Source of the DNA: Armatimonadetes bacterium Uphvl-Ar2 | GTDB taxonomy: Bacteria > Armatimonadota > Fimbriimonadia > Fimbriimonadales > Fimbriimonadaceae | Assembly: GCA_002162095.1 (NCBI GenBank) | Contig: CP021424.1 | Coordinates: forward strand, 62,001 to 126,000 | Length of the DNA: 64,000 bases | Reading direction: 5' to 3' | Part shown: in pieces, positions 1-64,000 of the stretch | How positions within the stretch are numbered: the first letter of the stretch is position 1 | Layout: the number at the start of each line of letters is the position of its first letter | The notes under the pieces: model-generated | Told to the model about the DNA's origin: nothing | Database searches by the model: none | The model's input: only the letters and a program-made list of their open reading frames with translations | Position numbers and translations under genes: made by a program

Positions 1-594
1 CCGGGACTGCAACCGGAACGCTTACCCAAGGGGGCGGGCTTCCTGCTCAAGCCAGGCGCGCGCATCGTGATGCAAGTGCACTACAGCAAGTCCGGGCGTG
101 AGGAAGTGGACCAAACCAAAATGGCCCTCTACTTTGCCAAGGAGCCGGTGACCATGCCGACGGAGATTGCCTGGCTGGCCAACCCCGCCATCCGCATCCC
201 GGCGGGCAACGCCAAGGTCGAATTCAAGCAGACCATCCCACTGCCGGTGGACGTCACGCTTTACAGCCTGATGCCGCACATGCACCTGCTGGGCAAGGAA
301 ATGCACGCCACGCTGATCCACCCGGACGGCACCCGCGAGCGCCTGATTTCGATCGACAAGTGGGACTTCAACTGGCAACTCAACTACATGCTGAAGGAAC
401 CCAAGCTGATCAAGCGCCGGAGCCGCATCGAAATCGTGGCGGTGTTCGATAACAGCGAGGACAACCCTTCGAACCCGAGTTCCCCGCCGCGCGAAGTGCG
501 CTGGGGCGAGGAGACCACCGACGAGATGATGTTGCTGGTCGCCGGGGTACACATTCACTTGCCGGGCGGGGCGCGCAGAGCGGGCTCCCTCTAG
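1..594 (+). CDS. Copper type II ascorbate-dependent monooxygenase-like protein, C-terminal part (5' truncated by window)
   Basis: The reading frame is open from base 1, so the N-terminus lies outside the window; 197 codons are visible. The visible part matches the C-terminal copper domain of the peptidyl-glycine/dopamine monooxygenase fold found in many environmental bacteria: an early MQVHY segment followed by a hydrophobic beta-rich stretch, the HxH copper motif in MPHMHLLGKEM, then an NWQLNY segment and a DNSEDNPSNPSSPP segment leading to WGEETTDEM. In the family these bacterial proteins are usually exported and often carry a cytochrome c-like N-terminal part, which cannot be checked here. 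Substrate unknown. It ends 5 bases before kdsB on the same strand, but no functional link to it is obvious. Confidence 0.8.
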   Translation, partial: PGLQPERLPKGAGFLLKPGARIVMQVHYSKSGREEVDQTKMALYFAKEPVTMPTEIAWLANPAIRIPAGNAKVEFKQTIPLPVDVTLYSLMPHMHLLGKEMHATLIHPDGTRERLISIDKWDFNWQLNYMLKEPKLIKRRSRIEIVAVFDNSEDNPSNPSSPPREVRWGEETTDEMMLLVAGVHIHLPGGARRAGSL

Positions 595-599
595 GCCGA

Positions 600-1346
600 G
601 TGAGTGAAACCTTGAGCGTAGTCGTTGTGATTCCGGCCCGAATGGGCGCAACTCGTTTCCCGGGCAAGCCGTTGGTGGATTTGCTCGGGAAACCGATGGT
701 CCAGTGGGTGTGGGAAGCCTGTACCAAGTCCGGGATTTCGTCAGAAATCTACATCGCCACGCCGGATGAGGAGATTCAGGCCGCCGCCGAGGGCTTTGGC
801 GCACGCGTCATCATGACTCGCCACGACCACGTGAGCGGTACCGACCGCATCGCCGAAGTTGCCACCAAGGTGCCGGGCGATATTTTCCTCAACGTGCAGG
901 GCGATGAGCCCTTGGTGCAAGCCGGCAGCATTGCCGCCGCCGCCCATCCCCTGGTGGCCGATTCCAGCCTGCAAATGGGCAGCGTATGGACGGAGTGCCC
1001 TGAGGATGAATACGACAACCCGGCCGTGGTGAAGGTGGTGACCGACCTCGCCGGCGATGCCCTTTACTTCTCCCGCCACTGCATCCCCTTCCCGCGCAAC
1101 CCGCGCGTCGGCATCGTGAAGAAGCACCTCGGCATCTACGCCTACCGACGCGAGCCGCTCCTGGCCTTCAACACCTGGGGCGCCAGCGAACTGGAGCGCA
1201 CCGAGCAACTGGAGCAACTGCGCTTTATGGAGCACGGGGTGCGCATCCGCATGAGCCAAGGCGCGGGCAGCGAACTGGCCGTGGATACGCCGGAGCAAGC
1301 CGATCAAGTCCGCGAAATGATGGCCGCGCGGGGCTACGGCGCGTAG
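600..1346 (+). CDS. kdsB: 3-deoxy-manno-octulosonate cytidylyltransferase (CMP-KDO synthetase)
   Basis: Activates KDO with CTP to give CMP-KDO, the donor for the inner core of lipopolysaccharide; cytosolic. The 248-residue protein has the family length and the nucleotidyltransferase N-terminus IPARMGATRFPGKPL (residues about 11-25), the VQGDEPL metal/nucleotide loop, and the conserved KHLGIYAYRRE and SELERTEQLEQLR segments. I chose the GTG start at 600 because the next residues match the family N-terminus directly. The presence of kdsB is one of the main arguments that this is an LPS-bearing diderm. Other LPS-type genes in the window (GT9, GT2, exporter) are not adjacent. Confidence 0.95.
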   Translation: MSETLSVVVVIPARMGATRFPGKPLVDLLGKPMVQWVWEACTKSGISSEIYIATPDEEIQAAAEGFGARVIMTRHDHVSGTDRIAEVATKVPGDIFLNVQGDEPLVQAGSIAAAAHPLVADSSLQMGSVWTECPEDEYDNPAVVKVVTDLAGDALYFSRHCIPFPRNPRVGIVKKHLGIYAYRREPLLAFNTWGASELERTEQLEQLRFMEHGVRIRMSQGAGSELAVDTPEQADQVREMMAARGYGA

Positions 1347-1418
1347 CCGTCCGCCCCCTCCTTGCGAGTACAATAAACGTTCGGAGCTCAAGGGCGAGCA
1401 ACGACCTTTTGATGCGCC

Positions 1419-3635
1419 ATGGAGGCACCCTCGGCCTACAACGATGCGCGAGTGGTTGCCGCTCGCGAGAAGCTTGCAAGCAAGTTCCGGGAGCTACGCC
1501 CGGACCACGAGGACACGCGCATTATGGCGGCCATGGACTTGGCCGCGACCGCCCACGATGGCCAATTCCGCCGCAGTGGCGAACCCTACGTCACCCACCC
1601 CGTTGAAGTCGCGCTGATCTGCCTCGAACTTCGGCTCGATAACGATGGCATCATCGCCGCCCTCCTCCACGATGTCATCGAGGACACCGAGGTCACCAAT
1701 GCGGAGGTGCGCGCCCAGTTTGGGGAGGACGTGGTGCAACTGGTGGAGGGCGTCACCAAGCTCGAAAAGGGCGTGCGGCTCGACGGTACTGCTAACCAGG
1801 CCGCCCGGGCCGAAACCCTGCGCGCCGCCGAGAGCCTGCGCAAGATGCTGATCGCGATGTCGCTCGACATCCGCGTGATGATCATCAAGTTGGCCGACCG
1901 GCTGCACAACATGCGCACGCTGGACAGCATGCCGTCCGATCGGCGCATCCGCATCGCGCAGGAGACTATGGATGTCTATGCTCCCTTGGCCGCGCGGCTC
2001 GGGATTTGGCAGATCAAGTGGCAGCTAGAAGACCTCTCGTTCAAGGTCTTGCACCCCAAGGAGTTTCGGGAAATCACCGAGGCGGTGGCGAAGTCTCGGC
2101 AGCACCGCGAAGACGAACTCAAGGAATCGATCCGGATTCTGAAAGAGCGGCTGGAATCCAAGGGCTTGCACAACACCCAGGTCATCGGGCGGCCCAAGCA
2201 CCTCTACAGCATCTTCAACAAGGTCGTCAAGCAGGGCATCCCGTTCGAGCAGATTTACGACCTCATTGCCCTGCGCGTCATCGTGAGTCAGCCTTACGAG
2301 TGCTATCTCGCGCTGGGCTACGTCCACGATCTGTGGCTGCCCATGCAGGGCTTGTTTAGCGACTACATCAGCGCCCCCAAGCCCAACGGCTACCAAAGCC
2401 TGCACACTAAGGTGATTGGCCCCCACGGCGAGCCGATCGAGGTGCAGATCCGCACCCGTGAAATGCACGAGATTGCGGAATACGGGGTGGCCGCCCACTT
2501 TGCATACAAAGAAGGCGAACGGGCCAATGTGCGGGGCGAGGCGATTGCGGAACTGCGCAAGCAGATTGCCGACTGGTCAAACGATTCCTCGAACTCGCGC
2601 GAATTCCTCAAGGCGGTCTCCACCGACTTTTTCAGCGAACAGGTGTTCGTGTTTACGCCCAAGGGCGACGTTTTGGACCTCCCTGCGGGATCGACTCCGA
2701 TTGACTTCGCGTTCCGGGTCCACACCGATCTCGGGCTCATCACGGTGGGCGCCAAGATCAACGGGCGCATTGTGCCGCTGAGCACCAAGCTCCAAAACGG
2801 GGACCGGGTGGAATTGGTGACCCGGCGTGACGCCCAGCCCAGCCTGGACTGGCTGGAGTTTGTGCAAAGTCAGCACGCCCGCAGCAAGATTCGGGCGTAC
2901 TTCCGGCGCCGCAACCGCGCCGAGAACACCTCGCGCGGCAAGGAAGCCATTGAAGCCGAACTGAAGCGGCTGGGGCTGGAACCCCGCGCCCTCACGGCGG
3001 ATGATTCCGTGCAAAAGGTGCTCGTCCACTTCAAGCAAGTGGACAACGTGGCCGACCTCTTTGCTCGGGTGGGTGAGGGCCTGGTTTCGGTGCAAAGCGT
3101 GGCCATGCGCCTGCGGGAGCTTGTGCGCCCCGAAGTCCCAGCCGAAGCCAAGGATCCCTTCCGGCTCAAAGGTAGCCGCGCGACCCAGGAGGCCCGCACC
3201 AGCATGGAAGGCGTGCTCTCGCGCCGGGCGCGCTGCTGCCTGCCCGTGCCCGGGGATGACGTTGTGGCCTATGTATCGCGGGGGCGCGGCTTGCTCATTC
3301 ACCGCCGGGTGTGCCCGGATGCTATGGCGCTCATGGACAAGGAGCCGGAGCGCATGACCGGCCTGGACTGGGAGCCCGACGACAACGTTTACGACGTGGT
3401 GCTCATCGTGGTCACCCTGAACCGACCGGGCTTGTTGGGTGAGATTTCGAGCCTGCTGGGTGAGCTAAAGACCAACATCAGCGCCGTGAAGGCCAAGACC
3501 GGCCCCACCGCCGAGATCAGCCTGCAGATTGACGTGCGCGACAGCAAGCACCTGCAGCACGTGATGAATCAGATCGGGCAGATGAGCGACGTGATCTCGA
3601 TTCTGCGGGCGTTCGGGCGGGGCAAATTTAAGTGA
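1419..3635 (+). CDS. rel: Bifunctional (p)ppGpp synthetase/hydrolase, Rel/SpoT family
   Basis: Makes and degrades (p)ppGpp, the stringent-response alarmone. The 738-residue protein has the full long-RSH architecture: an HD hydrolase domain with LLHDVIEDT (about residue 85), a synthetase domain with RPKHLYSIFNKV, YDLIALRVIV and GYQSLHT, the EVQIRT segment, a TGS domain starting VFVFTPKGDVLDLPAGSTP (about 415), a Cys-containing RARCCLPVPGDD region, and a C-terminal ACT domain starting LNRPGLLGEISSLL. The intact HD motif argues for a bifunctional enzyme rather than a synthetase-only RelA. ATG at 1419. dtd follows after 10 bases; this rel-dtd order is common in bacteria. Confidence 0.95.
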   Translation: MEAPSAYNDARVVAAREKLASKFRELRPDHEDTRIMAAMDLAATAHDGQFRRSGEPYVTHPVEVALICLELRLDNDGIIAALLHDVIEDTEVTNAEVRAQFGEDVVQLVEGVTKLEKGVRLDGTANQAARAETLRAAESLRKMLIAMSLDIRVMIIKLADRLHNMRTLDSMPSDRRIRIAQETMDVYAPLAARLGIWQIKWQLEDLSFKVLHPKEFREITEAVAKSRQHREDELKESIRILKERLESKGLHNTQVIGRPKHLYSIFNKVVKQGIPFEQIYDLIALRVIVSQPYECYLALGYVHDLWLPMQGLFSDYISAPKPNGYQSLHTKVIGPHGEPIEVQIRTREMHEIAEYGVAAHFAYKEGERANVRGEAIAELRKQIADWSNDSSNSREFLKAVSTDFFSEQVFVFTPKGDVLDLPAGSTPIDFAFRVHTDLGLITVGAKINGRIVPLSTKLQNGDRVELVTRRDAQPSLDWLEFVQSQHARSKIRAYFRRRNRAENTSRGKEAIEAELKRLGLEPRALTADDSVQKVLVHFKQVDNVADLFARVGEGLVSVQSVAMRLRELVRPEVPAEAKDPFRLKGSRATQEARTSMEGVLSRRARCCLPVPGDDVVAYVSRGRGLLIHRRVCPDAMALMDKEPERMTGLDWEPDDNVYDVVLIVVTLNRPGLLGEISSLLGELKTNISAVKAKTGPTAEISLQIDVRDSKHLQHVMNQIGQMSDVISILRAFGRGKFK

Positions 3636-3645
3636 GGGTGCTTCG

Positions 3646-4113
3646 TTGAGGGCGATTGTCCAGCGCGTGCAGTGGGCGCGGGTAAGCGTGGATGGCGCCG
3701 TGGTGGGGCATTGCGGCCCCGGGCTGATGGTGCTGGTAGCGGCCCACCGCGACGACACCCCGGCCGACATTGCCACCGTGGCCAAGCGGGTGGCCAATCT
3801 GCGCATTTTCAACGATGCTGAGGGCCGGATGAACCTGGCCCTGGCGGACCTGCCGCCCACTGAGGAACCCGAGATTTTAGCAATCTCGAACTTTACGCTC
3901 TACGGTGACACCACCCAGCGGCGGCCCAGCTTTGTGCTGAGTGCGCCGTATCAGCCGGGGGAGCGAGCGTTTGGCGAGTTCGTGGAGGCGCTGCGCGGGC
4001 ACGGCCGCACGGTGAGCACGGGCGTGTTCGGCGCAGACATGAAGGTGGAGCTGCTGAACGACGGCCCGGTGACGGTGATCGTGGATCAGGTTTCAGAGAA
4101 CAACCAAAGTTGA
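3646..4113 (+). CDS. dtd: D-aminoacyl-tRNA deacylase
   Basis: Hydrolyses D-amino acids mischarged onto tRNA. The 155-residue protein has normal DTD length and begins with the family signature MRAIVQRVQWARVSVDG; the TTG at 3646 is therefore taken as the start. The catalytic SQxTL-type motif is present as SNFTLYGD (Gln replaced by Asn), followed by the RRPSF segment, and the Gly-cisPro motif is present as DGPVT near the C-terminus. Probably co-transcribed with rel. A second, degenerate relative lies immediately downstream. Confidence 0.92.
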   Translation: MRAIVQRVQWARVSVDGAVVGHCGPGLMVLVAAHRDDTPADIATVAKRVANLRIFNDAEGRMNLALADLPPTEEPEILAISNFTLYGDTTQRRPSFVLSAPYQPGERAFGEFVEALRGHGRTVSTGVFGADMKVELLNDGPVTVIVDQVSENNQS

Positions 4114-4190
4114 TCTCCTATGTCAAAATCATTCTTAAGGGTTGCCGAGGAGAAGCTAGCGGTCTCAAAGTTTCCTGGACGGTGTTATAG

Positions 4191-4778
4191 ATGCAAGCCG
4201 TGATCTCAACCGTTAAATGGGCAAAGGCGAAAGTCGACGGGCAAGTCGTTGCCGAATGTGGCGTGGGGTACATCCTCTTGGTTGAGGGGCATGCTGAGGA
4301 TACGCCCGACATCTACGAGCTGATTTCGGAACGTGTCATCCACATGCAGTTGTTCTATGACTTTGAACGCCATGTGAGCGAGGGATTGTGGCAACTCCCG
4401 CCTACGGATGAACCTGAGATCCTTGCCGCGCCGTACTACTCCCTGCGAGACCCTGACTGGCGTTTCATGGGTTTTAAGGACCGATCCGAATATGAACCCC
4501 ATGACCGAGGAATCTCAGAACTCGTCACCATCCTCCGAGCCAAGGGTCGACGAGTGAGCATGGTCGAATTCGGCACGATGGTTGACTTGGAGTTCGAATC
4601 TACGCGCACAAGCGCCCAAATCGGGATAAAACCCAAGAAAAAGGCTGCCACAGACTCAAAGCCGAAGAAATCTAAGGACCCCCAAAAACACAAGACCCCT
4701 CCCGGACGGAAGGGGTACCTTATGCTTTCGGACTACAGGGAGGTCAGGAGTTCATCGCCGACCCGTCCGAAGGAGTGA
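4191..4778 (+). CDS. Divergent DTD-like paralogue with lysine-rich C-terminal tail, function unknown
   Basis: A 195-residue protein whose first 140 or so residues align end to end with the dtd product just upstream: the N-terminus MQAVISTVKWAKAKVDGQVV, the VGYILLVEGHAEDTP segment and the block LPPTDEPEILA are all recognisable. The functional motifs are gone: the SNFTL position reads APYYSL and the GPVT position reads MVDLEFES. Residues about 140-195 form a basic, low-complexity Lys/Pro/Ser tail. The gene is visibly less GC-rich than its neighbours. I infer a duplicated DTD fold that no longer has DTD activity, possibly a nucleic-acid- or ribosome-binding protein; an alternative is a decaying duplicate, though the frame is fully open. 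ATG at 4191. Confidence 0.75.
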   Translation: MQAVISTVKWAKAKVDGQVVAECGVGYILLVEGHAEDTPDIYELISERVIHMQLFYDFERHVSEGLWQLPPTDEPEILAAPYYSLRDPDWRFMGFKDRSEYEPHDRGISELVTILRAKGRRVSMVEFGTMVDLEFESTRTSAQIGIKPKKKAATDSKPKKSKDPQKHKTPPGRKGYLMLSDYREVRSSSPTRPKE

Positions 4779-4877
4779 GTTACTAAAACCCACGACCTCC
4801 CTTGCGCATGTTACTGTCACTCATTTGATTGAATGCCACCTCCTTTCTAGTATTAGCCCGCCTCGCGCGATGCGGAC

Positions 4878-5588
4878 TTACTTATCTGTACGTTCGGCGG
4901 GGGTGGAAAGTGTCTCGTTCTTCTTCTCCGCCTCATCCAGCCGCTGAATCGCCGACTCAAAACTGCGCCGCACGGCCCCGGGCGTCATCGAGAGCGCGGT
5001 CATCGCCTTGGGGTGCCCCACCACGATGCTGAGCGACTGCGAACCTTCTGGCTCAAAGGCGTTGCCAATCATCAGCACACTGCCGCCATCGCGCCAAAAC
5101 GCATAACGGAACTTCCCTTGCCCAATCGTCTCGTCGGGATAACCGAAGTAACCGGAATAGCGGTCGATGGCGGACTGCACCGCATTGTCTTCCACCCCTT
5201 CTTCGGTCGTCATGGCCAGCACGATTCGGTCTTCCAGGCTAATCACCGAGGCCGATACCGCCGTATCCGTCCAACCCCGGCTCACAAACGTTTTGCCAAA
5301 CCCGGGGGGCACATCGCTGGAATCGTAAGCCCGGCGCGGCTTGGGCAAATACGCCCGGAAGTTGGCAATGCTATCGCCCACCGCTAGCCTTCCGCCTTCG
5401 GGCATCAGGGCAAGGCGCGTGTCGCTAAAGTCACCCGGATACTCAAGATCGAGTTCCGGTTGCGTGCTCTTGGCCACCGAGACGGGCTCCGGAGCGGCGC
5501 AACCCGCCCCCAACCCCGCCACCAGGCTAATCAATAGCCAGGATGCGGTAGCGCTGGGTGCCGGCCGGGGCTTCCACTTCAATTTCAT
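4878..5588 (-). CDS. Predicted lipoprotein, function unknown
   Basis: A 236-residue protein starting at ATG 5588 with a lysine/arginine-rich n-region, a short hydrophobic core WLLISLVAGLGAG and a lipobox ending in Cys (LGAGC, about residue 30), so it is probably a lipoprotein. The mature part is soluble-looking, with no family I recognise; it ends in a charged helix (RRSFESAIQRLDEAEKKNE). The chosen start lies inside the 3' end of greA, giving a 62-base overlap in another frame; a TTG further in would remove part of the overlap but also the basic n-region. It is probably co-transcribed with greA. Confidence 0.65.
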   Translation of the reverse strand: MKLKWKPRPAPSATASWLLISLVAGLGAGCAAPEPVSVAKSTQPELDLEYPGDFSDTRLALMPEGGRLAVGDSIANFRAYLPKPRRAYDSSDVPPGFGKTFVSRGWTDTAVSASVISLEDRIVLAMTTEEGVEDNAVQSAIDRYSGYFGYPDETIGQGKFRYAFWRDGGSVLMIGNAFEPEGSQSLSIVVGHPKAMTALSMTPGAVRRSFESAIQRLDEAEKKNETLSTPAERTDK

Positions 5589-5991
5589 CGCCAACGTTTT
5601 TCTCCAAGAGGGCCGCGCCCATCGGTGAGGTAATGCTGATTCTATCCTCCAGGGGGTCCGCTTCGAAGGCTCCCACGAGGTCAATAGTGAGTTCGCCACC
5701 CCATTCGAGGTCAGCGAGCTTGACCCGCGAGCCCAAGTGCGCGCCGCTCATCTGCGAGGGATCAATGACCTTTGCAAATTGGAGCGTCTTTTCGAGATCG
5801 GCAATGCGGCCTTCCAGGCGCTGTTGGTTGAGCTTGGCCTCGTGGTACATCGCGTTCTCGCGGAGGTCACCGTGCGATTTGGCTTCGCGGATGTTATCGG
5901 CGATGCGCGGACGCTCCACCATCTTCAACATCTCCAGCTCCTTGGCGAGCTTGTCGTACCCTTCACGACTTAGCATCACTTCGTCGGCCAT
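5527..5991 (-). CDS. greA: Transcription elongation factor GreA
   Basis: Rescues backtracked RNA polymerase by stimulating transcript cleavage. The protein (about 154 residues) has the N-terminal coiled coil beginning LSREGYDKLAKELEML, the coiled-coil tip region GDLRENAMYHEAKLNQ with the conserved acidic residues, and the C-terminal FKBP-like domain with DRISITSPMGAALLEKNVGDEI. I use the ATG at 5991, preceded by AGGGTG; a GTG two codons upstream (5997) is also possible. It is divergent from the glycosyltransferase gene at 6009 with only 17 bases between the starts. Confidence 0.95.
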   Translation of the reverse strand: MADEVMLSREGYDKLAKELEMLKMVERPRIADNIREAKSHGDLRENAMYHEAKLNQQRLEGRIADLEKTLQFAKVIDPSQMSGAHLGSRVKLADLEWGGELTIDLVGAFEADPLEDRISITSPMGAALLEKNVGDEIEVEAPAGTQRYRILAID

Positions 5992-6008
5992 AATCACCCT
6001 AGTCTAAC

Positions 6009-6953
6009 ATGGTTGGCACGCCCGAGTCAGGTCAGGTTCGCCTGGGAGTGGTGATTGTCAGCTACAACACCAAACACCACCTGCGTGCCTGCCTGGAATC
6101 GTTGGGCGAGGCCGATGAGGTCATCGTGGTGGACAATGCCAGCCGTGATGGCAGCCCCGAGATGGTGGCCGCCGATTTTCCTAACGTTCGGCTGATTGCC
6201 AACGCTAAGAATCGCGGTTTTGGCGCGGCCAACAACCAAGGCCTGGACGCGATGACCAGCGAGCTGGCCTTGCTGCTGAATTCCGATGCCACCGCCACCT
6301 CCGGGGCGTTGGGCGAGTTGCGAGAGGTCATGAGCGACCCGAGCGTGGTGGCGTGTGGCGGGCAGCTGCAGTTCCCGGATGGCCGAGTGCAGGCGTCGTG
6401 TTGCGCCCCCCTCACCCTGTGGGCCGTGGCGTGCGAGCAGTTCCTTTTCGAGAAGCTGTTCCCGCGCTCAAAGTTCTTTTCCCCGTATTGGCTGACGCAC
6501 CGGTTGCTGGCGCAGGGGCCAGGCCCGCACGAGGTGGCCCAGGTGATGGGGGCTTGCCTGTGTTTGCGGCGGGTGGAACGGTTTGATGAGCGATTTTTCC
6601 TCTACTGCGAGGACACGGAGCTTTGCCACCGGCTTCAACGGCACGGAAAGGTTTTTTATGTGCCTGCGGCCGTATTCACGCACGCCCTGGGGGCCAGTAG
6701 CGCCGGAACCCGCTGGCAAGCCGTCGCCCGCTATAACCGGGGCAAAGAGCTTTACTTTAAGCTTCACCATGGCCCGCTGGCGGCCTTTGAGTGTTGGAGC
6801 CTCAACCGCGAGGGGGCGCTTTTGCGGTTGCTGGGGTACTTGGGGCTATGCCTGGTACGCCCGCGCCGGGCGTGGCCGCATGTGCAGATGTGGGCGAAGG
6901 TTTTGTGCGCGCCGGTGAAGGGGCCTGCCCTGCCCCCGGATGCCCAGCCTTAA
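6009..6953 (+). CDS. Family 2 glycosyltransferase (rhamnosyltransferase-like)
   Basis: GT-A fold glycosyltransferase likely acting on a cell-surface polysaccharide at the cytoplasmic face of the inner membrane. The 314-residue protein has the GT2 start GVVIVSYNTKHHLRACLESL, the nucleotide-binding VVDNASRDGS, the NRGFGAANNQGL segment, a DxD-like position in LLNSDAT, and the ACLCLRR...FDERFFLYCEDTELCHRL block typical of the WbbL/rhamnosyltransferase subgroup. The nearby polysaccharide exporter genes on the other strand support a role in surface glycan synthesis. Sugar donor and acceptor cannot be read from sequence. Its stop overlaps the stop of the convergent exporter ATPase by three bases. 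Confidence 0.88.
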   Translation: MVGTPESGQVRLGVVIVSYNTKHHLRACLESLGEADEVIVVDNASRDGSPEMVAADFPNVRLIANAKNRGFGAANNQGLDAMTSELALLLNSDATATSGALGELREVMSDPSVVACGGQLQFPDGRVQASCCAPLTLWAVACEQFLFEKLFPRSKFFSPYWLTHRLLAQGPGPHEVAQVMGACLCLRRVERFDERFFLYCEDTELCHRLQRHGKVFYVPAAVFTHALGASSAGTRWQAVARYNRGKELYFKLHHGPLAAFECWSLNREGALLRLLGYLGLCLVRPRRAWPHVQMWAKVLCAPVKGPALPPDAQP

Positions 6954-7684
6954 GCCGTGCCGGACTCGTAAGCGTCCAGCACCGTCAGCGGGTCGCCTTC
7001 TTGCTCCACCTGGCCATCCTTGAGCCAAATGCAGCGGTCGGACACTTGCAGCACATCTTCCCGGTCGTGACTGACGAAGAGGATCGTGCCGTTCTTCTGC
7101 TTGAACTCCTCGATGAATGCAAAGCACTTGCGTTCGAAGGCGAAGTCCCCCACCGCCAGCACTTCATCCACGATGAGGATGTCGGCATCCACATGGGCGG
7201 CGATGCTAAAGCCCAGGCGCGCCAGCATGCCGCTACTGTAGGTGCGCACGGGCGCGTCACGGTACTTTTCGAGCTCTGCGAAGGCGAGGATCGGCTCGAT
7301 GCGAGCGGTCGCTTCCTTGCGGCTGAGCCCCAAAATCATGGCATTGAAGAGGGCGTTTTCTTGGCCGGTGAGGTCGGGGTGAAAGCCGGCGCCTAGCTCG
7401 AGGAGCGGTGCAATGCGGCCATTGATGGTGATGGTGCCGGAGGTGGGCTTATAAACCCGAGCCAGCAGGCTGAGCAGGGTGCTCTTCCCCGCCCCATTGC
7501 GGCCCACCAGGGCCACGCACTCACCGCGCTTGACCTCGATGGTCAACCCGCGCAGCACTTTGAGTTCTTCCAGTTGGCGGCGCTTCCACCAAAGCAGAGC
7601 CGTTTTGAGGCTGGCCGACCCACTGTGGCTGAGGAGGAACTCCTTGTGGATATCCTGGATGTGAATCGCGATTTCTGTGCTCAT
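6950..7684 (-). CDS. Polysaccharide/teichoic acid-type ABC exporter, ATP-binding subunit (Wzt-like)
   Basis: ATPase of an export complex for undecaprenyl-linked polysaccharide. About 244 residues: Walker A GRNGAGKST, the family-typical LLELGAGFHPDLTGQEN segment after Walker A, signature YSSGMLARLGF, Walker B ILIVDEVLAVGD and switch His in FVSHD. The ATG at 7684 overlaps the permease stop as ATGA, showing translational coupling. There is no long C-terminal carbohydrate-binding extension of the kind seen in some Wzt proteins, so substrate selection by chain modification is not supported. Confidence 0.9.
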   Translation of the reverse strand: MSTEIAIHIQDIHKEFLLSHSGSASLKTALLWWKRRQLEELKVLRGLTIEVKRGECVALVGRNGAGKSTLLSLLARVYKPTSGTITINGRIAPLLELGAGFHPDLTGQENALFNAMILGLSRKEATARIEPILAFAELEKYRDAPVRTYSSGMLARLGFSIAAHVDADILIVDEVLAVGDFAFERKCFAFIEEFKQKNGTILFVSHDREDVLQVSDRCIWLKDGQVEQEGDPLTVLDAYESGTA

Positions 7685-8547
7685 GGGCGCTCCACAAACC
7701 TCCACTTCATGCGGTTGAACAGGGCGTAGCCCCCGAAGAAGAACGCGAGCGTGATGGCCACCGTGACGCCGAACATCGGCCAGTTCATCGGCAGCATGGG
7801 AATCAGGCCTTCCCCGCCGCCCGGGTCAATCTTGCCCATCGGCACCAGGGTCTTCTTGTAGGCCGTCACCAGCATCGCCATCGGGTTGGCGTGGTACAGG
7901 TTATAGAGCAACATCCCGTACGGTTTGTCCTTGAGCGCGTAAAAGACATTTTCGCTAAAGTACATCACCGGAGTAAGGAAGAAGAAGATGTAAAGAAGCA
8001 GACTGACGGCGTACTTCACATCCTCATAAAACACGTTGAGAGCCGAGATGATGAACGCCATCCCCGCCGTTAGCATAAAGGTGATGACCAAGAGCACGGG
8101 GAGGAACAGCATCCGCCACGTGAAAGGCGACACCTCAAAACCGTACGTAGCATAAATGACGAACAGGAAAATGAAGAAGATCGGGAGGCTGAGGAGGAGG
8201 TGGATGAAGTTGCTGATGACCGACGCCAGCGGCAAAATCTCCCGGGGGAAATACACCTTCTTGACTACCGGCAACGAGATCAAGACGCTCTGCGCGGAGT
8301 CCAGCACCGCCAGCTGAATAAACTGATAAGGGAGATAGGCCGCCAGCACGTACGCCGAGAAGTTAGGCGTATCGTTGCGCAAAAACACCTTAAACACTAA
8401 CCACATCACCAGGATGGTGGCCAGCGGCATCAAAAGCGACCAAACAAAACCCAGAACACTGTTCTTGTAGCGAATCTTCAGTTCGCGCTCCACCATCGCG
8501 AACAAAAGTTCACGAAAGCGCCACAGTTCTTGAAATTCGCTTCGCAT
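7681..8547 (-). CDS. Polysaccharide ABC exporter, permease subunit (ABC-2 type, Wzm-like)
   Basis: A 288-residue integral membrane protein of the ABC-2 exporter class. It has the amphipathic N-terminal region with RELKIRYKNSVLGFVWSLLMP, characteristic of O-antigen and teichoic acid exporter permeases, followed by about six hydrophobic segments, and the conserved LTPVMYF and NPMAMLVTAYK positions. It pairs with the downstream ATPase by an ATGA overlap and follows the Opp-type ATPase gene by 11 bases. Role: moves a lipid-linked glycan across the inner membrane, consistent with the GT2 next door. Confidence 0.9.
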   Translation of the reverse strand: MRSEFQELWRFRELLFAMVERELKIRYKNSVLGFVWSLLMPLATILVMWLVFKVFLRNDTPNFSAYVLAAYLPYQFIQLAVLDSAQSVLISLPVVKKVYFPREILPLASVISNFIHLLLSLPIFFIFLFVIYATYGFEVSPFTWRMLFLPVLLVITFMLTAGMAFIISALNVFYEDVKYAVSLLLYIFFFLTPVMYFSENVFYALKDKPYGMLLYNLYHANPMAMLVTAYKKTLVPMGKIDPGGGEGLIPMLPMNWPMFGVTVAITLAFFFGGYALFNRMKWRFVERP

Positions 8548-8558
8548 GGTCGCTGCCC

Positions 8559-9299
8559 TTAGCCGGGGATCACTCCCAGTTGTTCAATGCGCGGCTGGGC
8601 GGCAATCAGGGCCTGCGTGTAGGGTTGCTGCGGGTTCTCGAACAGCGACTCCGAGGGCCCCTGCTCCACAATCTTGCCGTTCTGCATCACGATCACGCGA
8701 TCTGCGAGGTATCGCACCGTGCCGAGGTCGTGGCTGATGTAGAGGAACGCACTGCCGAGTTCGGCGCGAATATCTTGCAGTAGGTTCAAAATTTGCGCCT
8801 GCACGCTCAGGTCTAGCGCGGCCGTGGGTTCATCGCAGATCACCAGCGGGGGCCGCAAGGCCAGCGCCCGGGCAATGGCGACGCGCTGCCGCTGGCCGCC
8901 GCTCATCTCGTGCGGGTACCGCGTGGCAAAGGCCGGCTCCAATCCCACGCTGGTCAATAGCGCCGGCACATCGAGGGTCTTGCCCATCAAGTCGGCAGGC
9001 TCACGCACAATGCGCTCCACGCGCCACCGGGGGTCAATGCTGGCGTAGGGGTCTTGCCACACCATGCCCACCCGCTCGGCCAAGCGCGCACGCACTCCGG
9101 TTTGCACCTCGCCATGGAATTCCACCTGCCCTGACTTCAGCGGCTGCAAGCCCAAAATCGCCCGGGCCAAGGTGGTTTTGCCCGAACCCGATTCGCCCAC
9201 CACGGCCACGGTTTCGCCCGGTTCCACCTCCATGCTCACGCCATCCAGGGCGCGGGTGCCACCGGCAAACTCAACCACGGCATCGATGACTTTCAGCAT
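8559..9299 (-). CDS. Oligopeptide/dipeptide-type ABC transporter ATPase (OppF/DppF-like)
   Basis: A 246-residue ABC ATPase with Walker A GESGSGKTT, Q-loop WQDPYASIDPRW, signature MSGGQRQRVAIARAL and Walker B LVICDEPTAALD. The Q-loop region, followed by the C-terminal PQQPYTQALIAAQP motif, is typical of the OppD/OppF family. No matching permease or second ATPase lies beside it; a peptide-binding lipoprotein occurs 7.5 kb away at 16760-18358, so the system is probably scattered. The start overlaps the end of nadK by 7 bases. Confidence 0.88.
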   Translation of the reverse strand: MLKVIDAVVEFAGGTRALDGVSMEVEPGETVAVVGESGSGKTTLARAILGLQPLKSGQVEFHGEVQTGVRARLAERVGMVWQDPYASIDPRWRVERIVREPADLMGKTLDVPALLTSVGLEPAFATRYPHEMSGGQRQRVAIARALALRPPLVICDEPTAALDLSVQAQILNLLQDIRAELGSAFLYISHDLGTVRYLADRVIVMQNGKIVEQGPSESLFENPQQPYTQALIAAQPRIEQLGVIPG

Positions 9300-10162
9300 G
9301 ATTCCTCCGGCTCATCGGGATAGATCCTTCCCCACACAAACCGCTCGGAAACCTTGTGCAAGAAGTCGTCCTCCGTCACACGCACCAGTCGCGTCACGCG
9401 GGGAGATAAAACTACTTTCACCAGGTCACCGCTCAGCAAAGTCAGGCGGGAATGCCCGTCGCAGGATAAGACGGCATCGCCCCGGGTTTCGACGCGGATC
9501 TCCGCCACCGCATCTGCCCCCAGCACGATGGAGCGCGCCCCGAGGGCGTGCGGCATGATGGGCGACATCACGAGACAAGGCACCGAGGGGTGCACAATCG
9601 GCCCGCCCGCCGAGAGGTTGTAGGCCGTAGACCCCGTGGGCGTGGCAATCATCACCCCGTCCGCTGGGTACCGCGCGAGCGGAATCCCGTTCACTGCCAC
9701 CTCAAAGGTCAAGAGGCGGGTAGTGGCGGCCCGCGTCACGGCCGCTTCGTTCAGAGAGTGCAGAGAGGCCACATGGTGGCCGTCGCGTTCCAGGTCCGTT
9801 TGCACCATGGCGCGCTCGTCCAGCACAGCCGCTCCATCGAGAACTCGTCGAATCACGTTGTGGCGCGCATCCGGCGGGCAGGCGCATACAAACCCGAAGC
9901 GGCCAAAGTTCACGCCCAAAAGCGGCGTTCCTTGGCGGCTCACTAGGTGCGCGGCCCGAATCAGGGTGCCATCCCCGCCGAGGCACACGACCAGATCACA
10001 GTCGCCGATGCGCGTGGGGTCTAAAGCGGGCAAACCCGAAAGCTCAGCGGCTTCGGGTTCGACCAAGGCTTCAACGCCTTCGGCCCGCAACCAAGACACC
10101 GTTTCTTTGGCGGCATCAATGGCTACGGGCCGAAATGTGTTGACGATGAAATGAACGCGCAA
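9293..10162 (-). CDS. nadK: NAD kinase
   Basis: Phosphorylates NAD to NADP; cytosolic. The 289-residue protein has the catalytic GGDGT motif (LVVCLGGDGTLIRAA, about residue 63), the LLGVNFGRFGF segment, the LNEAAV substrate motif, and the conserved DGVMIATPTGSTAYNLSAGGPIV block. It is the first of a short minus-strand run (nadK, Opp ATPase, exporter permease, exporter ATPase) with overlaps or gaps of 11 bases or less, and lies 2 bases downstream of the TPR protein gene. Confidence 0.94.
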   Translation of the reverse strand: MRVHFIVNTFRPVAIDAAKETVSWLRAEGVEALVEPEAAELSGLPALDPTRIGDCDLVVCLGGDGTLIRAAHLVSRQGTPLLGVNFGRFGFVCACPPDARHNVIRRVLDGAAVLDERAMVQTDLERDGHHVASLHSLNEAAVTRAATTRLLTFEVAVNGIPLARYPADGVMIATPTGSTAYNLSAGGPIVHPSVPCLVMSPIMPHALGARSIVLGADAVAEIRVETRGDAVLSCDGHSRLTLLSGDLVKVVLSPRVTRLVRVTEDDFLHKVSERFVWGRIYPDEPEESC

Positions 10163-10164
10163 TC

Positions 10165-12078
10165 TTAGCCTTCGGCGGACTTCATTCGCTGAAGGTTTCG
10201 TTTGGCGTCGGCGAAGTTGGGATCGATGCGCAGGGCCTGTTCCAGGACCAAGATCGCTTCTGCCCGCTTGTTCAACCGTTCCAGCGTGACCGCAAGGTTA
10301 TTGTACGCCGCAACGAAGTTCTTGTCCACATTCATGGCCTTTCGGAACATCTGTTCCGCCGAACCATTCTCGGCTTGCAGCAGGTGCCACAGGCCCATCC
10401 CGTTCAGCGCGTGAGCGTTGTTGGGAGCGGATTGAAGGATCGTCGCGTAGTGGAATCGAGCTTGCTGAGTCTCACCGAGCGCCCAAAGGCCATTGGCGAG
10501 GTCCAGACGGAGATCGTTGCGGCTGGGGTTCGCTCGCACCAGTTCGCGCCAGATTTCCACGGCTTGGGCGGTCTCACCCAGTCGGCTGAGGGAGGCGGCC
10601 AAGTTGATTTTGGCGGATTGGCTGGCCGGGTCAAGGCGCATCAATTCGCGGAAAAGCACCGTGGCTTCGCCAAACTCGCCGCGTTGGTACAGCAACAAGC
10701 CAAGGTTGTTCAGCGTGTCCAGGTCCTCGCCATCCAGTTCGTAAGCGCGGCGGTAGGCCGCCTCGGCTCCCGCCGCCTCCCCCGAGGCGTGACGCATCAC
10801 ACCCAGGTTAAACCAGTAGTCGGCGCGGTCGGCCATGGCCTGCTGCACACTATCCAACACGCGCAGGGCATCACCGGTTTTGCCTTCGCGGTGGAGCGAT
10901 TCAGCCAGCGAGAGCGCTAGGTCCTTCGATTCGCTGCCATTGTTCATGGCGCGCTGAATGTAGGTGGCACTGCGGCTGTCGCCCGCCTTAAGCAGTGCGA
11001 TCGCCGCATTGCGGGCCATCACATCGTTGTCCGGCTTCAGGTCGCTGGCCTTCACGTAAGCGTTGGCCGATTCTTGCATCTGGCCGTTGTTTTCGTAGGC
11101 GCGACCGAGGTTGTTCCAGGTGAAAGCATCCTGCGGTTTCAAGTTAGAGGCGCGAGTAAAGGCCCGCACGGCTTCCGCATCCTGGTTCACGGCCATCAAG
11201 CTGACGCCGAGGTTGTACCAAGGCTCAAAGATGTCCGGGCGAACGTTGGTCATCGAGCGATAAACCGCAATAGCCTCGCTGTGACGGGCAGGATCCGAGC
11301 GCAAATACGCCGTACCCAAATTGTTGAGAATTTCTAGATCGTTCGGGCTGAGCGTGCGAGCACGTTCCAGCATCGCCACCGCGCGGGGCACATCGCCTCG
11401 CTCCAGAGCGAGGAAACCGAGCCAAGAAAGCGCAGCGCGGCTGTTGCCGTCCTTCTCCAGCAGCGCGGCGAAGATCGTTTCGGCTTCACTGCGGCGGTCG
11501 GTGTTCAGCAGGGCCACGCCCAGGTTCACCAATGTGTCCACATCGCCCGGATTCTTTTCGTCGGCCTTGCGGAGTAGCGGGATCGCCTTTTCGTACTCTT
11601 CCTGCTCGTTGTAGATCGAACCCAGGACCGCCATGGCATCCACGCGGTCCGGTTGCAGGGTGAGGAGTTGCTCGAGGGCGTGGATGGCTTCCCCATTGCG
11701 GCTGACGCGGCGGTAGGCCAGCGCCAAATCGTTCCAGGAGCGGGCATCATTGACGTCCACGCGGACGGCTTCTTCCAGCAACACCACGGCATCGGCCGGG
11801 CGGTTCGCCTTCAGATAAAGGTGGGCGAGCCAGTTACGGGTCGGGGCATCCATCGGATGCTTGGTGCGGGTTTCCTCAAGGAGCGTAATGGCGCCTGAGA
11901 GGTCCCCTGCTTCAAATTTCGCGATCGCTTCTCTGACCTTCATCGACGCCTCGCGGTTGCCCACGGGGGGTGCCGGCACGGTGTTTTCTTGAATCGTGAA
12001 CGCACTTGCCGTGGCCGGTCCGACGACAATCGCGCTGGCCAACACAAGCGGCCCCTTCCAACCCTTTCGATTCAACAT
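10165..12078 (-). CDS. Exported TPR-repeat protein
   Basis: A 637-residue protein with an N-terminal signal sequence (basic start MLNRKGWKG, hydrophobic core, ASA-F cleavage-like site near residue 26) followed by an almost unbroken array of 34-residue tetratricopeptide repeats, roughly sixteen or more by length. Typical repeat positions such as WNNLGRAYENNG and LNNLGTAYL recur throughout. No enzymatic domain is visible. Such proteins are scaffolds for protein complexes, here probably in the periplasm or outer membrane. The ATG at 12078 has no strong ribosome-binding site. Confidence 0.85.
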   Translation of the reverse strand: MLNRKGWKGPLVLASAIVVGPATASAFTIQENTVPAPPVGNREASMKVREAIAKFEAGDLSGAITLLEETRTKHPMDAPTRNWLAHLYLKANRPADAVVLLEEAVRVDVNDARSWNDLALAYRRVSRNGEAIHALEQLLTLQPDRVDAMAVLGSIYNEQEEYEKAIPLLRKADEKNPGDVDTLVNLGVALLNTDRRSEAETIFAALLEKDGNSRAALSWLGFLALERGDVPRAVAMLERARTLSPNDLEILNNLGTAYLRSDPARHSEAIAVYRSMTNVRPDIFEPWYNLGVSLMAVNQDAEAVRAFTRASNLKPQDAFTWNNLGRAYENNGQMQESANAYVKASDLKPDNDVMARNAAIALLKAGDSRSATYIQRAMNNGSESKDLALSLAESLHREGKTGDALRVLDSVQQAMADRADYWFNLGVMRHASGEAAGAEAAYRRAYELDGEDLDTLNNLGLLLYQRGEFGEATVLFRELMRLDPASQSAKINLAASLSRLGETAQAVEIWRELVRANPSRNDLRLDLANGLWALGETQQARFHYATILQSAPNNAHALNGMGLWHLLQAENGSAEQMFRKAMNVDKNFVAAYNNLAVTLERLNKRAEAILVLEQALRIDPNFADAKRNLQRMKSAEG

Positions 12079-12141
12079 TATCTTTGTACGAGGACTCCGC
12101 CCAAACTCAAATGAGCCGGCAACTCGTTAGTTTAGTCCATT

Positions 12142-12165
12142 CCTTGGCATGAACGGTGCCAAAGG
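12142..12165 (-). terminator. Hairpin downstream of purL
   Basis: An inverted repeat, CCTTGGCA...TGCCAAAGG, gives an 8-bp stem with one bulged base and a 7-base loop about 30 bases past the purL stop. There is no T-run after it on the minus strand, so it could be a weak or factor-dependent terminator, or an RNA-stabilising stem before the TPR gene. Confidence 0.35.
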
Positions 12166-12195
12166 CTGTGGAAACTAGTAATCCATCTAGGAAGG

Positions 12196-14466
12196 TTAGA
12201 GAATTCCGGCCCTTTGGTACGCCGCACGCAGCTTATCTACGGTTTGCGTGAGCGTCGTTCCGAGTTCATCCAGATGTAGGACAACGTCTTGGGTGGCGGT
12301 CATTTCTCCCACCGGGTAAACCGCCAATGCGCCCGGGCAAGATGCCAAAACTTCCTGTTCCGATTCCGTTGCATAAGCAAAAACCACCCAACCCGGATGC
12401 TCCCCAAAGGCCACCGCATCAGCGCGACTGAGACCCTCGGTTACCGCCGAATTGAGCACGACCATGAGCCCTCGATCCGAGGCCATCGCCATCTCGGCCA
12501 GCGTGACAGCCAGGCCGCCGTCGGTCACGTCGTGGGCGGCCGCCAGCAGACCTCTCTCCACGAGGCTGGGCAACCATTGTTGCAGGGCAATCTCGGCGTC
12601 CAGGTCCGGGCGACACGGCACGCCGTCTTCGTTGCCACACACTGACCAGGCATAGAGGCTGGCCCCGAGGCCTTGCTGCACGTATTCGGTGCCCGTGGGC
12701 CGCACCAGCGCGAGGCGATAGTTTCCGGCACCAACGCCCATGCCAATCCGTTGCTCGGCGCGCTCCAGCACGCCCACCGCACCCATCATCGGGGTCGGCA
12801 GGATCTCCAGCGTCGAGCCATCGGCGTACTTGGTCTCGTTATAGAAGCTCACGTTGCCGCTTACCACCGGCACCCGGAAGACTTCACTCGCATCAGCGAT
12901 GCCGCGCACCGCCCGCTCAAACTGCCAGAACACCTCGGGCCGCTGCGGGTTGCCAAAGTTCAGGCCATCGGTGAGGGCTACTGGGCGCGCGCCCACGCAG
13001 GCCAGGTTGCGGCAGACTTCCGCCGTCGCTAGTTGTCCGCCCGCAAAGGGGTCCGCCATTGTCCAGCGGGCATTGCCATCAATCTTGGTGGCCAGGCCCT
13101 TGCTTGTGCCCTCGGGGGCAATCACCGCCGCGTCGCCCACGCCGGGCACTAGGGCCGTGTGCGCCTGCACCTGGTGGTCGTACTGCCGGTAGATGTTCTC
13201 CTTGCTGGCCACATCCGGGTGGCTCATCAGGGTCAGCCAGGCTTGGTTGAGGTCGGGAGCCATGAGGTCGTCGGGGTTCCAGGCTTGGCGTTGCAAGAAG
13301 GCGGCAGGTTCCACGGGGGTTTGGTAGTACGTCGGGCAACCGTCGGTAAAAATGTCGGCCGGCATGTCCACTTCCGTGTGGCCGTGCCGGGTGATGCGCA
13401 CCCAACCGTCGTCGGTCACGTGGCCGATCACCACCGCCGGTAGCCCCCACTTTTGGAAGACTTCAATGACTTCCTGTTCGCGACCGGGGTGAGAAACGGC
13501 CAACATGCGCTCTTGGCTTTCGCTCAGCATGATTTCGTAGCCCGTCATGCTGGGGTCGCGCAGAGGCACCTTGTCCAGGTCCACCACCATGCCCACGCCC
13601 CCTTTGGCCGACATCTCCGTGATGCTGCAGGTCAGCCCGGCCGCGCCCATATCCTGAATGCCGACAATCGCGCCGGTTTGCAGGGCCTCGAGCGTCGCTT
13701 CAATAAGTGACTTCTCGGCGAAGGGGTCGCCAATTTGCACGTTCGGGCGCTTGTCTTCGCCCTCCTCGTCCATCTCTACGCTGGCAAACGATGCCCCGTG
13801 GATGCCATCGCGCCCGGTGGCGCTGCCGAGGTAGATGACAGGGTTCCCCGTCCCCTTGGCCGAGGCGCTGGCGACTTCATCGGTCTTTACCAGGCCCACG
13901 CACATCGCATTCACCAGCGGGTTACCGCTGTAGCGCGGGTGGAAGTTCACTTCGCCCGCCACCGTCGGCACGCCCACACAGTTGCCGTATCCAGCAATGC
14001 CCGCCACCACGTGCTCCAGCAAGTGCCGGTTGCGCGCCACCGTCGCCCCATCCTCTTGCCCGGGCGTGATCGAACCGAAGCGGAGAGAGTTCAGCAGGGC
14101 CACCGGCCGCGCCCCCATGGTAAAGATATCGCGGATGATGCCACCCACACCCGTGGCAGCACCCTGGTAGGGTTCCACCGCGCTGGGGTGGTTATGGCTT
14201 TCCACCTTCAGCACCACGCCCAGGCCATCGCCAATCGGCACGACGCCCGCGTTCTCCAGCCCCTCGCCCTCAATCGCCTTTTTGTATTCGGCAAAGTAAG
14301 CCAGCACCGGGCGGGAGTACTTGTAGCCGCAGTGCTCGCTCCACATCACCGAGATCATGCCGAGTTCGGTCATTCGCGGCTCGCGCCCCATTTGCTCCGT
14401 CAAGAGTCGGTACTCTTCGTGGGTGAGTCCCATGCTGAGATACAAATCGGGGGTGATGGCGCCCAT
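12196..14466 (-). CDS. purL: Phosphoribosylformylglycinamidine synthase subunit PurL (small-type)
   Basis: ATP-dependent amidation of FGAR to FGAM in purine synthesis, working with PurQ and PurS. From ATG 14466 the protein is 756 residues, matching the small-type PurL; its N-terminus MGAITPDLYLSMGLTHEEY and the MISVMWSEHCGYKYS block match the family. Further markers are VVLKVESHNHPSAVEPYQGAATGVGG, GIQDMGAAGL and ESQERML. An upstream in-frame ATG at 14523 would add residues encoded opposite the lipoprotein signal sequence and is rejected. No purQ or purS is nearby in the window. The start codon overlaps in antiparallel fashion the start region of the divergent lipoprotein gene. Confidence 0.94.
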   Translation of the reverse strand: MGAITPDLYLSMGLTHEEYRLLTEQMGREPRMTELGMISVMWSEHCGYKYSRPVLAYFAEYKKAIEGEGLENAGVVPIGDGLGVVLKVESHNHPSAVEPYQGAATGVGGIIRDIFTMGARPVALLNSLRFGSITPGQEDGATVARNRHLLEHVVAGIAGYGNCVGVPTVAGEVNFHPRYSGNPLVNAMCVGLVKTDEVASASAKGTGNPVIYLGSATGRDGIHGASFASVEMDEEGEDKRPNVQIGDPFAEKSLIEATLEALQTGAIVGIQDMGAAGLTCSITEMSAKGGVGMVVDLDKVPLRDPSMTGYEIMLSESQERMLAVSHPGREQEVIEVFQKWGLPAVVIGHVTDDGWVRITRHGHTEVDMPADIFTDGCPTYYQTPVEPAAFLQRQAWNPDDLMAPDLNQAWLTLMSHPDVASKENIYRQYDHQVQAHTALVPGVGDAAVIAPEGTSKGLATKIDGNARWTMADPFAGGQLATAEVCRNLACVGARPVALTDGLNFGNPQRPEVFWQFERAVRGIADASEVFRVPVVSGNVSFYNETKYADGSTLEILPTPMMGAVGVLERAEQRIGMGVGAGNYRLALVRPTGTEYVQQGLGASLYAWSVCGNEDGVPCRPDLDAEIALQQWLPSLVERGLLAAAHDVTDGGLAVTLAEMAMASDRGLMVVLNSAVTEGLSRADAVAFGEHPGWVVFAYATESEQEVLASCPGALAVYPVGEMTATQDVVLHLDELGTTLTQTVDKLRAAYQRAGIL

Positions 14467-14473
14467 GCCTTGG

Positions 14474-14893
14474 ATGTTATCTCTCGCCGCCCTCTTGGCG
14501 GCGGGCCTGCTGGGAGGTTGCACTCGTTCTCAGCCGTTCATCGGCAAGTGGCAGGGCGAGCGCACCGACATTTTGAAGGGCGATGAATCCCCCACCGCCA
14601 ACACTTTGCGCATCGTCGAGGTGGAGATCAAACGGGACGGCACGTTTGTTTACACCTCGGCGGGCTTTCCCGCTACGGGCACGTTCCGCCCCGGCAACGG
14701 CGGGCTCTTGCTCGATGTAAAAGAGGTGATGGGGCGTAGCATCGAGTCTATGGGTTCATCGGCGGTCAGCCAGTTCCGTCCGCTGGAGGTTCGCCGCGTG
14801 GATGACACGACTATCGAAATCCGCGACCCCGGCGGGGTGGACCGAAGCTGGATTCAACTCAAAAAAGTTGCGGAACCCGCAACCTCACCTTAA
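14474..14893 (+). CDS. Small predicted lipoprotein
   Basis: A 139-residue protein with a compact signal sequence MLSLAALLAAGLLGGC ending in a lipobox Cys at residue 16. The mature part begins with a FIGKWQGERTD segment (a pattern seen in small lipocalin-like or lipoprotein domains where G-W starts the first strand) and continues as alternating beta-rich sequence to a C-terminal RSWIQLKKV strand. I recognise no named family. The start may instead be ATG 14465, three codons upstream. It is divergent from purL with essentially no intergenic DNA. Confidence 0.7.
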   Translation: MLSLAALLAAGLLGGCTRSQPFIGKWQGERTDILKGDESPTANTLRIVEVEIKRDGTFVYTSAGFPATGTFRPGNGGLLLDVKEVMGRSIESMGSSAVSQFRPLEVRRVDDTTIEIRDPGGVDRSWIQLKKVAEPATSP

Positions 14894-14914
14894 GAGACTG
14901 CGTAGGCCCCTTAT

Positions 14915-15259
14915 ATGGGTGTGTTTTTGTCGGCCGCGCTCCTCATCACGCTTTCGTTAGCGGGCCTTCATCATGCTCACCATAACATCATGCGGTGGCG
15001 CCGAGAGGCCCGCATCACCTGGCAGCAGATTGACCGGCTGATTGAGCAGCGCAATACCGCCGATGACCCGATCACGCTCGCCCACGTGGAACGAAAGATC
15101 GACGACGTAGCCCAGTTCCACAATCGCACGGTGCACGCCGCCAATCGCGAAATGGGCACTCTTAGTGGCCGGCTTGTAAGCCACATGCGCGGCCTGCGCA
15201 AGCTCTCGCCCTACACGCCCGCTCACCGCATTCCTCCGCCGTCTCAATCGGACGCCTGA
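14915..15259 (+). CDS. Short LemA-like membrane-anchored protein
   Basis: A 114-residue protein with one N-terminal hydrophobic segment (VFLSAALLITLSLAG) and a helical soluble part. The pieces ARITWQQIDRLIEQR and VAQFHNRTVHAANREMGTL...A/G...G resemble the start and the end of LemA proteins (W-QID...R and YN..V...N), as if the middle helices were absent. I treat LemA relationship as a suggestion only. It lies 21 bases after the lipoprotein gene on the same strand, so the two may form an operon. Confidence 0.55.
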   Translation: MGVFLSAALLITLSLAGLHHAHHNIMRWRREARITWQQIDRLIEQRNTADDPITLAHVERKIDDVAQFHNRTVHAANREMGTLSGRLVSHMRGLRKLSPYTPAHRIPPPSQSDA

Positions 15260-15344
15260 AGCCCCCAACCCCCCAGAAAGATCAAAGGCGCACCGGACCC
15301 GAAGGTCAGGCACGCCTATGGTTCGTTTCGCCAGTGTCGAGAGG

Positions 15345-15506
15345 TTAAGCCGCGCGACGCTCGGACTCACGCGACTCGTTCTCGACGAGATGCAAATGAG
15401 CGACGGTAATCGGCTCCGGCTGAGCGGTGACGGCCATGACGAGATAGAAAGCAATCGCTCCCGCCATGTAGATAGTGGCAAATAGGGCAAGGCCCATGGT
15501 CACCAT
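15345..15506 (-). CDS. 53-residue single-pass membrane miniprotein
   Basis: A short open frame from ATG 15506 to TAA 15345. The product starts MVTMGLALFATIYMAGAIAF, a clean transmembrane segment up to about residue 28, followed by a polar tail with an acidic/arginine-rich end (VENESRESERRAA). It lies 23 bases downstream of the AraC regulator gene on the same strand and would end the long minus-strand run starting at glmU. No strong ribosome-binding site is seen; the second ATG (15497) is an alternative start. I do not recognise a family; the clear TM-plus-charged-tail design is the argument for it being real. Confidence 0.5.
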   Translation of the reverse strand: MVTMGLALFATIYMAGAIAFYLVMAVTAQPEPITVAHLHLVENESRESERRAA

Positions 15507-15529
15507 ATTTGGCAATCTTTAGAAAACCT

Positions 15530-16756
15530 TTAGCCCGTAGCCTTACCAGAACCGTTGAGGACCTGGGTGGGGTTGACCCCGAACCGCTGGGAGAAGCACC
15601 GACTGAAGTGGGGCAAGGACCGGAAACCAACTGCGCTGGCCACACAGTGGACAGGGATTCCGCCGGCCTTCAGCATCTCCATCGCCCGCTCTAAACGCAC
15701 CGACATGATGTATTTGGCGAAGGGCTGGCCCGTTTGCGCGCGAAACTTGGCCCGGAAGTGGCTGGTGCTGAGGCCCACGCGCTGCGCCAACTCGGCATCG
15801 TCCATGTTTTGCCCCAGGCTGTCTGCGATGAGCCGAATCGCTTGTTGGATCGGATCCACGGCCCGCTCATGAGGCTCCAGGAGCCCCTCCAGCACTTCGC
15901 GGATCCACCGCATGGCCGTGGCCGAGACTTCTTCACGGGTGGTCTGCACATCCAGATCGCGCGCCGCTTGCAACTGCACGAGGTGTAGTGAGCGCGGCGC
16001 ACCGGACTCCAAGAGCGCCGCCGAGATTGCCCCCAGGAACAGCAGGGCCAGCCCCTTGGCTTCGTCCAGGTTGGTGGTGCGCAGGAGCCCCTGGGCAAAC
16101 TGATCGAGAGCGCGTTCCAGGCGCACGGGGTCGCGCTGGCGCACAATGGTGGCCACTTCTTCGATGCTGACCCGTCCGCCTTGACCCCGGAACGGGCAAA
16201 CGATGGGCTGCTCGACGGCCACGAACACGTCACACCAAAGAAAACTGGCGCCCGCCTCGGCCACGTGGAAGGCCAAGGAGCGCAAGTGTCCCGGACGCTG
16301 CAGGGGCAAATCAAAGAGATCGAGCCTAACCGCCTGCCCCCCGACGTCCATCACGCCCACCGTACGCACCTTCACTCCATCTTCGAGGCTTGCGGAACGG
16401 GGTTCGAGGCTGGTGGCCTCGATGACGTGACTCCCGAGCCGGAGTGCGTGCTCTTCGGTGCGGCCATCCTCGAAGGCGAGACGCCAATGCCCCAGAACCT
16501 GCCCCGGGGCTAAGTCGGAAGTAAAAAGCGCGGCCACCCCCAGGATGGTGAGGCCCACCGCTGGGCCTTCGGCGCGCGGCGCATCAAACGCCAACACCTT
16601 GGGGAGCCCCCGGGCGGGATGGCGCGCTGAATTGCCGCCCCAACTTTGCCAAGGCACTGCCTTGGTGAGGGGAAGGCCAAGGCCCGAACCGCTGAGAGGG
16701 CAGTTCGGGCCAAAGGCGGGCCGAGCGAACACGGACGCGAGAAGAACTCGCTCCAT
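15530..16756 (-). CDS. AraC-family transcriptional regulator with uncharacterised N-terminal sensor region
   Basis: A 408-residue protein. The last 100 or so residues are an AraC/XylS double helix-turn-helix: DDAELAQRVGLSTSHFRAKFRAQTG forms the first HTH and VHCVASAVGFRSLPHFSRCFSQRFGV the second, recognition-type HTH with the family signature. The first 300 residues contain a beta-rich part (about 60-190) and a helical part, with no named domain I can identify. The TTG or similar start near 16756 lies 3 bases after the stop of the peptide-binding lipoprotein gene, so the two are probably co-transcribed and functionally linked. The exact N-terminus is uncertain. Confidence 0.85.
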   Translation of the reverse strand: MERVLLASVFARPAFGPNCPLSGSGLGLPLTKAVPWQSWGGNSARHPARGLPKVLAFDAPRAEGPAVGLTILGVAALFTSDLAPGQVLGHWRLAFEDGRTEEHALRLGSHVIEATSLEPRSASLEDGVKVRTVGVMDVGGQAVRLDLFDLPLQRPGHLRSLAFHVAEAGASFLWCDVFVAVEQPIVCPFRGQGGRVSIEEVATIVRQRDPVRLERALDQFAQGLLRTTNLDEAKGLALLFLGAISAALLESGAPRSLHLVQLQAARDLDVQTTREEVSATAMRWIREVLEGLLEPHERAVDPIQQAIRLIADSLGQNMDDAELAQRVGLSTSHFRAKFRAQTGQPFAKYIMSVRLERAMEMLKAGGIPVHCVASAVGFRSLPHFSRCFSQRFGVNPTQVLNGSGKATG

Positions 16757-16759
16757 GAT

Positions 16760-18358
16760 TTACTTCAGCTGGGTCGTCGTGTGCGGCAGGTGGCCGAACA
16801 GCGACTCGCGCAGTCCACTCAGACGCGGGCTTTGCAGTTCCACGTCGCGTTGGAAGTAGATCGGCACCCACACCGCATCATCCAAGATGATGTCTTCCGC
16901 TTGCGCATAGATCGGCAACCGCTTGGCGGAGTCCATCTCGCGGTCAGCGAGACCGGTGAGCCGGTCGAACTCCGGATTGCTGTAGCCCAGCTTGTTCTCA
17001 GGCGCATTGGTGGCCAGCATGTGGCTGAGGAAGTTCTGCGGGTCCAGGTAGTCCGCCGCCCAGCGCATGTGGAAGAACACCTGTTCCTTCTTGTTGAGCT
17101 TATCGAGATAAGCGCCCCACTCCATGGCCTGCAGCTTCACATCCACACCAAGATTGGTCTTGATATCGGTGGCGACCGCTTCGGCGGCGCGGCGGATGTC
17201 CGGGCGCTCATCGCGGAAGGTCAGCGTCAGAGCCGGCATCTTGCTAGGGTCCGGGTAACCGGCGGCGGCCAGCATTTGCTTGGCCTTGGCGGGGTCGAAC
17301 GGCAGCACCTTCGCGTTTTCACGGTGGCCAGGCACGCCCGGGGGCACGATGCCATTGGCGACTTGGTTGATGCCGCCCAGGATTTCGTTCACGATGCGCT
17401 CTCGGTTGATCGACATCGCAAAGGCTTGGCGCACTTCCTTCTTCTTGAACGGTTCGTACTGCAGCTGGTTCATGGCCACGTACCAAATCGCCGGACGATC
17501 TAGATACACCAGTTGGTCCTTGAACTCGCTGTTCTTCAGGCCTTCAACGTCTTGGCGCTCAAGCTGGACCATGTCCACTTCCCCGTTCTTGAACTTGCTG
17601 AGACGGGTGAGGGCGTCACCGATCACTAGGCGCTCGATGCCATCCAGGGCCGGCTTGCCGCCCCAATAGGTTTCGTTGGCGGCCAGGCTGACCTTCTGCT
17701 CGGGCAGCACTTCCGTGACCTTAAACGGACCGGTGCCAATCATTTGGGCCGTCTCCGTAATGGTGGTGTCGGCGGGGGTGCCGTCCTTCGGCACAATCGC
17801 ATTGCCCAGGTAAGTGAACTTGCCCAGGAAGTACGGGGTCGGACGCTTGAGCGTGATGCTCACGGTCTTGTCATCCACCTTCTTGAGGCCGCTCACCGTG
17901 GGAGACTTGCCTTCAAACTTTTCCATGACTCCTTGAATATCGTCCAGGTAGGCCGTGGCGACCGGGCTAGCCAACTTGGGATTCGTGGCGCGTTCCAGGC
18001 TGAAAATCACGTCGTCCGCCGTCACGGGCTTGCCGTTGTGGAACGTGATGTTGCCGCGAATGGTGAAGGTGTAGGTCAGTCCGTCCGGGCTGACTTCCCA
18101 CTTTTCGGCCACCAAGGGCACGGGTTCGTTGTTGGTCCCCCAGCCCACCAGGCCTTCATAAACCTGGTGAAGGAGGTCAATGGTGTCGCCATCTTGCACC
18201 ATGGCCGGGTCCATCGTTGTCGGATTGTTCGGAATCGGATACCGCAGCACATTGGCCGCTTGGTCGGACTTGCGTTCGCTAAAGCCACCGCCGGAAGAAC
18301 TGCATCCACCGGCCAGAACTAAAGCCAGGGCCGCGAGGGGCCACACCCACTTTCGCAT
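16760..18358 (-). CDS. Peptide ABC transporter substrate-binding lipoprotein (SBP family 5)
   Basis: A 532-residue periplasmic solute-binding protein of the OppA/DppA class. The N-terminus has a lipoprotein signal ending LVLAGGC (Cys about residue 19). Family 5 features follow in order: PTTMDPAMVQDGDTIDLLHQVYEGLVGW, KWEVSPDGLTYTFTIRGNITFHNGKPVTADDV, IGTGPFKV, VRQAFAMSINRERIV and the C-terminal MRWAADYLDPQNFLSHML block. Substrate is presumably an oligopeptide. It has no permease neighbour; the downstream gene is an AraC regulator and the upstream gene is recO. Confidence 0.92.
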   Translation of the reverse strand: MRKWVWPLAALALVLAGGCSSSGGGFSERKSDQAANVLRYPIPNNPTTMDPAMVQDGDTIDLLHQVYEGLVGWGTNNEPVPLVAEKWEVSPDGLTYTFTIRGNITFHNGKPVTADDVIFSLERATNPKLASPVATAYLDDIQGVMEKFEGKSPTVSGLKKVDDKTVSITLKRPTPYFLGKFTYLGNAIVPKDGTPADTTITETAQMIGTGPFKVTEVLPEQKVSLAANETYWGGKPALDGIERLVIGDALTRLSKFKNGEVDMVQLERQDVEGLKNSEFKDQLVYLDRPAIWYVAMNQLQYEPFKKKEVRQAFAMSINRERIVNEILGGINQVANGIVPPGVPGHRENAKVLPFDPAKAKQMLAAAGYPDPSKMPALTLTFRDERPDIRRAAEAVATDIKTNLGVDVKLQAMEWGAYLDKLNKKEQVFFHMRWAADYLDPQNFLSHMLATNAPENKLGYSNPEFDRLTGLADREMDSAKRLPIYAQAEDIILDDAVWVPIYFQRDVELQSPRLSGLRESLFGHLPHTTTQLK

Positions 18359-18361
18359 GCC

Positions 18362-19114
18362 CTATTTTGACCCTATTTGCAAATCCCAGAGGGAAAACAC
18401 CGCTGCATGGGCCGGAAGGGGCCGGTCCAATCGGCTCTGCGCCAGCACCGCCAGGCACCGGGCAGCGGCCTGCGCCTCCTTCATTTGCGGCGGGGGCATT
18501 TCGCATTCGGCCAACCGCTTCATGCCCACCAGCGCCGCCCACGGCACGGCAAACGCATCCTTATAGTGCCCGGCAAACTCGTGCTGCAAGGCACCGCCGG
18601 CGGTGGCACTAACATCGGCCGGGTCGCTCGTGATGCGTTCGCCGCTGACGGCGCAGGCCGTCCAGTCCGGCCACTCCCCTTCCCACACCAGCAGCCCGAC
18701 GTGGATCCAGGCCAGCACCACGGCGGGGTTGTTCGATTCACCCAGGGCTTCCAGGGCGCGCACCAAGAGATCGTAGATATCCTCGCAGGGGCTATCCGCG
18801 GGCACGGTCTGGTCGATGATCTCGGCGATGGCCAACCCCACGCTCAGGCGTTCGTAGTCTTCCCTGAGCCGACGAAACGACGTGAGGGGCTGGCACTGGG
18901 TGACAAACTGGCGCACTTTGCCCTTGGCCCAGGTGTACCGGGCTTGGGTGAGGGGCTCACTGGCCCCGGCGAGGCGGGAACCGCTTTTGCGCGCGCCCCG
19001 GGCGACCAAATAGGTTTTGCCGAAATCACGGGTGAGGATAACAAGCGAGCGGTCGGATTCTTGCGAATCCGACCGCCGAATGACGATCCCTTCCGAGGTG
19101 ACCTCGAGTGACAC
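18362..19114 (-). CDS. recO: DNA repair protein RecO
   Basis: Recombination mediator of the RecFOR pathway that loads RecA on SSB-coated single-stranded DNA. The protein (about 250 residues from GTG 19114) starts SLEVTSEGIVIRRSD, matching the OB-fold start of RecO, followed by LVILTRDFGKTYLVARGARKSGSRLAG and the helical C-terminal part. Only Cys residues at scattered positions are seen in the C-terminal part, not an obvious four-Cys zinc cluster. I placed the start at GTG 19114, 4 bases after the stop of the preceding membrane gene, because the longer frame reads back into that gene. Confidence 0.85.
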   Translation of the reverse strand: MSLEVTSEGIVIRRSDSQESDRSLVILTRDFGKTYLVARGARKSGSRLAGASEPLTQARYTWAKGKVRQFVTQCQPLTSFRRLREDYERLSVGLAIAEIIDQTVPADSPCEDIYDLLVRALEALGESNNPAVVLAWIHVGLLVWEGEWPDWTACAVSGERITSDPADVSATAGGALQHEFAGHYKDAFAVPWAALVGMKRLAECEMPPPQMKEAQAAARCLAVLAQSRLDRPLPAHAAVFSLWDLQIGSK

Positions 19115-19118
19115 CGCG

Positions 19119-19874
19119 TTAGACGCCGAGCTTGAGCCAGTCTTGCCAGATGTAGGCGAGACGGTCGATAACCAGTGCGAAGCGCGCCATGACCGTGGAA
19201 CCAAAGATGGCCCCAAAGCCGATCATCAGCATCCAGCGCCCCAGCTTGTTGAAGCCCATCAAGGCCTTGCCCTTAATGTCCACGCTGAAGAGGAAGTAGG
19301 CGAGCGCGCTCAGCAACGTAACCAAGAAGATCAGGTTGTTGATGGCTTCCGTCGGATACAGATTCGCGAGAATCTGCACCGCATTGGCCTTCTGTTCGAT
19401 GCGACCGTTGACGAGTTGCGTCGTCGGCACGGCAAAGAACGAGTCGGTGGCCGTCGGAATCAGGGGCACCATGGAGGCCTCGATCATCGGACCGAACTTG
19501 TTCCAGTAGATTTGAATCTGCTGACCCGACCAAAGGCCCAGAATGATGCCGATGGGGATGCGGCTCATCCAGCTCTTCTCCTTGTTGAAGACCGTGTAGG
19601 CCATCAAACCAATGGGGAAAAGAAGCATGTACGGCCAGAAACCCGGCGAGTCAAACTTCCCGTCGTCTGTTAGTTTGCCCGTCATCGGCAACCACCACTG
19701 GATGTAGAGCGTGTCTTTCCATAAGCCCACGACGGCATATCCGGCGGCAAGTCCCAGGAAGATGTGCTCTACCGTGCGGTAGACCAGATTCTCTCTCCAG
19801 AGAACGGAATACAGGCCAATGATGGCCAGCGAGCCAAGCATTACGTTGATGTAAGTCAGGTTTTCTTGGTTCAC
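19119..19874 (-). CDS. Multi-pass membrane protein of the six-gene cassette (gene 6), function unknown
   Basis: A 251-residue integral membrane protein with about six hydrophobic segments: near residues 8-24, 37-52, 80-97, 106-115, 183-198 and 215-232. Residues about 120-175 form a polar loop (including EASMVPLIPTATDSFFAVPTTQLVNGRIEQ). The GTG start overlaps the preceding stop as GTGA and is preceded by a strong ribosome-binding site (GAAGGAGG), so it is coupled to the previous cassette gene. No family recognised. Its last hydrophobic segments and short cytosolic-looking C-terminus end at recO. Confidence 0.8.
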   Translation of the reverse strand: MNQENLTYINVMLGSLAIIGLYSVLWRENLVYRTVEHIFLGLAAGYAVVGLWKDTLYIQWWLPMTGKLTDDGKFDSPGFWPYMLLFPIGLMAYTVFNKEKSWMSRIPIGIILGLWSGQQIQIYWNKFGPMIEASMVPLIPTATDSFFAVPTTQLVNGRIEQKANAVQILANLYPTEAINNLIFLVTLLSALAYFLFSVDIKGKALMGFNKLGRWMLMIGFGAIFGSTVMARFALVIDRLAYIWQDWLKLGV

Positions 19875-20833
19875 TTGGTGCCTCCTTCAAGCTTCTTCTT
19901 GGCGATCATGCCCACGTTACCGAGCGCAATGGCCAGGATCATGAGCGTAAGCGCAATGTGCAACGCCAGGTTGTTGGTGGCCCCCTGCCCAAAGGTCGTA
20001 CCTTCAGGCACCGGCGGGATCACCTGCTCAGGCTTGGTCCGATTTTTCACGACTATGTTGCCTGCTTCATCAGCGGTGTTGATCCCGTGCTCCATCATAT
20101 ATTCGAGGTCATAAACGCCGACCAGACCGATCGTCAAACCCTTGAGCTGACCCGAGCGGTAATACGGCAGCATCCCCGGACCCATAACGCCCGTGACGAG
20201 GCCGCCCATGGTCACCTTGGTGCCCAACCGCTCGATGGCGATGTCAATGGAGTTCGAAGCGCTGACCACGTAGTAAGCACCACAGTCCTCGATCTTGGTG
20301 ACTCCCTGCAGAACCGGGCTATCGAACACCGGGCGCTCACGGCCCGTGCTGTCCTTCGCGCGTCGCCCGCCCCACGCCGACTTGATACTGTTGCTGAAGG
20401 CGTTCAGGCTGTTCTCGGCGTTCGGGAAGAGGCCGAGATCAAGGTAGTCGTCCCACGGTTTGTATTCGCGCAGGCCCTGCTTCTTTCGCTCTTGATTAAT
20501 AGTGCGGATCGCATCGCGCGCCACCTGCGGGGCTTGGGGGTCCGCCACACTATAGAACACGAACTTGCGGTTTGTGGCCATGAGCGAGCGCACGAGACCC
20601 TGGAAGTGCCCCCGGCTTTCCCCCCGAGTGGAGTTCGTCCAATCGCTTTGAATGAAAACCGGCTTGTTCGGGTCCGAAGTCATCATGACCGCATAAAGGT
20701 CCATCGAGTTGGAATCAGGAATCTGAGGTAGCGCCTTCTTGAGGCCGATCAGGGTTGCTGAAAGGCTGACGACAAGCACCAAGAACAAGTACTCGCGCTT
20801 GATCTTCTGCGCGTCGGCAAGTAACTTCCACAT
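19871..20833 (-). CDS. Membrane protein with large soluble alpha/beta-like domain (cassette gene 5), function unknown
   Basis: A 320-residue protein with an N-terminal TM helix (YLFLVLVVSLSATLIGL, about 15-31), a long soluble domain (about 40-285) and a C-terminal TM helix (LALHIALTLMILAIALG). The soluble part contains beta-helix alternation such as DPNKPVFIQSDWTNSTRGES and LMATNRKFVFYSV, and a later CGAYYVVSASNSIDIAIERLG, suggesting an open alpha/beta fold. This TM-domain-TM plan resembles that of cassette gene 3. The start forms TAATG with the upstream stop. No family recognised. Confidence 0.8.
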   Translation of the reverse strand: MWKLLADAQKIKREYLFLVLVVSLSATLIGLKKALPQIPDSNSMDLYAVMMTSDPNKPVFIQSDWTNSTRGESRGHFQGLVRSLMATNRKFVFYSVADPQAPQVARDAIRTINQERKKQGLREYKPWDDYLDLGLFPNAENSLNAFSNSIKSAWGGRRAKDSTGRERPVFDSPVLQGVTKIEDCGAYYVVSASNSIDIAIERLGTKVTMGGLVTGVMGPGMLPYYRSGQLKGLTIGLVGVYDLEYMMEHGINTADEAGNIVVKNRTKPEQVIPPVPEGTTFGQGATNNLALHIALTLMILAIALGNVGMIAKKKLEGGTK

Positions 20834-21744
20834 TATTCCGTCACTCCACCGCGTTCAAGGCCGAGCCAAAGGCGAAGCGCCATGGCCAAGGTGCCGAGAC
20901 CGACCCCAAACTCAAGGGCCTGGAGCGCCGGGACCTGAACCATATTCCTCAGCCAGCCGGCCAGCTCATTAAGTTTCAAGTTATTCAGCAAGTTGGCTGG
21001 GTTTGATCCTGTCATGTTATCAATCGTCCCGTTCCACCCAGAGGTCACTGCCCCCATGAGGGAGAGCATGACGATCAGCGCACTCGACATGAGAAGCGTG
21101 GCTTCCATCGACCGAATGCGGAACGCCCGGTAGGCGGCACTGAAGATATAGAACGCGATGATGGAGAACATCGCGGCGTCCATGTTTTGCAGCAAGCCTT
21201 CGAACAGGATGTTGAACACCACGTTGACGTTGGTCCACGTCGTGGTGTCGTCGGTGATCTTCTCCTTGATCCAAAACTCGCGCTGGAGCCAGTCCGCGTA
21301 ACCCACGGCGATCATAAGTGCCATGCAAACCAGCAGAAGCACGCTGAACTGCCAGTCCTTTTGCTTGCGAGTGATCTTGGTGAAGTGCACCCGCAGGAGC
21401 GAGAACATCCCGAGACCCAGCAGGAACGAAGTTACGACCTGGGCAATCCCGCTCACGAACGGGACCGAGGTTTGGAGCCACTGACCCGTCTTCTCGACAA
21501 ACCCATTCGGCAATTCGTTTTCGCGCAAGGCGATCGGCTCTGGCCACAGGTAGCGCAGCACCCAGAAAAGACCGGCCAAGAAGGTCACACCCACCACAAT
21601 CGGGCGGCGCGCACTGTGCGGCACCTTGCTGAGCGCAAAGAACAGCACCATGCCGGCGATGAACACCCCGACCAAAACGCCATAGCGGCCGTTATCCTGG
21701 GGGTTGAGGGTCCACCAGGTCGGCTGATAAGCTAGCAGATTCAT
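20833..21744 (-). CDS. Multi-pass membrane protein (cassette gene 4), function unknown
   Basis: A 303-residue integral membrane protein with about seven hydrophobic segments, spread from residue 25 to the C-terminus (for example YGVLVGVFIAGMVLFFAL, IVVGVTFLAGLFWVLRYLW, VSGIAQVVTSFLLGLGMFSLL, FSVLLLVCMALMIAVG). A basic loop HFTKITRKQKDWQ lies between two of them. ATG 21744 shares its A with the upstream TGA (TGATG) and has a GAGGTG upstream; a GTG one codon earlier is possible. The tight spacing on both sides shows co-translation with genes 3 and 5. Confidence 0.8.
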   Translation of the reverse strand: MNLLAYQPTWWTLNPQDNGRYGVLVGVFIAGMVLFFALSKVPHSARRPIVVGVTFLAGLFWVLRYLWPEPIALRENELPNGFVEKTGQWLQTSVPFVSGIAQVVTSFLLGLGMFSLLRVHFTKITRKQKDWQFSVLLLVCMALMIAVGYADWLQREFWIKEKITDDTTTWTNVNVVFNILFEGLLQNMDAAMFSIIAFYIFSAAYRAFRIRSMEATLLMSSALIVMLSLMGAVTSGWNGTIDNMTGSNPANLLNNLKLNELAGWLRNMVQVPALQALEFGVGLGTLAMALRLWLGLERGGVTE

Positions 21745-22721
21745 CACAGGGTCACCTCGCCGCCCTCAGCCGGGGCGGGTTCCGGATTTTCCTCCGGCTT
21801 GGGCTGTCGCTCAATCTGATACATCGATTCGGTGTACATGGGGTGGAACAGCCGGTAAATCGTGGTCTCCGTCGCGTTCTTCTTGCGAGGTTCCCCTTCG
21901 TAGGGCACCATTTCAGCCACGGATTCTTGCCCGCCACGGACTTCCACAGTGGATTCCTGTCGGGTCATGGTGACCATTTGATTTCGCTCGACAGAGTTCA
22001 TCAGCATCCCGGCGAAGATGCTGCCAATGATCAGCATCTTGCCCCAGTCTTGGCCGAGCAGCGAACCGACCAACACCGGCTGGCGCGTGATGTACGCGCT
22101 CGCGGCATAGAATTCGTCGCCAATCAATACGTAGTCGCAGGCCGCAATGAAGAACGGGGTTTGCGTGTTCTGCGTGGAACCGGCCACCTGAATGGCGCCA
22201 ATGCTGTTCGCCGATTCGGCAAAGATCAGAGACTCGGCGTAGAACGCACCCAATAGGAACGTCGCGGCTACCTTTTCGCGCAGGATCATCCCCTGCACCC
22301 CGGCGGCAAACGCAAACTGACGGTCGCTCACAAACTGCACCGTCTGGGCGTCCATTCTCTCCGGCACGCCTTCTTGCTGGTACACGTCGCGAATGACTTC
22401 TTGCGCCACCGTATAAACGGCCGCATCCGCGCAGCAAAGTCGAATCGGGGTCGAAAACTGGGCAGCGGTGCGGGCGACGTTCGAGAAGATCGTTACGGCC
22501 TGCACCGAAACCGCGTCGAGACCACCAATGCCCGGAACCATCAGCACGGGTCGGCCCATTTCGGTGGCCCGCCCAATCGCGTCATCCAGGGCGTTCAAGC
22601 CCGGAATCCTGCGAATGAACAGATCCGTTCGGTTCTTGGCACGGGCGATATTGAAAAGAATAAAGGCGACGATCAAGAGCGTCACCAAGATTCCCAATTT
22701 GCCGGAGTCTAAATATTGCAT
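21744..22721 (-). CDS. Membrane protein resembling the DUF6754 group (cassette gene 3)
   Basis: A 325-residue protein: one N-terminal TM helix (ILVTLLIVAFILFNIARA), then a distinctive segment RRIPGLNALDDAIGRATEMGRPVLMVPG, an alpha/beta-like domain, a late hydrophobic segment (MLIIGSIFAGMLMNSV, about 235) and a charged, proline-rich tail. The RIPGL...GRATEMGRPV segment is what I recall from uncharacterised membrane proteins catalogued as DUF6754 in Chloroflexota and related phyla; I am moderately sure of the family number and have no function for it. A further motif, AFYAESLIFAESANSIGAIQVAGST, is probably part of a conserved core. Confidence 0.75.
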   Translation of the reverse strand: MQYLDSGKLGILVTLLIVAFILFNIARAKNRTDLFIRRIPGLNALDDAIGRATEMGRPVLMVPGIGGLDAVSVQAVTIFSNVARTAAQFSTPIRLCCADAAVYTVAQEVIRDVYQQEGVPERMDAQTVQFVSDRQFAFAAGVQGMILREKVAATFLLGAFYAESLIFAESANSIGAIQVAGSTQNTQTPFFIAACDYVLIGDEFYAASAYITRQPVLVGSLLGQDWGKMLIIGSIFAGMLMNSVERNQMVTMTRQESTVEVRGGQESVAEMVPYEGEPRKKNATETTIYRLFHPMYTESMYQIERQPKPEENPEPAPAEGGEVTL

Positions 22722-22724
22722 GGC

Positions 22725-23018
22725 TTAGTCTGTGCGAGCCTCAGCGCTCGTTTCCAATCGACGAATCAACGATTCAACGGCCGTTGGGCTCTTGGCCAAC
22801 CGCGAGAAGCCCTGGATCCGATCCAGCCCCATGAAGGGACCGAGGAACGGGGTGAAGGCGATCATCGCTTGGCTGGCAATTCCCATCAACGGTCGGTGCA
22901 TCTCTAAGAACAAGACGGCGGGGACCTGCAAACGTCGCTTTTCCACTTCGGTCGCCACCTTTTCAATCAAGGTCGCTTCCTCCTCCGGAGTCAGGTCTTC
23001 GTTCCAGGTTTCCCACAT
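22725..23018 (-). CDS. Small conserved-looking protein (cassette gene 2), function unknown
   Basis: A 97-residue protein with an acidic helical N-terminus (LTPEEEATLIEKVATEVEKRR) and a hydrophobic centre (VPAVLFLEMHRPLMGIASQAMIAFTPFLGPFMG) that may insert into or lie on the membrane, followed by a polar C-terminal helix. Its first 56 bases overlap the end of cassette gene 1 in another frame, and its stop is 3 bases before cassette gene 3. I recognise no family. Confidence 0.7.
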   Translation of the reverse strand: MWETWNEDLTPEEEATLIEKVATEVEKRRLQVPAVLFLEMHRPLMGIASQAMIAFTPFLGPFMGLDRIQGFSRLAKSPTAVESLIRRLETSAEARTD

Positions 23019-23439
23019 AGTCGTGAACGTGGTCGCTTATTTTGGCCAATACGGCCTCTCGGTTGCTTGCAAATCGCAAAGAAACTCCACGAAATGCGTC
23101 CAATCGGGTGGGCTTTTCGAGCGGAGAAAGCCGTACCGCTCGTTCTGAGACCTCCACGCGCTTGACGTTCTCCCACAACATGAGCGTTTCGGCGAAGCCC
23201 ACCTTGCGGCTGGCCCCCTCCCCGTCCAGCCGATACTTGATCGGGAAAAAGGCCTCGATGCTGCTCCCCAGCACGATGACAGCTCCCAAAATGCCGGCCA
23301 GTGGGCTTTGCATCCGGTAGAGCCCAAAGAAAAACGCCCCTACCGCCACCAGGGCGATGACGTACTTGGCCCCCGGCCGATGCGCCGTGGCATCCACCGA
23401 CCAAGTCAGCGTTTCCGAGGGGGTTTCCGGGGTACTCAA
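22963..23439 (-). CDS. Two-TM membrane protein with PH-like tail (cassette gene 1), function unknown
   Basis: A 158-residue protein with two hydrophobic segments (YVIALVAVGAFFFGLY and GILGAVIVLGSSIEAFF, about 26-65) and a beta-rich tail: the IKYRLDGEGASRKVGFAETLMLWENVKRVEVSERAV stretch resembles bacterial PH-like domains following two TM helices. The TTG start at 23439 is next to the prs stop, so the exact N-terminus is uncertain. It is the first gene of the membrane cassette and follows prs directly. Confidence 0.7.
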   Translation of the reverse strand: MSTPETPSETLTWSVDATAHRPGAKYVIALVAVGAFFFGLYRMQSPLAGILGAVIVLGSSIEAFFPIKYRLDGEGASRKVGFAETLMLWENVKRVEVSERAVRLSPLEKPTRLDAFRGVSLRFASNREAVLAKISDHVHDYVGNLERRPDSGGGSDLD

Positions 23440-23440
23440 C

Positions 23441-24385
23441 TCAGCGCCAAGTATCGAACAGGGTACTCACCGAAGAGTTCTGGTGAATGCGCCGGATGGC
23501 TTCGCCGAGCATTGGAGCGGTGGAGAGCACCCGCAGCTTGGGGAACTGCTTCACCGTCGGCAGCGGCACCGTGTCGCAGACCACCACTTCGCTGATGATG
23601 CTGTCTTGCAGGCGCTGGCTCGCGTTGCCACTGAAGACGGCGTGGGTGCAGCACACCTGCACTTCCACGGCCCCGAGCTTCTTGAGCGCTTCGGCGCCCA
23701 TGATCGTGCTTCCGCCGGTGTCGATCATGTCGTCAATCATGATGCAGCGGCGGCCTTCCACTTCGCCCACCACTTCCACGATGTCCACCTTGTTCGGTTC
23801 CGGGCGGCGCTTGGCGATGATAGCGAGGGGTGCCTTCAGCATTTCGGCGAGGCTGCGGGCGCGGCCCACACCCCCGACGTCCGGCGAAACGACCACCAAA
23901 TCGTCGGCATCCTTCATGCCCCGCTCGATAAAGTAGCGGCCAAACAGCGGACCCGCGTAGAGGTGGTCCACCGGGACGCCAAAGAACCCTTGAATCTGCT
24001 CGGCGTGCAGGTCGATACACAGCACACGGTTGGCACCGGCCGTCTCAATCAGGTCGGCCACCAGGCGGGCCGTCACCGGCTCGCGGGGCTTGATCTTCTT
24101 ATCCTGCCGGGCGTAACCGTAATAAGGGATGACGACCGTGATGCGGCTGGCGCTGGCCCGCCGGAACGCATCGAGCATGATCAGCAGCTCCATCAGGGTT
24201 TCGTTGGCGGGGGCGCAGGTGGGCTGAATGATAAAAACATCCTCACCGCGCGCGCTTTCCTCCACCATCAGGCGGATTTCCCCGTCACTAAATCGGGTGC
24301 TGGTCACCTTTCCGAGCTCAATGCCCAGATATTCGGCCACGTTCTGCCCGAGTTCGCGATGAGCGTTCCCCGCAAAAAGCTTCAT
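23441..24385 (-). CDS. prs: Ribose-phosphate pyrophosphokinase (PRPP synthetase)
   Basis: Makes PRPP from ribose 5-phosphate and ATP for nucleotide, His and Trp synthesis. The 314-residue protein has family length, with the ATP-binding flexible-loop region YYGYARQDKK, the ribose-phosphate-binding motif MIDDMIDTGGSTI, and VSPDVGGVGRARSLAE. Start ATG 24385 (MKLFAGNAH) overlaps the glmU TGA as ATGA; a longer frame upstream is inside glmU. The glmU-prs order is common in bacteria. Confidence 0.96.
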   Translation of the reverse strand: MKLFAGNAHRELGQNVAEYLGIELGKVTSTRFSDGEIRLMVEESARGEDVFIIQPTCAPANETLMELLIMLDAFRRASASRITVVIPYYGYARQDKKIKPREPVTARLVADLIETAGANRVLCIDLHAEQIQGFFGVPVDHLYAGPLFGRYFIERGMKDADDLVVVSPDVGGVGRARSLAEMLKAPLAIIAKRRPEPNKVDIVEVVGEVEGRRCIMIDDMIDTGGSTIMGAEALKKLGAVEVQVCCTHAVFSGNASQRLQDSIISEVVVCDTVPLPTVKQFPKLRVLSTAPMLGEAIRRIHQNSSVSTLFDTWR

Positions 24386-25791
24386 GGAGTCGAGGTCTCC
24401 GCCTCGTCCCCCGAACCTTGTTGGAGCCGTCTCCACCTGTCCGCCCATTCTTCTTTGTTCTCCTGCCGCCCGCGGCCCACGGCCAGCGCCCCTTCGGGCA
24501 CATCCCGTGTCACCACGCTACCCGCTGCAATCATCGCTCGGTTCGCAATGTTCACGGGGGCCACCAATGTGGAGTTTGAACCAACGAACGCGTCCGCGCC
24601 AATAGTTGTGCGCGATTTCTTAAATCCGTCGTAGTTGCAGGTGATGGTTCCGGCCCCGATATTGGTGCGCGGCCCCACGCTGGCATCGCCGATGTACGTC
24701 AAGTGACTGACCGATACTTGCTGGCTTAGCACTGCGTTCTTAACTTCAACAAAGTTGCCGACTTTGACTTGGGTTTCCAAAACCGTCCCGGGGCGCAGGT
24801 TGGCAAAGGGGCCGCAGCGGCTGCCCTCGCCAATCATCGCTTGGTCCACATGACTCATGAAGACTCGGGCGCGCGGGCCGATGACGGAATCCTTGATCCA
24901 AGAACTCGGCCCGACTTGGCACCCGGCGCCGAGAGTCGTGCGGCCCTCAATGACCGTCATCGGGTGGATCATCGCGTCCGGCTCGGCAGTGACGTCGGCC
25001 TCCACATAGGTGCTGGCGGGGTCCACGATGGTCACCCCTTCCCGGGCCAAGCGCTCCAGGATTTGCAGGCGCATGATGCGGCCGGCTTCGGCCAATGACC
25101 AGCGGTCGTTGACGCCCATGAATTCGTTCTCGGCAAACGGACCGGCGGCTTTGCTGCCCCGCCCGTCGTTGTAAAGCCAGCCCACGGTGTCGGTGAGATA
25201 GATCTCGCCCTTGGCGCTGGGCTTGAGGTGCGGGATGGCATCGCGCAGGGCCTGCACCTCAAAGGCGTAGACCGCCGAGTTCACTTCTGTGAGTTCTTTG
25301 CGCTGCGCTTCGGTGGCGTCAGCGTGCTCAATAATGGCGAGGGCATCGTCGCCCTGGCGCACCACGCGACCGTAGGCCGAGGGATCATCAGGTTCAAAAG
25401 TAGCCGTCACCACGGCGACATCTGCATCGCGCCGCACTTGAAGCAAGGTGCGTAAGGTCTCCGGATTAATGAGCGGAGTATCGCCGCACACCACCAGCAC
25501 ATCGCCCCCGTGGCCTGCTAGCAACGGCAAGGCTTGGGCGGCCGCGTGGCCGGTCCCCTGCGGGTCGGCCTGAATGGCGTACTCCACCGGGCTCGCTTGC
25601 AGGCACTCGCGGATGGGCGCCTCCGTGTCGGGCGAAACCACCACAATCACGCGCGTGGCCCCGGCGGCCACCACGGCTCGCCGCACGTGCTCCACCATGG
25701 GCACCCCACAAACCTCGTGCAATACCTTCGGGACGGCGCTCTTCATGCGCGTTCCTTTGCCGGCGGCCAGCACTATTGCCGTGGTTTCCAT
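24382..25791 (-). CDS. glmU: Bifunctional GlmU: glucosamine-1-phosphate acetyltransferase / GlcNAc-1-P uridylyltransferase
   Basis: Makes UDP-GlcNAc, the precursor for peptidoglycan and LPS. The 469-residue protein has an N-terminal uridylyltransferase domain (VLAAGKGTRMKSAVPKVLHE, GTGHAAAQA, VVCGDTPL) and a C-terminal left-handed beta-helix acetyltransferase domain with many hexapeptide repeats, containing GPFANLRPGT, GNFVEVKNA, YIGDASVGPRTNIGAGTITCNYDG and SNSTLVAPV. It is divergent from upp with 48 bases between and heads the long minus-strand run that includes prs and the membrane cassette. Confidence 0.96.
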   Translation of the reverse strand: METTAIVLAAGKGTRMKSAVPKVLHEVCGVPMVEHVRRAVVAAGATRVIVVVSPDTEAPIRECLQASPVEYAIQADPQGTGHAAAQALPLLAGHGGDVLVVCGDTPLINPETLRTLLQVRRDADVAVVTATFEPDDPSAYGRVVRQGDDALAIIEHADATEAQRKELTEVNSAVYAFEVQALRDAIPHLKPSAKGEIYLTDTVGWLYNDGRGSKAAGPFAENEFMGVNDRWSLAEAGRIMRLQILERLAREGVTIVDPASTYVEADVTAEPDAMIHPMTVIEGRTTLGAGCQVGPSSWIKDSVIGPRARVFMSHVDQAMIGEGSRCGPFANLRPGTVLETQVKVGNFVEVKNAVLSQQVSVSHLTYIGDASVGPRTNIGAGTITCNYDGFKKSRTTIGADAFVGSNSTLVAPVNIANRAMIAAGSVVTRDVPEGALAVGRGRQENKEEWADRWRRLQQGSGDEAETSTP

Positions 25792-25839
25792 GGAACCAAG
25801 ACGTTACCGCATCCCCTGCGACGGAGTAGGATTCAGGGC

Positions 25840-26478
25840 ATGCCCGTGCGCGTTTGCTCACACCCCTTGGCCCAGCACCTGCTGGGACGCCTCCGAGACA
25901 AAAGCACACCTCCCGACCAGTACCGTCGGTACGCCGACACCCTAGCCCGCCAGCTCGCTTTGGAAGCCACTCATGACTTGCCGACCACCGAGGTTGCGGT
26001 GGAAACCCCGCTCGTGCGCACCCTTGTGCGCCAGATTGACCAGGGGCTGGCGGTGGTGCCGATTTTGCGCGCCGGATTGGGCCTGCTGGACGCCTGGCTC
26101 GAGCTTTTCCCCGATGTTTCGGTGGGCTATATCGGCCTGGAAAGGGACGAAGAAACCGCCCAGCCGCGTTCGTATTACGCCAAGCTGCCGCAGCTGGAAT
26201 CTCGCTATGTGGTGTGCCTGGACCCGATGCTGGCCACCGGGGGCTCGGCGGCGCGGGCGCTGAGCCTCATCAAGGAGCACAAGCCGGACCGGCTCAAGCT
26301 CGTGGTCATTATCGCCGCGCCCGAAGGCATAGCCCGCGTGGAGGCCGAGCACCCCGAAATCGAGATCGTGACGGCGGCGGTGGACGAAGGGCTAAACGAC
26401 CGGCACTTCATCAAGCCGGGGCTGGGTGACTTCGGCGACCGCCTCTACGGCACGTCGCCGATGCTCAACATCGACTGA
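25840..26478 (+). CDS. upp: Uracil phosphoribosyltransferase
   Basis: Salvages uracil to UMP with PRPP. The 212-residue protein has family length, the substrate-binding VVPILRAGLGLLD segment, and the PRPP-binding loop LDPMLATGGSA, and ends with the uracil-binding GLGDFGDRLYGT. ATG 25840 is chosen since the family N-terminus (here VRVCSHPLAQHLLGRLRDKST) follows directly. Convergent with smc, 4 bases between stops. Confidence 0.95.
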   Translation: MPVRVCSHPLAQHLLGRLRDKSTPPDQYRRYADTLARQLALEATHDLPTTEVAVETPLVRTLVRQIDQGLAVVPILRAGLGLLDAWLELFPDVSVGYIGLERDEETAQPRSYYAKLPQLESRYVVCLDPMLATGGSAARALSLIKEHKPDRLKLVVIIAAPEGIARVEAEHPEIEIVTAAVDEGLNDRHFIKPGLGDFGDRLYGTSPMLNID

Positions 26479-26482
26479 GCGA

Positions 26483-29400
26483 CTACTTGAGGAACGCGGC
26501 CGGCACCACGGGTTCGGTGATTTCCGGTCGCGGCACGGTGAACGGGATGAGCGTACTTACGCCCGGCTCGTTCATCGTCACGCCAAACCACACGTCGGCG
26601 GCCTCGATGGTGACCGGGTTGTGCGTGATGATCAGGAATTGCGAGCGATCCGTGAATCGGCGCAGACCCTCGATGTAACGCTCCACGTTGCGCCCGTCCA
26701 GCGGGGCGTCGACTTCGTCGAGGATGACGAGCGGCGTCGGTTTGACGGCGAGCAAGGCAAAAAGGAATGCCACGGCGCTCAGCGACCGCTCGCCCCCACT
26801 CAGAAGGTCGAGCCGCTGGCGGCGCTTGCCGGGCAGAGTGACTTCGATATCCACGCCACTTTCGAGGGCATCGGCGGGGTCGGAGAGGGTGAGGTCAGCC
26901 GTGCCGCCCGGGAAGAGCAACGCAAACTCACGCTCGAAGGCCACCTTGACGGCCGCAAAGGTATCGAGGAACCGGGTACGAGTGAGGCGGTCTAGCTCTT
27001 GCATCGAGGACTCGAGGTCTTCCATGGTGCCCACCACGTCGTCGCGCTGAACCTTGAGCGTGTCGTACCGCTCGGTCAGGCGCTCATAAGCTTCGATTGC
27101 CCCGGTGTTGACCTCGCCGAGAGAGCGAATCTCACGCCGAATCTGCCCCACTTCCTTGGCCGCATCTTCGGGCAGAGTGATGACGGGGGCGCGTTCCAGC
27201 GCTTCTTCGGACGTCATGCCGTACTCTTCGAGCAGGCGCTCCACGAGAATGGCGCGGCGCGATTCGGTACGGGCGAAGTCCACCTCGGCCCGGTGCTTGG
27301 CCTCCGCGTGGGTGTCGGCTTCGGCTTGGGCCACGGCGCGGTCGCGCTCGGTCTCCATCCGCTCTTGGGCTTTGGCCTCGCGGGTTTCGCGCAGTTTGGC
27401 CAGCTTCTCGGTGAGGGTGGCGACGTCGGCCTCGTGGGCTTCGGCGCGCTCGGCCCACATCGCCTCCTCGGCTTCGTACTTCTCGCGGTCGGGAGCGAGG
27501 CGCGAGGCCCGCATTTCGTGGTCGGCGGCGGCCTGCGAAAGTCGGGTGCGGCGGCGTTCAGCCTCCATACGGCGGCGCTGGGCTTCTTGCACGGCGGCTT
27601 CCGCTTCCTTCAGGCGGGCCATGCCACCCTGGGCGTCGGCCATCAGCGCCGAGGCATCCTTCATGCACTGGTCGCGCTTGGTCTGGAGCGGCACCAGATC
27701 CACCGCCACCAGGGTTTCTTCGTTCTCTTGCTTAAGCTCTTCGGCTTCTTTTTCCAGACGAGCCTGAGAGCGCTCGGTCATCTGGCGCTCGTGGCCCAGG
27801 CTGGCGGCCCACGTCTTGGTGTTGGCGAGGTCTTCGCGGACGGCATCGCGCGCCGAATCCAGCTTCGCCAAGTCCTCTTGAAGCCCTGCCCGCTGAGCGT
27901 CTCGGCCCTCACCCGCCGCGATCGCGGCTTGCAAATCGCGCTCGGTGTCCTTGAGTTCTTGCTCCGCGGCCAACAGCTCGGATCGCCGCTGCACCACCCC
28001 GCTCCCTTGCCGTTGGTGCTTCCCGCCGCTCACGGCCCCGGAACCATGCACCACTTCCCCATCGCGAGTAACCAACCGGTTCCAGCCGGAGGTTTTGGCC
28101 AGAGCCAAGGCAGTATCCAGGTGGTCCACCACCAGCACCCGCCCCAGCAGGCTGTCAATCACGGGGCGATTGCGCTCGTCCACCGCGACCAGGTCGTTGG
28201 CCCAGCCGTCCACGCCGGGACGTTGAGTCAAGGCGTCCATCTCCCGGTTGCGGTGGTAGGGCCGTATGAGGGTCAGCGGCTGGAACGTCGCCCGGCCGGC
28301 GCGACGATCTTTGAGGAAATGGATGGCCTGGCGGGCATGCGCTTCGTCCGGCACGATGAGGTCGTGCGCGGCCCCGCCGAGCGCCGTTTCCATGGCGACG
28401 GCGTAGGCCGGCTCGACATCGAACGCGTCGGCTACCGGTTCGTAATCCCCGCTCAAGTGACCCTCGCGGACGGCCAAAAGCACGGCCTTGGCGCCCTGGG
28501 CCATGCCTTCCAGCGAGTCCAGCGTGGCGGCCAGGCCCCGGATCCGCCCTTCCAGTTGGGCAATCTGCTCCTTCAGGGTGCGTTGCGCTTGGTGGTCAGC
28601 CTGCTCGTCGGCCTGCTGCTGCTGCATCGCGGCCTGCACTTCGGCCCGACGCTCGTCAATCTGCGCCAGCAGCGCGGCCTGCTCTTGCCCCACCCGTTCG
28701 GCCTCGGCCACCCCTTCTTCGAGGTCCGGGAGCGCCTGGCGGATGCCGTCGAGTTCCTCGTCAATGCGGCGGAGGCGTTCGCGGCGAGCGGAACGCTCGG
28801 CTTCGGCGCGGTCGCGGGCGGCCACCAGCGCTTGGGCGGCGGCAAGTTCGGCTTCGGCCTGCGCCAAGGCTTCCTCCATCCGCACGGCTTCGCTATCCAC
28901 CAACTCGAGGTCGGCACGTAGGTCCGCTAGCCGGGTTTTCGCTTCATTTTCCTGCGTGAGGCTGGACTGCCACTCGGCTTCGGCGGCTTCGCTTTCGGCC
29001 CGCAGATGCCCCTCTTCCCCTTCCAGACTCTCGGCCAGTTGCAGCAGGCTGTCGCGCTTGCCCTGGGCGATGGCCGAGGCCGCGCGGGCTTGCTCCGCCG
29101 CCGACCGTTGCTGGGCCAGTTCCTCACTCAAGCGGTGGCGATCTTGCTCCAGCCGGTCCAGGTCCAGGTTCAGGGCCTCCAGGGCCGCTTGGGCGCGGAT
29201 GATGTGCTCGGCCGCTTCACCGCGGGCACGTTCGGCGTTCTGGCGGGCGTCATCCAGCCGGGTGCGCTCGGTGGTGGCGTCGTGCAGGTCCCGCACTAGC
29301 AGGTCCGCTTCCAGCGACCGGAGCCGCAAAGTCAGCTCGCGATGAATCCGCGCCGTGCGGGCTTCTTCCTCCAGCGGGCCACGCTCGCGTTCGATTTCGG

Positions 29401-29986
29401 AAAGCACGTCATCCACGCGCTCCAACTGTAGGCGGGCGTTGCCCATGCGGCGCTGGGCGTCGTTGCGCCGCGCGCGATACCGCTGCACCCCCGCCGCCTC
29501 GTCAATCCACGCGCGACGTTGCTCCGGCTTGGCCGCCAGGGCTTGGTCAATTTCGCTCTGCCCGACGATGGCGTAGCCCGCGCGCCCCAAACCGGTGTCC
29601 GCCAGCAGGTCGGCAACGTCGCGGAGGCGGCAGGACTGACCGTTGATGGCGTAGTCACTATCCCCCGACTTCTTCAGCCGGCGGGTAATAGAAACCTCCG
29701 CCGCCGGGATGGGCAGTTCCTGGTCGCTGTTGTCAAAGACCAGGGTGACCTCGGCATAACCCAGCGGCTTGCGGTTTTTGGAGCCCGAGAAAATGACTTC
29801 CGTGGCCGTCTGGGCGCGCAGGTGGCGGGCGTTAGTTTCGCCCAGTCCCCAGAGGATCGCGTCCACCACGTTGCTCTTGCCGCAGCCGTTGGGACCCACG
29901 ATGGCGGCCAATTCCCCGCCCAGCACAATCTCCGTGCGCTCGGCAAAGGTTTTGAACCCGTAGATCTTGACTCGCAGCAGACGCAT
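26483..29986 (-). CDS. smc: Chromosome segregation protein SMC
   Basis: Chromosome condensation ATPase. At 1167 residues it has full SMC layout: N-terminal head starting VKIYGFKTFAERTEI with Walker A GPNGCGKSN (about 32-40), long coiled coil, a hinge near 490-680 (DALTQRPGVDGWANDLV, GSGAVSGGKHQRQGSG), a second coiled coil and the C-terminal head with signature LSGGERSLSAVAFLFALL and Walker B PLVILDEVDAPLDGRNVERY. scpA and scpB are not in the window. ATG 29986 matches the family N-terminus. Confidence 0.97.
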   Translation of the reverse strand: MRLLRVKIYGFKTFAERTEIVLGGELAAIVGPNGCGKSNVVDAILWGLGETNARHLRAQTATEVIFSGSKNRKPLGYAEVTLVFDNSDQELPIPAAEVSITRRLKKSGDSDYAINGQSCRLRDVADLLADTGLGRAGYAIVGQSEIDQALAAKPEQRRAWIDEAAGVQRYRARRNDAQRRMGNARLQLERVDDVLSEIERERGPLEEEARTARIHRELTLRLRSLEADLLVRDLHDATTERTRLDDARQNAERARGEAAEHIIRAQAALEALNLDLDRLEQDRHRLSEELAQQRSAAEQARAASAIAQGKRDSLLQLAESLEGEEGHLRAESEAAEAEWQSSLTQENEAKTRLADLRADLELVDSEAVRMEEALAQAEAELAAAQALVAARDRAEAERSARRERLRRIDEELDGIRQALPDLEEGVAEAERVGQEQAALLAQIDERRAEVQAAMQQQQADEQADHQAQRTLKEQIAQLEGRIRGLAATLDSLEGMAQGAKAVLLAVREGHLSGDYEPVADAFDVEPAYAVAMETALGGAAHDLIVPDEAHARQAIHFLKDRRAGRATFQPLTLIRPYHRNREMDALTQRPGVDGWANDLVAVDERNRPVIDSLLGRVLVVDHLDTALALAKTSGWNRLVTRDGEVVHGSGAVSGGKHQRQGSGVVQRRSELLAAEQELKDTERDLQAAIAAGEGRDAQRAGLQEDLAKLDSARDAVREDLANTKTWAASLGHERQMTERSQARLEKEAEELKQENEETLVAVDLVPLQTKRDQCMKDASALMADAQGGMARLKEAEAAVQEAQRRRMEAERRRTRLSQAAADHEMRASRLAPDREKYEAEEAMWAERAEAHEADVATLTEKLAKLRETREAKAQERMETERDRAVAQAEADTHAEAKHRAEVDFARTESRRAILVERLLEEYGMTSEEALERAPVITLPEDAAKEVGQIRREIRSLGEVNTGAIEAYERLTERYDTLKVQRDDVVGTMEDLESSMQELDRLTRTRFLDTFAAVKVAFEREFALLFPGGTADLTLSDPADALESGVDIEVTLPGKRRQRLDLLSGGERSLSAVAFLFALLAVKPTPLVILDEVDAPLDGRNVERYIEGLRRFTDRSQFLIITHNPVTIEAADVWFGVTMNEPGVSTLIPFTVPRPEITEPVVPAAFLK

Positions 29987-30092
29987 ACGCTCGTAAGGTC
30001 TCCAGACGAACCGGCTCCGGCATACGGCGCGGGCCCATGGGCGGGTTCACCGAATCCCCGCAAGAATGCTGTGGATAACCTCGGTTGAGGGC

Positions 30093-30731
30093 TTAATCCG
30101 CGTCGCGACTGAGGAACTGTGTGATGTCCGGGCGAGACATGGCAAACGTGCCCGACCCCATCGCCAGGTAATCCCGCTGCCCCAGGCGAGAAAGCAGATC
30201 CACCGGTCCGAACGTGCCGTTCTCATTCACCAGGTCCTCTCGTACATGGGCCACCTTGACCTCCCCAATCACATAATCCGCCGAACCCGGCCCGTCCCCG
30301 TGTGGCACCACCGCCATCAGTTCGCACTCCAGCTGCACCGGGCTCTGGGCCACCCGCGCGGGTGCCACATGCATGCTCGGAACGGGCGAAAAGCCCGACA
30401 TCGCCCACTTGTCCGCATCGCCGGGATAATCGCCGCCGGTGACGTTCATCCCCTCCACCATGTCCGGGGTGACGAGATTGATCACGTACTGCCGGGTCGT
30501 TTCGATATTGCGGAGGGTTTCCTTCTTGTCGCCCTCGCGGCCCCGCACCGGGCAGAACGCCACGCTCGGCGGATTGATGCCCCCGATCATGAAATAGCTA
30601 AACGGGGCCAGGTTCGTGCGACCGTCGGCGTCCTGGGTGCTGACCAGCGCAATGGGGCGCGGCACGATGAGGCCACTTAGCAGCTCATATGCCGTACCCA
30701 GGCCGTGTTCAATCAGGACAAAAACCTTCAT
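30093..30731 (-). CDS. Flavin reductase-like domain protein (FMN-binding)
   Basis: A 212-residue split-barrel flavoprotein with the flavin reductase family segments SGLIVPRPIALVSTQDADGRTNLAPFSYF, PPSVAFCPVRGREGDKKETLRNIETTRQYVINLV and the later GEVKVAHVRED. In the family these bind FMN; activity may be flavin reduction or an oxygenase partner role. The ATG overlaps the stop of the dienelactone hydrolase gene as ATGA, so the two are translationally coupled, suggesting a joint role in degrading an aromatic-type or ester substrate, which I cannot name. Confidence 0.85.
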   Translation of the reverse strand: MKVFVLIEHGLGTAYELLSGLIVPRPIALVSTQDADGRTNLAPFSYFMIGGINPPSVAFCPVRGREGDKKETLRNIETTRQYVINLVTPDMVEGMNVTGGDYPGDADKWAMSGFSPVPSMHVAPARVAQSPVQLECELMAVVPHGDGPGSADYVIGEVKVAHVREDLVNENGTFGPVDLLSRLGQRDYLAMGSGTFAMSRPDITQFLSRDAD

Positions 30732-31408
30732 GCGCGGTTCAGGTGGTGTTCAAAGTGCCGGACCGTGCGTTGCCAGGCATCTTCTGCCGCTTCCGCGTTG
30801 TAAACCGCCGGGCGATCTGAATTGAAGAACGCGTGCGGCACGCGGTGGTAGGTCACAAACTCGTGCTCTTTGCCCAGCTTGTGCAGCTCAACCGAGAGTT
30901 CCTTCACGGCCGCCGGCGAAGCGTATTCGTCGTGCTCGGCAAACAACCCCAACAAGGGGCCGTTCATCGCGGCGTAGTTCGGGTGGACATTCGGATGAAT
31001 GCCGTAGAAATTGACGCAGGCGCGGATGCGATCATCCTGACCCGCCGCGAACATCGCCAGCTTGCCGCCCATACAGAAGCCCACCACGCCGATGCCCGCC
31101 GTGACCTCGGGCTGAGCCACCAGATAGTCCACGGCACCCTGAATCATGCGGCCTGCCTTCTCAATGTCCAGCGCCATCATCAACGAACCCGCTTCGTCGG
31201 GTTCTTCGGTCACTTGCCCGTGGTAGAAGTCCGGCGCCAAGGCGTGAAACCCGGCTTCGGCAAAGCGGTCGGCCACGTCGCGGATGTGCCCCACCAGGCC
31301 CCACCACTCTTGGATGACGATGACGGCCGGCCCCGGCGCACTGGCCGGGGAGTAGTAGCCCGAAAACGTCTCGTCGCCCACTTGGAAGTCCACACTTGTC
31401 CCTTTCAT
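30728..31408 (-). CDS. Dienelactone hydrolase family protein
   Basis: A 226-residue alpha/beta hydrolase. It has the family N-terminal region PAVIVIQEWWGLVGHIRDVADRFAEAGF, the nucleophile elbow GFCMGG with catalytic Cys as in true dienelactone hydrolases, an acid in FAEHDEYAS, and the catalytic His in VPHAFFN. Predicted cytosolic. Family members open lactones or hydrolyse esters; the natural substrate is unknown. Translationally coupled to the downstream flavin reductase-like gene (ATGA). Confidence 0.9.
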   Translation of the reverse strand: MKGTSVDFQVGDETFSGYYSPASAPGPAVIVIQEWWGLVGHIRDVADRFAEAGFHALAPDFYHGQVTEEPDEAGSLMMALDIEKAGRMIQGAVDYLVAQPEVTAGIGVVGFCMGGKLAMFAAGQDDRIRACVNFYGIHPNVHPNYAAMNGPLLGLFAEHDEYASPAAVKELSVELHKLGKEHEFVTYHRVPHAFFNSDRPAVYNAEAAEDAWQRTVRHFEHHLNRA

Positions 31409-31439
31409 TCCTCGTTCTCCTTGTTCTAACCCTTACAAC

Positions 31440-31922
31440 TTACGACGCGGACCGGCGCGCGGTTTGCCCCACCATGCGATGAATGTGATCCCACTCGGCC
31501 TCGGTCACGGGCATCACGCTCAGCCGTTGCCCCCGGCGTAGCACCCACATCTCGGCCAGTTCAGGTTCGGCGCGCAAGTCGGCCAAGCTCAGCACCCGGT
31601 CAAACTTCACCGGTTCGGCCACGTCCACCGCCAGCCACCGCGATCCGTCCGCCGGGGCCTTGGGGTCGTAGTACTCGCTGCTTGGGTCGAACTGGGTGGG
31701 GTCCGGGTAGCCCGTGCGCGCAATGATCATGCTGCCCACCACCCCGCTAGGACTCGCATTGGAGTGATAGAACAGCGCCCCGTCGCCTACTTGCATGGTG
31801 TCTCGCATATAGTTTCGGACCGTATAGTTGCGACAACCCTCCCAAATGTCGGGGCCCGGTTTGGCGATGAGGTCGTCAATGCTGTAGACATCGGGCTCGC
31901 TTTTCATCAACCAATACGCCAT
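31440..31922 (-). CDS. EVE domain-containing protein (THYN1/PUA-like)
   Basis: A 160-residue protein matching the EVE domain over its whole length: YWLMKSEPDVYSIDDL at the N-terminus, WEGCRNYTVRNYMRD, GDGALFYHSNASPSGVVG, and the YYDP...WLAVDVAEPVKFDRVLSLADLRAEPEL section. EVE domains belong to the PUA-like fold and bind modified DNA or RNA bases in characterised examples; which one here is unknown. ATG 31922 begins the match directly. It is divergent from leuB with 43 bases between starts. Confidence 0.88.
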   Translation of the reverse strand: MAYWLMKSEPDVYSIDDLIAKPGPDIWEGCRNYTVRNYMRDTMQVGDGALFYHSNASPSGVVGSMIIARTGYPDPTQFDPSSEYYDPKAPADGSRWLAVDVAEPVKFDRVLSLADLRAEPELAEMWVLRRGQRLSVMPVTEAEWDHIHRMVGQTARRSAS

Positions 31923-31965
31923 GCCGCCCAGTTTAGAGCGGGAGACCGAGCGGTAATATGCCGAA

Positions 31966-33036
31966 ATGCCGCCACGAATCGCGATCCTCCCTGGGGATGG
32001 CATTGGCCCGGAAGTCATCGACGAAGCTGTCAAGGTCCTGCAAGCGGCGGGCGTGGCAGCAGATTTTGAATTTGCCCTGATCGGCGGGGCGGCGATTGAC
32101 GCCACCGGCGTCCCCTTGCCGGACGAGACCCTGGAACTGTGCCGCCAAAGCGACGCGGTGTTGCTGGGCGCCGTCGGGGGTCCGAAGTGGGACACCCTGG
32201 AGCCCGCGCAACTTCGCCCGGAAGTGGGGGCCCTGCTTCCCCTCCGCCGAGAACTGAACCTGTACGCCAACGTTCGTCCGGCCCGCACCATGCGCCCGCT
32301 GGTCCATGCGTCGCCGCTGAAGGAAGGCCGTAGCATGATCGATCTCATCGTGGTGCGCGAGCTCACCGGCGGCATCTACTTTGGCGAACGGTTCCGCAAG
32401 GACGACGGCAAGACTGCGATTGACACGGCGGTTTACACCCGCGCCGAGGTCGAACGCATCACCCTGCGCGCCTTCGAGATTGCCCGCCAACGCCGCCACC
32501 AGGTGGTGAGCGTGGACAAGGCCAACGTGCTGGAAACCAGCCGCCTTTGGCGCGAGACCGTGAACGAACTGGCCGCCCAGAACCCCGACATCAGCGTGAC
32601 GCACATGCTGGTGGACAACTGCGCCATGCAACTCGTGCGCGATCCGGGGCAATTCGATGTGATCCTCACCGAGAACATGTTTGGCGACATCCTCAGCGAC
32701 GAAGCGAGCATGATCACGGGTTCCTTGGGCTTGCTGCCCTCGGCCTCGCTGAGCGATGCCAATGGGGATAAGGTGTTCGGCCTTTACGAGCCCATCCACG
32801 GATCCGCCCCGGATATCGCCGGGCAAAGCCGTGCCAACCCACTCGCCGCCATCCTGAGCGCGGCGATGATGATGCGCTTCACCTTCGGTGATGGGCGTAC
32901 TGCGGACCGGATTGAAGCCGCCGTCGAGGCGGCGCTGGATGAAGGTCTGCGCACGGCGGACATCTTCGAAAATGAGACCCGCCTGGTGAGCACCACTGAA
33001 ATGGGTGACGCCGTGGCCGCCAAGCTACGACCTTAA
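31966..33036 (+). CDS. leuB: 3-isopropylmalate dehydrogenase
   Basis: Oxidative decarboxylation of 3-isopropylmalate in leucine synthesis, NAD-dependent. The 356-residue protein has family length with [11 protein letters not shown] at the N-terminus, [11 protein letters not shown], the substrate-binding [10 protein letters not shown] segment, [13 protein letters not shown], and the [29 protein letters not shown] block, then [13 protein letters not shown]. The KWD and RELTGG segments favour LeuB over isocitrate or tartrate dehydrogenases. No other leu genes are in the window. Confidence 0.94.
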
Positions 33037-33121
33037 ATCCGCGAAATCAGAAAATGTCAGGCCTACCGAGCGTCACGCCCGGGGGCCTGATTCGTCTGGA
33101 CAAGCGTAAGTGAAGGAAATG

Positions 33122-34078
33122 ATGCGCGCTGGCCTCCTCGTTGCCGCCTTTTTGCCGGCTCTCCTCCATGCCCAGACGGTGCCCACTCCCCCGACGGTCA
33201 CCCCCGACCGCACCCTGATTGTGGTGAACGGCGAAGCCGTGAAGGGCGATGTCTACGTGCGTCGCCTGCAAGTGCTGCCGAATGTGGGCCGGATGATGGA
33301 GAACCGCTATGTGGCGGCCACCCCCGGCTACTTGGCGATGCAGCAGATCGTCAACGAGATCCTGATTTGGCAACTCGCCACCGAGAAGGGCGTGGCCCCC
33401 ACCGCCGCAGCGGTGGATGCCGAACTCGCCAAGCGACTTGAGCGCGCGCCAGAGCTGAAGGAGGCGTTCCGCCTGCTTGGCCTGACGGAAGACGATCTCA
33501 AGCACGAAATCAAGATTGAACTGGCCGAGTTTGCGCTGACCACAATGGGCGTGAACGTGACGGACCAGGAAGTGGAAGGCTATTACCGGGCCCATCCGGA
33601 TCAATTCTCGGTACCGAAGCGTTTGGTGCTGCGCATCATCGCGGTGGCCGACGAAGCGGCCCAACGCAAGGTGGATGGCGAACTCGCGGCCGGCAAGAGC
33701 TTTGCAGACGTGGCCCGCGCCCTGAGCGTGGACCCGAGTGCCCGCGACGGCGGGATGCTCGGCGAAATCCCGTTTGATGGCCTGGGCGACCAAGCCAAGT
33801 CCGCTCTGCAGAACGCCACCAAGGGTTCGGTTTCGAGCTGGGTGCCGGGTTCGATTGTGCGGGTCAAGTTCTTTGTGGAAGACCTCAAACCGGCGGAGAC
33901 TATTCCCCTCGACGCCGACCAGAAGGTGGCCATCCGCCGCCAACTGATGCTGGACAAAGGCCAGGTGCGCAATAACTTGCCCAAGATGCTGGCCGAGTTC
34001 CGCAAGAAGGCGCGCATTGAATGGCAGAACACGCCGTTCGACCGCCAGCTCAAGCAAATGTTCGAACAGGGCGGATGA
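33122..34078 (+). CDS. Exported parvulin-type peptidyl-prolyl isomerase (SurA/PrsA-like)
   Basis: A protein of about 318 residues with a signal peptide (MRAGLLVAAFLPALLHAQ) and a SurA/PrsA-like plan: an N-terminal chaperone helix region (about 25-145) and one parvulin domain (about 160-260) with SFADVARALSVDPSARDGGMLGEIPFDGL. Probably a periplasmic folding helper for outer membrane or secreted proteins. I set the start at ATG 33122 because AAGGA lies 4 bases upstream; an in-frame GTG at 33110 and ATG at 33119 are alternatives. ATGA overlap with mazG. Confidence 0.88.
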   Translation: MRAGLLVAAFLPALLHAQTVPTPPTVTPDRTLIVVNGEAVKGDVYVRRLQVLPNVGRMMENRYVAATPGYLAMQQIVNEILIWQLATEKGVAPTAAAVDAELAKRLERAPELKEAFRLLGLTEDDLKHEIKIELAEFALTTMGVNVTDQEVEGYYRAHPDQFSVPKRLVLRIIAVADEAAQRKVDGELAAGKSFADVARALSVDPSARDGGMLGEIPFDGLGDQAKSALQNATKGSVSSWVPGSIVRVKFFVEDLKPAETIPLDADQKVAIRRQLMLDKGQVRNNLPKMLAEFRKKARIEWQNTPFDRQLKQMFEQGG

Positions 34079-35097
34079 TCGCTCCCCTTGAAGAAGCCGG
34101 GCTGACCGGTGCGTTTTCGGTCCACCACGCCCCCCGGTTGGGGGCACTGGACCGTTGCGCGCACCAGGTTCTCTTTGGCTTCAACTGGGGTGAACTTGAG
34201 CTTCGTTTGAGCTCGTTTTATTCGCCTGAAACCGAGGTTATCGCGGACAGGGTGCGCATGACCTTGAAGGATGTGCCTGCGGCGACCCAGGTGCTGGTCA
34301 TCCCTGCTCAAGACGCTGAAAACCCCGGCGGATTGAATGGCCTGGTGTGGCTGATGGACCGGTTGCTGGGACCGGGTGGGTGCCCGTGGGATCAGGCCCA
34401 AACGCACTCTTCCCTGGTTCGCTGCCTCTTGGAGGAATCCTACGAACTCGCCGAAGCGATTGAAACCGGCAACGAACCGGCCTTTGTGGAGGAACTTGGG
34501 GACGTGCTTTTACAACCCATCATGCATGGACAAATGCGGGCGCGGGATGGCGGGTGGGATGCCCATTTCATCGCGGACCGGGTGACCAAGAAGCTCATCC
34601 ATCGGCACCCCCACGTATTCGGCGAATCCACCGCTCAAGACGAAGCCGCCGTGCTGCGCCAATGGGATGCCATCAAGCGTGCCGAAAAGGGGGTGGAAAC
34701 CTCGGGCCTGCTGGATGGAGTGCCCAAGGGGCTCCCCGCCCTGATGGCCGCGATGGAAATCAGCAAGCGCGCGGCCCGCGTAGGCTTCGAGTGGCCGGAT
34801 GCCGAGGGGGTTTGGCAGAAGTTCCGAGAGGAGGAGGCCGAGTTCCGGGAAGCGTGGGCAACAGGTGACAAGGAGGCTATGGAAGCCGAAATGGGCGACC
34901 TGCTTTTCACGCTAGTGAATCTGGCGCGGTGGGCCAAGTGCGACCCCGAGCAGGCCCTGCGCCGAATGCTGACCCGGTTTATCGAGCGATTCCGCGCGAT
35001 GGAAGCCCTGGCCGGGCGTCCCCTTGACCAGCTGAATTCCCAAGAATGGGACGAGCTATGGAACGCCGCGAAGGCTCAGACACGCTCTTCGGCGTGA
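34075..35097 (+). CDS. mazG: MazG nucleoside triphosphate pyrophosphohydrolase with short N-terminal extension
   Basis: Hydrolyses NTPs, probably non-canonical or excess, to NMP and PPi. The 340-residue protein has two MazG domains: the first starts LLGPGGCPWDQAQTHSSLVRCLLEESYELAEAIE with metal ligands continuing in EELGDVLLQ, the second includes FREEEAEFREAWATGDKEAMEAEMGDLLFTLVNLARW. Residues 1-90 precede the MazG core and contain GELELRLSSFYSPETEVIADRVRMTLKDVP, which resembles the end of the tetrapyrrole methylase domain found N-terminal to MazG in YabN-type proteins; the catalytic part of that domain is absent. ATG 34075 overlaps the parvulin stop. Confidence 0.9.
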   Translation: MIAPLEEAGLTGAFSVHHAPRLGALDRCAHQVLFGFNWGELELRLSSFYSPETEVIADRVRMTLKDVPAATQVLVIPAQDAENPGGLNGLVWLMDRLLGPGGCPWDQAQTHSSLVRCLLEESYELAEAIETGNEPAFVEELGDVLLQPIMHGQMRARDGGWDAHFIADRVTKKLIHRHPHVFGESTAQDEAAVLRQWDAIKRAEKGVETSGLLDGVPKGLPALMAAMEISKRAARVGFEWPDAEGVWQKFREEEAEFREAWATGDKEAMEAEMGDLLFTLVNLARWAKCDPEQALRRMLTRFIERFRAMEALAGRPLDQLNSQEWDELWNAAKAQTRSSA

Positions 35098-35894
35098 AGC
35101 ATCTCTACCACGCGCCGCACGTTCCAATCGTTGGCTTCCAAAAGGCGTAAGGCGTCCACTTCGGTGGCGTTGGTCAGGTCGCGCACAATCCGCACGCACC
35201 GCTCCTTCAGCTTGTGGTTCTTGGCCTTCACGTCAATCATCAGGTTCTCCACCACCTTGCCCGCCAGCACCATGGTGCCGGTGGAGATGGTGTTGAGCGC
35301 CAGCTTTTGGCTGGTGCCGGCCTTGAGCCGGGTGGAGCCGGTCAGCACTTCGGGTCCGGTCTCTAGCAGGATGGCAAGGTCCACGTGGTCAAACAGCGGC
35401 GCGCCGGGGTTGTTGGCAATGCCGCAGGTCCAGACGCCCTTGGCACCCGCGTGCTTGGCGGCGGCCACCACGTAAGGGGTGCGGCCACTGGCCGCGAGGG
35501 CGATCAGCGCATCGCCGGGGCCGAGGCCGAGCTTGTTGATGCCCTCCATCGCCGAGTGCACTTCGTCTTCGGCATCCTCAATGGCGTTGCTGGCAGCTTC
35601 GTCCCCGCCCGCCGTAAGGGCAATGAATCGGGTGTTGTCAATCCCAAAGGTCGGCGGCATCTCGGCGGCGTCCATGCGGGCCACACGGCCACTGGTGCCC
35701 GCCCCCACGTAGACGATGCGCCCACCCCCGTTGTAAACCTCGGCGCACTGGGTGATGGCTTCGGCGAGTTGGGGTTCGGCGGCTTTCATCGCCCGGATGA
35801 CCTGATGCTCTTCTTCGTTCATCAGGCGCACGATCTCTTGCGGGGTCATCTTATCGAGCCCGATCGACCGCGGATTTCTTGCTTCCGTACCCAT
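35076..35894 (-). CDS. murQ: N-acetylmuramic acid 6-phosphate etherase
   Basis: Cleaves the lactyl ether of MurNAc-6-P to GlcNAc-6-P in peptidoglycan recycling. The protein (about 272 residues from ATG 35894) starts TEARNPRSIGLDKMTPQEIVRLMNEE, typical of MurQ, and has the SIS domain with GGRIVYVGAGTSGRVARMDAAEMPPTFG, AASGRTPYVVAA and the GSTRLKAGTSQKLALN motif. A good AAGGA site precedes the start. The neighbouring BadF kinase 14 bases upstream suggests a recycling operon. The 3' end overlaps the end of mazG by 22 bases. Confidence 0.95.
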   Translation of the reverse strand: MGTEARNPRSIGLDKMTPQEIVRLMNEEEHQVIRAMKAAEPQLAEAITQCAEVYNGGGRIVYVGAGTSGRVARMDAAEMPPTFGIDNTRFIALTAGGDEAASNAIEDAEDEVHSAMEGINKLGLGPGDALIALAASGRTPYVVAAAKHAGAKGVWTCGIANNPGAPLFDHVDLAILLETGPEVLTGSTRLKAGTSQKLALNTISTGTMVLAGKVVENLMIDVKAKNHKLKERCVRIVRDLTNATEVDALRLLEANDWNVRRVVEMLHAEERV

Positions 35895-35908
35895 GCTTTC
35901 CTTGTTCC

Positions 35909-36805
35909 TTATTGGCTGGCCTCGGCCAACGCTTCCGCCCATCGGACGGCCCCGCGCACCGGCTCGGCTTCAATCCGGAAGACTTCCTGATGAGCTAACG
36001 CCGGGTGCTGGGCAAAGTGTTCCCGCACTTTCGGGTGCATTTGCCAAACGCCGCCCGCGAGCCCGATCCGAACTTGCTGCGCTGGCGAGAAATGCACTTC
36101 GCGGTGGAGTCCAACCTCTGCCGCGAGGCATTCTACTGGCTTTTCTACGGGGTCCCGCGCGTAATCCCAGCCTGATACCCAGTCATTCACCACGGTGGGC
36201 GCTAGCTGAGCGAGTTGGGCAGCGGGGGTCTTTGAGGCATAAAGGGCCTGAATGACGGCCGGAGGCTCATCCGAACCCCAGATCTCGCGAAGCGCTCGGT
36301 TGAACTCTTCGCTGACGGCGGGGCGTCGGGCGGGCAAGAGGGTGGCTTGCAGGGCGCGGCGGCCAATGCTCTGGCCACTCCCTTCATCCCCCAGGATGTA
36401 GCCCCCGCCCCCGCTCTTGCGAACCTCGTGCCCGTGGCGGCTGGCCACAATGGCCCCGGTACCGGCGATGACCACGATGTCGGCGTGGGGATCGGCGAGA
36501 ACGGTGGCGTGGAAATCCGGACGGGCGTCATAAGCTTCGGCCTGCACTAGCTCATGCAGCAAAGCCATGGCCTGCTGGCGCACGGCCTCAGTTAGTATCC
36601 CGGCGAAGCACCCCGTGCACGCTTGCACTGGCGGGCAGCCCTGCAGGGCGGCACTCAGCTGGGTGCGGATGTGGTCCAAGGAATGCGAGGCAAAATTCGC
36701 CCCCGCCGCATCCCCGCGAAACACGACAGCCCCCGCCGCATCCAGCACCAACGCCCGGGTGCTGGTGCCCCCCGCGTCGATCCCGAGATACCGCTCGTCT
36801 GCCAC
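35909..36805 (-). CDS. BadF/BadG/BcrA/BcrD-type amino-sugar kinase (probable GlcNAc/MurNAc kinase)
   Basis: A 298-residue ASKHA-fold ATPase. The phosphate-1 motif is LGIDAGGTSTRALVLD at the N-terminus, phosphate-2 is VVIAGTGAIVASRHG, and the GGGGYILGDEGSGQSIGRRAL stretch is characteristic of the BadF kinases acting on N-acetylglucosamine. In related operons a BadF kinase (MurK) phosphorylates MurNAc next to murQ, so a combined MurNAc/GlcNAc recycling role is inferred. I use GTG 36805, preceded by AAGG and giving the expected N-terminus; the longer frame runs antisense to the GT9 gene. Confidence 0.87.
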   Translation of the reverse strand: MADERYLGIDAGGTSTRALVLDAAGAVVFRGDAAGANFASHSLDHIRTQLSAALQGCPPVQACTGCFAGILTEAVRQQAMALLHELVQAEAYDARPDFHATVLADPHADIVVIAGTGAIVASRHGHEVRKSGGGGYILGDEGSGQSIGRRALQATLLPARRPAVSEEFNRALREIWGSDEPPAVIQALYASKTPAAQLAQLAPTVVNDWVSGWDYARDPVEKPVECLAAEVGLHREVHFSPAQQVRIGLAGGVWQMHPKVREHFAQHPALAHQEVFRIEAEPVRGAVRWAEALAEASQ

Positions 36806-36847
36806 GCCAAGGACCTTACCCGCCGACGGGTAACCTCCCGGGAACAG

Positions 36848-37867
36848 ATGCGGCGCTACGGTGGCGAACCTCTCCAGGCGGGTGAACGGTGGGCCGTGGT
36901 CACCAACGACGCCTTGGGCAATTTTGTGATTGCCACTCCCCTTTTGCAGATGTTCCGGGCGCAGCACCCGGGCGTGAGGCTGGACTACTACGGCGGCAAG
37001 CGCATTCAAGAACTCAGCACCGCCAGCCCACTGGTGGATTCTTCCACGCCGTTGCTGGGGATGGAACCCCGCGAGTTTGCGTCGGCCCTTCCCGCACCCT
37101 ACGATGGCGTGATCAATTTTGAGGTCAGCCCGTGGGCGAAAGCGGTGACGGCGCTGCTCGCCGGGGCCGAGGGGCGCGTGGTCGGGCCGTGCCTGGGCGA
37201 AGAAGGCCGCGACGAACTTCCCTTTTTGGATGACGAGCCAGGCCGGCTGGCGCAGGACAAGGAGTGGATCCACGAGGACATCTGCCAGCGCTTCTCCATC
37301 CTGCAGACCCCGCACATTTCCGAAATCTTTGCCCGCATGGCGTACTTGAGCGGCCCCGTGCCGCCGTACATGCTTCCGTCGGCTGACCCCGGCACCGACG
37401 TGCCGGACGTGCTGATCGCCACCACCGCCAGCCTCGCCAGCAAGATTTGGCCGCTGGAAAAGTGGCAGGCCTTGGCCAGTGCGCTGGGGGCCGCGGGTTT
37501 CCGCGTTGGGCTGCTGGGCGCGAAGCCCAAGGTGCAGGGGCAGTACTGGAAAGGGGCTTCGGATGAATGCACCCTCGCCACGCACCCGAACGTGCAAGAC
37601 CTGCGTGGCACCTTAACGATGCCGCAAGTCGTGGGGGCCATCCAGGCCGCCCGCGCCGTCATCACCCTGGATAACGGCATCATGCACTTTGCCTGCGCCA
37701 CCTCCACGCCGGTCATTGGCCTCTTCCGGTACGGCATCCACCGGCTGTGGGCGCCTCCGGTGCCCAATCTCCGGGTCATCCACGCCGGAGCCGAGGGCAA
37801 TGTGGCGGACATCCCGGCCGAAGCTGTGATTTCAGAATTCCGAAACTTTCCCGGCCTTTCGGTTTAG
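36848..37867 (+). CDS. Family 9 glycosyltransferase (ADP-heptose:LPS heptosyltransferase-like)
   Basis: A 339-residue GT-B enzyme likely building the LPS core. It begins with NDALGNFVIATPLLQMFRAQHPGVRLDYYGG, a form of the heptosyltransferase N-terminal glycine-containing motif, and carries the C-terminal donor-side segment DLRGTLTMPQVVGAIQAARAVITLDNGIMHFACATSTPVIGLF, typical of GT9 (G-L-P-..., DNG-MH-A). Acceptor and donor are uncertain; ADP-heptose is the family default. ATG 36848 is in frame with this motif. It diverges from the BadF kinase. Confidence 0.85.
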   Translation: MRRYGGEPLQAGERWAVVTNDALGNFVIATPLLQMFRAQHPGVRLDYYGGKRIQELSTASPLVDSSTPLLGMEPREFASALPAPYDGVINFEVSPWAKAVTALLAGAEGRVVGPCLGEEGRDELPFLDDEPGRLAQDKEWIHEDICQRFSILQTPHISEIFARMAYLSGPVPPYMLPSADPGTDVPDVLIATTASLASKIWPLEKWQALASALGAAGFRVGLLGAKPKVQGQYWKGASDECTLATHPNVQDLRGTLTMPQVVGAIQAARAVITLDNGIMHFACATSTPVIGLFRYGIHRLWAPPVPNLRVIHAGAEGNVADIPAEAVISEFRNFPGLSV

Positions 37868-37943
37868 ATTTTCTAGAATTTTTCGGGACTTTGCAACGTT
37901 TTTCGCAATCCTTGGGTAAGTTTTCCTCAAGGAGACAACGCGC

Positions 37944-38336
37944 ATGAGCCAACCTCTTGTTCCGCCCACGCAGTGCCCGGTCACGGGCGAGCCGATGGTG
38001 ATCACGGAACTCCAAAATGAATCGGGGACGGTCACGATTCGGGGCAAATTCGCCCCGCCCATGGCCAGCCGCCTGGATGCCGACCAGCAGCAACTGCTGG
38101 AATCCTTCCTGCGGGCCCGAGGCACCCTCAGCACCCTCGAGCGCGAGCTCGGCCTGAGCTACCCCACCATCCGCGCCCGGGTGGATGATCTGATCGAATC
38201 CCTAGGCCTCACGCCCTTTAAGGAATCGCGCCGCGCCAAGCGGGACGACGAACGCCCGACCGAAATCCTCGACGCCCTCGAACGCGGCGAAATCTCGCCC
38301 GAAGAAGCCAAGACCATTCTCAAGAACAAATCATGA
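37944..38336 (+). CDS. DUF2089 family protein (predicted HTH regulator) with degenerate zinc site
   Basis: A 130-residue protein matching DUF2089: RGKFAPP...L...QQLLESFLRARGTLSTLERELGLSYPTIRARVDDLIESLGL, a helix-turn-helix-like core, followed by a DALERGEISPEEAKTIL tail. Family members usually start with a four-Cys zinc ribbon (CPVCG...C..CG); here it reads CPVTGEP and QNESGT, so only one Cys remains. A strong AAGGAG site precedes ATG 37944, and AT-rich upstream DNA suggests a promoter. The ATGA overlap with the DUF4097 gene shows coupling; the pair probably acts in envelope stress sensing, by analogy with LiaX-like DUF4097 proteins. Confidence 0.85.
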   Translation: MSQPLVPPTQCPVTGEPMVITELQNESGTVTIRGKFAPPMASRLDADQQQLLESFLRARGTLSTLERELGLSYPTIRARVDDLIESLGLTPFKESRRAKRDDERPTEILDALERGEISPEEAKTILKNKS

Positions 38337-39613
38337 AGAACGAAACTCTCCGCATCATGCGCCTGGTCGAACAGGGCAAGCTCAGCGCCGAAGACGCCCT
38401 GGAACTCCTGGAAGCCCTGGGCAACCAATCCGGTGAATCTGAAGTCGAAGCCCCGGCGGCTCCTGCCGAACCGGCGGCACCGGCCGAGCCCGCCGAGCCG
38501 TCCGACCAGCCCACGGCCCCGCCCCAAGCTGAAGCCACCACCGCTACCGACGGCGAACCCAAAGCCGCCAGCAACGACCCGTTCAGCCGCTTCTTCCAAT
38601 CCATCGACGAGATGACGAAGAACGTGGCCACCGGCGTCAACTGGAAGGAGGTCGCCGACAAGGTGAACCAGGGCGTAAACAAGGGCGTGGAAGCCGTGCA
38701 GAAGGCCGCTGAGGATGCCAAGAAGAGCGGCACGTTCGCCGGCGTCTTTGGCGCTGAGGCCAGCAAGGATGTCTCGCTTCCCCTCTCCGTTCCGAACGGC
38801 AAGGTGCTGCGCATCGAAGGCCAGAAGGGTCAAATCCATGTGGTGGGTTCGGACGAACTCGGCACGATGGACCTGCGGGCTACTTACCGAGGAAGCAACA
38901 CCGCCGAAGCCCAGGCCAAGGCCGACCAGTTCGTGCCGATGCTGCAAGAGAATGACCACGTGGTGGTGCTCAAGCTGCCCGATGGCCCGGATGTCTCGGT
39001 GACCGTGAACGCCAAGGTCGCCAAGGGCACGCCGGTGGAAGTCAAGCTCGCCCGGGGCGACGTGCACGTGGAAGGCGTGGGCAGCAACGCCCGTATCGAA
39101 ACCCTGAGCGGCCAAGTGAAGCTGAGCGATGCCAAGGGCGTGGTGGACACCACCGTGGCCAGCGGCGACATTGCAATGACCAACGTCCATGCCAGCCTGC
39201 TGACGGTGCAAACCACCAGCGGCGATGTGAGCCTGCAAGACTGCAGCGGGGCCATCAACGTCAACGCCGGCAGCGGCAACACGGACCTGGTGCGCGTGAG
39301 TGGCCGCACGATCGCGGTGGAAACCACCAGTGGCGACGTGAACCTAGACATCTGCGAGCCGGTGCGGGGTTCGGTGACGGTGCGCACGGTTTCCGGCGAC
39401 GTCGGGGTGGAGATCATGGACGGCAGCGAGTGCCGCGTGACGCTCAGCACTCTGCGCGGGGCCGTGGCCAGCGACATCCCGCTGGATGACAAGACCGCCG
39501 ACGGGCAGAGTCTGAGCGGCCGCCTGGGCGCGGGCACGGGCACCATCACGGCCACCGCCGTGAGTGGCGACGTGCGGCTGGGGCTGCGCGACAGCACGGC
39601 TCCCGGCGCTTAA
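38333..39613 (+). CDS. DUF4097 adhesin-like beta-helix protein with N-terminal SHOCT-like helix (LiaX-like)
   Basis: A 426-residue protein. The first 30 residues (MKNETLRIMRLVEQGKLSAEDALELLEAL) form a short amphipathic domain of the SHOCT/YvlB-N type, then an Ala/Pro/Glu-rich linker (about 35-80), a helical part (about 85-130) and a C-terminal DUF4097 region of repeating beta-turns with IETLSGQVKLSDAKG, VQTTSGDVSLQDCSG, VETTSGDVNLDICEP and VRTVSGDVGVEI. No signal peptide is visible, as in LiaX-type proteins. Coupled by ATGA to the DUF2089 gene. Probable role in monitoring or modulating envelope stress; inferred from family. Confidence 0.85.
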   Translation: MKNETLRIMRLVEQGKLSAEDALELLEALGNQSGESEVEAPAAPAEPAAPAEPAEPSDQPTAPPQAEATTATDGEPKAASNDPFSRFFQSIDEMTKNVATGVNWKEVADKVNQGVNKGVEAVQKAAEDAKKSGTFAGVFGAEASKDVSLPLSVPNGKVLRIEGQKGQIHVVGSDELGTMDLRATYRGSNTAEAQAKADQFVPMLQENDHVVVLKLPDGPDVSVTVNAKVAKGTPVEVKLARGDVHVEGVGSNARIETLSGQVKLSDAKGVVDTTVASGDIAMTNVHASLLTVQTTSGDVSLQDCSGAINVNAGSGNTDLVRVSGRTIAVETTSGDVNLDICEPVRGSVTVRTVSGDVGVEIMDGSECRVTLSTLRGAVASDIPLDDKTADGQSLSGRLGAGTGTITATAVSGDVRLGLRDSTAPGA

Positions 39614-39650
39614 GCTCAAACTCAAGCCCGAAAACTGGGGATTCTCGAGG

Positions 39651-40073
39651 TCAATCGGCCTTGGGGATCCCCAAAACTTTGACCACCACCCGCTTCTTGC
39701 GTTGCCCATCAAACTCGGCGTAGAACACCTGCTGCCACGGGCCGAGATCGAGCCGCCCCCGCGTGATGGGAAGGATCACTTGGTGGTGCATGATGAGGTT
39801 CTTGAGGTGCGCTTCCCCGTTGTCCTCGCCGGTGGCGTGGTGGCGGTAATTACCCTTGGGGGCCAGCACATCCAGCCACTCGTGGATGTCGGCAATCAGG
39901 CCGTGCTCCCAGTCGTTCACGTAGACCGCGGCCGTGATGTGCATGGCGCTCACCAGCACAAACCCGTCGTCCACCCCGCTCCGGCCCACGATGCCTTCCA
40001 CCTCGTCGGTGATGCGGACGAACTCCTCCGCCTGCGAAGTGTTGAAAACCAGGTACTCAGTGTGCGCTTTCAT
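39651..40073 (-). CDS. YjbQ/UPF0047 family protein
   Basis: A 140-residue protein matching YjbQ throughout: [58 protein letters not shown], then [35 protein letters not shown]. The conserved His residues (H in MHIT, HH in YRHH, H in EAHL) likely bind a metal. The family has been linked to a weak thiamine-phosphate-synthase-like activity, but its physiological role is unsettled. Single gene, convergent with the DUF4097 gene. Confidence 0.9.
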
Positions 40074-40131
40074 AGCCTCATCGTATCCCGTTTTGGGCTC
40101 AAATCGCCGCCCGGGCAGGTATTGTCATAGG

Positions 40132-40965
40132 ATGCCCTTCGGCAAAGCCTCGTCGGGAGTCGCACCCGGGGCCTTCCTCCCGTGTTCGAACTGCCGCAAG
40201 ACGATTTTCGCGGCGGAGTTCGAAGCCAACTTGCGGGTGTGCCCGTACTGTGGCCACCACCACCGCCTCACCTGGCAACAACGGGTGGACGTTGTCTTTG
40301 ATGAAGGTTCGTTCGTCGAGCTTGACACCGACTTGCGCTCGGGCGACCCACTTCATTTCCCGGATTATGCGGAGAAGCACGCCCAGGCCATGCAGCGCAC
40401 GAAAATGCGCGACAGCGTGGTGAGCGGCCGGGCCACCCTGATGGGCATGCCGGTGAGCACGGCCATCAGCGATTTCCACTTTATGGGCGGCAGCATGGGC
40501 AGCGTGGCCGGCGAGAAGATCACGCGGGCCATTGAGCGCGGCGCCCACGAAGGCATCCCCGCCATCGTCTTCTGCGCTTCGGGAGGGGCCCGCATGCAAG
40601 AGGGCTTGCTGAGCCTGATGCAGATGGCCAAGACCACCGCCGCCGTGGAAGCCTGCCGCAGCGCCGGCGTGCCTTACATCGCGGTCTTTACCGACCCCAC
40701 CATGGCCGGGGTGCTGGCCAGCTACGCCAGCATCGCCGACGTGATTGTGAGCGAGCCGCGCGCCCTCATCGGCTTTGCCGGGGCCCGCGTGAGCAAGCAA
40801 GCCCAGGTGAGCAAAGTGCCCGACGACTTCCAGACCGCTGAATTCCTCCTTTCTCACGGCATGCTCGACAAAATCATTGAACGCAAGAACCTGAGGACCA
40901 ACCTCGCCAGCCTGTGCCGTTTGCTCGGCGGACACCTGGCCGCCGTGGAGGCCACCCGTGGCTAA
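40132..40965 (+). CDS. accD: Acetyl-CoA carboxylase carboxyltransferase subunit beta
   Basis: Forms the carboxyltransferase of acetyl-CoA carboxylase with AccA, making malonyl-CoA for fatty acid synthesis. The 277-residue protein has the N-terminal zinc ribbon (CSNCRK ... CPYCGHHHR), DTDLRSGDPLHFPDY, the FMGGSMGSVAGEKITRAIE segment and CASGGARMQEGLLSLMQMAKT. The ATG at 40132 is the first in frame before the zinc ribbon. It overlaps accA by 8 bases, so they are translated together. Confidence 0.96.
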   Translation: MPFGKASSGVAPGAFLPCSNCRKTIFAAEFEANLRVCPYCGHHHRLTWQQRVDVVFDEGSFVELDTDLRSGDPLHFPDYAEKHAQAMQRTKMRDSVVSGRATLMGMPVSTAISDFHFMGGSMGSVAGEKITRAIERGAHEGIPAIVFCASGGARMQEGLLSLMQMAKTTAAVEACRSAGVPYIAVFTDPTMAGVLASYASIADVIVSEPRALIGFAGARVSKQAQVSKVPDDFQTAEFLLSHGMLDKIIERKNLRTNLASLCRLLGGHLAAVEATRG

Positions 40966-41959
40966 ATCCTGGAAAGACTGGGAAAAGCCCGTGCTGGAGC
41001 TGGACGAAACCATCCGCAAGCTCCAAGCGATTGTCGACAAGGAAACTGACCCCGAGCGTAAGACGGAGCTGTCTGAGCGCGTCCAAGACTATATGCGGCG
41101 CCGCGATGCCTATCTCGAAACCCGGTACAGCCGGCTTGGCCCTTGGGAAAAGGTGCTAATTGCGCGCGCCGAAACGCGCCCCTATACCCTCGACTACATC
41201 AATGCGCTCTGCGAAGATTTTGTCGAGCTAGAAGGCGACCGCCGCTTTGCCGCCGACCACGCCATTGTGGGAGGCCCTGCCCTGATGGACGGCCGCCGCG
41301 TGATGGTGGTGGGCCACCAAAAGGGTCGCAACATCCAAGAGCGCAGCTACCGCAACTTCGGCATGGCCAAGCCCGAGGGCTACCGCAAGGCGATTCGCTT
41401 GTTTGAAATGGCCGAACGGTTCCGCATGCCGGTGATCACCTTTGTGGACACCCCCGCCGCCGACCCGGGGGTGGAAAGCGAAAGCCGAGGCATTAGCGAG
41501 GCCATCGCCGCCGCCATGCTCTCGATGTTTGAACTCACCGTCCCCACCGTCAGCACCGTGATTGGTGAAGGCGGGAGCGGCGGTGCCATCGGAATTGCCG
41601 TGGCCAACCACGTGATGATGCAAGAGCACGCGGTTTACAGCGTCATCCCGCCCGAAGGGTGCGCCGCCATCTTGTGGCGAGCCGCCGAGAAGGGCGCGCA
41701 GGCCGCCGCGGCCTTGCAACTCACCAGCGATTCGGCGCTGAAATTTGGCTTGGTTGAAGAGGTTCTGCCGGAACCGTTCGGCGGGGCGCACCGCGACCCG
41801 CTGGAAGCCGCCCAGACCGTGGGCCGCGCCATCATGGCGTCGCTGGAACGGCAGGACAAGCTGAGCGGGGCCGAACTGAAGGCCGAACGCGCCGCCCGGT
41901 TCCGCCGGATGGGGGCTTACGCCGAATCGGCGGTGGCCGCCGTGCTAGCCGAATCCTGA
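40958..41959 (+). CDS. accA: Acetyl-CoA carboxylase carboxyltransferase subunit alpha
   Basis: The alpha half of the carboxyltransferase, matching accD just upstream. The 333-residue protein starts with the coiled-coil KPVLELDETIRKLQAIVDKETDPERKTELSERV, then RPYTLDYINALCEDFVELEGDRRFAADHAIVGG, the GRNIQERSYRNFGMAKPEGYRKAIRL block, VDTPAADPGVESESRGISEAIA and the GEGGSGGAIGI oxyanion region. The GTG at 40958 has a GGAGG site upstream within accD. The 3' end overlaps the convergent PAP2 gene by about 43 bases. Confidence 0.96.
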   Translation: MAKSWKDWEKPVLELDETIRKLQAIVDKETDPERKTELSERVQDYMRRRDAYLETRYSRLGPWEKVLIARAETRPYTLDYINALCEDFVELEGDRRFAADHAIVGGPALMDGRRVMVVGHQKGRNIQERSYRNFGMAKPEGYRKAIRLFEMAERFRMPVITFVDTPAADPGVESESRGISEAIAAAMLSMFELTVPTVSTVIGEGGSGGAIGIAVANHVMMQEHAVYSVIPPEGCAAILWRAAEKGAQAAAALQLTSDSALKFGLVEEVLPEPFGGAHRDPLEAAQTVGRAIMASLERQDKLSGAELKAERAARFRRMGAYAESAVAAVLAES

Positions 41960-42621
41960 TCGTCGAGGCGGGTGGTGGGGCCAAGCCAAAGCCACACCAC
42001 CGTGCCGACCATCGCCCCTAAACACCAGCCGGCCATGGCGTCGGTGGGATAGTGCACACCGGAATACACCCGCGCAAAGCCCACCAGCAGCATCCACAGC
42101 AGGGCGATGTCCGCCCACAGGTTGCGTTCACCTCGGATCATCGCCCAGATGGCAATGGTGGCAATGGCGGCCGTGGTGGTGGCATGGCCACTGGGGAAGC
42201 TGGTGGGGCCGTAGAGCGGCTCCAGCGGCGTGCCGAAACCAAGATTGCTTGGTCGCGGGCGGTTAAAAATCTTTACCACGCCGAGCCGGATAATGCCCGC
42301 GATGATGGCACTGATGAGGGCCACCCGCGCCACCGAACTCGGCCACTGGCTGATCATGCCCATCATCAGCACGGCGGCAATGAGGGTCGCCCAGCCGTAG
42401 CCGTCAATTTGAGCAAGGCCAAGGAGCACCACGCCCCCGCCCCAAAACCACGCCTGGCCTCGCTTCAAAAGCCACGGGCGCATCCACGCCCACAGCAGGG
42501 CCGCCGCCTGCACCTGGCCCAGCCCGGTATCGGCCACCACCCGGATGATGTTGTCCATGGCGGGGCTCTTCATCCCCACGTGGATCGCGCGAAAGAGCGA
42601 AGTATCCCAGTCCATCATCAT
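41917..42621 (-). CDS. PAP2-family membrane phosphatase
   Basis: A membrane phosphatase of about 234 residues with around five hydrophobic segments. The three phosphatase motifs are present: KIFNRPRP (KX6RP type), SFPSGHATTT (PSGH) and ARVYSGVHYPTDAMAG (SRX5H type). Family members dephosphorylate lipid phosphates, including undecaprenyl pyrophosphate; uppS upstream in the same run (two genes away) makes undecaprenyl pyrophosphate, so a BacA-like recycling role is a reasonable inference. Start is one of three consecutive ATGs at 42621-42613. Confidence 0.87.
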   Translation of the reverse strand: MMMDWDTSLFRAIHVGMKSPAMDNIIRVVADTGLGQVQAAALLWAWMRPWLLKRGQAWFWGGGVVLLGLAQIDGYGWATLIAAVLMMGMISQWPSSVARVALISAIIAGIIRLGVVKIFNRPRPSNLGFGTPLEPLYGPTSFPSGHATTTAAIATIAIWAMIRGERNLWADIALLWMLLVGFARVYSGVHYPTDAMAGWCLGAMVGTVVWLWLGPTTRLDDQDSASTAATADSA

Positions 42622-42628
42622 GCGTCCG

Positions 42629-42838
42629 TCATTCCTCCAAGTGCAGCGTCTTTTCGTGCGTGTACACGGCGAGGCCCGGAGCGGAGCCACGGGGTTTGCG
42701 CACGTACTTCTTGAGCGTGTAGTCCACCGAAACGTACCCGCTATGCTTTTGCGAGCTGTGTCGCTTGGCCAATTGGGCCGCGTAAATCAGGTCCGGCATC
42801 TGCACCCGCTGCGGCTGGTTCATCGTCATCAGCACCAC
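42629..42838 (-). pseudogene. Frame-shifted C-terminal fragment of the NFACT protein
   Basis: This 69-codon frame continues the NFACT-R (C-terminal) domain of the gene upstream: VVLMTMNQPQRVQMPDLIYAAQLAKRHS corresponds to the AH-VVL...AA-LAA-YS region and VSVDYTLKKYVRKPRGSAPGLAVYTHEKTLHL to the V-Y...VRKP-G--PG-V-Y..TL end. It is out of frame with the main NFACT frame, which stops at 42829. Adding one base in the G-rich run near 42845-42853 would join the two. It has no ribosome-binding site of its own, so it is not a separate gene. Either a true frameshift or a sequencing error. Confidence 0.75.
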
Positions 42839-44211
42839 GTGGGCACCTCCCCACCCCGCACGTGGAACCAGTAATCACTGGGCCGCGCGACCTTGGTGGT
42901 GAGGTAGTCGTTGGCGGTGGCGGTTTCGCCGTAAAGCACGCGGTAGCCGCCGGGGCTCAGCATTTCGCGCACGGCATGCCCCGCAAAGGGTCGCTCTTCC
43001 TTGCGGCGGGTGGGGGCGGGAGCCCGGTGACGCCAGCGGCGGCGATCGATTTCGGCCTCAATGGCGTCGAGCTCGGCAGGGTCGAGGGCGCGTTCGAGGC
43101 GGAGGAGAAGCCCCTCCACTTCTTCCAGGTCGCGGGCGATGCGAACTTCCTGTTCGGCCATGGCCGCCGCCCGGCTCTTCACGCGTTTGGCTTTGTCAAA
43201 GTAGCGCTGGGCGTTTTCCAGCGGGGTGAGGTCCGTTTTGAGAGGAATGGAAATCTCGCGCCCCTCGTAGTCCAGCACGTCGAGCGTTTTGGCCCCGGGC
43301 GTGGCTTGGTATTGGTAGGCCAGGATCAGTTCGCCCCACATCTGCTGGGTGGGCACATCCCGGGCGGCGCGGACGGCTTCGCGGATCTCGCGCACGGCCA
43401 CCCGGCGGGCATCGGCCACCCGCTGGAGCGGGTTTTGCATCCGCTGCTTGCGCAGGGCAAGGTCGCGGTCGCGCTGGGCTTCGGCGAAGTGGGCTTCCAA
43501 GGCCGTACTGAGGGTGAGACGGGGGTAGCCCATCAGGTTCAGCACATCCAGCGGCAGCGGGTACGCGCCGTGGCCGGGGAACGCTAGCGTCTCGTAGCGG
43601 CCTTCCCTCACGCGGGCTTGGGCATCCGCCAGCGGATAGCCCGCTTGGATGAGCCGCTGGAGGAACGGGCTGGCCCCCTCAAAGTCATTGAGATCGTCGC
43701 CGGGTTGGGCTTCGGTAAAGGGTGGGCGATCTGGGAGCGGGGGGGCTTCGTACGGTTGCCCCGGCAGAATCGGGCGGCGCGACAGCTTGGGACCGATCCA
43801 CTTAAGGGCTGCCACCACGCGCCGGTCCTCGGCTACCAACATCACGTTGGCGTGCTTGCCCATCAACTCGGCCACCAGCACCACCGGCCCCTCCGGGCCG
43901 TCGGCCCCGATCTCGAGCACGCGGTCCAGGCCCCGTTGGCGTACAAAGGCCACTTTGGCCTCTTTGAGATAGCGCCGGAAGAGGGTGAGGGCCGGGGTCG
44001 CGTCCATACCTTCGGGGCGGCGGGCGATCCAGTGCGCGCGGGCAAATTGGGGGTCGGCGCTGAGGAGCAGATACTGTTCGCGCTCCTTGTAGATGGCCAC
44101 CGCGAGTTCATTCGGCGCGGCCAGCAGCACCTTTTGGATGCGACCGCCCACAAACGGCTGGCACTCTTGCACCACCGCCGCCAGGCAGAGACTATCGAAG
44201 GGGATTTTCAT
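42829..44211 (-). CDS. NFACT family protein (RqcH/FbpA-like), truncated by frameshift
   Basis: A 460-residue protein of the Rqc2/RqcH/FbpA family; RqcH adds alanine tails to stalled nascent chains on 50S subunits. It begins SLCLAAVVQECQPFVGGRIQKVLL, and has the NFACT-N segment RGLDRVLEIGADGPEGPVVL, including the Asp-Arg pair (LDR) important in the family, followed by AELMGKHANVMLV, an HhH region, a coiled-coil middle and the start of NFACT-R ending SDYWFHVRGG. The frame then runs into a stop (VPTWC*) while the rest of NFACT-R continues in another frame at 42629-42838. ATGA overlap with uppS. Confidence 0.85.
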   Translation of the reverse strand: MKIPFDSLCLAAVVQECQPFVGGRIQKVLLAAPNELAVAIYKEREQYLLLSADPQFARAHWIARRPEGMDATPALTLFRRYLKEAKVAFVRQRGLDRVLEIGADGPEGPVVLVAELMGKHANVMLVAEDRRVVAALKWIGPKLSRRPILPGQPYEAPPLPDRPPFTEAQPGDDLNDFEGASPFLQRLIQAGYPLADAQARVREGRYETLAFPGHGAYPLPLDVLNLMGYPRLTLSTALEAHFAEAQRDRDLALRKQRMQNPLQRVADARRVAVREIREAVRAARDVPTQQMWGELILAYQYQATPGAKTLDVLDYEGREISIPLKTDLTPLENAQRYFDKAKRVKSRAAAMAEQEVRIARDLEEVEGLLLRLERALDPAELDAIEAEIDRRRWRHRAPAPTRRKEERPFAGHAVREMLSPGGYRVLYGETATANDYLTTKVARPSDYWFHVRGGEVPTWC

Positions 44212-44951
44212 CCTTCGGCCAAGCCGCCGAACTTGCGGATGCGCCGTTGGAACTGAGTAACCGCCGCAAAGAGCTCTTCCTCACCGAACTCCGGCCACGG
44301 ACTATCTGTGACGTAAAGCTCGGCGTAGGCGGCCTGCCAGATCAGGAAGTTGCTCCAGCGCAGCTCGCCGGCGGTGCGCACCATCAAATCCGGCTCCGGA
44401 ATCTCGGGCGTATACAGGTGCTTCGAGATGGACTCTTCGGTCCAGGGTTCGCCGGCTTCCGCCACCGCCCGGGCGGCATCCAAAATCTCTTGCCGGCCAC
44501 CGTAGTTCACCGCCAGCACAAAGGTGATGCCGGTGTTGTCTTTGGTTTCGGCTTCCAGCGCCCGCAGGTTGTCGCGCGTGCTCTGAGGCAGCTCGTCCAG
44601 CCGTCCGCTGATACGCACCCGCACGTTGTTTTTGATGAGCCCGGTCAGTTCGGCGCTCGCCGCTGCCGCGATCAGGTCCATCAGGCCGTTGACCTCCTCG
44701 CCCGGTCGCCGCCAGTTCTCCGCCGAGAATCCGTACACCGTGAGGTAGCGAATGCCAAGCTCGTCGGCGGTGGTCAGCACGTCCTTGAGCGTGAGATAGC
44801 CTTGTTGGTGGCCCACCAGGCGGTGTTCGCCCCGTGCCGTCGCCCAGCGACCGTTGCCATCCATGATGCACGCGATGTGCTGGGGCAAAGCATCCAGCCG
44901 AATCCCTTGCGCGACGGCGCGCGTTTGCACGTCGTTCTTGGGTTCCGGCAT
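44208..44951 (-). CDS. uppS: Isoprenyl transferase (undecaprenyl pyrophosphate synthase)
   Basis: Cis-prenyltransferase that builds the C55 lipid carrier for cell-wall polymers. The 247-residue protein has the catalytic IACIMDGNGRWA with Asp and HQQGYLTLKDVLTTADELGI, the YGFSAENWRRP motif, the LNYGGR-type VLAVNYGGRQEI, and the C-terminal PDLMVRTAGELRWSNFLIWQAAYAELY block. I use ATG 44951; a TTG at 44981, 4 bases after frr, is an alternative. It lies in the conserved rpsB-tsf-pyrH-frr-uppS order. The 3' stop overlaps the NFACT start (ATGA). Confidence 0.94.
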   Translation of the reverse strand: MPEPKNDVQTRAVAQGIRLDALPQHIACIMDGNGRWATARGEHRLVGHQQGYLTLKDVLTTADELGIRYLTVYGFSAENWRRPGEEVNGLMDLIAAAASAELTGLIKNNVRVRISGRLDELPQSTRDNLRALEAETKDNTGITFVLAVNYGGRQEILDAARAVAEAGEPWTEESISKHLYTPEIPEPDLMVRTAGELRWSNFLIWQAAYAELYVTDSPWPEFGEEELFAAVTQFQRRIRKFGGLAEG

Positions 44952-44984
44952 GGACGAGGTCTCGGACGAACTCAACGCCAAGGT

Positions 44985-45554
44985 TTAGATCTCCATCAAC
45001 TCGGCGTCTTTCTTCTTCTGCAGGTCGTCCACTTCGTGCACGAACTTGTCAGTCAGGTCTTGGACCTTCTTTTCAAAGCCCTTCAATTCGTCCTCGCTGA
45101 TTTCCTTGGCCTTCAGGCGGGCTTGCCCGTGCTGCAGGGTGTCGCGGCGCACATTACGCACCGCCACGCGGCCTTCTTCGGTGCGGGCGTGCACCTGCTT
45201 GACCAGTTCCTTACGGCGCTCTTCGGTCATCTGCGGGAAGTTGAGGCGGATCCCGTTGCTGTCCACCACCGGGTTCACACCCAGGTCGCTCTTTTGGATG
45301 GCCTTTTCGATGGCCACCGTCATCCCTTTGTCGTAGGGGTTGATAAGAATTTGGCGGGGCTCCGGCACGCTGATGTTGGCCACCTGGTTGACCGGCGTTT
45401 CACTGCCGTAGTAGTCCACCATGATCTTTTCGAGGACCATCGGGTTGGCGCGGCCGGTGCGGATGCGCTGGAAATCGTGGAGCGTGGCCTCCACGGCTTG
45501 CTTCATGCGGTGTTCGGCATCTTTCAGGAGGTCTTGCATAGCGTTATTGTGCAT
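44985..45554 (-). CDS. frr: Ribosome recycling factor
   Basis: Splits post-termination ribosomes with EF-G. The 189-residue protein has RRF length, the helical N-terminus QDLLKDAEHRMKQAVEATLHDFQRIRTGRANPMVLEKIMVDYYGSETP, the PYDKGMTVAIEKAIQKSDLGVNPVVDSNGIRLNFPQMTEERRKELVKQV block and the C-terminal helical segment. Start could be ATG 45554 (used here) or ATG 45539, which gives 184 residues. Part of the rpsB-tsf-pyrH-frr group. Confidence 0.95.
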   Translation of the reverse strand: MHNNAMQDLLKDAEHRMKQAVEATLHDFQRIRTGRANPMVLEKIMVDYYGSETPVNQVANISVPEPRQILINPYDKGMTVAIEKAIQKSDLGVNPVVDSNGIRLNFPQMTEERRKELVKQVHARTEEGRVAVRNVRRDTLQHGQARLKAKEISEDELKGFEKKVQDLTDKFVHEVDDLQKKKDAELMEI

Positions 45555-45592
45555 GGTTAGGACGCCCCCGTGTGAGGCGGCGTCGCAAGATG

Positions 45593-46315
45593 TTAAGAAA
45601 TCGTGACGAGCGTACCGATTTGGCCGCCGCTGGCCGCGGTGGCCATGGCACCCGTGGCGAACATATCGAGCACCAACACCGGCAGCGAATTTTCGCGGCA
45701 TAGGGTGAAAGCGGTCATGTCCATCACGCCCAGACGTTGATCCAGCGTTTGGTCAAACGTGAGGCGATCGTAGCGCTTTGCGTCAGGGTCCTTGCGCGGG
45801 TCGGCGGTGTAGATGCCGTCCACCTTGGTGGCTTTGATGATGACGTTCGCGTCGATCTCGAGGGCGCGCAGCACCCCAGCGGTGTCGGTGGTGAAGTACG
45901 GGTTGCCCGTGCCGCCCGCGAAGACAACCACGCGACCTTTTTCAAGGTGACGGATGGCACGGCGGCGAATAAACGGCTCGCAGACTTCGTCCACGGCGAT
46001 AGCGCTTTGCACCCGGGTCGGGACGCCATGCCCCTCCAGAGCGGCCTGAATGGCCAGCCCGTTGATGATGGTGCCCATCATCCCCATGTGGTCGGCGGCG
46101 GTGCGGTCAATGCCGCCTCCGGCGCTGAAGGCTTCCCCACGGATGATGTTGCCTCCGCCCACCACGATGCCGAGTTGGCACCCTAAATCGTGAACGGCTT
46201 TGACCTCTCGGGCGATGTGATTCAACACCGAGGGGTCAAAGCCGAAGCCCTGGCTACCCGCCAGGGCTTCCCCGCTTAGCTTCAAGAGAATGCGTTTGTA
46301 AGCAGGGTCGGCCAT
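45593..46315 (-). CDS. pyrH: UMP kinase
   Basis: Phosphorylates UMP to UDP. The 240-residue amino acid kinase-fold protein has family length, [14 protein letters not shown] at the N-terminus, [10 protein letters not shown], the [19 protein letters not shown] block, [15 protein letters not shown] and the [16 protein letters not shown] segment. It follows tsf and precedes frr in the conserved translation group. Confidence 0.96.
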
Positions 46316-46320
46316 GAGAC

Positions 46321-47163
46321 TTAACCTCCGACCGTGAGTCGCTTGAAGCCGGTGACTTCGGCCGTGCCCTGCGCCATTTCCTTGAGGAACTGGGCGGTGG
46401 ACTTGCTTTCGTCTTCCAAGAACGGCTGCTCCAGCAGAACTTGGCTCTTGAAGAACTCCTTGTTCACGCGGCCTTCGGCGATCTTGGCGGCCATTTCTGC
46501 CGGCTTGCCGTCGTTGATGGCGCGCTGGGTTTCCAGCTCCATTTCCTGAGCGATGATGTCTTGCGGCACCTCCGCCTTGGTCAGGTAGGTCGCACCCATG
46601 GCCACGGCCTGGATGGCGCCCTTCGTCGCCACTTCGCCGGCGTTGGCAGCGTCACCGCTCACCATCACCACGGCGGCTTGCTTGCCGGTGTGGTGGTTGT
46701 AAACGCCAATCGCGCCGTCGGTTTCCAGCTTCACGGCTTGCGTCAGCTGGATGTTCTCGCGGAACAGGGCCACGCCTTCGGTCACCAGTTCGGCCACCGT
46801 CTTGCCGTCAATGCTCACGTTGTTCACGTCACCGTTCACGGCGTCAGCGGGGGCGCTTAGCAGGCCATTGGCCAGCGTATCCACCAACTTGCGGAAGCCG
46901 TCGTTATTGCTCACGAAGTCGGTTTCGCTTTCCAGCACCACACCCACGGCAGTCTTGCCGTCGGCGGAGACCACAAATTTGGCCACCCCTTCGCTAGTAG
47001 AACGACCGGAACGCTTTGCAGCGGCCGATTGACCCTTTTCACGGAGGATGGCTTTGGCCTTCTCAAAGTCGCCGCCAGCTTCTTCCAGCGCGACCTTGCA
47101 CTCCATCATGGGCGCGTCGGTTTCTTCGCGCAGACGCTTGACATCACTTGCACTAATTGCCAT
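46321..47163 (-). CDS. tsf: Elongation factor Ts
   Basis: Nucleotide exchange factor for EF-Tu. The 280-residue protein begins with the UBA-like domain [43 protein letters not shown], then the core with [18 protein letters not shown] (here [15 protein letters not shown]), and ends with [20 protein letters not shown], all characteristic. It follows rpsB by 3 bases and is presumably co-regulated with it. Confidence 0.96.
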
Positions 47164-47166
47164 CTT

Positions 47167-48093
47167 TTACTCCTTGGTTTCAGCAGAAGCTTCTTCTGCC
47201 ACGGCCGATTCTGACGCCTCAGCGGGGGCTTCCGTAGCCGGGGATGAGGCTTCGGCCTGGGCCTCTTCGACCACCACTTCCTTCACGGCGACCGGAGCTT
47301 CGGCATCAGCGTTCACACCAAAGGCGCTCAGGAACTCTTCGTCCACCGGCACCACGGCCTCTTCATCATCTTCGCTCAGCGCGGCACCGGTGCCCTCGGC
47401 AAACTCGATGTCGACCGGGCGAACTTCCGTCACGGCTTCGCTGATCTTGTTGGTGACCAGGCGGATGGAGCGGATCGCGTCATCGTTGCCGGGGATCACG
47501 TAGTCCACGATGTCCGGATCGCAGTTCGTGTCCACGATGGCGACGACGGGAATGCGGAGGCGGTGGGCTTCGGCGACGGCGTTGGCTTCCTTGATGATGT
47601 CCACGACGAACATCACGGACGGCAGCTTGTCCATGGTGCGGATGCCTTCCAGGTAGCGGCTGAGCTTGGCGCGCTCTTCGCGGCGCTTCAGGGCTTCCTT
47701 CTTCGGCAGGCGATCCATGTAGCCTTCCTCTTCCATGCGGTCGAGTTCCTTCAGGCGGCTAATGCGGTTTTGGATGGTTTCCCAGTTGGTCAGCATCCCA
47801 CCCAGCCAGCGTTCCACCACAAAGTGTTGGCCACAGCGGATGGCGGCTTCCTTGACGGCAGTTTGGGCTTGCTTCTTGGTGCCGACGAAGAGCACGGTGC
47901 CCCCGTCGCCGACGCGGTGCTGAACGAAGTTCAGGGCGTCTTCAAACAGCTTAATGGTTTGGTGAAGGTCGAGGATGTAGATCCCATTGCGCGCGCCGTA
48001 GATGTAGCGGCGCATCTTGGGGTTCCAACGACGAGTCTGGTGGCCGAAATGGACTCCGGCTTCCAGCAACTCTTTCATGCTCAGTTGCGGCAT
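47167..48093 (-). CDS. rpsB: 30S ribosomal protein S2 with acidic Ala/Glu-rich C-terminal extension
   Basis: Small-subunit ribosomal protein at the head of the rpsB-tsf-pyrH-frr-uppS group. The core matches S2: [65 protein letters not shown] and the [26 protein letters not shown] block. It is 308 residues instead of the usual 240 or so: from about residue 228 it carries an extra 80-residue tail rich in Glu, Ala and Val. A GGAG site lies 10 bases upstream of the ATG at 48093. Confidence 0.95.
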
Positions 48094-48143
48094 TCTTATT
48101 TTCTCCGGGTTTCATCCGCCGGAGCGCCCTGGGTTCGCCCGCA

Positions 48144-48161
48144 CCTTGCACTCAGGCAAGG
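48144..48161 (-). promoter_or_regulatory. Short hairpin in the rpsB leader
   Basis: CCTTGC...GCAAGG forms a 6-bp stem with a 6-base loop about 50 bases upstream of the rpsB start on the leader strand. It is one of two hairpins in the 200-base gap between the DinB stop and rpsB; ribosomal protein S2 is autoregulated through its leader in several bacteria, so a regulatory role is possible but unproven. Confidence 0.35.
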
Positions 48162-48193
48162 CACCCGTGGACGAGAGCCACTCCGTGTGGATT

Positions 48194-48223
48194 GGCGAGA
48201 TCACCGGAGATGGTGACCTCGCC
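48194..48223 (-). promoter_or_regulatory. Strong hairpin between the DinB-like gene and rpsB
   Basis: GGCGAGATCACC and GGTGACCTCGCC pair to give a 12-position stem with a single A/C mismatch and a 6-base loop. There is no T-run on either side, so it is not a standard intrinsic terminator. It could be a leader element of rpsB or a processing stem at the 3' end of the DinB-like transcript. The remaining gap holds no gene that I can support. Confidence 0.45.
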
Positions 48224-48293
48224 GAGGGCAAAGGATACCGCGCCCCGTTCAGCAGGGTTTAGGGCCTCTCTTGGTGGGTGTTGGGAGGTCGGA

Positions 48294-48716
48294 CTAGTGG
48301 CCGTAAATGCTGTAGGCGTTCCACTCGGGGTCGAGCGTCAGTCGCATTGTCACGAGCTGACCCACGTGGTAGGCGTCGTGGGCGGTGAGGAAGTCGCTGG
48401 CGGCGATCAGGGCCTGCTCGTCTTCGCGGCCCGCGATGCCGGCTTTAGCTTGCTCGCGGAGCTCTCGGTAGGCGGCCATGCGCTCTTCCAGAGTTCCGGT
48501 AAGCCCCGTGACCCCCCACTGGTCGTAATCGGCCCCAACCTTCTTGGCGAGGGAGGCGTGGACGCACTCGGCAAGGTGATCCAGCACGCGGGCGGGCTTC
48601 ATCATTTGCGGCACGATGTCCCGCTCGAAATCTTCGGGCGCGAGCCCGGCGAAGCACGCTTCGACCTGGGCGGTCAGCATGTCAATCTGGGCTTGGATGA
48701 GTTCACTTCCGGTCAT
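48294..48716 (-). CDS. DinB-like four-helix protein
   Basis: A 140-residue protein from ATG 48716. DinB superfamily features: a first helix SELIQAQIDMLTAQVEACF, then a metal-ligand-type His in LDHLAECVHA, and AHDAYHVGQLVTMR near the C-terminus, which carries the HxxxH pair. These three His typically bind a metal such as zinc or nickel; the family includes thiol-dependent transferases of bacillithiol or mycothiol, but no specific activity can be given. Divergent from aat with 63 bases between starts. Confidence 0.85.
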   Translation of the reverse strand: MTGSELIQAQIDMLTAQVEACFAGLAPEDFERDIVPQMMKPARVLDHLAECVHASLAKKVGADYDQWGVTGLTGTLEERMAAYRELREQAKAGIAGREDEQALIAASDFLTAHDAYHVGQLVTMRLTLDPEWNAYSIYGH

Positions 48717-48779
48717 GGCTGGCCGAGGTTTACCTCTGGGCGGTTCCGCTTCGCCGAAGTTTTGTATCATGGAGGGGAG

Positions 48780-49430
48780 ATGGTGGATGGGCGCAAGTTG
48801 TCACCCGACAGCATCCGGTTTTGCACCCAAATGGGCATGTTCCCCATGGGCAATGACCGGAACAAGAACCCCTACGCCATCGAGTTCTACATCTCGCACG
48901 AGCGGGCCATCTTCCCGATGGAAGGGATTCACGTTTCGCGGTCATTGAAGCGGGCGTTTCGCCGGGAGCCGTTTGAGGTTCGGTTCGATACGGCCTTCCG
49001 CGAGGTGATGACGGCGTGCCGCCGACCCAAAGACAACTGGATCACCCCGACTCTTATCGACCTCTACTGCCGCATACATGAGGAAGGCTGGGCGCACTCT
49101 TGCGAGGTGTATCTTGAAGGTGAGTTAATGGGCGGGGTCTACGGCGTGGCGGTGGGGGGCGTATTCTGCGCCGAGAGCATGTTCCACCGCCACACCAATG
49201 CCAGCAAGATCGCTCTGTGGAAGTTGCACGAGAAATGCCGGGAACTCGGCTTTGTGCTGTTTGACGCCCAGGTGATCAATCCACACTTGGAGAGCCTGGG
49301 CGCACTGACCTTGAGCCACCACGAATACATGGGACGACTGAACAAGGCGATGCGCGTGATGACCCCGTGGAGCACGCTCCCCTTCACACTGGATTTGGAA
49401 GCGCAGGGCGACCCGTTCGCCGTCTTTTAG
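48780..49430 (+). CDS. aat: Leucyl/phenylalanyl-tRNA-protein transferase
   Basis: Attaches Leu or Phe to N-terminal Arg or Lys of proteins, creating N-end rule degrons. The 216-residue protein matches Aat: QMGMFPMGNDRN, EFYISHERAIFPMEGIHVSRSLKRAFRR, WITPTLIDLYCRIHEEGWAHSCEVYLEGELMGGVYGVAVGGVFCAESMFHRHTNASKIAL, and FDAQVINPHLESLGA. GGAGG 4-5 bases upstream fixes the ATG at 48780. Stop overlaps that of the small Cys protein on the opposite strand by 4 bases. Confidence 0.93.
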   Translation: MVDGRKLSPDSIRFCTQMGMFPMGNDRNKNPYAIEFYISHERAIFPMEGIHVSRSLKRAFRREPFEVRFDTAFREVMTACRRPKDNWITPTLIDLYCRIHEEGWAHSCEVYLEGELMGGVYGVAVGGVFCAESMFHRHTNASKIALWKLHEKCRELGFVLFDAQVINPHLESLGALTLSHHEYMGRLNKAMRVMTPWSTLPFTLDLEAQGDPFAVF

Positions 49431-49627
49431 GCCGCGTCGTCGAGGTCGAGCGCGTTGGCGTCGGTGGCCGATTGGTAATCCCAGTTATCGCAATCGAAGC
49501 GGCGACAATGAATCATGCGCTGGTGGGTGCCATCGGCCATTTCGACATCGGCCATCTGGGCAAAGCGGCACTCAAGGCATAGCTCCGGCTCGATGAGCCG
49601 CACCACCTTCAATTGCCGATCCTTCAT
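49427..49627 (-). CDS. Small cysteine-containing protein, probable zinc-binding
   Basis: A 66-residue protein from ATG 49627 with a good GGAGGGG site just upstream. Cys residues at 17 and 20 (CLEC) and 41 and 46 (CRRFDC) could bind one zinc. The rest is polar, with an acidic C-terminus (DANALDLDDAA). I recognise no family. It lies between aat (convergent, 4-base overlap) and the terminator of the thioredoxin fusion gene; the strong ribosome-binding site supports it being expressed. Confidence 0.7.
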   Translation of the reverse strand: MKDRQLKVVRLIEPELCLECRFAQMADVEMADGTHQRMIHCRRFDCDNWDYQSATDANALDLDDAA

Positions 49628-49696
49628 GATTCCCCCTCCGGGATAGTAAGGTTTCGGCCCAGCAAAGCGGTGTACCACCTGACAGGGATACTAGAA

Positions 49697-49735
49697 AACG
49701 AAAAATCCCCGCTCCGCCGAAGCGAAACGGGGATC
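49697..49735 (-). terminator. Intrinsic terminator of the thioredoxin-fusion gene
   Basis: On the minus strand a 13-bp stem (ATCCCCGTTTCGC with GCGGAGCGGGGAT, allowing two G-T pairs) closes on a UUCG tetraloop and is followed by TTTTTCGTTTT. This is a textbook Rho-independent terminator, 21 bases past the stop of the fusion gene. Confidence 0.9.
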
Positions 49736-49756
49736 CTGTTGAGTTGAAGCGTGGGC

Positions 49757-50731
49757 TTAGCCCTTGCTCTTCGCGGCGGCGATTTCCTTGAGGAATTCAC
49801 CCACCGGCTTGAAGCCCAGCGATTGGTGCAGCACTTGGCCGTCCCCGTCCATGAACACCACCAGCGGGATCGAAGTCGCCTTGTATTGCGAAGCGAGGGC
49901 CGGGAAGTTGTCAATGTTGACCTTCACCCACACCATTTCGCCCGCGGCCTTCTTGAACTCCGGCGTGCTGAAAACTTGCGCGTCCAGCATCTTGCACGGG
50001 CCGCACCAGTCGGCCATGAAGTCCACCATCAGCAGGCGGCCCGTTTGCTTGGCCAGCTTCTTGGCGGCTTCGAAGTCATACAGCCACTTCGCCGTGAAGG
50101 TGACTTCGGTCGCACCAGACGGCGCCTTGAACGCGAACAGATCCGAAGCGACTTCCCCGTTCAGTTCCACCTTCGTCGCATTCACGACCGTGCGGGCCGT
50201 GGTGCCACCCATTTGCTGGCTAATTTCAGCCTGGCGGAGCAACGCATCGCGCGAATCCAGGTACATGGTCGAACTCGTGATGCCCATCTTGCCCGTGACG
50301 GTCGTCATTCGGCGACCCGCGCGCTCCACGTTGCTGCCCTTGGCCACATCGGTCATTCCATCGAACGCCTTGGCATCGAAGAACGGGCGCCAGAAGCGCA
50401 TATCCGTCTCTTCAAACAGACCGAGAAGCGATTCCGTGGTCTGCTCCATCTTGGAGAACTGGTTGGCCGCTTTGTCGTAGGTCACGATGGTGGTGCCATC
50501 GGCAAACACGACTTGGTCACCCGACTCCATGCGGAGGAGGTTCGGCTTTTGGAGCGAGAGGCTCACGGTGCGCGGAGCCCCGCCCACCATGGTCACGGTG
50601 TATTCCACGTTGAGGGACTTGGCCCGCTGCAGAGCCTCGAAGTGACCTTCGAGCGGCTTCGGCGGCGCGAAGGCGAACGCACTCACCATTCCGCCGGCGA
50701 GGGCCATCATGGAGAATAAGGATCGTCGCAT
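49757..50731 (-). CDS. Exported fusion of a LolA-like domain and a thioredoxin domain
   Basis: A 324-residue protein with a signal peptide (MRRSLFSMMALAGGMVSAFA). Residues about 28-200 look like the LolA/LppX-type beta-barrel seen in DUF2092-like proteins: LEGHFEALQRAKSLNVEYTVTM, SLSLQKPNLLRMESGDQVVFADGTTIVTYDKAANQFSKM and a later RMTTVTGKMGITSSTMYLDSRD. From about 205 a thioredoxin domain follows with the active-site motif WCGPC (about residues 241-245), KVNIDNFPALASQYKATSIPLVVF. The combination suggests a periplasmic thiol-redox protein tethered to a lipid- or lipoprotein-binding domain. Ends at a strong terminator; single-gene unit. Confidence 0.85.
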   Translation of the reverse strand: MRRSLFSMMALAGGMVSAFAFAPPKPLEGHFEALQRAKSLNVEYTVTMVGGAPRTVSLSLQKPNLLRMESGDQVVFADGTTIVTYDKAANQFSKMEQTTESLLGLFEETDMRFWRPFFDAKAFDGMTDVAKGSNVERAGRRMTTVTGKMGITSSTMYLDSRDALLRQAEISQQMGGTTARTVVNATKVELNGEVASDLFAFKAPSGATEVTFTAKWLYDFEAAKKLAKQTGRLLMVDFMADWCGPCKMLDAQVFSTPEFKKAAGEMVWVKVNIDNFPALASQYKATSIPLVVFMDGDGQVLHQSLGFKPVGEFLKEIAAAKSKG

Positions 50732-50814
50732 GTGATTTTCTTACTCCCGCCCTTCCGGGGGGAGTTCCGCCGATAGTCTAGTGCTTTTTGATGTTCATAT
50801 ACAATAGAGGCGGC

Positions 50815-52200
50815 ATGCGGGCACTCGGAATTTTGGTGATTTTGCTTCTGTTTGTAGGCGGAGCCACCGCTTTCAATGATGCGACCCCCTACCGGACGGC
50901 CGGGGCACTCTTCACCCAGAGGAATCCAGAAACCAACCAACCCGCCACCGCGCCGGATATCGGGGCCCCCGACGAACGCCAGCATGCCAACTACGTCGCC
51001 CGCATGGCCCGAGGCGAGGGCCCGGCGGTGCTAGACCCCAAAGACCCCGAGCTTTACGAGAACTACCAAGCCCACCAGCCTCCGCTTTACTACTTCATGG
51101 CGGGGCAGATTGCCAAGGCGGCCGGGTGGGATCCCCAAGCCAATGAGGGCGGACGCTACCTACGCTTTGTCAACACCGGCATCGGCGTGCTAATGCTTCT
51201 GGGCTTGTATTCCTTTGCCCGTAACGTCTCGCAGTCGGACGATGTCGCGCTGGCGGCGATGGCCTTTGGGCTCTTACCCATGAACCTGGCCCTCCACGGC
51301 GCGGTGAGCAACGACCCGCTTCTCTACTGCCTCATCGCCTGGGCGCTGGTGCTGGCGGCCATTGTCGCGCGGGGTTCGGGGGCGGCCTATCCCATTCTCT
51401 TTGGCCTCGTGGCCGGGGCGGCCATCTGGACCAAAACCACGGGCCTGATGCTTATCCCGGTCGGCTTTGTGGCCGGTCTCATCGGCGCGCCCAAGAAGTC
51501 GAAGATCACCGTCGCCTTGACGATGGCGATTGGCCCGCTTCTCGTAGCGGCCCCCTGGATGATCCGCAACGTGCAAGTCTATGGCGACCCGTTTGCGCTT
51601 CGGGCCTTTACCGAGTCGTTCGGGGGCACCGCCCAGGCCAAGATGTTCATCGATTCCATCGGTATGGGCTCGTACCTGATGAATTGGGTGGGGTGGACCG
51701 CGGCCAAGAGCTTTGTGGGCACCTTCGGCTATATGGATATCTCGCCCCTCGAGGCTTACGGTGGCAAAGCGGTGGAGACTTTCTATCGTGTGAGCTTGGC
51801 GTTCCTTACCGCAGCAGGTCTCTCGGGCATCATCGCGGTGGCCAAAGACCGCAAGAAGCCGCAACCCGCCATGCACGCCCTGGGGGCCGTGGCGGTGCTT
51901 GTGGTCCTGGCGTTGTTCCTGCGCTTTAACCTGCAGTACTTCCAGGGGCAATCGCGGTACCTCTATCCGGCCTTTGCGCCGCTGGCCTTGCTCATGGGGA
52001 TGGGCGTGACGCTTTGGTTCAAGAAGCGAGAGCAGTGGGCGTGGGTTTGCGTGGCCGTGGTGATGGCCGGGTTTGCATTTGCAAGCTGGAGCACACTTGG
52101 CCCGGCCTTTGCACGTCGTATAGAAATGGGGCAGGCGATTCAGGCCGCAACCGTGCCGGAAGTAGGCCCCGAAAGCTCAGGAGTTACCAATGCCAACTGA
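50815..52200 (+). CDS. Polytopic membrane glycosyltransferase-like protein (GT-C fold, DUF2142/PMT-like)
   Basis: A 461-residue protein with an N-terminal hydrophobic segment and about ten further TM helices. The large first extracytoplasmic region contains GAPDERQHANYVARMARGEG, a PDE..H motif used by GT-C and DUF2142 membrane proteins in place of a catalytic DxD, and YQAHQPPLYYFMAGQI. Family members transfer sugars from polyprenyl phosphates. ATG 50815 is preceded by GAGG. The 3' end overlaps the sigma factor gene by 11 bases, which would make it the first gene of a sigma factor operon. Confidence 0.75.
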   Translation: MRALGILVILLLFVGGATAFNDATPYRTAGALFTQRNPETNQPATAPDIGAPDERQHANYVARMARGEGPAVLDPKDPELYENYQAHQPPLYYFMAGQIAKAAGWDPQANEGGRYLRFVNTGIGVLMLLGLYSFARNVSQSDDVALAAMAFGLLPMNLALHGAVSNDPLLYCLIAWALVLAAIVARGSGAAYPILFGLVAGAAIWTKTTGLMLIPVGFVAGLIGAPKKSKITVALTMAIGPLLVAAPWMIRNVQVYGDPFALRAFTESFGGTAQAKMFIDSIGMGSYLMNWVGWTAAKSFVGTFGYMDISPLEAYGGKAVETFYRVSLAFLTAAGLSGIIAVAKDRKKPQPAMHALGAVAVLVVLALFLRFNLQYFQGQSRYLYPAFAPLALLMGMGVTLWFKKREQWAWVCVAVVMAGFAFASWSTLGPAFARRIEMGQAIQAATVPEVGPESSGVTNAN

Positions 52201-52789
52201 TCCGCGTCCAAACGACGAGACTGTGACACTGGCGAACCAAATTCCGTTGCCGATGGACCACGACACCGACGAGCACATCATTGCCCGGGTGGTGGCGGGG
52301 GACCGCGCGGCGTTCCGGCATCTGTTTGACCGGCACTACGGCCGCAGCTTGAGCGTGGCCCAGGGCATTGTGTTGCACCGTTCCGAAGCCGAGGACGTGG
52401 TGCAAGAGGCCATGACCAAGGCGTTCAAGAATCTCACCAAATTTGATCGCCGGGCCAGCTTTGGTACGTGGCTCTACCGAATTGTCGTGAACACGGCCAT
52501 CCAGGCCACGCGCCGAACCCGCCACGATCGCCAAGCCGTCACGCTGGAAGCGGTGAGCGACCGCCTTACCGACCCCCAGGGGATTCCGCAGCTTGCCGAC
52601 CCCGAAATTGAGCGCGCCATGCGGCAAATGGAGCCCGAAGATCGCGCCATCATTGTGATGTTTTATTGGGAAGACCTTTCGTTGAACGAGATTGCCGGGG
52701 CGATGGAGTGCACCCCCAATGCGGCCAAGACCCGCTTGTTCCGCGCCCGCGAACGATTCCGCCAGTTCTATCAGGGAGGTGACCAATGA
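52190..52789 (+). CDS. ECF-type RNA polymerase sigma factor
   Basis: A 199-residue sigma-70 family protein with region 2 (RAAFRHLFDRHYGRSLSVAQGIVLHRSEAEDVVQEAMTKAFKNLTKFDRRASFGTWLYRIVVNTA) and region 4 (RAIIVMFYWEDLSLNEIAGAMECTPNAAKTRLFRARERF), separated by a short linker; no region 1 or 3, as in ECF factors. The ATG has an AGGAG six bases upstream. It overlaps the upstream membrane gene and is coupled by ATGA to a membrane partner, which probably regulates it. Confidence 0.92.
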   Translation: MPTDPRPNDETVTLANQIPLPMDHDTDEHIIARVVAGDRAAFRHLFDRHYGRSLSVAQGIVLHRSEAEDVVQEAMTKAFKNLTKFDRRASFGTWLYRIVVNTAIQATRRTRHDRQAVTLEAVSDRLTDPQGIPQLADPEIERAMRQMEPEDRAIIVMFYWEDLSLNEIAGAMECTPNAAKTRLFRARERFRQFYQGGDQ

Positions 52790-53655
52790 GCCCGCTGCCC
52801 GAAGATCGCGACGAGTTGCTGTGGGAACTGGCCCGAGACCCGCTCTCGGAGGCCGCCCAGCAGTACCGTCAGCGCTACCCCGAAGATGTGGTCGAGCTAG
52901 AAAGCCGCGCCGCGATGCTGGGCAAACTCACGGCCGCCAAACCGATTCCGCCCGCCATTATCCCGGCCCCGCACGTGTTGCTGGAGAAGCCGACGCCCGA
53001 GGTGCGCATGCCGCGCTGGAGTCTGGGGGTAGCCGCTGCGTTGCTCGTCTTTAGCCTCGCGCTAGGTTACTACGCTGTCACGCGTCCGCAACCCCAAACC
53101 TTGGCGACCGATGCCGGGCGACCAAGCATCAGCGCCACCGGGGATAGCAACATGGAGGGGGCACCGATGAGTGGTGACCGCAAGCTCCAAAGTCAAGGCA
53201 TGGGACAGGGGTCGCCGGAAGGCATGGACCCCGCCGGCGGTACCGCCCCGGGAACCACCAACCAAGTCCCCACCGGACCGCAACCCCTCGCCCCGACCCA
53301 ACCCGCTGACCCCACGATGTTGCCCATCACCATCCAGGACGAGGGCACTTCCCTCCGGAGCGTGATTGAACAGATTGGGAGCGCGGCCGGGCTGGATATT
53401 GAGTTTGCGCCAGGATTCACGGACGGCCCCGTATCCGTGCGGTACGTCAACGTCCCTGCCATGACGATCCTCAAGACCCTGGGCCAGAGCAACGGCTTTA
53501 CGCCGCTGAACCAAGGCAACCGCAAGGTGCTGATCGTGCCGGCCACGGACCCGAACGCGCCCGTCTTGCAAGACCCGAACATGGGCACCGGCCAAGGCTT
53601 GCCGAACCCCGGCACCGGCGCGGGCGGCAGCTTGAGCGGCCCGATTTCGCGCTGA
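52786..53655 (+). CDS. Membrane partner of the ECF sigma factor with STN-like periplasmic domain
   Basis: A 289-residue protein with a short cytosolic N-terminus (about 1-75, with a helical REDELLWELARDP-type start), one TM helix at about 79-97 (WSLGVAAALLVFSLALGYY), a Pro/Gly/Met-rich linker (about 100-178) and a beta-alpha domain at about 180-252 (ITIQDEGTSLRSVIEQIGSAAGLDIEFAPGFTDGPVSV) that resembles the secretin/TonB short N-terminal (STN) domain. The position directly after the sigma gene (ATGA overlap) and the topology fit an anti-sigma factor. No canonical zinc-anti-sigma HxxxCxxC motif is seen. Confidence 0.75.
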   Translation: MSPLPEDRDELLWELARDPLSEAAQQYRQRYPEDVVELESRAAMLGKLTAAKPIPPAIIPAPHVLLEKPTPEVRMPRWSLGVAAALLVFSLALGYYAVTRPQPQTLATDAGRPSISATGDSNMEGAPMSGDRKLQSQGMGQGSPEGMDPAGGTAPGTTNQVPTGPQPLAPTQPADPTMLPITIQDEGTSLRSVIEQIGSAAGLDIEFAPGFTDGPVSVRYVNVPAMTILKTLGQSNGFTPLNQGNRKVLIVPATDPNAPVLQDPNMGTGQGLPNPGTGAGGSLSGPISR

Positions 53656-53666
53656 TCCGAACCTCA

Positions 53667-53703
53667 CCCAGAATGCCCCTCCACCGAAAGGTGGCATTCT
53701 GGG
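53667..53703 (+). terminator. Hairpin terminator after the sigma factor operon
   Basis: CCCAGAATG pairs with CATTCTGGG (9 bp), with an inner CCACC/GGTGG stem and GAAA loop; a 5-base bulge separates them. It lies 11 bases past the stop of the sigma partner gene. The downstream tract is only partly T-rich (ATCGTCCCTTATACT), so termination strength is uncertain. Confidence 0.6.
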
Positions 53704-53732
53704 ACCATCGTCCCTTATACTAAAAGGTACGT

Positions 53733-54452
53733 ATGAGTTCCGCCAAACGAAGTTCGGACATTCAGGAGATCCACGCCCAAAAGGCCATGGCCTTCGGAAT
53801 CCCGGGCGTGATTGCCCTCCTCTTGGGCGGCGTTGGTATCTACTACGGCGGCGCGATGATTGGCCTGGCCGTTGTCTTGGCGCTGGCTGGCATTGTCGGC
53901 GTGATCATGGCCATCGTGTCGATGTCGAAGGTCAGGAAGGTCACTTCCTATGACATCACCTGCCCGATCTGCCAGGCCCGCAACGGATTCACCGAGAAGC
54001 CGATGGAAGACGTGCGTTGCACCGGCTGCGGCCGATTGGTGCCGATCCAGGATGGGCGCATCCTCAAGGTGTTCCAAGTGCAGTGCGGTTTCTGCCAAGA
54101 GCTGAATTGGTACAACGAGCGCTCAGTCGGCCTCATTTGCGAGAATTGCGACCGCGAAATCCCGATTTCCACTGCCGATGGCGGCCTGGGGCACGCCGCG
54201 ATGGGCGCCTACGCGGCCCACGTGGACACCGAGAAGTACGACCTCGTCCTGCTGGGCGTCCAGCGGTCGAGTGAGGAACTGATCTCGGCGCTCCAAAAGA
54301 TCATGTCGCTGAACCGCAACCAGGTGAAGCAGATGATGGAGGCCGCGCCGGTCACGATGTTCACCGGCATCCCCAAGATGAAGGCGGAAGCCATCCAGGG
54401 ACAATTGCGGGGCCACCACGTCACGGTGGAAATTCGCGCCTCCCAAAAGTAA
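53733..54452 (+). CDS. Membrane protein with four zinc-ribbon Cys pairs and an L7/L12 C-terminal-like domain
   Basis: A 239-residue protein with two TM segments (about 21-40 and 43-63), then Cys pairs at 77/80 (CPIC), 96/99 (CTGC), 118/121 (CGFC) and 136/139 (CENC), i.e. two zinc-ribbon-like units. Residues about 168-235 (YDLVLLGVQRSSEELISALQKIMSLNRNQVKQMMEAAP, then TGIPKMKAEAIQGQL) align in pattern to the C-terminal domain of ribosomal protein L7/L12 (LKEAKDLV..AP...A..I...L). Function unknown; it could link the translation machinery or another partner to the membrane. It precedes the pyrophosphatase gene. Confidence 0.7.
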   Translation: MSSAKRSSDIQEIHAQKAMAFGIPGVIALLLGGVGIYYGGAMIGLAVVLALAGIVGVIMAIVSMSKVRKVTSYDITCPICQARNGFTEKPMEDVRCTGCGRLVPIQDGRILKVFQVQCGFCQELNWYNERSVGLICENCDREIPISTADGGLGHAAMGAYAAHVDTEKYDLVLLGVQRSSEELISALQKIMSLNRNQVKQMMEAAPVTMFTGIPKMKAEAIQGQLRGHHVTVEIRASQK

Positions 54453-54496
54453 CCTACTGATTCACCTCGCGGCTCGGGTATTGTGAGCTACTGGAC

Positions 54497-54524
54497 GGAG
54501 TCAGGTCGGATCCGACCTGGCTCC
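54497..54524 (+). promoter_or_regulatory. Perfect palindromic hairpin in the leader of the pyrophosphatase gene
   Basis: CAGGTCGGATCCGACCTG is an 18-base perfect palindrome, and with flanking GGAGt/gCTCC it extends to a 14-bp stem with one G-T pair. It sits between the stop at 54452 and the ATG at 54557, in the 5' leader of the pyrophosphatase, with no T-run after it. It may be a protein-binding operator or a regulatory RNA stem. Confidence 0.45.
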
Positions 54525-54556
54525 CTTCATGAATCAAAGGAGTCAATTTCCGCACT

Positions 54557-57500
54557 ATGTGTTTGCGATGGTGGAAGACGGGTCGGTGGACGACCCTCAT
54601 CGCGGTTCTGGCCGCGCTACTTATTCCAACCTTTGCAATGGCTGCTGGGGGTGAGAACGTCAAGCTTGAGTTCTCCGATCAAGACAAGATTTATCTTTAC
54701 TTGTCATTGGGCCTCGGCTTCCTCGCCATTGTCATGGGTTATGTGTTCCAAAAGCAGGTCCTAGCGAAGAGCACGGGCAATGATGCGATGCGCGAGGTGG
54801 CGAAGGCCATCGAAGCCGGGGCGTTGGCGTACCTGGCTCAGCAGCGCAAGCTCATGGGCATCTTCGTCATCCTGCTCGCCGTTGGCCTCTACTTCCTGTA
54901 CCAAGGACAGTTCGGCCAGAACGTTGGTACGGGCGTAGCCGTCTGTTTCGTCCTCGGGGTGCTGGCTTCCTATGGCGCTGGCTACCTGGGCATGGTGACC
55001 GCCGTGCGCGGCAACGTGCGCACCGCCGCCGCTGCTCTCAACAGCAAGAAGGAAGCCCTTGAAACGGCGTTCCGCTCGGGCGCCGTGGCTGGTATGTACA
55101 CCGTCGGCCTTGGTCTGATCGGTGCCACCGCTGTCTTCCTGCTCTTCCCGGCTGAAGCCATGAAGCTTCTGGTCGGTTTTGGCTTTGGTGGTTCGCTGGC
55201 TGCCCTCTTCATGCGCGTTGGCGGTGGGATCTACACGAAGGCCGCGGACGTGGGGGCTGACCTCGTTGGTAAGGTCGAAGCCGGGATTCCGGAAGACGAC
55301 CCGCGCAACCCGGCCGTCATTGCGGACAACGTGGGCGACAACGTCGGCGACTGCGCCGGTATGGCCGCTGACGTCTTTGAATCTTACGAAGTCACCCTCG
55401 TGGCCGCCATCGTATTGGGCGCTGCGACGGCTGCGATCTTCGACACCGCCACCTGGATGCGCCTGGTTATGTTCGCCCTTCTCGCTCGCGGGATTGGGAT
55501 CGTGGCCTCCATCATCGGCATCTACATGGTCAAGGGCGACGAGGACGAAGAGTCCGACCCGCTGCACTCGATCCAGAAGGGCTTCTACGGCTCGGGCGTC
55601 ATTGCGGCGATCCTCACCGTGGTGCTGGCCTACTGGATGATGGGCGGCATGCCCGGTAGCAACAGCGTCATCCAAACGTCCACGAAGACCACGCGCGAGC
55701 AGTGGCAGCGCAACATCCTGGATGTGATGGTGGCCGAAGGCAACAAGCTGGCCATCGCGCAGAAGAAGGAGTTCAAGGAAGTGGCCGCCGAAGACGTGGC
55801 TAAGTCCGCGGGCTTCATGGCCGCGACGCCGGGCTTTAGTGAAGACGATCGTCTGCGCTTCGTCTCCAACTACATCAGCCCGTTCAGCCAGTTCGACCCG
55901 AACAACTTGCCGGAACCGCGCAAGGTAGACGGCCTGACCAAGGTGGACCTGAACAGCCCGAACTTTGCCAAGGTGGCATCGTTTGCGGTGCAAAAGCCGG
56001 ACCAGACCTCGGGCGACCCGGCCAACCCGCCGGCCCCGCAGTTCGTGACGCTGAAGGAAGCCTTTGGCGGCAAGGAGCTGATCTACATGCAGGTCAGCGT
56101 CCAGCAAACGGCTCCGGGCCAGCAGAACCCGCCGGCCCAAACCTTCATCGTCGGCCCCTCCACCAAGGAGTACCTCGCCAAGCAGTTTGAAGAAGTCAAG
56201 AAGCAAGGCACCGAGGTGAAGGAAGACGCGACGTTCCCGGCCACGATCTACGTGGACGGCAAGGACAACCTCTACGTGGCCCTGGATTCGGACGGCAAGA
56301 CCCGGTTCGACCAAGTGGCCCCGGTGCTGGGCTACTACAAGATGTCGCCGGAGGAAGTCTCCAACCCGCCGACGGACGGCAGCATGCCCCCGCAACCCAA
56401 CACGGCCGAACCGCTCCTGGTGACGCACAAGAACGTGGAATGGTGGCGCTTCGTGGTCTGTATCCTGTTCGGGATCTTCATGGCCTTCCTCTTCGAGAAG
56501 CTGACGGACTACTACGTCTCCTTTAAGAAGAAGCCGGTGCGCGAAGTGGCCTCCGTGGCCACCACGGGTCCGGCCCCGATGATCATCAACGGCTTTGCCT
56601 ACGGTCTGGAATCGTCGGTGTTCTCGGTGTTCGCCATTGTGGCGGCGCTGATGGCTCCGCTCCTCATCTTCCCGTCCGACCAGTTCGGCGGCTACCTTCT
56701 CTCCTTCTACGGGATCGCTCTGGTGGGTCTGGGCTTGCTCACCACCACCGGCTTCATCCTCGCGATGGACACGTTCGGCCCGATCTCGGACAACGCTCAG
56801 GGCGTGTTCGAAATGTCCGGCGCTGGCCACGACAACCCGAAGGGTGCCCGCGCGGTCCAGATCTTGGACGCCGCTGGTAACACGACCAAGGCTCTCACCA
56901 AGGGCTTTGCCATCGCAACAGCGGTTGTGGCAGCGGTTGCCTTGTTCCACGCTTACGTGGACGCGGCCAAGCTGACCGAGATCGGGATGCGACTCGAAGT
57001 CCCCGAGATCTTCCTCGGGTTGCTGGTGGGTGGTGCGGCTCCGTACCTCTTCTCGGCCTTCTCCATTAACGCCGTGGGACGCGCGGCCTTCGACCTCATC
57101 AACGACGTGCGCGACCAGTTCCGCAACGATCCGGGCATCATGAAGGGCACCAGCAAGCCGGATTACGGCCGCTGCGTTGCCATCGTGACGGCGGCTGCGC
57201 AGAAGGAACTGCTCGGCCCCGGCATCCTCGCCATTAGCCTTCCGGTCCTCGTGGCCTTCGGCTTTGGCCTGGGCAAGCAGCCGGTGCTGATCGACGGTGT
57301 GGCCTACAATCTGGTGGGTGCGCAAGCGCTCGGCGGCTTCCTGGCCGGTACGATCCTTTCGGGTCAGCTGATGGCTGTTCTCCTCGCCAACTCCGGCGGG
57401 ATGTGGGACAACGCCAAGAAGCTCATCGAAGATGGGATGCACGGCGGCAAGGGCACGGACGAGCACAAGGCGGCCGTGGTCTGCGACACCGTGGGTGACC

Positions 57501-57814
57501 CGTTCAAGGATACGGCTGGTCCGGCCCTGAACCCGCTCATCAAGGTCATGAACCTGATCGCGCTCCTCATCGTCCCGATCGTCATCCAACCTATGGATAG
57601 CACCATGCGCGGTGGCGTCACCCTGGTGGCGGCGGCGGCTCTGATTCTCGCCATCTGGCAGAGCAAGAAGGGCAGCATGAGCACGGCTCTGGACTCCGCC
57701 AAGGCGGATGCGGCGGCCAAGTCCAACGCTCCGGCGGCGGTGGAAGCTAAGGCCGAAGAAGTTGCTGAAGAAGCAACCGAAGAAGCCAAGCCGGAAGAAA
57801 AGACCGAAGGCTAA
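54557..57814 (+). CDS. hppA: Membrane-bound pyrophosphatase (K+-independent type) with a large insertion
   Basis: An ion-pumping pyrophosphatase, normally about 650-800 residues; here 1085. The conserved motifs are intact: DVGADLVGKVEAGIPEDDPRNPAVIADNVGDNVGDCAGMAADVFE, the DTFGPISDNAQGVFEM block, and VCDTVGDPFKDTAGPALN. GNTTKALTKGFAIATA carries the Lys that substitutes for K+ in K+-independent H+-pumping enzymes. A 265-residue soluble, Pro/Lys-rich insertion (about residues 362-626, EFKEVAAEDV ... YVALDSDGKTRFDQ) lies between the helix ILTVVLAYWMM and the helix before LTDYYVSFKKKPVREVAS. There is also a cleavable-signal-like N-terminus and a 45-residue Ala/Glu tail. Confidence 0.93.
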   Translation: MCLRWWKTGRWTTLIAVLAALLIPTFAMAAGGENVKLEFSDQDKIYLYLSLGLGFLAIVMGYVFQKQVLAKSTGNDAMREVAKAIEAGALAYLAQQRKLMGIFVILLAVGLYFLYQGQFGQNVGTGVAVCFVLGVLASYGAGYLGMVTAVRGNVRTAAAALNSKKEALETAFRSGAVAGMYTVGLGLIGATAVFLLFPAEAMKLLVGFGFGGSLAALFMRVGGGIYTKAADVGADLVGKVEAGIPEDDPRNPAVIADNVGDNVGDCAGMAADVFESYEVTLVAAIVLGAATAAIFDTATWMRLVMFALLARGIGIVASIIGIYMVKGDEDEESDPLHSIQKGFYGSGVIAAILTVVLAYWMMGGMPGSNSVIQTSTKTTREQWQRNILDVMVAEGNKLAIAQKKEFKEVAAEDVAKSAGFMAATPGFSEDDRLRFVSNYISPFSQFDPNNLPEPRKVDGLTKVDLNSPNFAKVASFAVQKPDQTSGDPANPPAPQFVTLKEAFGGKELIYMQVSVQQTAPGQQNPPAQTFIVGPSTKEYLAKQFEEVKKQGTEVKEDATFPATIYVDGKDNLYVALDSDGKTRFDQVAPVLGYYKMSPEEVSNPPTDGSMPPQPNTAEPLLVTHKNVEWWRFVVCILFGIFMAFLFEKLTDYYVSFKKKPVREVASVATTGPAPMIINGFAYGLESSVFSVFAIVAALMAPLLIFPSDQFGGYLLSFYGIALVGLGLLTTTGFILAMDTFGPISDNAQGVFEMSGAGHDNPKGARAVQILDAAGNTTKALTKGFAIATAVVAAVALFHAYVDAAKLTEIGMRLEVPEIFLGLLVGGAAPYLFSAFSINAVGRAAFDLINDVRDQFRNDPGIMKGTSKPDYGRCVAIVTAAAQKELLGPGILAISLPVLVAFGFGLGKQPVLIDGVAYNLVGAQALGGFLAGTILSGQLMAVLLANSGGMWDNAKKLIEDGMHGGKGTDEHKAAVVCDTVGDPFKDTAGPALNPLIKVMNLIALLIVPIVIQPMDSTMRGGVTLVAAAALILAIWQSKKGSMSTALDSAKADAAAKSNAPAAVEAKAEEVAEEATEEAKPEEKTEG

Positions 57815-57840
57815 GCGCTTGCCCTGCCTCGCAAGGCAAA

Positions 57841-57879
57841 CGGGCTCGCATTCAATTGAGTGCGAGCCCGCTTTTTTTC
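57841..57879 (+). terminator. Strong intrinsic terminator of the pyrophosphatase gene
   Basis: CGGGCTCGCATTCAA and TTGAGTGCGAGCCCG pair over 15 positions (one G-T), followed by a seven-T run. It lies 27 bases past the pyrophosphatase stop and ends that transcript before the small gene at 57894. Confidence 0.93.
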
Positions 57880-57893
57880 GCTAAACTAAGGGC

Positions 57894-58136
57894 ATGGCCG
57901 ATCCGGCAGATGTAGAAGCAACCAAATACCTGCGGCGCGAATTCAATCGCCGACAGATTGACGTGACGCAAGCCGACCTGCGCGTGATGCACCACGTGGC
58001 GTACATCCGGGGCTCGCTCAAGGCTTACAAGGGTGGTCCGCCGGACCTGCGGAAGGAGTGCGAGAACATCGCAGGCTATCTCAAGCAGACGGGCCGCGTG
58101 AAGGACGTCGTGATCGACTGTTCATTCCGTGCGTAA
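57894..58136 (+). CDS. 80-residue basic protein, function unknown
   Basis: A small soluble protein starting MADPADVEATKYLRREFNRRQIDVTQADLRVMHHVAYIRGSLKAYKGGPPDLRKECENIAGYL, ending in KQTGRVKDVVIDCSFRA. The alternation RGSLKAY...IAGYLKQTGRVKDVVIDC could fit a small alpha/beta fold (BON-like in pattern), but I do not assign it. The ribosome-binding site is weak. The end overlaps the end of folC by 15 bases. It starts only 15 bases after the terminator, so it needs its own promoter, and I see no clear one. Confidence 0.6.
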   Translation: MADPADVEATKYLRREFNRRQIDVTQADLRVMHHVAYIRGSLKAYKGGPPDLRKECENIAGYLKQTGRVKDVVIDCSFRA

Positions 58137-59402
58137 AGCCGCGTCCACTTCACTCAGCAGATAGAAGCTGCCGGTGGCGACCACGTCGCCGGCCGCGGCT
58201 TGCGCACGACGGACGGCCTCGGCCACGCTCTCGCAAATCGTAACAGGGCGGCCGAGGCTTTCCCATGCTTGGGCCACCTCTGCCGCCGGTTGGGTGCGCG
58301 GCCAATCAATGGGCGCGGCAAAGACCTGGCGCACGCAGGGGGCCAGGGTTTCGGCAAAGTGCTCGGGGTCGTGGCCGGTCAGCATGCCGGTCACCAGGTT
58401 CACCTCCCGGTACCCCTCCTGCATCAGGCCGGCCGCCAGAGCCGCGGCCGCCGGCGCGTTGTGCGCCCCATCCAGCACCCAACGCTGGCCATCTATGGTG
58501 CGCTCTTCAAATCGCCCGGGGATGGTCGCCAGACGCACCCCTTCCCGCAGCGCCTCCTCGTCATGCCTCAGGCCTCCGGCATACAGTGCACTCACCGCCA
58601 GCGCCATATTTGTGGCGGTCATGGCGCCCTTGAGGCGGGGCTGCAGGCCACTCACTTCTCCACCCGGCGTGCGCACAGTCCACCCGGCGGGCTCGGGCCG
58701 CAGTTCAATTTCGCGGCCAAATTGCCACAGCTCGCTTCCCCGCTCTTTGGCAATCAATTCGATCGCCTCTCGCGCCTCATCGGCCATCGGGCCAACCACC
58801 ACCGGGCGACCGGGCTTGATGATGCCGGCCTTTTCGGTCGCGATCTTGGCGAGGGTGTCACCGAGGTACTCCATGTGGTCCATCCCGATGCTGACAATGA
58901 CGCTGCAGGCGGGGGTGACAACATTGGTGGCGTCTAGGCGGCCACCTAGGCCGACTTCCAGCGCCACCGCGTCGCAGGCTTGGGCGTTCCAATACGCAAA
59001 GCCCAGCGCGGTCTTGAATTCAAACTCAGTGGGTGCGCCCATGGGGTCGCTCTCCATGCTCTCGGCCACCTCCAGCAGCCGCCCCACCCACTCGCCAAAG
59101 TGCTCCCGCGAGATCAAATCGCGGTCTAGCTGCACCCGCTCGCGGACGTCGTAGACGTAGGGCGAATACGCCGCGCCCGTGCGGTAGCCCTGGCTCACCA
59201 GGAGGCTCTGGGCAAAGGCCGTAGTGGTGCCCTTGCCGTTGGTGCCCGCGATATGGACAAAGGCGGGCGAGCCCGTCTCCCCCAGTCGCCCGGCCAGGCC
59301 CAGCCGCTCGCAAAATGCCGCCATGCGGTCCAACCCCAGCCGCCATTCGCGGCGGGGGTAGTTATTCAGCGCGGCCAGGGCCTCTTCGTAGCTCAGGCTC
59401 AT
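58122..59402 (-). CDS. folC: Folylpolyglutamate synthase / dihydrofolate synthase
   Basis: Adds glutamate to folates and in many bacteria also makes dihydrofolate. The 426-residue protein belongs to the Mur ligase family: VHIAGTNGKGTTTAFAQSLLVSQGYRTGAAYSPYVYDVRERVQLD at the N-terminus, then EVGLGGRLDATNVVTPACSVIVSIGMDHMEYLGDTLAKIATEKAGIIKPG, and VLDGAHNAPAAAALAAGL. Start ATG 59402 overlaps the aminotransferase stop (ATGA), so they are coupled. Confidence 0.93.
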   Translation of the reverse strand: MSLSYEEALAALNNYPRREWRLGLDRMAAFCERLGLAGRLGETGSPAFVHIAGTNGKGTTTAFAQSLLVSQGYRTGAAYSPYVYDVRERVQLDRDLISREHFGEWVGRLLEVAESMESDPMGAPTEFEFKTALGFAYWNAQACDAVALEVGLGGRLDATNVVTPACSVIVSIGMDHMEYLGDTLAKIATEKAGIIKPGRPVVVGPMADEAREAIELIAKERGSELWQFGREIELRPEPAGWTVRTPGGEVSGLQPRLKGAMTATNMALAVSALYAGGLRHDEEALREGVRLATIPGRFEERTIDGQRWVLDGAHNAPAAAALAAGLMQEGYREVNLVTGMLTGHDPEHFAETLAPCVRQVFAAPIDWPRTQPAAEVAQAWESLGRPVTICESVAEAVRRAQAAAGDVVATGSFYLLSEVDAALRTE

Positions 59403-60592
59403 GCGACGGGAGCAGCAATCAACCCGGAGGCGGCGATGCGGCGCACGGCTTCGGCAAATCGCTCCCCGTTCTGGTCGCCCAGCAGGGTCAGCGAGAACCG
59501 CACGTAGCCTTCGCCGGCGGTGCCGTAGCCGTTGCCCGGGATGCACAGCACGTGCGCCTTCTCCAGCAGGGCCTTGGCGAACTCGGCGCTCGTCATGTCG
59601 GGGTTCGGCACCGGCGCCCACACGTACAGCGAGGCCACCGGGCGCTCCACTTGCCAGCCAATGCTGCGCAGGCCATCCACCAGGGCATCGCGGCGGCGCT
59701 GATAGATATCCAGCGTGGCTTGGTTGCTCACATGATTGAGGGCGTAGGCCCCCGCTTCGGCTACGGCCGGGAACGCCTTGCTATCAATGTTGCTCTTCAG
59801 CTTTTGCAGGGTGTTCACCGCATCGGGGTTGCCCGCCGTGAAGCCCAGGCGCCAGCCGGTCATGTTGAAGATCTTGCTGAGCGAGTGGAACTCGATAGCC
59901 ACGTCCTTGGCCCCTTCCATCTGCAGCAGGGTGGGGTTCTTCCAGCCATCAAAGCAGACGTTGGCGTAGGCCATGTCTCCGACGGCGAGGATGTCGTACT
60001 CCCGGCAGAACTTGATGAGGTCTTGGTAGAAGCCCGGGGTCGCGGGGCGGCCTGTGGGGTTGCCCGGGTAGCACACGTGGAACAGCTTGGCGCGCTTCGC
60101 GATCTCCGTCGGGATTTCGCTCAGGTCGGGCATGTAGGCGTTCTTGGCGTTCAGCTCGGTCTCGTAGAGGTCGGCGCCGGCCATGCGGGCGTGGATGGCA
60201 CTGACGGGATAGCCGGGGTTCGGCACAATCGCCACATCGCCCGGATCGAGGTAGGCCCAGGCCAGGTGCGCCAGTCCCTCCTTGCTGCCTATCACCTGCC
60301 CGATTTCGGTAGCCGGGTCCAGTTGCACGCCGAACTCGCGATGATAGAAGTTGGCGGCGGCCTCCAGGAACGGCTCCCAACCCTTCGGGCTCTCGTCGTA
60401 GCGGTGGGTGGCCGGGTTGCGGGCGGCGTCGGCCAGCGCGTCGATGACGGCGGCGGGGGTGGGGATATCCGGGTCGCCAATGCCGAGGTCAATCACGTCG
60501 TGGCCGGCGGCGATGGCCTCGCGCTTGATTCGGCTGATTTCGGCAAACAGATACGGCGGAATCAATTCCAAACGGGCAGAGGCGCGTGGCAT
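59399..60592 (-). CDS. dapL: Class I/II aminotransferase, LL-diaminopimelate aminotransferase-like
   Basis: A 397-residue PLP enzyme. The start RLELIPPYLFAEISRIKREAIAAGHDVIDLGIGDPDIPTP is typical of the DapL (LL-DAP aminotransferase) group, which makes LL-diaminopimelate directly in lysine and peptidoglycan synthesis. PLP-binding features: SKEGLAHL, VPNPGYPVSAIHARMAG, CYPGNPTGRPATPGFY, and the Lys in HSLSKIFNMTGWRLGF. Assignment to DapL rather than another aminotransferase is by pattern only. Coupled to folC by ATGA. Confidence 0.82.
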   Translation of the reverse strand: MPRASARLELIPPYLFAEISRIKREAIAAGHDVIDLGIGDPDIPTPAAVIDALADAARNPATHRYDESPKGWEPFLEAAANFYHREFGVQLDPATEIGQVIGSKEGLAHLAWAYLDPGDVAIVPNPGYPVSAIHARMAGADLYETELNAKNAYMPDLSEIPTEIAKRAKLFHVCYPGNPTGRPATPGFYQDLIKFCREYDILAVGDMAYANVCFDGWKNPTLLQMEGAKDVAIEFHSLSKIFNMTGWRLGFTAGNPDAVNTLQKLKSNIDSKAFPAVAEAGAYALNHVSNQATLDIYQRRRDALVDGLRSIGWQVERPVASLYVWAPVPNPDMTSAEFAKALLEKAHVLCIPGNGYGTAGEGYVRFSLTLLGDQNGERFAEAVRRIAASGLIAAPVA

Positions 60593-60684
60593 GAGAACGA
60601 GTCTAACACCCTTAGTTCTGGGTTCCGGGCCCCTGGGGTTGAAGCCGAATGTAACGATTGTTCAAAGCGGGCGTCCAAGGAGAT

Positions 60685-61338
60685 ATGAAGGCCCGTTCGC
60701 TATGGGTTTTTGCCACGACCACGCTGGCCGTTGGCTTCCTCGTCCCCACCGCCACGAGCCTGAACCGATCTTCGGAAACCGGCAAGACCACGCCCGTGAA
60801 GGAGACCAAGGTGGACGTGCCCGCCGAGATGCGCTATGCCCACGAGCCAATCTTCCAGAAGTACTTTGATGAGTTCCTGGGCGATGCGAAGTCGGCGCTG
60901 GAGAACGTGGACAACCTGCGCGAGGGGCCGTTTGGGGTTTCCCGTATTCCCGTGACGAAGATTGGGACGCACGTGATTGTGGCGAGCGGTGATTTGGGCG
61001 TACTGTTTGGCAACGGGACGGATGCTTTTGATACCAAGTCTTGGTCGCCCAAGGAGTTTGGCTTTGGGGCGCGCACCGATCGCACTCAGGCCGAATCGAA
61101 TGCCTTGCGACGCTACGCCAAAGAGGCCGCCCCTTATTACGAAGCGGGGTTCCGTGGACCACTGCGCTGGCGCACGGACATTGGCGTGATTGAAGCGCTT
61201 CCGGTGGTGATTACCAAAGCTGAGTGTCAGAAGTGCCACACCGAGAGCAAAGCTGGCGATATGGCGGGCATTGTGCTGGCGCGGTTGAAGCCGGAAGACA
61301 TGGTTCGGTTCCGCCAGTGGGAAGCTGAGAATCCGTAA
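60685..61338 (+). CDS. Exported mono-haem c-type protein (Tll0287/DUF3365-like), copy 1
   Basis: A 217-residue protein with an N-terminal hydrophobic segment (LWVFATTTLAVGFLVPTA) and a CxxCH haem site, CQKCH, at about residue 181 in the context ALPVVITKAECQKCHTESKAGDMAGIVLARL, which resembles the haem domain of Tll0287-like (DUF3365) sensor-type proteins. The preceding segment RRYAKEAAPYYEAGFRGPLRWRTDIGV is shared with copy 2. AAGGAG just upstream fixes ATG 60685. Probably periplasmic; role in redox sensing or electron transfer is inferred. Confidence 0.8.
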   Translation: MKARSLWVFATTTLAVGFLVPTATSLNRSSETGKTTPVKETKVDVPAEMRYAHEPIFQKYFDEFLGDAKSALENVDNLREGPFGVSRIPVTKIGTHVIVASGDLGVLFGNGTDAFDTKSWSPKEFGFGARTDRTQAESNALRRYAKEAAPYYEAGFRGPLRWRTDIGVIEALPVVITKAECQKCHTESKAGDMAGIVLARLKPEDMVRFRQWEAENP

Positions 61339-61416
61339 ATTCTCGCTTAGGTTTACGGGAGGGCGGTGAACTTTTCCTTCCGGAACTCGCTCAGACCTAT
61401 TAGGGTTTAAATAAAC

Positions 61417-62181
61417 ATGGCTCCCACACCCTTTCAGAAGCGAGTCGGAATTGGTGCCGCCGTCGTGGTAGCTGGCGTAATTGGAGCTCTCGCGCTCCAA
61501 GGAAGATTAGTGAGAGTCGTGGAATCGTACTCGACAGGAGTTGGCGAAGTCGATGATGCGCCGGTTGAAACTGTGCTCGTGGATGCCCAACCGCCGAAAG
61601 AGCTTCGTGCCGAGTTTGAGCTCGCAGTTCAACACCAGTTCGATCAGATCCTAGGTCGATCCGTCGTCGACCTTGAGACACCACTTCAACCGGGTGAGGT
61701 GCGGTTTGGTTTCAATCGCCTCAACACCTTTATGAAGCTCGATAATCACGTCATGAGAGTTTTCCCTTCGAGAGCCGCACTCATTGGCAACGGAACTGAG
61801 CCTCTATCACCTGATTCCTGGGAGCCCAAGCTATTTTCAGGGATGGTCGGAAAGAAGGCAGATGCCGAACGAGAGAAGGATATCTTTTCGCAGTACGCGA
61901 AGGAGGCGTATCCCTACTTTGAGGCTGGATTTCGCGAGCCCATCCGGTGGAGAGCCGAAATTGGAGTCATGGAGGCCCGACCAGTGGTCCTCAAGACCGA
62001 ACAGTGTCTATCATGTCATTCCAAGAATAACTTAGGTGATGTGGCAGGAATACTGATCGGCCGAATTAGCCATGAAGAGGCTGAAAAGGCCATTGAACTG
62101 AACTCCAGATTTAGCGGCGCGAAGAAGTCACAGCGAGAATCGACTTTCAATTCAGAGCAGCAATCATTGATTTCACACTAA
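61417..62181 (+). CDS. Membrane-anchored mono-haem c-type protein (Tll0287/DUF3365-like), copy 2
   Basis: A 254-residue relative of the gene at 60685, with an N-terminal TM helix (VGIGAAVVVAGVIGALAL), a CLSCH haem site at about residue 197 in VVLKTEQCLSCHSKNNLGDVAGILIGRI, and the shared block SQYAKEAYPYFEAGFREPIRWRAEIGVMEARPVV. Between these the two differ widely, and copy 2 has a longer N-terminal part and a polar C-terminal tail. It is visibly less GC-rich than its neighbours. The relationship indicates an old duplication or separate acquisition. Confidence 0.8.
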   Translation: MAPTPFQKRVGIGAAVVVAGVIGALALQGRLVRVVESYSTGVGEVDDAPVETVLVDAQPPKELRAEFELAVQHQFDQILGRSVVDLETPLQPGEVRFGFNRLNTFMKLDNHVMRVFPSRAALIGNGTEPLSPDSWEPKLFSGMVGKKADAEREKDIFSQYAKEAYPYFEAGFREPIRWRAEIGVMEARPVVLKTEQCLSCHSKNNLGDVAGILIGRISHEEAEKAIELNSRFSGAKKSQRESTFNSEQQSLISH

Positions 62182-62274
62182 GCAGGGGCATTCCAAACAC
62201 AAATGAGCGACTTGCGCCTTGGAATCGCAATCCCTAACCTCACCCGCACCCCTCCGGTATCCTAGCGGGCGTTG

Positions 62275-62350
62275 CGAGGCGTAGCGCAGTTGGTAGCGCG
62301 TCGGCTTTGGGAGCCGAAGGTCGCCGGTTCGAGCCCGGCCGCCTCGACCA
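62275..62350 (+). tRNA. tRNA-Pro (anticodon UGG), CCA encoded
   Basis: The 76-base sequence folds as a cloverleaf: acceptor CGAGGCG with CGCCTCG, a D-arm GCGC...GCGC, an anticodon stem TCGGC/GCCGA with loop TTTGGGA (anticodon TGG), variable loop AGGTC, T-arm GCCGG/CCGGC with loop TTCGAGC, discriminator A and an encoded CCA end. Confidence 0.96.
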
Positions 62351-62379
62351 CCTCGGCACATTTTCGGCTACTATGAGCC

Positions 62380-63525
62380 ATGTTTGCCGCACTCCTGGTG
62401 GCGATTCAGAGCGACGCCCTCGGCCTTAAGCTCCAATCCGTGGACCCGGCCCGCCTGCGTGCCACCGTCACCAAACTGGCCAGCTACCCCACCCGCAACT
62501 CCCTTTCCAAGGAAGTGCACCAAGCCGCCGCGTGGCTGGCCGATGAATACCGCGCCATCCCGGGGATCGAAGTCGAACTGATGGAATACACCCTGCCCCA
62601 GGGGCGGCGCGTCCCTCAGCCCACCCCGTGCGTGCAGGTCGTCGCTACCCTTAAAGGCAGCAGCCCCGAGACCATCATCATCGGCGCGCACCTGGATTCG
62701 CTGAACCTTTCCGTAGCCCCCACCGAAGGCCCGGCCCCCGGCGCCAATGACGACGCCAGCGGCGTCGCACTGACCCTGGAACTCGCGCGGCAACTGGCAG
62801 GCACCACGCCCCGCCGCACCATCAAATTTGTGGCCTTTACCGGCGAAGAGCAGGGCCTGCTGGGGGCCATCGCCCTGGCCCAGCGTGCCAAAGACGAGAA
62901 CTGGCCTATCGTGGCCATGCTGAACAACGACACCGTGGGCAGCAGCCGCAACCTGAGCGGACAGGAGAACACCAAGCAGGTGCGCGTTTTCAGTGAAAAA
63001 GGCGACAACCACGACAGCCGCGAGCTCGCCCGTTTCATTGAATGGACGGTGCGCCAGGCTGTGGATGACTTCACGGTCAAGCTCGTGCTGCGCCGCGACC
63101 GGTTCGGGCGCGGAGGCGACCACACTCCGTTTGTGCTGCAGGGCTTCTCGGCGGTGCGCTTCATCGAGGTTCACGAGGAGTTCAAGCACCAGCACACGCC
63201 TGATGACCTCGTTCAGCAGATGGACTTTGACTACCTGGCCAACGTGACCCGGGCCAACCTGGCCGCCGTGTGGAGTCTGGCCCATGCCTTGCCCGCCCCC
63301 ACCAAGGTGACCCTGGTGCGTGACCAAACGCACGACACCACCCTGACCTGGGAAGGTGAACCCGGTGTGCCCTACACCGTCTATTGGCGCGACACCGCCA
63401 GTGCAGAGTGGCAAGGCTCGATGGCCGTGGGCGAAGTGGAACGGGCCACCGTGCCGCTCGTGAACAAGGACGACCATATCTTTGCCGTGGGGGCCGCCGG
63501 CGGCGTGCCCGTGCTGGCCGAGTAA
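62380..63525 (+). CDS. M28-family metallopeptidase with C-terminal beta domain
   Basis: A 381-residue zinc aminopeptidase-like protein. The short hydrophobic N-terminus (MFAALLVAIQS) may act as a weak signal. Metal and catalytic residues of family M28 are in order: IIIGAHLDSLNL (His and Asp), PGANDDASGVALTLELARQL (Asp), FTGEEQGLLGA (Glu-Glu), LNNDTVG (Asp) and a late His in FIEVHEEFKHQHTPDD. A C-terminal fibronectin-like part (about 310-380, VTLVRDQTHDTTLTWEGEPGVPYTVYWRD) follows. Probably exported; substrate peptides unknown. Confidence 0.88.
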   Translation: MFAALLVAIQSDALGLKLQSVDPARLRATVTKLASYPTRNSLSKEVHQAAAWLADEYRAIPGIEVELMEYTLPQGRRVPQPTPCVQVVATLKGSSPETIIIGAHLDSLNLSVAPTEGPAPGANDDASGVALTLELARQLAGTTPRRTIKFVAFTGEEQGLLGAIALAQRAKDENWPIVAMLNNDTVGSSRNLSGQENTKQVRVFSEKGDNHDSRELARFIEWTVRQAVDDFTVKLVLRRDRFGRGGDHTPFVLQGFSAVRFIEVHEEFKHQHTPDDLVQQMDFDYLANVTRANLAAVWSLAHALPAPTKVTLVRDQTHDTTLTWEGEPGVPYTVYWRDTASAEWQGSMAVGEVERATVPLVNKDDHIFAVGAAGGVPVLAE

Positions 63526-63545
63526 CCCAAGCCCCAAAAGGCAAG

Positions 63546-63580
63546 AAACCCCACCGGCTTACCAAGAGCCCGTGGGGTTT
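63546..63580. terminator. Bidirectional intrinsic terminator between the M28 gene and the convergent gene
   Basis: AAACCCCAC pairs with GTGGGGTTT, and an inner GGCT/AGCC extends the stem across one mismatch. Placed between convergent genes, it can serve both; the minus-strand side is followed by a T-rich stretch (TTTCTTGCCTTTT). Confidence 0.75.
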
Positions 63581-63598
63581 CGTTATGTCAAGCGCCGA

Positions 63599-64000
63599 TC
63601 AGGGCTTGCGGCCGCCCAGCAGCATCTGCATGAGGTCGCCACCGCCACCGCCGCCACCCGCGCCCAGCACTTCCTGGGCGTTGAGGTTGCGTTCGATGCG
63701 CTCGATCATGTCGGCCACGTAGAGCGAGGTGGTTTCGTCCTTGACCTTGCTCTGGTTGGCCTTGAACACCGCCAGCACGCCCTTAAGGTGCGCCCGCGCG
63801 ATGAAGTTGGCTTCCGAAGCTCCGCCCGGGGCGCCCTTCACGCCCAGGTCGATCAGCCGCGTCACGTACGCCGTCTGGAGTTCGCGGCGGATCGGATCCA
63901 CCGCTTGGCCGGCCGGCAGCTCGGTGAAGAGGCTGCGCGTCAGGGTGCCGAAGATCTCGGAGACGGTGAACCGCTCCTCGCCCGGCAGCGCCTTGTACTC
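63599..64000 (-). CDS. C-terminal part of a zinc-dependent metalloprotease-like protein (DUF4953/DUF5117 type), continues beyond window
   Basis: The frame is open from 64000 to the stop at 63599, so the start lies outside. The visible 133 residues match the C-terminal end of large exported zinc-dependent metalloproteases of the DUF4953/DUF5117 type: EIFGTLTRSLFTELP...VDPIRRELQTAYVTRLIDL and a helical ARAHLKGVLAVFKANQ, with a Gly-rich end LGAGGGGGGGDLMQMLLGG. The catalytic HExxH would be outside the window. The family assignment is from this end only. Confidence 0.65.
   Translation of the reverse strand, partial: EYKALPGEERFTVSEIFGTLTRSLFTELPAGQAVDPIRRELQTAYVTRLIDLGVKGAPGGASEANFIARAHLKGVLAVFKANQSKVKDETTSLYVADMIERIERNLNAQEVLGAGGGGGGGDLMQMLLGGRKP

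Follow-up and report, generated by a model that had tools for sequence, protein, structure and literature searches.

Behind a dtd gene, the window (the whole 64,000-nucleotide stretch of DNA analysed) carries a second DTD-like reading frame that has parted with the family's catalytic motifs and runs on into a Lys-rich tail. The question is what selection has kept here: the protein body, the tail, or something else written in the same DNA. The plus-strand features concerned are:

3646-4113, plus strand: dtd, D-aminoacyl-tRNA deacylase, TTG start (PF02580, TIGR00256, motifs ISNFTL and NDGPVTV)
4191-4778, plus strand: DTD-like paralogue, 195-codon ATG frame (ORF)
4191-4619, plus strand: paralogue body, residues 1-143, catalytic motifs lost (PF02580, dN/dS, AF2/Foldseek)
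4620-4778, plus strand: C-terminal tail with the stop codon, Lys-rich over residues 144-164 and antisense to an RNA gene over residues 165-195

A DTD-like reading frame without the DTD active-site motifs

The original prediction described a DTD-like gene lying directly after dtd and aligning with it over the DTD fold, and the profile searches bore this out: residues 3-135 matched the Pfam profile PF02580 at 31.6 bits (cut-off 25), residues 2-134 were 39% identical to the genome's own dtd (tblastn, E 5e-25), and the predicted LPPT(D/E)EPEILA block was present. The neighbouring dtd, which is the likely parent, scored 154.3 bits with PF02580, a profile matched in 78 of 85 genomes of the family, and 133.6 bits with the NCBIfam model TIGR00256, whose equivalog cut-off it exceeded while the paralogue remained below it (31.1 vs 101.5 bits).

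According to passages of PMC5802732, the DTD active-site motif is -SQFTL-, and a second motif, -NXGPVT-, carries a cross-subunit Gly-cisPro that is contacted by Arg7, the Gly-Pro motif crossing into the site of the partner subunit. In a 60-row alignment of DTDs drawn from genomes of the family, with the two paralogues each entered twice, ISNFTL of dtd was replaced by APYYSL in the paralogue and by VPYYAV in its orthologue in genome G001, and NDGPVTV by STRTSAQ and PMSSVAL, respectively. The predicted loss of both catalytic motifs was thereby confirmed, and Arg7 of the genome's own dtd has gone as well, being Thr7 in the paralogue. Family DTDs carried SN instead of the textbook SQ in 46 of the 60 rows and SQ in 10, with neither in the four paralogue rows. 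The sole row besides the paralogues that was flagged by the motif script, L034 from the 1.5-Mb genome G060, read ISNYSL and lacked Gly-Pro; it is the single DTD of that genome and is apparently degraded.

An AF2 model gave a DTD-like body with pLDDT mostly between 70 and 94 and a tail predicted to be disordered (pLDDT <50 from residue 151), and the best Foldseek match of the model was E. coli DTD (1jke, TMt 0.81), although the input alignment consisted mostly of DTDs (four), so that the DTD fold was favoured in the prediction. With that bias, retention of the DTD fold by the paralogue is predicted. Homology over residues 2-134, the predicted fold and the position directly after dtd thus tie the paralogue to DTD (PF02580, TIGR00256), whereas the missing SQFTL-type motif, Gly-cisPro and Arg7, and a score under the TIGR00256 cut-off, set it apart. 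The Animalia-specific tRNA deacylase ATD is likewise a DTD-fold paralogue with changed motifs, but, in the passages of PMC5802732 that describe it, ATD retains both PQATL and TNGPYTH as well as deacylase activity, while the window paralogue has neither motif. No clear Shine-Dalgarno element was found for the paralogue, and no promoter was detected in a scan of positions 4000-5200.

Selection on the body and origin of the gene

The orthologue in G001 lies directly after dtd and is 80% identical along its whole length; it was the one gene recovered when an orthologue with the same motif losses and tail was sought, as the original prediction had proposed. Between the window's own genome (G000) and G001, the 143 body codons showed 49.8 changes per 330.3 replacement sites and 47.2 per 98.7 silent sites (dN/dS 0.22; Fisher p = 1.8e-10), an estimate that comes from one genome pair, because only two orthologues exist, and from a dtd-to-body stretch that is possibly a recombination tract in that pair. 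The ratio was 0.07 for the first 48 paralogue codons and 0.063 for dtd, the frame was intact in both genomes, and the net insertion between them amounted to two whole codons.

Judged by these substitution counts, the paralogue body is kept by purifying selection and is not decaying, in line with the earlier argument that the open frame speaks against simple decay. A pseudogene on its way out, with a frame open by accident, would accommodate the lost motifs, the fast evolution, the low GC3, the weak translation signals and the presence in just two genomes, but it is quite improbable in view of the body dN/dS, on which decay was rejected, the still lower ratio in the N-terminal 48 codons and a net length change in whole codons that leaves both frames intact.

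The paralogue was carried by 2 of 291 genomes of the phylum (E 1e-18) and was absent at the same threshold from G002, of the same genus, and from the other 288. In a tree of 56 rows, from which all L075 and L076 rows were dropped, so that duplicate paralogues and possibly the G001 dtd are out, the paralogues joined the branch of their own genus's dtd with moderate support (93/76) and on a very long branch. Because so few genomes have it and the tree places it with the genus's own dtd, the paralogue is, on this phylogenetic evidence, young, and a tandem duplication of dtd followed by fast change is the simplest reading of its origin. As had been predicted, its GC content is lower than that of its neighbours (0.544, with GC3 0.64, vs 0.652 in dtd and 0.626 in relA), a composition that fits relaxed codon use or an outside origin alike; in the tree the paralogue is closest to the dtd of its own genus. 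A plasmid origin was tried by tblastn against a plasmid collection and gave no match. In the LPP(T/S) block (window 3850-3880 and 4395-4425; L004), dtd and paralogue share T in G000 and S in G001, and this agreement within each genome could reflect gene conversion, co-variation or chance.

Conservation of the tail

The tail runs from about residue 143 for ~52-53 residues and holds 12 Lys; the original prediction was right about its Lys-rich character, and its length is 53 residues, not 55. Its conservation is that of the surrounding backbone. Across positions 4628-4925, G000 and G001 differed at 4 of 298 positions, coding and non-coding alike, with no difference after the stop codon, and the changes within the tail were two synonymous and two non-synonymous, so that they give no evidence of protein-level selection on it. 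DNA identity between the two genomes, taken in 150-base steps, was 93-99% over positions 1-3600, 70-91% across dtd and the paralogue body, 98% in the tail and intergenic DNA, and 92-100% from 4651. The divergent tract (~3630-4627, vs L066), comprising dtd and the paralogue body, starts right after relA and, from this identity profile, is likely an allele replaced through recombination in one lineage. Of the dN/dS check that had been suggested for the gene, the part concerning the body thus came out in favour of purifying selection, whereas conservation of the tail could not serve as evidence of protein function.

The last 31 tail codons are antisense to a conserved minus-strand RNA gene. A block matching window positions 4728-4804 also stands right after dtd in G002, where the same plus-strand frame runs into TAA; since the block persists there without the paralogue, something else accounts for its retention. 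These observations bear on the proposal that the tail is a real, selected basic extension and the paralogue a protein of DTD fold that binds tRNA or rRNA. Two replacements in 52 tail codons and the density of Lys would agree with it, but silent and non-coding sites are equally conserved, the final 31 codons oppose an RNA gene that is conserved without the paralogue, and the tail is predicted to be disordered. We consider this proposal unlikely and dropped the RNA-binding domain as the best reading; the original view of a Lys/Pro/Ser tail selected as an RNA-binding addition did not survive the comparison of silent sites. More generally, a protein tail can look conserved when what is conserved is an RNA gene on the opposite strand.

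A conserved structured RNA on the minus strand

~4846 to 4685, minus strand: conserved structured RNA gene, antisense to the paralogue 3' end (R1/R2 matches, fold z; model core 4726-4846)
4836-4846, minus strand: Shine-Dalgarno-like element AAAGGAGGTGG (aligned in 47 rows)
4783-4824, minus strand: micro-ORF MSDSNMRKGGRGF-stop, just past the paralogue's stop codon (translation)
4794-4802, minus strand: hairpin stem P1, 5' strand, AGGGAGGTC (covarying pairs)
4737-4745, minus strand: hairpin stem P1, 3' strand, GACCTCCCT (covarying pairs)
4695-4716, minus strand: terminator-like hairpin closing the RNA, with a T-rich tail to ~4685 (terminator scan)

Relative to shuffled sequences, the fold z of the minus strand was -2.65 in the window and -3.58 in G002, vs +0.21 for the plus strand. 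Model R1, built from three members of the genus, matched 47 of the 113 genomes of the order at E 0.05, one copy each, and model R2, built from those 47 copies, matched 80 of the 291 phylum genomes at E 0.01, again with a single copy per genome; 54 of these genomes belong to the order and 26 lie outside it. R2 had no match in 59 of the 113 order genomes and in most of the phylum, and the RNA is therefore often lost or beyond the model's reach. When 84,980 named species were scanned with a sequence pattern, 43 stretches were returned, 42 of which match R2; by title, 37 are Armatimonadota, five unlabelled bacteria and one, the stretch without an R2 match, Chloroflexota.

None of the 4227 families of Rfam 15 reached its gathering score at the window locus or at the 14 homologous loci, out of 47, that were included. 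The best Rfam score at the locus, and the extent of the likeness, was that of the Pseudomonas rnk leader RF01772 (25.1 bits, gathering 55, E 0.22), which had no match in the 14 other loci and was set aside as chance. The tmRNA model RF00023 did not match the locus, and the tmRNA of this genome lies elsewhere (C1:922886-923236); nor was the locus matched by the 6S RNA model RF00013. The 6S model found nothing in the genome itself, a single contig, at E 0.001, a model that matches only 5 of 14 control genomes. In searches of the open PMC literature on Armatimonadota or Armatimonadetes, none of the papers listed reported such an RNA in its title or abstract opening. From these model matches, the RNA appears to be a member of a family that is spread across Armatimonadota and that, at the loci compared with Rfam, corresponds to no Rfam family.

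Secondary structure

Counted on copies that were picked by models holding these stems, which favours the counts for both P1 and P2, all 7 of the 7 counted P1 pairs changed on both sides among the 47 aligned copies, and 98.2% and 95.5% of cells in the two P1 segments were paired. The named structure had 73 both-side-change cells vs 22.3 after shuffling, with 0 of 500 shuffles reaching 73. In the inner stem P2, which was read without an alignment after 2 of the 80 sequences without the AUGAA core had been dropped, the second position (X2-Y2) was paired in 70 of 78 sequences (maximum of 1000 shuffles, 58) and the third in 55 of 78 (shuffle maximum, 46). By eye, GC-rich terminator-like hairpins also stand 3' of other copies of the RNA. 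An extra helix P0, joining the Shine-Dalgarno region to the stretch before P1, was counted and found unsupported, the chosen columns being mostly gaps. A pseudoknot UUCGGAC/GUCCGAA is present in the genus and by eye in no other genus, and no claim is made for it.

The micro-ORF and its signals

In 79 of the 80 copies, a frame of 10-15 codons begins at the first ATG that follows a GGAGG-type Shine-Dalgarno element; its stop falls on the core UUUUAR or 7-11 bases before it and is UGA in 3 of the 79; in the 80th copy, L161, the frame is open with TTG at the equivalent place. The encoded peptide usually ends in GGxGF-stop in the window's order and mostly in SQRGDxxG-stop elsewhere. Length differences in whole codons across many lineages argue for translation of the micro-ORF, as far as sequence can tell. 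Programmed frameshifting or stop read-through at GGGUUUUAG was rejected because the downstream frames are not conserved (few copies, by eye).

A TTGAC...TAnnnT promoter occurred within 75 bases upstream in 15 of 32 second-set copies vs 15 of 3200 random stretches, one upstream stretch having been excluded as too short. In the first set, from the window's order, it was found in 1 of 47 copies, and the order's promoter, if any, is therefore of another kind.

Gene surroundings

4878-5699, minus strand: lipoprotein-like gene, same strand as the RNA and upstream of it (ORF as listed, with the true start probably internal)
5527-5997, minus strand: greA, likewise on the RNA's strand and upstream

No gene was constant around the RNA among the 80 loci; the names greA, kdsB, relA and mraZ/rsmH-like are assignments made from sequence. 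The lipoprotein-like gene lay upstream on the RNA's strand at 34 of the 80 loci and greA at 45, with greA downstream at 4; kdsB followed on the same strand at 15, all among the 47 first-set loci. Throughout the window's genus the RNA is oriented head-on against dtd, and in the window no gene follows it on its strand; in one distant group mraZ/rsmH-like genes lie downstream.

The frequent upstream greA could mean that the minus-strand element is no more than the 3' end and terminator of a greA-lipoprotein unit, with the micro-ORF a chance frame. Such a unit hardly accounts for the TTGAC/TAnnnT promoter of the second-set copies, for the loci with greA or the mraZ/rsmH-like genes downstream, for a micro-ORF that is present in nearly every copy with lengths differing by whole codons, or for the covarying stems P1 and P2, and we hold it to be very doubtful.

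In leader-peptide attenuators a strong Shine-Dalgarno element, a micro-ORF and a terminator stand in series, and the RNA has the same series of elements but no constant downstream gene. That it might attenuate the gene behind its terminator, such as kdsB, draws on this usual plan and on the kdsB genes next in line at 15 of the 47 first-set loci; with the RNA head-on to dtd in the window's genus and varied neighbours elsewhere, this reading is highly improbable, and attenuation of kdsB itself was rejected because kdsB is downstream at just 15 of 80 loci. The want of a constant neighbour makes action in trans or through the peptide likelier than attenuation.

The dual-function small RNAs SgrS/SgrT and VcdRP are, in the excerpts that describe them, likewise short structured transcripts with a reading frame. 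Set against those excerpts, the Armatimonadota RNA, which is known from sequence, differs in its 10-15 codons, its phylum-wide single-copy occurrence and, in the window's order, a start-to-stop placement tied to the hairpin.

Proposed explanation

The reading that we favour, with a probability of roughly 0.7, is that a constrained DTD pseudoenzyme is superposed here on a translated small RNA of the opposite strand, the tail being a run-on of the frame past the DTD fold. The paralogue would be a tandem dtd duplicate kept by selection after losing the features of the D-aminoacyl-tRNA site (SQ/N-F-T-L, Gly-Pro and Arg7), a recent case, on this account, of a proofreading enzyme turned pseudoenzyme under constraint. 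It would most likely act through its remaining fold, either by pairing with the catalytic DTD or by holding the tRNA 3' end without hydrolysis. Because the DTD Gly-Pro crosses into the partner's site, damage to both sites would be expected in a heterodimer of DTD with the paralogue, and in this way the paralogue could be a brake on DTD.

The RNA, for its part, would be a stand-alone gene that combines a strong Shine-Dalgarno element and a micro-ORF with a terminator and a long hairpin whose pairs covary. Since the micro-ORF codes within the 5' strand of this hairpin in copies from the window's order, a ribosome translating it must open the hairpin. The RNA most likely works as a small RNA that is translated, with its fold or its peptide dependent on that translation. 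Past the DTD fold, the paralogue frame would first encode a short Lys-rich segment and then continue antisense to the 3' half of the RNA, and the two overlapping transcripts might regulate one another. The occurrence, in several classes of a little-studied phylum, of a structured RNA that is single-copy and has a conserved micro-ORF would point to a basic function not yet described.

More tentatively, and at somewhat less than even odds, the RNA may found a new Armatimonadota-specific family of translated riboregulators in which the speed of translation or termination sets the fold and action in trans. The ribosome would load on the near-perfect Shine-Dalgarno element, read the 10-15 codons and terminate on reaching, or immediately ahead of, a hairpin core that contains UUUUA and AUG; the antisense dtd duplicate would perhaps be controlled by the RNA.

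Inspection by eye also shows, in the window's order, a recurrent hairpin and AAATCTnAAC-like stretch just before the Shine-Dalgarno element; these may belong to the RNA or form a promoter specific to the order.

Follow-up and report, generated by a model that had tools for sequence, protein, structure and literature searches.

A six-gene cassette between prs and recO

The window (the whole stretch analysed, 64,000 nucleotides of contig CP021424.1 from Armatimonadetes bacterium Uphvl-Ar2) carries six consecutive minus-strand genes, denoted p1 to p6, that are enclosed by prs and recO:

p1: 22963..23439, minus strand, 158 aa from a TTG start (ORF and hydropathy)
p2: 22725..23018, minus strand, 97 aa (ORF)
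p3: 21744..22721, minus strand, 325 aa (ORF; Pfam DUF6754)
p4: 20833..21747, minus strand, 304 aa from a GTG, or 303 aa from the ATG in TGATG
p5: 19871..20833, minus strand, 320 aa (ORF)
p6: 19119..19874, minus strand, 251 aa (ORF)

The spacing is +1 bp between prs and p1, -56 bp between p1 and p2, +3 bp between p2 and p3, -4 bp between p3 and p4 (-1 bp counting from the ATG), -1 bp between p4 and p5, -4 bp between p5 and p6, and +4 bp between p6 and recO, which begins with a GTG at 19114. A first-pass annotation had described six coupled minus-strand genes at this position, and its lengths, strand and junctions were correct; NCBIfam matches confirmed the identities of the surrounding glmU, prs and recO. 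Since pN/pS is 0.04-0.20 for each of p1 to p6 (versus the nearest relative, L002), all six are, judged by their sequences, real genes under purifying selection.

Among the six window proteins only p3 matches a family over the cut-off in Pfam and NCBIfam, as had been anticipated: it is a clear member of DUF6754 (PF20539; E 6.9e-91, 304.4 bits versus a curated cut-off of 27), an entry that lists no function, no eight-gene system, no Rossmann-like fold and no topology. No Pfam or NCBIfam match over the cut-off was obtained for p1, p2, p4, p5 and p6 of the window, and scanning family members singly against Pfam added nothing but weak matches of p1 proteins to bacterial PH models (bPH_6 for 7 of the 50 members, with E 7e-4 at best and no match for the window p1), from which the C-terminal domain of p1 is probably bacterial PH-like. 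The description of the set as mostly membrane proteins is right for five of the six. Hydropathy predicts two transmembrane (TM) segments in p1, which is conserved across 80 ORFs in the loci examined, and none in p2, which has the conserved motif P-A-I-L-F-L-E-x-H-K-P-L and adjoins p3 in the window. By the same measure p4 is polytopic with about six TM segments and p6 is polytopic with at least three. Alignments revealed invariant R207 and R210 and near-invariant E215 and H121 in p4, as well as invariant E36 and R231 and near-invariant H37 in p6; neither protein has a Pfam family over the cut-off or a PDB relative. PDB sequence searches with p3, p4, p5 and p6, and with the two partner proteins B and M introduced below, returned nothing significant, and we found no characterised relative.

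p3 and p5 are predicted to expose domains on opposite membrane faces

Hydropathy identified one clear TM segment in p3 and two in p5, while the AlphaFold2 models of both proteins (pLDDT 93.5 for p3 and 95.8 for p5) show a TM helix on either side of a domain in which strands and helices alternate. The TM-domain-TM plan that the first-pass annotation had attributed to both is thus borne out by the models, with the domains placed on opposite sides of the membrane by a positive-inside charge-bias test on 102-114 homologues per comparison. In p3, lysine and arginine are richer after the first TM segment in 108 of 114 homologues, which points to a cytoplasmic domain; in p5 they are richer before the first TM segment in 94 of 107 and after the last in 87 of 102, which points to a domain outside. 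Models and charge bias together suggest a cytoplasmic Rossmann-like domain between the TM helices of p3 and an extracytoplasmic one between those of p5. The p3 topology agrees with the fibronectin-type N-terminal extension of some p3 proteins: p3 often has a long N-terminal extension in families f36-f45, and the p3 of a Poribacteria locus (L076) has a fibronectin type III match (E 2e-4). The alignment of p3 also contains a near-invariant C195, and some Armatimonadota loci encode two tandem p3 copies.

The order of elements is alike in the two models, save for an insertion in p5, and this likeness raised the possibility that p3 and p5 are homologous. Profile comparison gave no support, as hhalign probabilities for p3 versus p5 (0.01-0.05) were no better than those of controls, with or without predicted secondary structure; we claim only a similar predicted topology. 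Foldseek searches of PDB and BFVD returned no significant fold match for p5.

Gene order is conserved across lineages and extends to two further genes

A search of one genome per species yielded 349 relatives of p3, and we examined the best 80 of these, which come from two named phyla. The order 1-2-3-4-5-6 is present in 57 of these 80 loci, and profiles built from the window genes recovered the complete arrangement prs-1-2-3-4-5-6-recO in 31, counting the window. Most of the other Armatimonadota loci that are long enough among the 80 have 1-2-3-4-5-6, as do loci from many further Armatimonadota families, and the Poribacteria loci among the 80 have the core 3-4-5-6. Recurrence of the six genes elsewhere, a check proposed in the first-pass annotation, is therefore evident, with the order kept across Armatimonadota families. 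No relative of p3 was found in plasmid and viral collections or in 14 named control genomes.

In families f36-f45 p2 and p3 are separated by two additional genes, of which M encodes a MutL-family ASKHA-type protein of about 600-670 aa and B a barrel-sandwich-hybrid protein of about 375 aa. The order 1-2-M-B-3-4-5-6 occurs at L084, L089, L118, L122 and L123, and at L124 as far as p4, and L121 has 1-2-3-4-5-6-M-B. M-B pairs away from the cassette occur in several families (L115, L116, L150-L153). In the Poribacteria phylum the eight parts exist in separate blocks: p2 is present in 38 of 40 genomes, p2 adjoins M in several, and p1-p2-M-B lie together in G311 and G298, from which we conclude that all eight are encoded there too. 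The window genome also encodes both partners, with M at 2,495,416-2,496,891 and the cassette at 81-85 kb; B (E 3e-148) lies outside the window and also outside the 16 kb around M. The earlier proposal of a six-gene system was right in its six members and incomplete as a whole, since M and B belong to it too. Clustering the outer neighbours revealed no recurrent ninth gene across families.

The L084 version of M matches PF13941 (E 2e-121, 406 bits), and M of the window genome scores 413.6 bits. Its motifs DCGSTTTK (28 of 31 sequences) and VDIGGATTDV (30 of 31) are, we assume, the phosphate motifs of ASKHA ATPases, and on these motifs M is predicted to hydrolyse ATP. For B, most members have Biotin_lipoyl or RnfC_N-like barrel-sandwich matches; the N-terminal part scores weakly against RnfC_N, NQRA_N and Biotin_lipoyl, the first member staying below the cut-offs for RnfC_N (19.3 versus 25.6) and NQRA_N (17.5 versus 25).

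The cassette, M and B are retained and lost together

We then considered the 194 good Armatimonadota genomes (at least 90% complete and at most 5% contaminated). Both p3 and p5 are present in 181 of them and the 13 genomes without p3 are identical to the 13 without p5, while M and B are each present in 183 and missing from 11. In ten of the 13 genomes p3, p5 and B are all missing and no M scores over the cut-off (G001, G002, G003, G046, G048, G049, G051, G132, G133 and G253), with absence sets derived from genome listings in which gaps in the numbering were taken as unlisted genomes. The hypergeometric probability of this co-loss is about 4e-11 for p3 with M and 2e-13 for p3 with B when genomes are treated as independent despite their kinship. 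The losses fall in f6, f13 and f41 and, within f1 (the family to which the window genome belongs), in a single genus; genomes of lower completeness in f8, f10 and f22 fit joint loss as well, which makes about four to seven independent events. In many lineages neither M nor B is linked to the cassette, and as M lies apart from it in f1 too, the loss of a single region does not explain the joint loss. In the Poribacteria phylum p3 is present in 59 of 59 genomes, B in 29 of 30 and M, over the cut-off, in 28 of 30. The eight-part system is mostly single copy.

A candidate eight-part membrane system

From gene order and joint loss, we consider it very likely that p1 to p6 constitute the membrane part of a system of eight components, M and B included, that is widely conserved. 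The first-pass annotation had proposed a stoichiometric membrane complex, which is well supported as an inference by the deeply conserved order, the tight junctions and the co-loss of p3 and p5. In the mechanism that we propose, p3 to p6 would assemble into a complex in the inner membrane, to which M and B would attach from the cytosol by way of the cytoplasmic Rossmann-like domain of p3, and p1 and p2 would serve as small adaptors. Binding or hydrolysis of ATP by M would alter the state of p3, and this change would be relayed through the polytopic p4 and p6 to the external domain of p5. The likeliest use would be to move, or assemble, an envelope component or a solute across the membrane, in a process that is energised or gated by nucleotide; transport or assembly is our first choice because of the two polytopic subunits, the ATPase-type partner and the near-universal retention. 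This particular M/B-driven mechanism is possible and still rather doubtful, and our explanation as a whole, a compromise between the eight-part system and the mechanism, has about as much chance of being right as of being wrong. Stated more generally, we infer an ATP-dependent inner-membrane complex that would handle or sense something across the membrane. No conserved outer gene neighbour points to a pathway.

The main rivals to transport or assembly are sensing and RCK-like gating. The anatomy would suit sensing or regulation just as it suits transport. If the system were a transmembrane sensor or regulator, p5 would sense the outside and p3, B and M would relay the signal inside, in keeping with the predicted alpha/beta domains of p3 and p5 on opposite membrane faces and with the frequent binding of small ligands by Rossmann-like folds. 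However, across families the cassette has no linked domain of the kinase, DNA-binding or second-messenger kind, and near-universal retention and two polytopic subunits exceed the needs of a usual sensor, so that we regard this role as unlikely, if conceivable. In Foldseek, p3 matches best to RCK domains, those of MthK (E 7.6e-4) and of KtrA (target TM 0.62, probability 1.00), the Rossmann topology of which resembles that of the p3 domain. This suggests an ion channel or a transporter in which p4 and p6 would be the pore and the cytoplasmic domain of p3 would act as an RCK-like gate. Yet the query TM of these RCK-like matches is only 0.33-0.34 and they occur amid many unrelated Rossmann enzymes, as expected of a generic Rossmann likeness. 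There is no sequence similarity to RCK/KTN domains (with E up to 1, p3 matches PF20539 alone in Pfam and no RCK or TrkA_N family), both ends of p3 are anchored in the membrane, p4 and p6 yielded no match to a channel family, and the cassette contains no K+ pore family. An RCK-gated channel would also leave M and B unexplained, and such gating appears distinctly unlikely.

The partners and flanking genes raise further alternatives. M could be a GlmL-type accessory of a B12-dependent mutase, with the membrane part supplying or sensing its cofactor or substrate, given that M has the Pfam MutL domain with both phosphate motifs and is related, in NCBIfam, to GlmL and to the ornithine Or-4 protein. 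However, M falls below the cut-offs for the GlmL equivalog (211.8 versus 475 bits) and for glmL_fam (TIGR01319; 163.2 versus 204.05), and glutamate mutase (PF06368, the sole B12-enzyme family surveyed) is present in none of the 194 good genomes, from which we conclude that M does not serve glutamate mutase. The only genome with PF06368 over the cut-off, G212, has the 613-aa type and, in addition, a MutL protein of about 465 aa that scores much better; M is about 130-210 aa longer than this GlmL-like copy and, unlike GlmL, is encoded with membrane proteins. Service to an AdoCbl enzyme is thus improbable. Still less probable is a link to cell-wall precursor or PRPP synthesis, which the first-pass annotation had drawn from the co-directional run glmU-prs-p1 to p6-recO in the window genome and its order: outside Fimbriimonadales and near relatives the flanks are wholly different while the cassette stays together, and pgk-tpiA-secG precede p1-p2-M-B in an example from the Poribacteria phylum, which confines the glmU/prs setting to this lineage and speaks against the proposed link. 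(secG was considered as a general neighbour and discarded, as it was seen in two Poribacteria-phylum genomes and not generally.) An Rnf/Nqr-like redox complex, suggested by the weak likeness of the N-terminus of B to the barrel-sandwich domains of RnfC and NqrA, is hardly credible: the rest of B differs, no Rnf or Nqr partner family was matched, and p3, p4, p5, p6 and B contain no invariant Cys or His, the near-invariant ones being the C195, H121 and H37 noted above. Compared with these readings, we return to transport or assembly by the eight-part system as the preferred one.

Relation to known systems and biological meaning

In the literature covered, which leaves out most subscription journals, there is no mention of DUF6754 and no description of the eight-gene set. 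The single domains are of known kinds and their combination is not; the activity of the system may be a variant of a known one. Our fullest reading, held tentatively and a little short of even confidence, is an undescribed, ancestral, nucleotide-driven eight-part inner-membrane machine that at least two phyla would have as a core system, its ASKHA-type ATPase and barrel-sandwich protein working a complex with Rossmann-like domains on both membrane faces.

The system is present in more than nine tenths of the good genomes of one phylum and in nearly all sampled genomes of another. Its retention, its loss as a set, its mostly single copy and the lack of p3 in the 14 control genomes make a basic role probable, one that is done otherwise or not at all in model bacteria. 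In Armatimonadota and the Poribacteria phylum, annotation as 'glutamate mutase L' is put in question, and the eight genes form a set that can be tested as one unit. Thus, these two phyla probably possess an important but undescribed cell-membrane machine.

Variation of the system among lineages

Two tandem copies of p3, the DUF6754 (PF20539) protein, are encoded within a single cassette at three loci, an arrangement that hints at a possible p3 hetero-oligomer in certain lineages. Outside Fimbriimonadales, p3 proteins carry N-terminal extensions (L084:7903-9822, Armatimonadota; L076:5539-6777, Poribacteria), and the L076 protein also matches fibronectin type III. A short protein with one TM segment, which by eye looks pilin-like, is encoded between M (MutL-family) and B (barrel-sandwich hybrid) solely in families f12 and f13, and in two genomes of the Poribacteria phylum the p1-p2-M-B block directly follows genes reading as pgk-tpiA-secG.

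Tandem p3 pair:
L094:7885-9470
L095:7031-10215
L100:7506-9271
Short one-TM protein between M and B:
L145:7679-8311
L147:7025-7684
L115:9828-10556
also L146, L148 and L149
pgk-tpiA-secG followed by p1-p2-M-B:
L163:2774-8934
L164:6802-13061

In L002, the nearest relative (97% p3 identity), p5 is broken into two overlapping frames (L002:7889-8714), and dS relative to the window rises from ~0.35 in p1-p3 to 1.3 in p5, which points to a frameshift or assembly error and, perhaps, recombination.

The whole system is gone from G132 and G133, which belong to the same family as the window and are only 1.5 Mb in size, yet 97% complete; these two reduced genomes might offer a clue to its purpose.
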